Below are positions 1 through 20,883 of a stretch of DNA of 20,883 nt, in pieces. Positions within the stretch are counted from its first letter, which is position 1, and each line of letters starts with the position of its first letter. Both the position numbers and the translations under genes were made by a program. The DNA is from a virus: the IMG/VR virus record IMGVR_UViG_3300032050_006029, positions 1 to 20,883 of that record, one strand, 5' to 3'. The notes under the pieces were generated by a model. That model was not told where the DNA came from. It did no database searches and saw nothing but the letters and a program-made list of their open reading frames with translations.

Positions 1-288
1 CTCAGTCATACTGGTAAACAATCAGCCCCTGCTGAGGGTGGAAACCTTATGGCTATGATGATTGAGATTGACTATGCTTACTGGAAACTACCTAATCCTG
101 ACCGCAAGTTGTTGTTCTTTAGATATGTAGAGTCAATGGACTTCGGAGATATAGCAACCGAACTTGGTTTAACATCAGAAGATACTGCTCGTATGCGGCA
201 CAAGCGTGCCATCAGAAAGTTAATCAATAAGATTGGTGGCTTCAAGCCCTATCGTGATGATGACTTTGCTGAACCAACAGAAGATTAA
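1..288 (+). CDS. sigma-70 region 4-like DNA-binding protein, 5' end outside the window
   Basis: The frame is open to the left edge of the window, reading LSHTGKQSAPAEGG before the first methionine at 49, so the gene very likely begins upstream and the ATG at 49 is internal. The visible part ends in a two-helix DNA-binding segment typical of sigma-70 region 4: LPNPDRKLLFFRYVESMDF, then a turn and TARMRHKRAIRKLINKIGG. Such small proteins in phages are usually taken to bind DNA at or near promoters. I cannot tell whether a region 2 precedes it. It converges on the leftward operon, and its stop overlaps the last gene of that operon by 4 bases. The family assignment rests on pattern only. Confidence 0.75.
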   Translation, partial: LSHTGKQSAPAEGGNLMAMMIEIDYAYWKLPNPDRKLLFFRYVESMDFGDIATELGLTSEDTARMRHKRAIRKLINKIGGFKPYRDDDFAEPTED

Positions 289-443
289 TCTACATCTTTA
301 TAGACTTGGCGCAGGGCAATTTTCCTAATTGTATTCTGACTAACCTTGTATCTCTTGGCTAATTCAATTATGTTTGTAGCGATGTGAGATTTACTTCTTG
401 AAATATATTCCTCACGGATTTGTAGTATGTCTTCTCTTGTCAT
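285..443 (-). CDS. 52-residue helix-turn-helix microprotein
   Basis: This short frame begins at an ATG overlapping the upstream stop as ATGA and encodes 52 residues starting MTREDILQIREEYIS. The second half, IIELAKRYKVSQNTIRKIAL, reads as a classic helix-turn-helix with turn V-S and a recognition helix, followed by VYKDVD. That ending resembles small phage HTH proteins and the HTH tails attached to homing-type endonucleases (xxWKDV). It is the last gene of the leftward operon and its stop overlaps the end of the rightward sigma-like gene. The likely role is DNA binding, but no target can be proposed. Confidence 0.75.
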   Translation of the reverse strand: MTREDILQIREEYISRSKSHIATNIIELAKRYKVSQNTIRKIALRQVYKDVD

Positions 444-619
444 CAGTTCCCCGTAGAGTAGAAGCCACCTGTCTTAAAGTGGGTAGGCGTTGGGTTCCAT
501 ACTCTTTCCATTACCTTAGAATCCATAGGACATAGCACTTCATTATCTCTGTTATCTACGTTGCGACTTAATACTTGTAGTGCGTTACATTCACCACATC
601 TATATTCATATGTTGGCAT
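443..619 (-). CDS. FmdB-family zinc-ribbon protein with a degenerate second Cys pair
   Basis: The 58-residue product starts MPTYEYRCGECNALQ, the hallmark N-terminus of the FmdB/CxxC regulatory family, and ends FKTGGFYSTGN, matching the usual family ending. The first knuckle is C8-x2-C11. In the second, C30 is present in LCPMDSK but the partner Cys normally two residues on is replaced, so four-Cys zinc binding may be lost or completed by another ligand. I chose the start at 619 over one further upstream because MPTYEY is the family start and GGAGAG lies just before it. The start overlaps the upstream stop as TAATG, implying coupled translation. The biochemical role of FmdB-like phage proteins is unknown. 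Confidence 0.85.
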   Translation of the reverse strand: MPTYEYRCGECNALQVLSRNVDNRDNEVLCPMDSKVMERVWNPTPTHFKTGGFYSTGN

Positions 620-795
620 TACATCTCTCCATCTATCGGGGTGGGTGCTGTTGTTAGCGTTCCACATTCTTTACACTTTTGTTTCAAGTCATACCAGCCT
701 ATCGTTCTATCTTCTCTATCCCACATTACAGTAATCTCAAACATAAGACAACCACATATACAGGCAAAGGTCGGCTCTCCCTGTAAGTCAAACAT
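619..795 (-). CDS. 58-residue Cys-rich zinc-ribbon-like protein
   Basis: The product begins MFDLQGEPTFACICGC and holds a C12-x-C14-x-C16 cluster, then C41-x2-C44 in KQKCKECGTLT, consistent with a small treble-cleft or zinc-ribbon fold. The middle (FEITVMWDREDRTIGWYDL) looks like paired beta strands. I chose this start because it overlaps the upstream stop as ATGA; a longer frame begins inside the upstream gene and lacks such coupling. The stop codon overlaps the FmdB start, and the final codons carry the FmdB ribosome binding site. I recognise no specific family. A nucleic-acid or protein-binding role is inferred from the Cys pattern alone. Confidence 0.72.
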   Translation of the reverse strand: MFDLQGEPTFACICGCLMFEITVMWDREDRTIGWYDLKQKCKECGTLTTAPTPIDGEM

Positions 796-1220
796 CAATA
801 CCAGTTTCTGCGTAAGTGATGGTTGTAAGCGTTGCAAGGTGTTTGATAGCGATGCTCGATATATTTGTATGCCCTGAGTATCTGTATAGCAGGGTCCCTT
901 GACTTCTCACTTAAGACTTGACCGATACCAAAGGCTGTGCTTTCTGGGTTGTCTGCCAGATGGTCGAAGCGAGATTCTTGGGTGAACAATTTCACCAAAC
1001 ATACCTGCTGTTGTTTGCTCCATCCCCACCCTGCTTGAGCGAAGGCTAGTGCCATCTTCTTGTTGGCTTTCTTCTCAGCCCAAGTTGCTTGCGTTGGCAA
1101 TGGTTCAGGCTTTTCCTTGTGCTGTTTAACCTTTACCTCAATGTCAACCTGCTTAGTGGGGGGAAACCCCACAGCAAGTAAGACCACTATCATAGTGGTA
1201 ACTAATATACGTTTTCTCAT
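795..1220 (-). CDS. secreted lytic transglycosylase-like protein (SLT/APF C-terminal type)
   Basis: This 141-residue protein should cleave peptidoglycan glycan strands outside the membrane. It has a basic N-terminus and a hydrophobic stretch, MRKRILVTTMIVVLLAVGF, acting as a signal peptide or membrane anchor, then a charged linker to about residue 50. The catalytic domain runs from about residue 55. LFTQESRFDHLADNP supplies the presumed catalytic E82, STAFGIGQV is the transglycosylase GxxQ region, and the domain ends YQTPCNAYNHHLRRNWY, the ending seen in actinobacterial APF-type lytic domains. C74 and C129 could form a disulfide. It lies in the leftward accessory operon, not with the structural genes, so a role in lysis or in remodelling the wall of the infected cell are both open. 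Confidence 0.85.
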   Translation of the reverse strand: MRKRILVTTMIVVLLAVGFPPTKQVDIEVKVKQHKEKPEPLPTQATWAEKKANKKMALAFAQAGWGWSKQQQVCLVKLFTQESRFDHLADNPESTAFGIGQVLSEKSRDPAIQILRAYKYIEHRYQTPCNAYNHHLRRNWY

Positions 1221-1564
1221 TGACCTATTTTAGCAGATTGTTTCTGAACTTCTCTGCGTAGTATGCTCTCATCTCTAACAATCCTTGAATAAGGTGAGAT
1301 TCTAAGCATCAAAGCACGCTCAGATACTAGCAATCCGCCCCATATTAAGCCCTCACCCTGATGTGTCTTAAGGTTCTCTTCTTGTAGCCCTTCCTTTAGA
1401 CACTCCATTTTTACAGGACACATATCGCAAATCTTCTTGGCAACTGTAATGTTGTAGACCATAACTCGTTGCTTATCGCGCTCTACTGAACACATATAAG
1501 ACCACAAGTCGGGGTCATAATCTTTACCGCATAGTGCTTCTCTGTGGTAGTTAGGTATCGCCAT
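1217..1564 (-). CDS. WhiB-family iron-sulfur transcriptional regulator
   Basis: The four cluster ligands of WhiB proteins are visible: C12 (EALCGKD), then C46, C49 and C55 in ICDMCPVKMEC. An acidic/glycine segment and LIWGG at 73-77 follow, the family signature (usually GIWGG), with a basic tail suited to DNA or sigma-factor contact. At 115 residues it is of normal length. The family is specific to Actinobacteria and their phages. In mycobacteriophage TM4 a WhiB protein interferes with host whiB2 and septation, so a host takeover or superinfection role is plausible here but not shown. C25 is an extra cysteine. Start and stop overlap both neighbours (TAATG and ATGA), and AGAGG lies upstream of the start. 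Confidence 0.93.
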   Translation of the reverse strand: MAIPNYHREALCGKDYDPDLWSYMCSVERDKQRVMVYNITVAKKICDMCPVKMECLKEGLQEENLKTHQGEGLIWGGLLVSERALMLRISPYSRIVRDESILRREVQKQSAKIGQ

Positions 1565-1794
1565 TAACTTAACCTCTCTACTGCATTTGCTTCCGCAAAA
1601 TCTACATCTTCGTATCTAACCTTAGAATAAATCTGATGCTCGAAGAGCCACTCATCTTTATCTAAGTTGCCGTATGTATCCCAATCTTCGGGCAGTTCTG
1701 TGCCAAGTGGCAAGGTAACTTCCGTTACTCGTATGCCCTCAATTCTGTGTGTAATCTGAAACTTAGCCAAGTTGGGTTGCTCCCTCGTGTTCAT
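1564..1794 (-). CDS. hypothetical protein, 76 residues (68 if the TTG start is used)
   Basis: No family is recognised. The protein is acidic and mixed alpha/beta, with a central IRVTEVTLPLGTELPEDW and a C-terminal YSKVRYEDVDFAEAN. The ATG at 1794 lies inside the upstream zinc-ribbon gene and has no good ribosome binding site. A TTG at 1770 has GAGGGAG nine bases upstream and would overlap the upstream stop by only eight bases (TTGGCTAA), so the real product may be eight residues shorter. It ends in a TAATG overlap with the WhiB gene, so it is probably translated together with that regulator. Nothing in the sequence gives a function. Confidence 0.62.
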   Translation of the reverse strand: MNTREQPNLAKFQITHRIEGIRVTEVTLPLGTELPEDWDTYGNLDKDEWLFEHQIYSKVRYEDVDFAEANAVERLS

Positions 1795-1906
1795 ACTTAC
1801 ATTCAGGACAAGTCCAAACGGCTATGCCTCCGCCAACAAATGCCCATACATCTTCCATATCTTTATCGCAATCTCCGCAATAAAAATCTGATTGAACTTT
1901 ATCCAT
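1763..1906 (-). CDS. 47-residue zinc-ribbon microprotein
   Basis: This small frame starts MDKVQSDFYCGDCDKDM and contains two clean knuckles: C10-x2-C13 and C33-x2-C36 (WTCPECKYEH). The spacing is right for a two-knuckle zinc ribbon, with a glycine-rich hinge FVGGGIAVW between. A strong AAGGAG sits before the ATG inside the end of the upstream gene, whose stop overlaps by eight bases. It is one of five Cys-pair microproteins in the same operon. The likely function is binding of zinc and of a nucleic acid or protein partner; no closer assignment is possible. Confidence 0.78.
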   Translation of the reverse strand: MDKVQSDFYCGDCDKDMEDVWAFVGGGIAVWTCPECKYEHEGATQLG

Positions 1907-2171
1907 TAGTTAACTCCTTCTCGTCTTCTTGCTCAAGGTAGGAATCAATCGCTAACTCTGCCCTTACTTGCTCTTCTGATTCCGATAACAGTTCAGAGAT
2001 TTGCTCATCCATTGTGAAGGTAGATATACCACCATCATCAAAGACTTTTACTGCTCGCTCCCACGTTCCCGCCAATCGTTCAGAGTAGGCAGAGTCCCAC
2101 CACAGCACCATTAGTTCCTCGTCTGGTGAGAAGTCTATCGTCAGCATTTGTATTAGGTCTTTTACTTTCAT
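1899..2171 (-). CDS. conserved phage-type hypothetical protein, 90 residues
   Basis: The product starts MKVKDLIQMLTIDFSPDEEL, an arrangement common in small phage proteins in which an amphipathic helix is followed by a D-P-D/E turn and hydrophobic strands (MVLWWDSAYSE). The C-terminal half from about residue 50 is acidic and helical. AGGAG lies before the ATG, which overlaps the upstream microprotein stop as ATGA. The end overlaps the next gene by eight bases and contains its ribosome binding site. No catalytic residues are obvious and no function is proposed. Confidence 0.8.
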   Translation of the reverse strand: MKVKDLIQMLTIDFSPDEELMVLWWDSAYSERLAGTWERAVKVFDDGGISTFTMDEQISELLSESEEQVRAELAIDSYLEQEDEKELTNG

Positions 2172-2281
2172 TTACTTTCTCCTGTCTTAAATAGTAGTTT
2201 TATATCTTGTTCTTGATAACATTTCTTACAAACCAAAGTAGATTCAAAGAAAGTTATATAAGCATTACAACAAGGACTCAT
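2168..2281 (-). CDS. 37-residue Cys-pair microprotein
   Basis: This very short frame encodes a peptide starting MSPCCNAYITFFEST and continuing LVCKKCYQEQD. It has C4-C5 and C18-x2-C21, suggesting a minimal zinc knuckle. A clean AGGAG precedes the ATG. The start overlaps the upstream stop as TAATG and the stop overlaps the next start as ATGA, so it fits exactly into the coupled operon with no spare base, which is good evidence of translation. The function is unknown. Confidence 0.7.
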   Translation of the reverse strand: MSPCCNAYITFFESTLVCKKCYQEQDIKLLFKTGESK

Positions 2282-2496
2282 TACTTTTCTCCTGTCGTTA
2301 GTAGTTTGCGTGCTTCTCGTTCCTCGTATTTCCTGACTCTTTCCTTACCCGCCTTTACATAGTCGCTCATTACTACACTCAGCCACCACACGATATAATA
2401 AACGGCTGTGATAATCAACAACCAAACCGCATACTGAATAACTAAGTGCCAAACATTCGTGTTAATTCCGAAAACTATCTGCCGTAAGTCGCTCAC
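2281..2496 (-). CDS. small membrane protein with basic C-terminal helix
   Basis: The 71-residue product uses a GTG start, with AGGAG placed just before it in the tail of the upstream gene. Residues 15-43 (from VWHLVIQYAVWLLIITAVYY to about VVM) form one long or two tightly spaced membrane segments rich in Trp and Tyr. A cytoplasmic basic/acidic helix (KAGKERVRKYEEREARKLL) follows. Size and layout would allow a holin-like or membrane-anchoring role, and a lytic enzyme is encoded downstream in the same operon, but nothing specific proves this. The upstream stop is directly adjacent (TAA then GTG). Confidence 0.75.
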   Translation of the reverse strand: MSDLRQIVFGINTNVWHLVIQYAVWLLIITAVYYIVWWLSVVMSDYVKAGKERVRKYEEREARKLLTTGEK

Positions 2497-2628
2497 TTAT
2501 TTTTCTCCTATCAGTTGATTAGTTTCATCCCGCAAAAGTTCTGCGGTTTCTTCTTCGGAATAAATCCCTCGGAACTTTCGCCCCGCTGGGTCTGTTCCCT
2601 CTACTATGAACCACTTTTCCGCTGTCAT
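2497..2628 (-). CDS. hypothetical 43-residue protein
   Basis: The frame starts MTAEKWFIVEGTDPAGRKFR and ends ETNQLIGEK. It looks like a small beta hairpin followed by an acidic helix (YSEEETAELLRDE). Its ATG overlaps the upstream stop as TAATG, after a GAGGTGAGCGCA segment that supplies the ribosome binding site, and it ends immediately before the GTG of the membrane-protein gene. The exact fit between neighbours supports translation. No family is recognised. Confidence 0.68.
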   Translation of the reverse strand: MTAEKWFIVEGTDPAGRKFRGIYSEEETAELLRDETNQLIGEK

Positions 2629-2951
2629 TATGCGCTCACCTCTATCTCGTTCATAATATTCTTGGCAATCTCAGACCAGTTCACCCGATAGAGAGAGCCG
2701 ATGTCCTTGCTCATACTTATGAGTTCCTTGCGTTGAGCAGGTGGAGCAGAAAGAACCTCTTCCATATCTAAGAGTTCTTCAATTGTTTCCTCAAGGTAGT
2801 GCGCTAGTTCTACATAAGCGAAAGATATTCCCGTCTTCGCTATGCGCTCCGCCTCTTCTTGAACTGCTTCATATAATCCGCGTTCGTTGTCAATCCATAA
2901 GTTAGCCGCCCAGGTTTCTCTGTTTGTCCAGCCGTTGTATTCTTCGCACAT
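2628..2951 (-). CDS. conserved phage protein with NGWTNRETW motif (DUF7249-like)
   Basis: The 107-residue protein starts MCEEYNGWTNRETWAANLW. The NGWTNRETW...LWI(D)N motif is widespread in small phage and plasmid proteins of unknown function, and from memory it matches the DUF7249 group. Acidic helices follow (AVQEEAERIAK, YLEETIEELLDMEEV). I chose the start at 2951 because GACAGGAGCAACAAA lies directly before it. The frame can be extended to a GTG at 3065, but that extension has no ribosome binding site and lies across a well-formed RNA three-way junction. The stop overlaps the next gene as TAATG. Confidence 0.85.
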   Translation of the reverse strand: MCEEYNGWTNRETWAANLWIDNERGLYEAVQEEAERIAKTGISFAYVELAHYLEETIEELLDMEEVLSAPPAQRKELISMSKDIGSLYRVNWSEIAKNIMNEIEVSA

Positions 2952-2979
2952 TTTGTTGCTCCTGTCGTGATGTCTTGCA

Positions 2980-3050
2980 AGGTAGGACACTCGCCTACCT
3001 AGTGCCTCAATCGTGCCGTGAACACGCGCCCTCTGTCTAGGGTTTGAGGC
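2980..3050 (-). promoter_or_regulatory. structured RNA element C (three-way junction plus hairpin)
   Basis: Read on the - strand, GCCTCAA (3050-3044) pairs with TTGAGGC (3010-3004). Inside are CCCT-AGACAG-AGGG and CGTG-TTCACGG-CACG. Downstream is a 7-bp hairpin, AGGTAGG/CCTACCT (3000-2980), and then the ribosome binding site of the NGWTNRETW gene. The same layout recurs at elements A and B with different but paired stems. That it acts as RNA in the leader is inferred; no known riboswitch class was recognised. Confidence 0.7.
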
Positions 3051-3065
3051 TGTGAGTTCTATCAC

Positions 3066-3158
3066 TTAGAAGATGAAGCCCCCGTCTATTAAAGAAACGA
3101 AGAGGACAAGAACAAGGGCGAAAGCCCACGCGCTCGCGGTCAATGTGTCGTTGCTCAT
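3066..3158 (-). CDS. 30-residue single-span membrane microprotein
   Basis: The peptide starts MSNDTLTASAWAFALV, continues through a hydrophobic LVLFVSLI segment and ends DGGFIF. It is long enough for one membrane span with a short polar N-terminus. AAGGGGAACAA precedes the ATG, which overlaps the upstream membrane-protein stop as ATGA. A minimal membrane peptide next to a second small membrane protein recalls holin/regulator pairs, but this is inference. The coding call rests on ribosome binding site, overlap and composition, because the frame is too short for coding statistics. Confidence 0.6.
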   Translation of the reverse strand: MSNDTLTASAWAFALVLVLFVSLIDGGFIF

Positions 3159-3352
3159 TTGTTCCCCTTGTAAACATCGCAGGTGTCTAATTGTTGCGTT
3201 TCGCTAAAGGTGTATTTCATACATCCGCCCTCTGTGCTTAACCAATAAAGCCCGTTAAAGGCTAGACCCATAAGCCAAATCACAAGAGAGGCGAGGAATA
3301 GGGCGAGGGCAACAGCCCCCGCGCCTAGTGTTATCTTCGTTGATAGTTTCAT
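3155..3352 (-). CDS. small membrane protein
   Basis: The 65-residue product has a short basic N-terminus (MKLSTK), then a hydrophobic stretch from about residue 8 to 37 covering AVALALFLASLVIWLMGLAF. The polar tail contains C44 and C58. It could be a signal-anchored protein with the tail outside and a possible disulfide, or a two-span protein. The start overlaps the upstream stop as TAATG, preceded by GGTGAGCAAC. The stop overlaps the 30-residue membrane peptide. No family is recognised. Confidence 0.78.
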   Translation of the reverse strand: MKLSTKITLGAGAVALALFLASLVIWLMGLAFNGLYWLSTEGGCMKYTFSETQQLDTCDVYKGNK

Positions 3353-3519
3353 TAGTTGCTCACCTTTATCTCTTGAATATTCGCTGAGAACTTCTGAACT
3401 TTTGCTAGGTTGCTTGCGTTGAGTTCGGTTACCACTTCGTCAATCTCCTTGATGTTGGTGGCTGTGTTATAGATAGACAACAGGCGAGAGCCTTGCCAGA
3501 GCGAGTATGTAATTTTCAT
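3352..3519 (-). CDS. hypothetical 55-residue protein
   Basis: The product starts MKITYSLWQGSRLLSIYNT and then forms an amphipathic helix (NIKEIDEVVTELNASNLAKV) and a strand ending IQEIKVSN. AAAGGAGAGCAACTA precedes the ATG, which overlaps the upstream stop as TAATG. The last codons contain GGTGAGCAACTA, which serves as the initiation site of the next gene. It is a plausible small beta-alpha-beta domain. The function is unknown. Confidence 0.72.
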   Translation of the reverse strand: MKITYSLWQGSRLLSIYNTATNIKEIDEVVTELNASNLAKVQKFSANIQEIKVSN

Positions 3520-3689
3520 TAGTTGCTCTCCTTTGACTCTAGGAATTCGTTTATGTCTTGGGCTAGACCTATGCTTCCGCTAAGTTCTAACGCTCTTGCG
3601 ATTGTCTGCCAGACATCTCGGCGCAAGTGGTTAGTTAAAATCTCGGAGCGATATTTGTAATCTGCTTTCGCTTTTTCGCTCGCGTTCAT
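3519..3689 (-). CDS. hypothetical 56-residue helical protein
   Basis: The product is all-helical by eye: MNASEKAKADYKYRSEILTN, then VWQTIARALELSG and AQDINEFLESKE. I chose the start at 3689 because it overlaps the upstream stop as TAATG after GGGGTGAACAAC. A start six codons further upstream would lie inside the neighbouring gene without need. Size and composition resemble small phage accessory proteins. No function is recognised. Confidence 0.75.
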   Translation of the reverse strand: MNASEKAKADYKYRSEILTNHLRRDVWQTIARALELSGSIGLAQDINEFLESKESN

Positions 3690-3859
3690 TAGTTGTTCAC
3701 CCCGCAAGCCTTGAGGAACATCTCACGATTGAAACGAGGGTTAGTGTCCGCTAACGCTTCTGCCATTCGCTTGGCTAGTGTGTCCATTACTCCGCCACGC
3801 GTTAAGCCTTGAGAGTTCAGGATTACCTCTGCGATTAGTTCGTAATCTTTCTTTGTCAT
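3689..3859 (-). CDS. conserved phage protein, 56 residues (TNPRFNREMFLKACG type)
   Basis: The product starts MTKKDYELIAEVI and ends TNPRFNREMFLKACGVNN. This pattern (an N-terminal YELIA helix, an LAKRMAEALA helix, and a NPRF(D/N)..(R)F.KAC ending) is very common in small phage proteins across hosts, but its function is unknown. A clear AGGAG sits upstream of the ATG, at the end of a structured leader (element B). The stop overlaps the next start as TAATG. Confidence 0.82.
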   Translation of the reverse strand: MTKKDYELIAEVILNSQGLTRGGVMDTLAKRMAEALADTNPRFNREMFLKACGVNN

Positions 3860-3881
3860 TTCTTTATTCTCCTATCAGTTG

Positions 3882-3951
3882 GAAGGCGCATTGTTGCCCC
3901 TTCTCGTGCCTCTCTAGGTCGTGAACCTGTGCCGACTAATCGGGGAGAGGC
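3882..3951 (-). promoter_or_regulatory. structured RNA element B (three-way junction plus hairpin)
   Basis: On the - strand, GCCTCTC (3951-3945) pairs with GAGAGGC (3914-3908). Inside are CCGA-TTAG-TCGG and AGGT-TCACG-ACCT. Downstream is GAAGG.GC-AACAAT-GC.CCTTC (3903-3882), and then AGGAG and the ATG at 3859. The distance from the closing stem to the ATG (about 48 bases) is close to that of elements A and C. The function is unknown; placement suggests a leader or an operon-internal processing element. Confidence 0.72.
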
Positions 3952-3959
3952 TGGTTTTA

Positions 3960-4409
3960 TTAGTTGCTCACCTTTTCGGCGAAACTATCAACCAACTGCT
4001 GAAACTTGATTTCTTGAACTTCTTTAGTCTTGCGCCAAATTGCATTCATCGCCTTGACCTCTGGGTCATTACTAGCCACCTGCCAAGGTTCGCTCTGAAT
4101 CTTGCTTCTCTCTTCTGAGAGTTCTTCGCGTGTTTTGTCTAGTTCTTCCTGTAAGGCTGCAATCTGCTCGCGCAAAGAGTTAATCTTTGGAGAATGTGCC
4201 GCTTCTAGTGCATCGACTCGCTCGCCGATTTTTAGGCTCTTCCAAGCCTCTCTGCGAACTTCTTCTTCTCTTGCGTGGCTTGCCCAGTTGATTGGCTGAA
4301 TCTGTGCCTTGAACTCTTTTTCCAATCGGCGCATTTTTGCACGCTGTCCGATTGTTAGGCTCTTCTCGAACTCTTGCTTCTGTGTGTAGTTCATATCTTT
4401 GTATTGCAT
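3960..4409 (-). CDS. coiled-coil protein, 149 residues
   Basis: The product starts MQYKDMNYTQKQEFEKSL. It contains two copies of a short helix-start motif, SLTIGQRAKM and SLKIGERVDA, about 40 residues apart, suggesting an internal duplication. A clear heptad-rich coiled coil runs through roughly residues 60-105 (INSLREQIAALQEELDKTRE and following ELSEERSK). GACAGGAGCAACAA precedes the ATG. The gene lies between structured elements A and B. It may act as a structural or oligomerisation factor; no enzyme motif is visible. It ends KVSN, and its final bases repeat the GGTGAGCAACTAAT cassette seen at other junctions. Confidence 0.85.
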   Translation of the reverse strand: MQYKDMNYTQKQEFEKSLTIGQRAKMRRLEKEFKAQIQPINWASHAREEEVRREAWKSLKIGERVDALEAAHSPKINSLREQIAALQEELDKTREELSEERSKIQSEPWQVASNDPEVKAMNAIWRKTKEVQEIKFQQLVDSFAEKVSN

Positions 4410-4429
4410 TTGTTGCTCCTGTCGTTGTG

Positions 4430-4500
4430 GGCTCGGCGTGGTTGCCTTGCCTCGTGCCTTGAGTGGAATTGAACCACTTGAACCCCCAGCGGGTCAAGGC
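4430..4500 (-). promoter_or_regulatory. structured RNA element A (three-way junction with T-loop-like hairpin)
   Basis: On the - strand, GCCTTG (4500-4495) pairs with CAAGGC (4461-4456). Inside are ACCC-GCTGG-GGGT and AGTGG-TTCAATT-CCACT; the last is a perfect match to a tRNA T-arm (GTTCAANNC consensus). Downstream is GGC-aa-GGC-aaccac-GCC-ga-GCC (4451-4430), then GACAGGAGCAAC and the ATG at 4409. An alternative hairpin CTTGACCC/GGG(T)TCAAG competes with the junction, so the element could switch. There is no anticodon arm, so it is not a normal tRNA. Confidence 0.72.
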
Positions 4501-4506
4501 TCCTTG

Positions 4507-4779
4507 CTAGTTCTTGGAGCAGTTGGGGCAACCTGTCCAATCTGCTATCTCTTGGCTGTCTGTGGTTCTGTATCCACAATTCAAACATCCGACTACCTTT
4601 GATTTTTTGGCGGCTGTCTTCCAAAGGATTTCGTAGCATCGCTTACAAAGTGAACTGTCGAGTGATTGAAGGGCTGGCACTAAAGGGTTAGAGCAATCTG
4701 AGCAAGGGCGGGCGATTACTTGAAGCCCTGCCTCGTTGGTGTAGATAACTGCCTTTGAGTTTAGGTTTTCGATTTTCAT
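4507..4779 (-). CDS. four-knuckle Cys-rich zinc-binding protein, first gene of leftward operon
   Basis: The 90-residue product starts MKIENLNSKAVIYTNEAGL. It has four Cys-x2-Cys pairs: ARPCSDCSN, SSLCKRCYE, VGCLNCGYR and TGCPNCSKN. They would form two zinc ribbons, separated by a basic segment (KTAAKKSKVV) suited to nucleic-acid binding. I chose the start at 4779 because GACAGGAAGGCAACAAA lies directly before it; a longer frame begins within the promoter/leader. It is the first gene after the promoter at 4833-4862. A role as an early regulator or nucleic-acid-binding protein is inferred from the fold pattern. Confidence 0.83.
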   Translation of the reverse strand: MKIENLNSKAVIYTNEAGLQVIARPCSDCSNPLVPALQSLDSSLCKRCYEILWKTAAKKSKVVGCLNCGYRTTDSQEIADWTGCPNCSKN

Positions 4780-4799
4780 TTTGTTGCCTTCCTGTCTTG

Positions 4800-4823
4800 A
4801 GGTCTGAGGTTGTTCTCTGACCT
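4800..4823 (-). promoter_or_regulatory. 5'-terminal mRNA hairpin (element D)
   Basis: On the - strand, AGGTC-A-GAG-AACAAC-CTC-A-GACCT forms an eight-pair stem with one A-A mismatch. It starts only a few bases after the predicted transcription start. Its AACAAC loop resembles the AACAAT and AACCAC loops of the hairpins in elements B and A. It lies about 20 bases before the start codon of the first operon gene. It may protect the mRNA 5' end or control initiation. Confidence 0.6.
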
Positions 4824-4832
4824 TCTGGCGCA

Positions 4833-4862
4833 ATTATCGTTTGTGGGGCTTCCGCTTGTCAA
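4833..4862 (-). promoter_or_regulatory. sigma-70-type promoter of the leftward operon
   Basis: Read on the - strand, TTGACA (4862-4857) is a perfect -35. An 18-base spacer and GATAAT (4838-4833), a five-of-six -10 match, follow. Transcription would start near 4826 and enter the hairpin leader and then the gene at 4779. It is the only clear consensus promoter seen upstream of the 19-gene leftward cluster. Confidence 0.78.
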
Positions 4863-4948
4863 CTATCTAACACGCTTATCAAGATGAACAACAGATGAAC
4901 TCTACCTGGGAATTATCTGAGAACCTTCCCCTTTGGGTGTCTGTCGAT

Positions 4949-4958
4949 TTGTCGACAA
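4949..4958. promoter_or_regulatory. palindrome TTGTCGACAA, candidate operator half of a pair
   Basis: A perfect 10-bp palindrome with core TGTCGACA, preceded by an extra CTGTCGA at 4941-4947. The same eight-base core recurs in the palindrome at 5076-5089, 129 bp away centre to centre. Location in the divergent control region suggests a repressor or regulator binding site. Confidence 0.5.
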
Positions 4959-5075
4959 TTTACTTATTTGCCTATTAGTTGAAGTTTCAACAATCTGAAG
5001 ATAATCCCCCCGATGAATTGCCGAGGCAGATAGTCAGCCAAGAATCAAAAGAGTTTAAGTTCTTTAGTTGCTCTG

Positions 5076-5089
5076 AAATGTCGACATTT
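5076..5089. promoter_or_regulatory. palindrome AAATGTCGACATTT, candidate operator
   Basis: A perfect 14-bp palindrome sharing the TGTCGACA core with the site at 4949-4958. Dyad symmetry of this size fits a homodimeric helix-turn-helix protein. No such binding has been shown; the regulator could be one encoded outside the window. Confidence 0.55.
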
Positions 5090-5259
5090 AATAATCAAAT
5101 CGTTAATAAACATAGGCAAAAGAAATGTCTAACTCTAAGGTAAAGGTCTAGGGTCGGCATTAGTTGCCCGTCAGGGAACTTTTGACCCTGGCATTGTTAA
5201 ATATGTCGCCTATATTATTACTATACTCACCCAAAAAATTCCTGTTATATCTGCTAAAT

Positions 5260-5280
5260 AGCCCTGTGACCAGGGCTTTT
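5260..5280 (+). terminator. rho-independent terminator-like hairpin
   Basis: AGCCCTG-TGAC-CAGGGCT forms a 7-bp GC-rich stem with a four-base loop and runs into TTTT then ATATATATA on the + strand. It lies upstream of the terminase gene, so it would end transcription entering from the left, or act in a regulated leader. On the - strand the following bases are less U-rich. Confidence 0.65.
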
Positions 5281-5302
5281 ATATATATAGCCCCCATATA
5301 TA

Positions 5303-5379
5303 ATATATTTATATATAAATTGTTCGGTTTACCTGTTTCCAACAGGTTATCTTATATGTATATATATTTATATATAAAT
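5303..5379. repeat. exact 18-bp AT-rich direct repeat flanking a hairpin
   Basis: ATATATTTATATATAAAT occurs at 5303-5320 and again at 5362-5379 without a mismatch, 59 bp apart. Between them lies ACCTGTT-TCC-AACAGGT (5331-5347). The AT-rich repeats could be DNA-unwinding or protein-binding sites. Confidence 0.7.
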
Positions 5380-5380
5380 A

Positions 5381-5407
5381 GAGCGAGCATCGCTCTTCGG
5401 CTCGCTC
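5381..5407. promoter_or_regulatory. GC-rich hairpin between AT tracts
   Basis: GAGCGAGC and GCTCGCTC form an 8-bp stem with an 11-base loop, set between two TATATA tracts. An alternative short fold pairs GAGCGA with TCGCTC inside the same segment. It has no clean U-run after it, so a terminator role is uncertain. Confidence 0.5.
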
Positions 5408-5491
5408 GCTTATATAGTATATATTTATCTTTAATTATATTATTTGCCCTATCTATGCCGTTTAACGGATAGCGTTATATCACCGATATTC

Positions 5492-5505
5492 CGCCCCAGA
5501 GGGCG
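5492..5505 (+). promoter_or_regulatory. hairpin covering the terminase ribosome binding site
   Basis: CGCCC-CAGA-GGGCG forms a 5-bp GC stem whose loop and 3' arm contain GAGGG, the only plausible ribosome binding sequence for the ATG at 5512. Translation of the terminase may therefore be limited or regulated. Confidence 0.5.
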
Positions 5506-5511
5506 ACTAAG

Positions 5512-7392
5512 ATGGGACAACTGATGGGTAGAAAACCAGGGATTCAAAACATCCCAAAGGGCGAAGCCCAGGAGAAAGTTCTCCTACAATTGGAGCAAGG
5601 CTCCACCATTATTGCTGCTATGGCATCTGTCGGGCGAAATGACGTAACCTTCCGACAGTGGTCAATGGCTAACCCTGACTTCAAGGAGAGAGCCGACAAA
5701 GCCCGCCTCAAGGGCAAGGGAATGATTGCCGACCTAGGCGACCTAAAGAACATCTCCTACCCCGACTTCTGTGAGCAGTTCCTCGACACCAAGATGTTTG
5801 AGCACCATCTCGACTGGTATGACCTAATCGAAGGTCGTGAGCCGCGTTGGATTCATCCATCTATGACTTACGAGTTAGGTGCGGCGAACCGTGTTCTAAT
5901 CAATGTGCCTCCAGAGCACGCCAAGTCTACGGTCATCACCACCAACTATGTGGTTTATAAAATTGTTACCAACCCTAACGCTAGAGTAATTATCGTATCT
6001 AAGACTCAAGGTATGGCTAGAAAATTCCTTGGTGCGATTAAGACTCGACTTAGCCACCCCGCCTATATCAAACTCCAAACTGCGTTTGGTCCTAATGGCG
6101 GTTACAAGCAAGATGCAACTCAATGGTCTGCAGATATGATTTATCTAGGAACGGGACGCGACTCAGGCGAAAAAGACCCTACGGTCCAAGCCCTAGGATT
6201 TGGTTCTCAAATCTACGGTGCTCGCGCTGACTTGATTATCCTAGATGACGTTGTGATGAACTCAAATGCCCACGAGTGGGAGAAGCAAATTGAATGGCTT
6301 CAAAAGGAAGTTATCACGCGATTGGGTCGGCACGGAAAACTACTAGTAGTAGGAACCCGTGTCGCACCTATTGACCTTTATAAAATGATTAGAGATGGTT
6401 CCCAATGGACTGGGGGCAAATCTCCATTTACTTACTTTGCACAACCAGCAGTTTTAGAATTTGATGAGAAGCCAGTTAACTGGAAAACTCTTTGGGCTAA
6501 GACTGACCGACCAGAGGGCGACATAGATGAAGTTGACGAGCAAGGGCTATATCCCAAGTGGGACGGACCCGCGCTCTTTACTCGAAGGTCTGAGGTTGCT
6601 CCGTCAGTCTGGGCTATGGTCTACCAACAAGAAGATGTTCAATCCGATTCCATCTTCAGTCCAACCTGCGTTGCGGGTAGCGTCAATGGAATGCGAAAGC
6701 GTGGACCACTCAAAGCAGGAACACCAGGACATCCAAAGAACTCAGACCAACTCTACACAGTTATCGGACTTGACCCTGCTATGGCGGGGGCAACGGGAGC
6801 AGTAGTAGTAAGTTACAACAAGTCTGATGGCAAGATATATGTTTTAGATTGCATCAATATGACAGACCCCTCTCCAGCCAAGATTCAAAGTCTTATTGAA
6901 GACTGGGTTGAACGCTACAAGCCACAAGAAATACGAATTGAAATCAATGCTCACCAGAAGGCTTACGCCCTGGATGATGAACTAAGAAATTATCTAGCCT
7001 CTCACGGTTGCCAATTGAACTCACACTTCACTGGTAAGAACAAATGGGATGTTGGTTTTGGTGTGGCATCTATGGCTGCGCTGTTTGGGAATACCAGAGA
7101 TGGTCGCTTCCAAGATAACAACTTAATTGAACTACCTAGCAACGAAGGCTCTGAAGGTCTTAAGACGCTAGTGCAAGAATTGATTACTTGGAAACCTGAT
7201 ACTAAGAACCCTACAGACTGTGTTATGGCTTTATGGTTTGCGGTTATTCGTTGCCGAGAACTTATGCAACAGAGAACAAAAATTAATGGATACGCTTCAA
7301 ACCGTTGGGCAACAAGAGCACAAATGAACCAACGTATGACAGTAAACCTAGATGACGCTTACGCCGAACAATGGGCGCAACAATACAGTTAA
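5512..7392 (+). CDS. terL: terminase large subunit with N-terminal TerS-like HTH domain
   Basis: This 626-residue enzyme cuts and pumps phage DNA into the procapsid through the portal. The ATPase has Walker A at about 131-140 (NVPPEHAKST, K138), Walker B ending LIILDDV (D245, D246), and a coupling-type LLVVGTR strand. The RNase H-like nuclease shows acidic residues D421 (IGLDPAMAG), E477 (EINAHQKA) and D569 (NPTDCVMA), the usual three-residue metal site. Residues about 18-70 (VLLQLEQGSTIIAAMASVG, then VTFRQW..NPDF) look like the helix-turn-helix of small terminase subunits, and no separate small subunit gene lies nearby. A second in-frame ATG occurs four codons later. A small basic gene and the portal follow. 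Confidence 0.95.
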   Translation: MGQLMGRKPGIQNIPKGEAQEKVLLQLEQGSTIIAAMASVGRNDVTFRQWSMANPDFKERADKARLKGKGMIADLGDLKNISYPDFCEQFLDTKMFEHHLDWYDLIEGREPRWIHPSMTYELGAANRVLINVPPEHAKSTVITTNYVVYKIVTNPNARVIIVSKTQGMARKFLGAIKTRLSHPAYIKLQTAFGPNGGYKQDATQWSADMIYLGTGRDSGEKDPTVQALGFGSQIYGARADLIILDDVVMNSNAHEWEKQIEWLQKEVITRLGRHGKLLVVGTRVAPIDLYKMIRDGSQWTGGKSPFTYFAQPAVLEFDEKPVNWKTLWAKTDRPEGDIDEVDEQGLYPKWDGPALFTRRSEVAPSVWAMVYQQEDVQSDSIFSPTCVAGSVNGMRKRGPLKAGTPGHPKNSDQLYTVIGLDPAMAGATGAVVVSYNKSDGKIYVLDCINMTDPSPAKIQSLIEDWVERYKPQEIRIEINAHQKAYALDDELRNYLASHGCQLNSHFTGKNKWDVGFGVASMAALFGNTRDGRFQDNNLIELPSNEGSEGLKTLVQELITWKPDTKNPTDCVMALWFAVIRCRELMQQRTKINGYASNRWATRAQMNQRMTVNLDDAYAEQWAQQYS

Positions 7393-7402
7393 GGAGAAAC
7401 AA

Positions 7403-7612
7403 ATGGCAAAAAAACCTACTCGCGGTGAACTAAATAATATTAAAACAGGACTTAAAATGGGATACGATGCTGTAAAAGCAAAGTTTCCAAATGATGAAGT
7501 AACTGTTACTTATGTCGGAAAATACGCGCCAAAAGTAGACCTTCAGCGAAATGCTGGTGGAGTTACTTCTAAATCAAAAACTGTAGATAAACTTTACCGC
7601 CCATCTTTCTAA
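7403..7612 (+). CDS. small basic protein between terminase and portal
   Basis: The 69-residue product starts MAKKPTRGELNNIKTGLKMG and is Lys/Arg-rich, ending SKTVDKLYRPSF. AAGGAG lies seven bases before the ATG, which fixes the start although the frame extends further upstream into the terminase gene. Basic charge and location suggest DNA binding or a minor head/packaging role, which is inference. There is no recognised domain; the central EVTVTYVGKYAPKV looks like beta strands. Confidence 0.82.
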   Translation: MAKKPTRGELNNIKTGLKMGYDAVKAKFPNDEVTVTYVGKYAPKVDLQRNAGGVTSKSKTVDKLYRPSF

Positions 7613-7639
7613 TTTTTTCCTTTAACCGATAGGACAGCA

Positions 7640-9436
7640 ATGGCATTAGATATGCAACAGGTAGTAATGAGAGTTCAATCTCTCAGAGGGCGCAATGCCG
7701 AGCGCGACCAACGCAACCAAGATGTCCTAGCCGTTCGTCAAGGTAAAATATCAGAAGTCTACCCAAACTTTTTTCCAGATGGTGTTGATACAAACGTAGT
7801 AGCAAACTTCATTGATATTGTCGCACGCGACTTGTCAGAAGTAATGGCTCCGCTTCCAGCAATCAACTGCTCGGCTGCTAACTCAGTTAATGACCGCGCC
7901 CGCAACTTTGCTGACAAGCGCACTCGTATCGCATCTAACTACTTCCAGCACTCAGACCTATCGGTCAATATGTATCAAGGTGCTGACTGGTATGTAACAT
8001 ATGGTTTTATCCCATTCGTAATTGAATTGGATGAAGATAGCAAACTGCCACGCATACGCATAGAAAATCCTATAGGGGCTTACCCTGAGTTTGACCGCTA
8101 TGGTCGCTGTGTAGCATTTGTTAAGTCTTACAAAATGTCCGTAGCAGAACTTATTGCTCAATTTCCAGAATACGAAACTCAACTACTTGACGGGAATAAA
8201 TATTCCTCAAGCATTAATTCTGAACTTGAAGTAGTCCGCTACTACGACAAAGACCAATCAATCATCTACGTGCCAACAAGGGACAATCTGTTGTTATCAC
8301 GTGCCAAGAATCCTCTTGGTAAAATGATGGTTGTAGTTGCCCGTAAGCCATCTATTGATGATGAACTACGTGGACAATTTGATGATGTTCTTGGCATTCA
8401 ACTTCTTCGCAATCGCTTCGCGTTACTTGCAATGGAAGCAGCAGAGAAGTCTGTCCAAGCACCTATCGTCCTTCCTCAAGATGTTCAGGAATTTGAACTA
8501 GGTGGAGATGCGGTTATCCGCACAAACAACCCAGCGGGTGTTCGCCGTGTAGAACTATCAATTTCTCCAGCAGCACTTAATGAATCAACACTACTTAATC
8601 AAGAACTACGTGTTGGTGCTCGTTATCCTGAATCTCGCACAGGTAACGTCAATGCCTCTATCGTCACAGGACAAGGCGTTCAGGCTCTTATGGGTGCATT
8701 TGATACCCAAGTAAAATCTGCTCAAGCAATCTTTGCATCAGCACTACGCGATGTAATTAACATTTGCTTTGAGGTAGATGAAAAACTATTCCCAGCAGAA
8801 AAAACTATTCGCGGCGTTGACTCTGGTTCTCCTTACGAGGTAACTTATCTACCTGCTAAAGACATCAAGGGTGATTACTCAGCAGATGTCCGTTATGGAA
8901 TGCTCGCTGGTCTAAATCCAGCCCAGGGTCTTATCTTTATGCTTCAAGCACTTGGTGGCGGTTTAATCTCCAAGGATATGGCAATGCGTGAACTTCCATT
9001 TACAGTTAACGTAACCCAAGAACTTGAGAAGATTGAAACAGAAAAGATGCGTGACTCGCTTCTTAACTCTGTAAGTGCATTGACTCAAGCCATTCCTACG
9101 ATGGCTGCACAAGGTCAAGATGTTTCCGACATCGTTCTAAAGATTGCTGAAGTAATCAAGGCTCGCCAAAAGGGACAAGCGTTGGAAGACGCTATAGGAG
9201 CAGCCTTTGCACCGAAGCAACAAGTTCCTCCTGCTGGAACTGCTGCACCTATGGTAGAGCAACCGTCCCCTGCTCCCAGCACTGGTCCAGTAGGAGGCGC
9301 TCCTTCTCCAGAGGGCGCAGGTCCTGCACCACAAGAGATGGCTCCACAAGGTCGTCCAGATATTCAAAGCATTTTATCAAGTCTAACTAGCGCAGGTGGC
9401 GCTAATGCAAGCGTAAGAACTATTAATCGTCAATAA
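7640..9436 (+). CDS. portal protein
   Basis: The 598-residue product is the right size and position for the dodecameric portal that forms the DNA entry/exit channel and nucleates procapsid assembly. Features consistent with portals: an N-terminal helical part with VVANFIDIVARDLSEVMAPL, a beta-rich wing around FIPFVIELDEDSKLPRIRI and IENPIGAYPEFDRYG, and a long helical stem region with ALMGAFDTQVKSAQ. The tail from about 520 is Pro/Gly/Ala-rich (PPAGTAAP, PSPAPSTGPVGGAPSP) and probably flexible. AGGA lies before the ATG. The call rests on position, size and fold pattern; sequence motifs in portals are weak. Confidence 0.85.
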   Translation: MALDMQQVVMRVQSLRGRNAERDQRNQDVLAVRQGKISEVYPNFFPDGVDTNVVANFIDIVARDLSEVMAPLPAINCSAANSVNDRARNFADKRTRIASNYFQHSDLSVNMYQGADWYVTYGFIPFVIELDEDSKLPRIRIENPIGAYPEFDRYGRCVAFVKSYKMSVAELIAQFPEYETQLLDGNKYSSSINSELEVVRYYDKDQSIIYVPTRDNLLLSRAKNPLGKMMVVVARKPSIDDELRGQFDDVLGIQLLRNRFALLAMEAAEKSVQAPIVLPQDVQEFELGGDAVIRTNNPAGVRRVELSISPAALNESTLLNQELRVGARYPESRTGNVNASIVTGQGVQALMGAFDTQVKSAQAIFASALRDVINICFEVDEKLFPAEKTIRGVDSGSPYEVTYLPAKDIKGDYSADVRYGMLAGLNPAQGLIFMLQALGGGLISKDMAMRELPFTVNVTQELEKIETEKMRDSLLNSVSALTQAIPTMAAQGQDVSDIVLKIAEVIKARQKGQALEDAIGAAFAPKQQVPPAGTAAPMVEQPSPAPSTGPVGGAPSPEGAGPAPQEMAPQGRPDIQSILSSLTSAGGANASVRTINRQ

Positions 9437-9450
9437 GAAAGTAGGGGACA

Positions 9451-9996
9451 ATGACTACAATTATTGGCGTGCAATACGAAGACAGTTGTGTATTAGTAGC
9501 AGATAGCCTAGTAAGTGATGACAGTGGGCGACAATGGTCCCACCCAAATATGACAAAACTTAATAAGCGCGGAGCATTTATAATTGGTGGTAGTGGCGAA
9601 GTTGCACCTTGCGATATAGCCCAGCATTTATGGAATCCGCCAACATTAACTCCAAAAGATAAAAAAGATATTTACCATTTTATGATTACGAAGGCTATGC
9701 CTTCTCTTCGTTCTTGTCTTAAAGATAATGGTTATAACTTTGATGAAGCACAAGATAAAGACTCAGGTCCAAGATTTCAATTTTTAATTGCTGTCAATGG
9801 TCAACTATTTGATGTTGATGAAGATTTGTCAGTAATGCGAAGTGGGGATGGATTTTACGGAGTAGGTTCTGGAGCACCAATTGCGCTAGGCGCATTGTAT
9901 GCGGGAGCCGAACCACTTCAAGCAGTAGAGATTGCAACTAAATTAAGTATTTATTCAGCGGGTCCATTCCAGATGGAAACGCAATATTCTAAATAG
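9451..9996 (+). CDS. proteasome-beta/HslV-like Ntn-hydrolase
   Basis: The 181-residue protein starts MTTIIGVQYEDSCVLVADS, as in proteasome beta and HslV subunits, where removal of Met exposes Thr1 as nucleophile. Counting from that Thr, Asp17 falls exactly in VLVAD, and a Lys near position 35 (NMTKL) is the best candidate for Lys33. IIGGSGEVA and YGVGSGAPIALGALYAG are the glycine motifs of the fold, and AVEIATKLS is the late helix. Nothing else in the head module looks like a maturation protease, so it may process scaffold or capsid proteins; degradation of host proteins is the alternative. GGGGACA lies before the ATG. Confidence 0.85.
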   Translation: MTTIIGVQYEDSCVLVADSLVSDDSGRQWSHPNMTKLNKRGAFIIGGSGEVAPCDIAQHLWNPPTLTPKDKKDIYHFMITKAMPSLRSCLKDNGYNFDEAQDKDSGPRFQFLIAVNGQLFDVDEDLSVMRSGDGFYGVGSGAPIALGALYAGAEPLQAVEIATKLSIYSAGPFQMETQYSK

Positions 9997-10004
9997 GAGT
10001 TCAA

Positions 10005-10487
10005 ATGGGTGGTAAAGGTAGCGGCGGTTTCCGCGAGAAAGCATCACAGAATAATCCTATGAATATTTCTGCCACTGGTGGCGATGGACAAAGTGGAAGA
10101 AACTACACAGGTTTTGGATATTCAAAAAACAAAGAGATTAATGACCAAAAAGGGGGAGCATATATGCAAGGACAAGTAACGCCTCCTTCAATGCCAGACA
10201 TTCAAGCAGCACCACAGGGACAACCAACTGGAACTCCATCAAGACTTATGGGTATGCCATCATTGGATGAACTTGAACCATCAGGTCTACCTATAACAGA
10301 TGGTGTTGATTTTGGTCCAGGACGTGGTTCAGAGGCTTTGCCTAATAATATTAATCCAGATTTTCGTCCAATGGAAAATGCTGATTTAATTGCAAAATAT
10401 TTACCTGACTTAATCAATGCTGCTCGTGTAGATGGCGCACCTGATTCATATAAAAGACTTGTGAATAAACTAAAAGGGATGCTTTAA
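10005..10487 (+). CDS. Gly/Pro-rich virion-associated protein
   Basis: The 160-residue product starts MGGKGSGGFREKASQNNPMN, a Gly-Lys-rich start seen in several phage proteins. The low-complexity middle is rich in Gly, Gln and Pro (VTPPSMPDIQAAPQGQ). The C-terminal helical segment has ADLIAKYLPDLINAA and YKRLVNKLKGML. Its Met/Pro-rich linker resembles the portal tail in composition. AGGAG precedes the ATG, and the stop overlaps the next start as TAATG. The location between portal and a giant protein suggests a minor head component. The function is unknown. Confidence 0.75.
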   Translation: MGGKGSGGFREKASQNNPMNISATGGDGQSGRNYTGFGYSKNKEINDQKGGAYMQGQVTPPSMPDIQAAPQGQPTGTPSRLMGMPSLDELEPSGLPITDGVDFGPGRGSEALPNNINPDFRPMENADLIAKYLPDLINAARVDGAPDSYKRLVNKLKGML

Positions 10488-10693
10488 TGCAATGGCAAGA
10501 GAATACATTCTTTGACCATTTAGATAAATTTGGAAACTCTCTAGGTGCGGAAAACTTTGGCATTGCTTTTTGCCTGTCAACTGTCAAATGGGAATCCGCC
10601 CAAGATAGAGATACTTTCATTAAGTCATTAACTGGAATTGACCCACAGGGTGGTTCTGAATCTAATTTTAATCCAGGAAGCGTGGTGAAGTAG
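10487..10693 (+). CDS. hypothetical 68-residue protein
   Basis: The product starts MQWQENTFFDHLDKFGNSLG and has a mixed fold, with FGIAFCLSTVKWESAQDRDT in the middle and a polar tail ending GSVVK. Its ATG overlaps the upstream stop as TAATG, and its stop overlaps the GTG start of the giant gene as TAGTG, so it is translated within the head operon. No domain is recognised. Confidence 0.72.
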   Translation: MQWQENTFFDHLDKFGNSLGAENFGIAFCLSTVKWESAQDRDTFIKSLTGIDPQGGSESNFNPGSVVK

Positions 10694-13600
10694 TGTCATT
10701 TTGGAACGACTTCACAGACGAACTTAGTGGTGTAGCCAAAGGAATTGGAAAATTTGTTGGCAAAACATTTTCAGGTATTGGCGAAGGTTTAACCGCTACT
10801 GGAATTGATATTGTAAATCCAAATGCTGCCAAAACTCAGGGACTAGTTAAATTTGCAACAGGCAAAGCAATTGAACCAATTATTGCTACTAGCGGAGCAC
10901 AACTAACATCCGAGGCTAAAGCAGCAATGACAGATGTTGCAACGAGTCTTACTACAAAAAGAGTAAAACAATATGACCCGCTTCTTATGCTTGGACAAGC
11001 AGCCGAAGAAAAAGTATTTAGTCCTTATGTAAAGCGTCCAATTGCTGCTGCAGCATTAGTCACTGACCCATCTAGCCCGTTATATGATGCTGGCACTTAT
11101 GGTGAAGGTTTTCAATTTTCAGATTTACAGGCTGCTTACGAAAGAACAAAAGATGTTTCTCTTGGTGTAGCACTTACTAAGTCATATCTTAATCCTTGGC
11201 ATCTTACTGGAATATCAGACGCTATACTTGAAAATGGTGGAGTTGATATTGACAGGGTAAATCTTTGGGATAATAAAGACGTTCAAAAGAATTTTACTGA
11301 AAATGTAACTGGCAGATATATGTCTGGAATTACAGATGCTCTTATTGGTAATGCTGCAATATTTGCTGCAACTGCTGGAGCCGTAAAAGGTGCTGTAGCC
11401 GTAGGAGGCAAAGCAGGATTATCTACTACATTAAAAAGTATTACAGATTTTGAAGCAAGAATAGACGAGCATTTGGCTGGAAAACAAACAGTTATCGGAA
11501 ACGATATAACTCGCCTTGCTGCATCTAAAGATATAAATGAGATAGTAACTATACTAAAGCCACATTCAAACAACCCACGTCTTCCTGGTCTTATTCGTGA
11601 TACTGAAAGTCCAGAGTTGGTTCGTGATTTTATTCTTGCTGACAAGGGATATGCTCCAGCAATTGCACGTCTTGTTGACGCTAAATTATCTGATGACCTA
11701 TGGGTTATGAGTGGAGCAAAAGCAGAACTTCAAGCAGATTTTATTGCAACTGGAAAACTTCGCACACATACATACGAGCAACGTCAAAGAATTGCTGCAG
11801 CATTTGATGATGCTATTGCTAAGAATCCAAAGCACCAAGAAATATATGATGCCTTTTTACAGGATAGAACAGTCCTTGAGGTAACTCCTTCACTTGCTGC
11901 TCGTGGTGTTAAAGTCGGAGATATTGATTCAGTTCCTCGTGCTGCTGGTAAACTTTATCAACCACTTGAGCCAATTCTTGGTAGTGGAACATACGCAAAA
12001 GTTCGTGGTCGTGTATCAGAACTTAAAACAGCCAGCGCAACTCGTGACTTTTCAAATGTCGGTGGTTGGACTCAACAACTAATCGGAAGAAGCGATGTTG
12101 CTACTTCATTGATTAGATTTGCTACAACCAAAATGCCTCGTGGCGTAGTAACAAATTCTGGTCTTCGCCCAATGGATGCTGTTGAAGAAATCAACGCTCA
12201 TCTTGATGACCTTAAATTATTTACTAATGGTTCAAATATGATTAAGATTTCTCAAACTGAGGCTATTCCAGTTTCTGAATACAGAACTAAAATTATCAGT
12301 GACTACCTTTCTGCTGGTTCTGACGGCGCTCGTGGTCTTGTAATAGACAGCCTAAATGAAAAACTAATCCGAGATATTGCTAGAACCTATGGTGTAAAAC
12401 AAACAGATGTTGATGGACTAATTGAAGAGTCTATGGGTATGCTTCGCGGTTTTCACAACGGTTTAGCAAATGATGCTTATGCTATGGATGCAGCAGGTGT
12501 TAGATACGTAACTGACGAGTTAACTCAACGTCAATTAAGAAATGCAACACCATTAATTAATGTTGGCACAATTGAACGCGACATCTTGCGAGCACAAAAT
12601 GCTTGGAAGCGTGGACAGCGCAATGTTGCTAGAGCGACAGATTTTGTTTATGAGGCTGGAAACAGAGCGTTCTCATTTACACAACTAGTTCGCCCAGCAT
12701 ATATTAGCAAGAACTCAATTATTGAGCCAGCATTGGTATCAATATTATCTCAGGGTTCAAAGGCTATTACATCTGAGTTTTCAAGTGGCATAAAAAATGC
12801 TATTCAAAATAACAAGACTCGCGTTTTGCGTAGTATTGATGCAAGCCAAAATCTTACATCTTCAGCAAAACGAGCACTTGCAAAAGACTTTGATTTGCTT
12901 TCAAAAGAATATGCAAATGCCACAGAACTTCTTGATGAGCACATAGCAGAATATTTCAAATTCTTTGATGACCCAATGGGTCGTTCTCCACAGACAAAGA
13001 TTGAATATGCTGATATTGTAAAGCGCGACTTAGCCGCTGCTGAAAAGTATCTACGCAGCATTGAAGAGAAACTAAACGCTGCTGCACCTGAATTTACTAG
13101 ACAAATACTAAAGCAACCTAGTCTTTACAACCTAACTCGTAGAGTTAAATATCTTGAAGATGTTATTAATCAATCTTCTAAGTCTACTGCTAAAAAAGAA
13201 TTATTCCCTGGACTTGCAGAATATAAAGATGGTGGCTCTGGTGGATTGCCAGGAAGCAGAAATACTGTTGGGCTTGTAAAAGTATCTGCACTTAAAGATA
13301 TGCCTGGAAATAAACTTAGCAACATTGAAGGAATAGAAGCACTTAAAAAATCTTTGCGTGAAGGAAAAGGATTTGCTACTAGAGAATTTCAAGGCAAGCC
13401 TTTTCAAGACCCTATAATGGTTGTTTATGATAATGAAACTGGTTTAGCATATGTAGGAGAAGGAAACCATAGATTGCAAGCAGCAATCGAAATGGGAATT
13501 CCTTATGTTCCAGTAAGAGTTGTTCGTGGTTATAAATCTGAAATGGTTGCTGAAGGCGGAAGAAAACCTAAGCAAATTAAAAATAATAAAGAACCACAAT

Positions 13601-16386
13601 TTGTGGAAACAGTTGGAAGCAGTGCTGGTAAGCCAGTAGGCGCAGGATATGTTCCCCCAGAAATGCACCCAAGTTTTGTGTTTGATAAAAAATTTATTGT
13701 TGAAAAAGATGAATTTGCTGCACCTAATCCTGAAGCATTGGCTATGGCATCTGAAGTTGCAAATGCTAAATCTATAATCAACAAGGCTGCTGGAGATATT
13801 GAAACTCTTGCTCCAGACCTTAAAGTTATTGAAGCAAAAATTGCCAAGGCTTACGCAAGTATGGAATCTAATATCCAAGATTTTGGTAAACTTCACGCTG
13901 ACAAGGCTGATTTGTTTATGATTTCCGATGGACGGACCATAAACTATGGAACTCAAAAACCGTTTACTGCAGTTATGGCTAATGGTGAAAAGATTGAAGG
14001 TATCCCACAGTTTGGTGACAAGAATTTCCTAGGCGATGGATACCAGAGCGAAGTTGCTAACACTCATACCCGTCAGATTGAACTAACTGGAGATAAACTC
14101 TTTGCACAAAAGGTTAATATATTTAACCGCAAGGGTCCACAGACAGTAACTGACATATCAAGTCCTCACTACTTTGATGAACTTGCATTTGTTGTTAACA
14201 ACTATATGCGTGGAGATGTTCTTGTAGACAAGATTCTTGCTGGAGCAACTCGTGATGAACTACTTGCCTGGGGCAAGACTCGTCAGGCTCGTTCATATGC
14301 TTATGAATTTGGTAAGACTGAAAGCGACATCGTTGATATTATAAATAACCAAATTGGTTATGTTAATAGATACCTTCCATCAGCAGAGGCACAACGCATT
14401 GCTGGTTTAGGTGCAGTTGATTCTAAGTCTTTGGCTAAAATTCTTGCAGACGAACCACAAGCACTTACTCCTATTCAACCACTTGAGGTTGCTTACTCAG
14501 TAAAAAGCGCTGGTGCTACACGCTTTGTAGATTTAGTTGACCAACTTAGTGCTAAGGCTTGGACTACTCTGGCAAAGCCAGAAAATATGTTCCGTTATGC
14601 CTGGGCAAGCACTGAGTATAAGACAATTATGACAGATAAACTTAAGTCTTTGTATGCTATGGGTTATGATGTTGATGCAACTGTAATCAATGGTATTAGA
14701 ACATCTGCAGCAACTGAGGTTGTTCAGAATCTAGAGAAGACTTTTTACTCAATCCGCCGCGCTAATCGCGCATTGTTTGCGGCTAGAACTGTGGCAGCAT
14801 TCCCTACTGCAGCAGCAAGCGGTATTTATCGTTATTCAAGACTAGCAGTTAAGAATCCTGCACGCTTTGGTGGATTTGTAAATAGTTACTATGGACTTTA
14901 CAACTCATTTGGTGTTGATAAGTATGGTAATCCAGTTGAAAACGTATTGGATGCAGAATATCTAGTTGTTCCTGGAACTAAAGAAATGAAAAGTCGTTTT
15001 GGTGGACAAGGACTTAAATTCCCAATTAGAGCCACTACATTTGCTGTTAACTTTGCAGGTCCTTCTTGGATTGTTCCTATACCAATGGGCGTTCTATATA
15101 GTGCCAAAAAAGGTTCTGATAAAGAAGTAAAGAAACTTATTGATAATACAATAGGTAAGATTCCAGGATATTCATATGATGAATTATTCCCATATGGAGT
15201 TGAAACAAGTGTTGGGGCTAACGTCCAGCGTGCAGTAACCCCAGGTTGGTTGCCAGCATTACGTAAGTATCTATCTCCAAATGGTGATGGAACAGTTGAT
15301 TGGATGAACTCAGTTTCATCTGAATTCAAATACCAACAGATTCTTTATGATGCAGGTCTTGGTCCAGAGCCAACAACCGATAGCGTAATAAAGCAAGTAA
15401 AGAAGAATTACTTTACTAAGTTTAAGTGGCAATTTGGTTCTATAATTGGAACACCTGCTTATGTTGAAACTAAGCCAGGTAATGTATTTTCAGACTTATT
15501 CAACTCAAAGGCTAATGCCTATGTTGCAGAAGGTAAATCACGCACAGAGGCTGCAGACCTAGCAGAACAAGATGTCAACCAAATGCTACGTCTTCCAAAA
15601 GGAACCATTAGCCAAGATGTATTAAATGTTAAGTCTTTATCTAAATCTATCTATGCTCCTAGCAGCCAAGAAACAGTTAGCCGTATCTGGGTAGACCATA
15701 AAGACTTGGCTAAGAAGTTAGAACTGTTAGAGCCAGGTGGTTCTTTAGTTGGTCTTATGACCGCAGACATTCCTTATGGAACTGATTCTCAGGCTGGTAA
15801 ATTCTTAAGCGACCCTAATACGACACTTCCTGGTGGAACTATATTAAACAAGCCAGTTAAATCTGTTGAAAAAATGCAACGAGATTTAGAAGTATCACAA
15901 TATTGGAAAGCGTATACCGACCTAAAGAATAAATATAATGAGGCAGCGGTTAAGGCTGGCTATGCCAGTTATCGAAGCGTGCCTGAACTTGTCGAGTCCC
16001 TAAAGGATTATGGTAATACATTAGGAAAAGCAAGTAAACAATGGAATGTGGCATACAAGAAAAGTCTTTCTGGAGATAACGCCGTTGTTAATGCTATCGG
16101 AATGCAAACAATTCTAAACGATAAATCCTATATGGATAAGTTTGGTAGCACTCAATTCTGGCAACACGCTAGGGCTTTTATTAAATACCGTGATGATTAT
16201 GCAAAACTATATGCAGATGTTCCATCTGGTTCTAAAGGAGTAGTTCAAAAGGCTTGGATTGATTACTTAGAAAAAACTAGAGAAGATTGGGACCCAGCAT
16301 TGGGAAACATCATTGATAGATATTTCTTGAATGATAACCTAAAGGAAGCAAATGTTGACACAAAGAAGTCTAAGGAGAATAAGTAA
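10693..16386 (+). CDS. giant (1897-residue) virion-type protein with embedded ParB-like domain
   Basis: The frame is open over 5.7 kb and begins with a GTG coupled to the upstream stop. The N-terminus MSFWNDFTDELSGVAKGIGK is amphipathic. A glycine/alanine-rich hydrophobic stretch lies at about 209-240 (IGNAAIFAATAGAVKGAVAV), with others near 1355-1375 and 1445-1475. Residues about 850-955 form a ParB/sulfiredoxin-like domain: KVSALKDM..., a central DPIMVVYDNETGLAYVGEGN, GEGNHR at 922-927, then AAIEMGIPYVPVRVV. The rest is long helices. Size, membrane-active-looking parts and its place between portal and scaffold fit an internal protein ejected with DNA, or a polyvalent protein. This role is inferred. 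Confidence 0.85.
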   Translation: MSFWNDFTDELSGVAKGIGKFVGKTFSGIGEGLTATGIDIVNPNAAKTQGLVKFATGKAIEPIIATSGAQLTSEAKAAMTDVATSLTTKRVKQYDPLLMLGQAAEEKVFSPYVKRPIAAAALVTDPSSPLYDAGTYGEGFQFSDLQAAYERTKDVSLGVALTKSYLNPWHLTGISDAILENGGVDIDRVNLWDNKDVQKNFTENVTGRYMSGITDALIGNAAIFAATAGAVKGAVAVGGKAGLSTTLKSITDFEARIDEHLAGKQTVIGNDITRLAASKDINEIVTILKPHSNNPRLPGLIRDTESPELVRDFILADKGYAPAIARLVDAKLSDDLWVMSGAKAELQADFIATGKLRTHTYEQRQRIAAAFDDAIAKNPKHQEIYDAFLQDRTVLEVTPSLAARGVKVGDIDSVPRAAGKLYQPLEPILGSGTYAKVRGRVSELKTASATRDFSNVGGWTQQLIGRSDVATSLIRFATTKMPRGVVTNSGLRPMDAVEEINAHLDDLKLFTNGSNMIKISQTEAIPVSEYRTKIISDYLSAGSDGARGLVIDSLNEKLIRDIARTYGVKQTDVDGLIEESMGMLRGFHNGLANDAYAMDAAGVRYVTDELTQRQLRNATPLINVGTIERDILRAQNAWKRGQRNVARATDFVYEAGNRAFSFTQLVRPAYISKNSIIEPALVSILSQGSKAITSEFSSGIKNAIQNNKTRVLRSIDASQNLTSSAKRALAKDFDLLSKEYANATELLDEHIAEYFKFFDDPMGRSPQTKIEYADIVKRDLAAAEKYLRSIEEKLNAAAPEFTRQILKQPSLYNLTRRVKYLEDVINQSSKSTAKKELFPGLAEYKDGGSGGLPGSRNTVGLVKVSALKDMPGNKLSNIEGIEALKKSLREGKGFATREFQGKPFQDPIMVVYDNETGLAYVGEGNHRLQAAIEMGIPYVPVRVVRGYKSEMVAEGGRKPKQIKNNKEPQFVETVGSSAGKPVGAGYVPPEMHPSFVFDKKFIVEKDEFAAPNPEALAMASEVANAKSIINKAAGDIETLAPDLKVIEAKIAKAYASMESNIQDFGKLHADKADLFMISDGRTINYGTQKPFTAVMANGEKIEGIPQFGDKNFLGDGYQSEVANTHTRQIELTGDKLFAQKVNIFNRKGPQTVTDISSPHYFDELAFVVNNYMRGDVLVDKILAGATRDELLAWGKTRQARSYAYEFGKTESDIVDIINNQIGYVNRYLPSAEAQRIAGLGAVDSKSLAKILADEPQALTPIQPLEVAYSVKSAGATRFVDLVDQLSAKAWTTLAKPENMFRYAWASTEYKTIMTDKLKSLYAMGYDVDATVINGIRTSAATEVVQNLEKTFYSIRRANRALFAARTVAAFPTAAASGIYRYSRLAVKNPARFGGFVNSYYGLYNSFGVDKYGNPVENVLDAEYLVVPGTKEMKSRFGGQGLKFPIRATTFAVNFAGPSWIVPIPMGVLYSAKKGSDKEVKKLIDNTIGKIPGYSYDELFPYGVETSVGANVQRAVTPGWLPALRKYLSPNGDGTVDWMNSVSSEFKYQQILYDAGLGPEPTTDSVIKQVKKNYFTKFKWQFGSIIGTPAYVETKPGNVFSDLFNSKANAYVAEGKSRTEAADLAEQDVNQMLRLPKGTISQDVLNVKSLSKSIYAPSSQETVSRIWVDHKDLAKKLELLEPGGSLVGLMTADIPYGTDSQAGKFLSDPNTTLPGGTILNKPVKSVEKMQRDLEVSQYWKAYTDLKNKYNEAAVKAGYASYRSVPELVESLKDYGNTLGKASKQWNVAYKKSLSGDNAVVNAIGMQTILNDKSYMDKFGSTQFWQHARAFIKYRDDYAKLYADVPSGSKGVVQKAWIDYLEKTREDWDPALGNIIDRYFLNDNLKEANVDTKKSKENK

Positions 16387-17483
16387 TGGCTGAAACAATA
16401 CCAGCAGCACCTGAAACTCCAGTTATTGCACAAAAGGGTTCTAAGGCTCAAAAGACTTATCTTTGGAACGTAGATGCTAAGGGCAATATTGTCAAGGTTG
16501 AGGCAAGCACTGCTAAAAGGTCTTATGCTCTTCTTCCACAAGAAACTCAAGTAGCCCTTACCCAGTATCTTCTTGCTACCAACGTAGTCCCAACTGACTC
16601 TGCTCGTAAATCCTTATGGGGCAAAATCGTAGATGGTGCTATTGTTGAATACAAGGGTGGAAGACAGACCACTCCAGTTGAAGTCCTTGCAGACTTACTC
16701 AACAACAACCCTAATGTTGCTGGTGTAACAACCACTGCTAAGATTGAATACACTCCAATAATCGCAGAAGCAACAATAAAGAATGTTGCAATGGATATTG
16801 GCTTTGATATGACTCAATTAACTGAGGCTGATAAGCAAGACTTCTTGACTAAGATTAACCAGGCTGCAGCAGAGGGAACCAAGACAACTCAAAAGGTATT
16901 GACCACTGGTGGGTATGAAACCATTACAACACCTAGCACCTTCAATGCTAAGACCTTTACTGAGAATTATCTGTGGGCTAAGGTAAACATTGGTGATACA
17001 AAGGCTCTTCCAGCCAAGGCATTTACCTCACTATCAACAGTAAAGAGCGTTCTTCGTAACAACGGTATTGATTACCTAGGTGATAAAGAAGTTAATCAAC
17101 TTGCTGTTCAACTTGCTTCTGGAGCAACAACCGAAGCAAAGATTAAGGCAGACTATGCAGCACAGGCTGCAAAGAATTATCCACTATTAGCAGACCGTCT
17201 TGCTTCAACACCTGGAGCCACAGTTCGTGACCTAGTAACACCTTACCTAAGTGCTGTTGCTAAATGGTGGGAGATAGACCCAGATACAATTGACCTAAGC
17301 AATCCTGCAGTTGACAAGGCTTTACGTCCTGACGGAACACAAGGTAAAGCACCAATGATGAGTCTTGCAGATTTTACAACAATGTTAAAGATGAGTCCAG
17401 AGGCAGAGAAAACTACTTGGGCAAATGAATCAGCCCGTAGTGCAGCCACTGGTCTTGCCAGAGCGATGGGATTTGGTGTCTAA
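16386..17483 (+). CDS. probable internal virion protein, 365 residues
   Basis: The ATG overlaps the stop of the giant gene (TAATG) after AAGGAG. The protein starts MAETIPAAPETPVIAQKGSK and is rich in Ala, Thr and Lys. It has several helical repeats of the form TKINQAAAEG and IKADYAAQAAKNYPLLADRL, and ends GLARAMGFGV. Aromatic residues sit in LYSAVAKWWEIDP-like segments (VAKWWEIDPDTIDLS). No enzyme motif is visible. Its place directly after the giant protein and before another Ala-rich protein suggests that the three work together, perhaps as an ejection complex. Confidence 0.75.
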   Translation: MAETIPAAPETPVIAQKGSKAQKTYLWNVDAKGNIVKVEASTAKRSYALLPQETQVALTQYLLATNVVPTDSARKSLWGKIVDGAIVEYKGGRQTTPVEVLADLLNNNPNVAGVTTTAKIEYTPIIAEATIKNVAMDIGFDMTQLTEADKQDFLTKINQAAAEGTKTTQKVLTTGGYETITTPSTFNAKTFTENYLWAKVNIGDTKALPAKAFTSLSTVKSVLRNNGIDYLGDKEVNQLAVQLASGATTEAKIKADYAAQAAKNYPLLADRLASTPGATVRDLVTPYLSAVAKWWEIDPDTIDLSNPAVDKALRPDGTQGKAPMMSLADFTTMLKMSPEAEKTTWANESARSAATGLARAMGFGV

Positions 17484-17484
17484 T

Positions 17485-18780
17485 ATGGCGAAGACTGTTG
17501 CTCAACTTAAAGCAGATATTGCTGCTCAGAAAAAAATAGTTGCAGAGGCGGAGAAGGTAGCCCTTGCTGCTGAAGAAAAATCAATTGCTGCAACAGTAAA
17601 AATGGACCCAGAATTTGGTGTTACTTTAGCGCAACAAAAATTAGCCGCTACTAAACCAGGCTCTCAAGAATATATAGCGGCGTTAAGTGGTTTAACTGAA
17701 GCAAAAAATACTGTTACTCTTGGACCTAAACCTAAAGATAAACCAGGCTTTGTAGTTACACGCGTAGGTAATGAATGGCGTTACATTTCTGATGGCAGAG
17801 GTGCTGGTAGCGGAACAGGAACTGGCACTGGCACAGGGACTGGAACTACCCCTACTACAACTACACCAACTGGACCAACACTTGCTATTGATACATTCAA
17901 AGCAACTCTTGCTTTATTCTTTGGGCAAGCAGAAATGGCAAAGCCTTGGGTTAATGAACTTTATAATGTAACCTCAAGGTATTACAAGACTGGTTCAACT
18001 ATTGATGAATCATTTAACCTTGCTCTTCAAGACTCTAGAAACAACCCAGCACTAACAGAATTTACAAAGCGATTCAAAGGAATCTATGCGCTTCAAGACA
18101 AGAAGGCTGCTGGACAAGCAGTAAGTGTTCCAACTATTGCTGAATACTATACTGCTCAAGCAAGGATGGGTGACGTAATACGTCAGGCTGGTCTAGGTTC
18201 TATAGCAACAGAAGATTACTTGGGTGAAGTTATTGGTAAAGGACTATCAGTAACTGATGTTGGAAACTATATCAGTGGTATTTATAATGAAATTCAGAAT
18301 CTTCCAAAGGATATTAAAGATTCAGTAATGACTAACTATCCTAATATGGATAGCGTATCTTTAGCCAAGGCTATTCTTACTGGCGACAAAGGCTTTGTTC
18401 AACTCCAGAAAGAACTTACATCTCAGACAATATTTGGCGCAGCCAAGCGTCAAGGTCTTGCATACGACCCAATCTTGAATCCAGGTGGAGTTACTATGGA
18501 AAGAGCAACTCAATATGCTGCTGAAGGATTAGACCTTGCAACAGGTATTACTAAGTTTGGACAAGTTGCCGCAGCAGCACCAACTGTTAGCAAACTATCT
18601 CAGATAACTGCCAATAAAGATTTAGCGCTGACTCAAGCAAATCTTGAATCAGCCGTAATAGGAAAGACTGCATCTGAAATACGTAAGATGGAACAACTAG
18701 CCGCAGAAGAAGCGGTCAGATTCCAGGGTAGTTCTGGAACTTCAAAGGTATCCTTAAAAAGACCTAGTGTCGGCTACTAA
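17485..18780 (+). CDS. probable internal virion protein with coiled coil and Gly-Thr linker, 431 residues
   Basis: I chose the start at 17485 because it follows the upstream stop by one base and opens with MAKTVAQLKADIAAQKKIVA, a coiled coil to about residue 35; the frame extends upstream but overlaps the previous gene. After a beta segment (GFVVTRVGNEWRYISDG) comes a (Gly-Thr)n linker at about 109-120 followed by a Thr/Pro stretch. The large C-terminal domain is alpha-helical (ALFFGQAEMAKPWVNELYNV, IAEYYTAQARMGDVIRQAGL). The late part holds YAAEGLDLATGITKFGQVAA. It is probably part of the virion with its two upstream neighbours. No family was recognised with confidence. Confidence 0.75.
   Translation: MAKTVAQLKADIAAQKKIVAEAEKVALAAEEKSIAATVKMDPEFGVTLAQQKLAATKPGSQEYIAALSGLTEAKNTVTLGPKPKDKPGFVVTRVGNEWRYISDGRGAGSGTGTGTGTGTGTTPTTTTPTGPTLAIDTFKATLALFFGQAEMAKPWVNELYNVTSRYYKTGSTIDESFNLALQDSRNNPALTEFTKRFKGIYALQDKKAAGQAVSVPTIAEYYTAQARMGDVIRQAGLGSIATEDYLGEVIGKGLSVTDVGNYISGIYNEIQNLPKDIKDSVMTNYPNMDSVSLAKAILTGDKGFVQLQKELTSQTIFGAAKRQGLAYDPILNPGGVTMERATQYAAEGLDLATGITKFGQVAAAAPTVSKLSQITANKDLALTQANLESAVIGKTASEIRKMEQLAAEEAVRFQGSSGTSKVSLKRPSVGY
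17811..17845 (+). repeat. short-period repeat encoding Gly-Thr linker
   Basis: Near-tandem GGAACA/GGAACT/GGCACT hexamers encode alternating Gly and Thr residues in the 431-residue protein. The repeat units use varied codons (GGA, GGC, GGG and ACA, ACT), so the peptide pattern is conserved beyond simple DNA slippage. Length may vary between strains. Confidence 0.65.
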
Positions 18781-18906
18781 ATAAATAGAATCCTGTGTGA
18801 CCAACCAGCCCACACAGCGTAGAAGACTGGTAGCAAGAGCCAGACCGATTCCCCGATTGGGACCTGTGGCTTGCGATTCAAACGAATAGAAGGGTGGACA
18901 GTTGCT
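18781..18906 (+). promoter_or_regulatory. structured leader upstream of the scaffold gene
   Basis: This 126-base gap is the longest in the rightward operon. It holds CTGTGTG/CACACAG (18793-18817, 11-base loop), GCAAG(AG)CCA/TGGCTTGC (18833-18874) enclosing TCCC/GGGA, and ATTC-AAAC-GAAT (18876-18887). No strong U-run follows, so it looks more like an RNA processing, stabilising or regulatory leader for the scaffold-capsid genes than a terminator. Confidence 0.55.
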
Positions 18907-19386
18907 ATGAGCAACAACTACTGGGATGATGACGAAGACGACCTAGATACCGACAATGATGTGCAATTGGACGGCAGTGACTTACTTAAAAAGTTACGTA
19001 AAGCCAAGCGTGCAGATGAAAAGCGTATCAAAGAACTCACTGAGCAACTTGAGGGATTTTCCAAGTCGCAGCGTGAGCGAACAGTCAAAGATGTCCTAGA
19101 AAAACGCGGTGTTAATCCAAAGGCTATACGACTGATTCTAAAAGATATAGATGATGTTAGCGAAGAGTCAGTTAATAACTGGCTTGAAGATAACGGAGAT
19201 TTATTCGGACTCAATGTTAGCCCCGAAGCACCTGCAGAAAATGATATTGACCGTGCCGCATTAAGGCAACAAGATATTGTGACACAAGGTGCATTATCAC
19301 CAAACCGAGCAGATGATTATTTGATGAAATTAAACAACGCCGAAAGCGCTGAAGAAATCATTGCAATGATTAATGCTCAAAACTAA
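18907..19386 (+). CDS. scaffold-like capsid assembly protein
   Basis: The 159-residue product starts MSNNYWDDDEDDLDTDNDVQ, strongly acidic, followed by a basic coiled coil (LLKKLRKAKRADEKRIKELT) and a helical C-terminus ending EEIIAMINAQN. An acidic/coiled-coil protein directly before the major capsid gene is the usual position and design of phage scaffolds, which fill the procapsid and leave or are cleaved at maturation. The frame extends upstream to 18871, but MSNNYW at 18907 starts a typical protein and has GGGTGG upstream. Segment GVNPKAIRLILKDIDDVSEE resembles actinophage scaffold middle regions from memory. Confidence 0.83.
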   Translation: MSNNYWDDDEDDLDTDNDVQLDGSDLLKKLRKAKRADEKRIKELTEQLEGFSKSQRERTVKDVLEKRGVNPKAIRLILKDIDDVSEESVNNWLEDNGDLFGLNVSPEAPAENDIDRAALRQQDIVTQGALSPNRADDYLMKLNNAESAEEIIAMINAQN

Positions 19387-19398
19387 TCATAGTTTCTA

Positions 19399-19414
19399 GT
19401 CACTTGGAGGTGAC
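19399..19414 (+). promoter_or_regulatory. hairpin presenting the capsid-gene ribosome binding site
   Basis: GTCAC-TTGGAG-GTGAC forms a 5-bp stem. GGAGGTGA, one of the best anti-16S matches in the window, lies in its loop and 3' arm, four bases before the capsid ATG. It could present or gate the site for the most highly expressed gene. Confidence 0.55.
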
Positions 19415-19417
19415 GCA

Positions 19418-20365
19418 ATGGCATATGTATCAACAGCCTCAGATAATCTCGGAGGAACCGCTGGTGGTGCTGGTCTAGTTCAAAAGGCGTATGACCGTCT
19501 TTTGGAATTTGCTCTCCGTTCAGAACCCCTAATTCGTTCTGTCGCAGATAAGCGCCCAGCAAAGCAAGCAATCCCAGGTTCAACAGTCGTTCTACAACGC
19601 TATGTTGACCTATCAACAGCAACAACAGCATTAACAGAAACAACTGACCCAGATGCAGTAGCAATGTCTACACCAACATCTGTAACCATTACTCTTAACG
19701 AGTATGGTAACTCAGTTCTTGTTACTCGTGCGTTGGAACTCTTCAGCCTTGCTGATGTAGACCCAGCAATCGCTAACATTATTGCATTCAACCTAGCAGA
19801 TTCTATTGACTCAGTTGCAATGACTACTCTTCGCGGTGGTTCAAACGTAATCTACTCAGGTTCAACTGCAACATCAACAGCAACAATTACTGCTGCTGCA
19901 ACAATCTCTTCTGCAAACATCCGCCGCGCAGTGGCTAAGTTACGCGCTAACAAGGCAGTTGCTCGCAAGGGTTCACTCTACTGGGCTGGTATCCACCCAG
20001 AAGTTTCACACGACCTTCGTGCTGAAACAGGTTCTGCTGGATGGTTGCTTCCAAACCAATACGGTTCTGCACAAGACCGCATCTGGGCTGGAGAAATCGG
20101 ACAATATGAAGGTGCATACTTCGTAGAATCTGCACGTCTTTACAACGCAACAGATGGTTCTTCATCAGCACGCAACTACCGCACAATTATCTGTGGACAA
20201 CAAGCACTTGCAGAAGCAGTTGCTGAAGAGCCACACGTAGTTATCGGACCAGTCGTTGACCGCTTGATGCGTCACCGTCCAATGGGTTGGTATGGAGTTC
20301 TAGGCTTTGCTCGCTACCGCGAAGAAGCACTATTCCGTATCGAATCAGGTTCATCAATCGCATAG
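19418..20365 (+). CDS. major capsid protein, N4-gp56-like (HK97 fold)
   Basis: The 315-residue product builds the icosahedral head shell. The N-terminal arm MAYVSTASDNLGGTAGGAG is followed by VQKAYDRLLEFALRSEPLIR and PGSTVVLQRYVDLSTATTAL, then TETTDPDAVAMSTPTSVTIT and NEYGNSVLVTRALEL. This order is characteristic of the N4-gp56 family of capsid proteins. The C-terminal part has a P-domain helix (IRRAVAKLRANKAVARKG), IHPEVSHDLRAETG and a final GWYGVLGFARYREEALFRIE. Length is normal for the family, and there is no obvious N-terminal delta domain. It is preceded by scaffold and a very strong ribosome binding site, as expected for the most abundant virion protein. Confidence 0.92.
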   Translation: MAYVSTASDNLGGTAGGAGLVQKAYDRLLEFALRSEPLIRSVADKRPAKQAIPGSTVVLQRYVDLSTATTALTETTDPDAVAMSTPTSVTITLNEYGNSVLVTRALELFSLADVDPAIANIIAFNLADSIDSVAMTTLRGGSNVIYSGSTATSTATITAAATISSANIRRAVAKLRANKAVARKGSLYWAGIHPEVSHDLRAETGSAGWLLPNQYGSAQDRIWAGEIGQYEGAYFVESARLYNATDGSSSARNYRTIICGQQALAEAVAEEPHVVIGPVVDRLMRHRPMGWYGVLGFARYREEALFRIESGSSIA

Positions 20366-20379
20366 TTGATTGAAGGTAG

Positions 20380-20401
20380 ACCAGGGGCTTCGGCTCCTGG
20401 T
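20380..20401 (+). terminator. stable TTCG hairpin after the capsid gene
   Basis: ACCAGGGGC-TTCG-GCTCCTGGT is a nine-pair stem (one G-T wobble) capped by the stable UUCG tetraloop. Only a short T run (TTT) follows, so it may act as a partial terminator or protect the capsid mRNA 3' end while allowing read-through into the next genes. Confidence 0.65.
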
Positions 20402-20427
20402 TTACATTGAGTCCACTAAGGAGAACT

Positions 20428-20697
20428 ATGGCTAATTACACATTCAAGACACCAGTAGTTAAAGAAGCACCTATTGGTCTTCATCGCCTGTTCTACTTTT
20501 TCAAAGGCGACAAGGGAATAACAATCATCAAGAATGGCGGAACTTATTCTCAGGTTCGTTTTATACTGGATGAAACATTAGATGACTACACCGAAACTTA
20601 TCGTGGTGGTTATGAGTATACAGTTGACGATACTACAAAGGCAGCACTTATCGCTGGTGGTGTAGGAGTCACAGAGGCAAACTTTATAGCACAATAG
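20428..20697 (+). CDS. head-tail region hypothetical protein, 89 residues
   Basis: The product starts MANYTFKTPVVKEAPIGLHR and is mostly beta by eye (LFYFFKGDKGITIIKNGGTY), ending with RGGYEYTVDDTTKAALIAGG. AAGGAG lies before the ATG and fixes the start, although the frame extends upstream. Small beta-rich proteins with this ending recur downstream of capsid genes in actinophages as far as I recall, and may be head decoration or connector parts. No function is proven. Confidence 0.8.
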   Translation: MANYTFKTPVVKEAPIGLHRLFYFFKGDKGITIIKNGGTYSQVRFILDETLDDYTETYRGGYEYTVDDTTKAALIAGGVGVTEANFIAQ

Positions 20698-20705
20698 GGG
20701 ACAAT

Positions 20706-20883
20706 ATGAAACACTGGGAATACCATCCAGTCTACGATGAGACTTGCTTCGGATGTAAAGCGGGAACGCTGCAGATGAATGCAGGAGATGCAACAAGAGA
20801 TATACCAGATAAGAAATGGAATGCAGAACTGCAAGCCTACAGAGATGCTAGGGACCAGGGAATGCAACCAGCAGGAACAAGTA
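20706..20883 (+). CDS. conserved actinophage structural-region protein, 3' end outside the window
   Basis: The frame starts MKHWEYHPVYDETCFGCKAG and is open to the window end after 59 codons. The C-x2-C pair (CFGCK), followed by LQMNAGDATR and a helix with YRDARDQGMQPAGTS, matches a pattern I recall from small actinophage proteins located near head-tail genes. GGGGACA precedes the ATG. The two cysteines suggest a zinc knuckle or redox pair. The rest of the gene and its role cannot be judged here. Confidence 0.78.
   Translation, partial: MKHWEYHPVYDETCFGCKAGTLQMNAGDATRDIPDKKWNAELQAYRDARDQGMQPAGTS

Follow-up and report, generated by a model that had tools for sequence, protein, structure and literature searches.

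Does a proteasome-like threonine peptidase that is encoded directly after a phage portal gene mature the phage head, or does it act on other proteins of the infected cell? The question is raised by a 20,883-nt stretch of viral DNA (IMG/VR record IMGVR_UViG_3300032050_006029; hereafter the window), in which the initial annotation assigned such a peptidase to the position of a head maturation protease and named interference with the host as an alternative.

The peptidase and its active site

The peptidase ORF was confirmed on the plus strand, with an ATG start and 181 codons for amino acids (Table 1). Its N-terminus reads M-TTIIG and there is no propeptide; removal of the initiator Met would expose Thr1, the second residue of the translation. 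The Thr1/Asp17/Lys arrangement of active Ntn peptidases that the initial annotation had described is present. Numbered from Thr1, the Asp is residue 17 and the Lys residue 35 (not 33), and in the profile alignment this Lys faces the K of the betaproteobacterial proteasome homologue BPH (QKV / EKI).

Table 1. The peptidase gene, its active-site codons and its neighbours in the window
Feature	Position	Strand	Remarks
Terminase large subunit (TerL)	5512..7392	+	phrog_38 4e-69
SPP1-like portal protein, immediately 5' of the peptidase	7640..9436	+	phrog_104 7e-31; PF05133 sub-threshold
Proteasome-like (phrog_1040) threonine peptidase CDS, 181 aa, no propeptide	9451..9996	+	
Catalytic Thr1 codon (residue 2)	9454..9456	+	invariant 62/62; model residue 2 aligns with BPH chain residue 1
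Asp17-equivalent codon (residue 18)	9502..9504	+	invariant 62/62
Lys33-equivalent codon (residue 36)	9556..9558	+	invariant 62/62; aligned with BPH K
Oxyanion-hole Gly47-equivalent codon (residue 49)	9595..9597	+	invariant 62/62
Acidic loop, residues 93-108, helix H2 to next strand, at the pore-loop position	9727..9774	+	BPH-like length
g160, 3' neighbour of the peptidase, bounds the variable slot after the portal	10005..10487	+	phrog_8200
Giant variable head-module protein, 1897 aa, ParB-like patch	10693..16386	+	phrog_10618, phrog_1033
Probable separate scaffold gene, small, acidic, directly 5' of the capsid gene	18871..19386	+	role inferred from position and composition
Major capsid protein, N4-gp56 family	19418..20365	+	TIGR04387 126.7 bits

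The conservation of these residues was examined in 145 relatives, which were reduced at 92% identity to 62 non-redundant ones. M1, T2, T3, D18, K36, G49, and G141 were invariant in all 62. The initial annotation had looked to homologues for a loss of Thr1; the residue was kept in 62/62, a count that was partly selected for, since MTTI was one of the two patterns in one peptidase scan. None of the patterns used in the two scans contained Asp18 or Gly49, and a single one, HPNMTKLN in the other scan, contained Lys36. The start codons of the 145 relatives, the window included, were ATG in 122, GTG in 14, TTG in 8, and an apparent ATT in 1, and Thr stood directly 3' of the start codon in every one, the start having been set at the motif by the script. 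The dN/dS of the peptidase was 0.06-0.09 in all four pairs analyzed, and the gene is therefore under purifying selection.

The profile comparison with phrog_1040 ('peptidase HslV family') gave an E value of 9.9e-27, and the nearest solved relatives in a profile search were two BPH proteins (2.3e-11 for 5ovu, and 1.1e-10); phmmer also matched BPH 5ovs at 3e-5. Pfam Proteasome scored below threshold (15.1 bits vs a cut-off of 22.4), and the NCBIfam HslV models gave 13.2 and 14.1 bits against equivalog cut-offs of 157.75 and 137. The AlphaFold model of the peptidase had a mean pLDDT of 92.7 and a pTM of 0.88. Its best PDB matches were BPH 5ovt and 5ovs (Z 18.3, 2.7-3.0 A, 164-165 residues), and HslV and proteasome beta subunits were matched with Z about 17. 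By this model the window peptidase has the proteasome fold, with helices at residues 51-59, 68-72, and 74-92 and with early strands that are not separated by a helical insertion. At the pore position the window protein has a loop of 16 residues, and this loop is net negative in 61 of the 62 relatives.

The window protein is a group I proteasome homologue as described by Fuchs, Alva, Lupas 2021 (PMC8665760), who name PPH, AAH, and CPH as phage members of this group. It probably belongs to AAH, to judge from the distribution of its relatives. Relatives on plasmids were found in 24 records, mostly rhizobial and with Streptomyces included (30-33% identical among the matches listed), and the distribution stated for AAH therefore fits. 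One cellular relative, on a large plasmid of Sinorhizobium fredii GR64 (L239, 8001-8546), is flanked by nifQ on one side and by iron-sulphur assembly/nifS genes on the other; a multiubiquitin/ThiF/Mov34 cluster lies at a distance of about 6-7 kb. Relatives were also seen in phages of actinobacterial hosts, namely DSL-LC01 (L083) and Microbacterium phages, for which AAH is a candidate assignment.

The head module and the slot after the portal

The gene order TerL-portal-peptidase-variable genes-scaffold-capsid is common to many metagenome contigs and OX376640. In the window, the peptidase ORF lies 14 nt from the portal stop and 8 nt from g160, so the portal neighbourhood given in the initial annotation was correct. 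The probable scaffold had no family match in an NCBIfam search; its gene was present in 10 of the 10 head modules compared (window included). The giant 1897-aa protein carries its ParB-like patch at residues ~860-955. Unlike the portal and the capsid, it differs strongly from one relative to the next, with identities of 20-47% in partial alignments.

The major capsid protein (315 aa) matched the HK97 model TIGR01554 below threshold (E 0.0029), with residue 13 at model position 109. The window capsid presumably begins near the start of the mature HK97 chain; judged from this match and the HK97 cleavage site, the N4-gp56-family capsid has no visible delta domain. The capsid profile had no match among solved structures, and the AlphaFold capsid model (pLDDT 31.7) was set aside. 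The capsid is longer in some relatives, with ORFs of 401-409 aa in G042, G044, and G049 and of 401 aa in L082. In the former three the alignment to the window capsid is interrupted at about residue 250, where an accessory domain may have been inserted.

Other proteases and partner proteins were searched for. As the initial annotation had said, no serine-type prohead protease is visible: no protease was found among the other 9 of the 10 window proteins scanned, and neither S78 proteases (0/14) nor ClpP-type proteases (0/16) were found in related records; in the S77 search the control itself was silent. AAA_2 proteins (ClpX/HslU-type) were found in 0 of 14 related phage records, with the control positive in 14/14, in a search that covered phage-encoded AAA_2 alone; a host HslU could be the partner. 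The PADLOC defence search returned nothing for four of four proteins. Profile searches of genome contigs with the peptidase and with the portal found no relatives, and no host was assigned by them. No paper on a threonine-type prohead protease was among those listed in the literature searches.

We analyzed the slot after the portal in 80 portal-homologous loci (the best 80 of >550), of which 78 had enough downstream sequence and 2 were too short. The peptidase lay directly after the portal in 69 of the 78 informative loci of this sample (L153 counted as present) and was absent from that position in 9, which represent about 5 sequence groups. It was found nowhere in the sequence of these 9 records (0/9), while the comparison records were positive in 5/5. 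Two of the peptidase-free records (37.5 and 39.9 kb) represent closely related genomes that are circularly permuted relative to each other. Both seem to be near complete, as judged from length and permutation alone; most records are fragments. The respective identities of these two genomes to the window were 77 and 76% for the portal, 76 and 76% for the scaffold, and 75 and 75% for the capsid. They also encode similarly large proteins at the position of the giant protein (1680 and 1877 aa). A different protease, unrecognised or supplied by the host, may serve in such phages.

The peptidase was also exchanged beside a conserved capsid. The capsid of G046 is 94% identical to that of the window, whereas the peptidase in the same slot is only 33% identical. 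Among nine head modules, the identity correlations were -0.04 for peptidase-capsid, 0.04 for peptidase-scaffold, and -0.33 for peptidase-portal, and that for scaffold-capsid was 0.64. Among 47 loci with terminase, portal, and peptidase, they were 0.29 for terminase-portal, 0.20 for terminase-peptidase, and 0.09 for portal-peptidase. All three of the latter are weak; module shuffling is therefore general, and the comparison carries most weight in the set of nine full modules.

The contents of the slot between the portal and g160 vary (for example in L190 and L033): it holds the peptidase, the peptidase with a 75-aa gene, or a different gene of 73-89 aa alone. A simple loss of the peptidase beside a shared 75-aa neighbour was considered for the peptidase-free phages and dropped; in BLAST, the small post-portal proteins of the peptidase-free loci (6 of the 9 compared) had no match to the post-peptidase proteins of 11 others.

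Positions of the gene outside the head module

The location in the head module holds for the window's group only. Among the 62 non-redundant relatives, 33 genes were directly after the portal, 26 were elsewhere, and 3 had too little upstream DNA. On the maximum-likelihood tree the portal slot needs four changes, at least two of them forced by well-supported branches. One of the two peptidase scans and the portal-locus scan each kept the best 80 of >550 relatives, and the frequencies describe those samples.

Three non-portal slots recurred: after the endolysin gene, after the RuvC resolvase gene in the replication cluster, and between RecT and exonuclease genes. They hold peptidases about 60-70% identical to that of the window; in L015 a peptidase of 71% identity occupies the RecT-exonuclease slot. 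The neighbours in this last slot are on the opposite strand, from which we infer that the peptidase gene is transcribed alone there. A homologous portal is present in two records of this type (26 and 25% identical); the gene after it is a different one, and the peptidase is encoded ~13-14 kb from the portal, on the opposite strand. Of the 20 non-portal peptidase records searched, several of them short fragments, 18 yielded no homologous portal. In VpV262, phAPEC8, Pumpernickel, and MTATph1, the relative lies outside the head gene cluster within the stretch viewed. The peptidase gene is portable between non-homologous genome positions.

Three annotated phages, LeeroyJenkins (a Microbacterium phage), DSL-LC01 (an Actinomycetia phage), and D'Alembert (a Psychrobacter phage), encode a peptidase relative and also a second enzyme that is annotated as a head or capsid maturation protease. 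The relative is located away from the portal-capsid cluster in all three.

Function and comparison with known systems

The reading that we prefer, with a probability of roughly 0.7, is that the window peptidase belongs to the self-compartmentalising threonine peptidases of BPH/AAH type, and that tailed phages from lake and other metagenomes carry it as a portable accessory whose targets are proteins of the host or the phage within the infected cell rather than the capsid. By analogy with BPH, a tetradecameric double ring, the subunits would assemble into a closed double ring whose active sites face inward and whose pore loop is acidic. The enzyme would work unaided by a dedicated AAA+ unfoldase, on host or phage proteins that are unstructured or selected, and its role would be host take-over or counter-defence rather than capsid cutting. 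A bolder form of this proposal is tentative: an ATP-independent 'mini-proteasome' cassette might move between unrelated phages and settle repeatedly in the same few slots (post-portal, post-endolysin, post-RuvC, and RecT-exonuclease), serving as a degradation machine for counter-defence or host take-over with its own substrate choice. In the window, the peptidase is probably expressed together with the head operon, because it occupies the variable slot between portal and g160. The post-portal slot is kept in most informative loci of the sample and by peptidases as different as 33% identity, and a link to late or head expression may therefore be selected in the window's phage group.

A head maturation role, in which the peptidase would cut scaffold, capsid, or portal while the head assembles (the initial annotation had named scaffold or capsid), seems to us very improbable. 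The preference for the site next to the portal and the failure to find S78 and ClpP-type proteases in the related records speak for it. However, near-complete peptidase-free phages share the portal, scaffold, and capsid; close relatives of the peptidase are encoded among replication and lysis genes in other phages; the peptidase does not co-vary with capsid or scaffold and was swapped beside a nearly identical capsid; the N4-gp56-family capsid begins without a visible delta domain; and a separate maturation protease coexists in three annotated phages. Of the self-compartmentalised threonine protease suggested as an unusual maturation route, the enzyme class stands and the head maturation job is not supported, and the host-cell interference offered as the alternative fits better.

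Two further readings were weighed. It is unlikely that the peptidase acts late on a virion protein other than the capsid, such as the giant 1897-aa protein or further ejected proteins of the module: the window's group does retain it in the late head module, and the giant proteins 3' of it vary strongly as well, but equally large proteins occupy this place in peptidase-free phages and the same peptidase is found outside the head module elsewhere. We consider it quite improbable that the protein is a connectase-like ligase, or a highly specific single-target enzyme on the same fold, rather than a general peptidase. PMC8665760 describes connectase as a ligase built on a proteasome-like fold, and it reports group I homologues to be without a co-occurring AAA+ partner or known substrates, which would suit such an enzyme; in the window model, however, both first helices are present and the early-strand helical insertion is missing, unlike connectase as described there. 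The recurrent slots, natural absences, and swaps argue against head maturation and towards an accessory function in the infected cell, and the peptidase-free relatives provide a ready natural control for experiments.

Head maturation proteases of phages (S78, S14, and similar) likewise often adjoin the portal gene, but their fold is unrelated to that of the window peptidase. HslV (ClpQ) of HslVU has the same fold and catalytic set as the window protein, which differs in scoring 13-14 bits against model cut-offs of 137-158, in its longer loop, and in having no AAA_2 (HslU/ClpX) match in the 14 records related to the window. PPH, the proteasome homologue of phages and their hosts, is likewise proteasome-like and phage-borne; according to PMC8665760 it has ~140 residues and no helix H2, whereas the window protein has 181 aa and H2, and a PPH identity was ruled out on these grounds.

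BPH (5ovs/5ovt/5ovu) is the best structural and sequence match among solved structures. The elongated acidic pore loop described for BPH in PMC5777263 is similar in length to that of the window protein. BPH has no unfoldase partner, and none of the AAA_2 type was found in the 14 records related to the window. The window protein differs in being phage-borne and ~25% identical. BPH variants with altered pore loops were still inactive in the assays reported in PMC5777263, and the label 'peptidase' therefore rests on the conserved site.

AAH, as presented in PMC8665760, agrees with the window protein in belonging to group I, in being phage-borne without a propeptide, and in the distribution of relatives. 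The same text found no functional hint in the gene context of phage proteasome homologues and no AAH in any actinobacterial phage, whereas recurrent gene slots and relatives in Microbacterium phages were found here. Phage proteasome homologues as such were catalogued in 2021 (PMC8665760); what is new is the pattern of slots, absences, and swaps.
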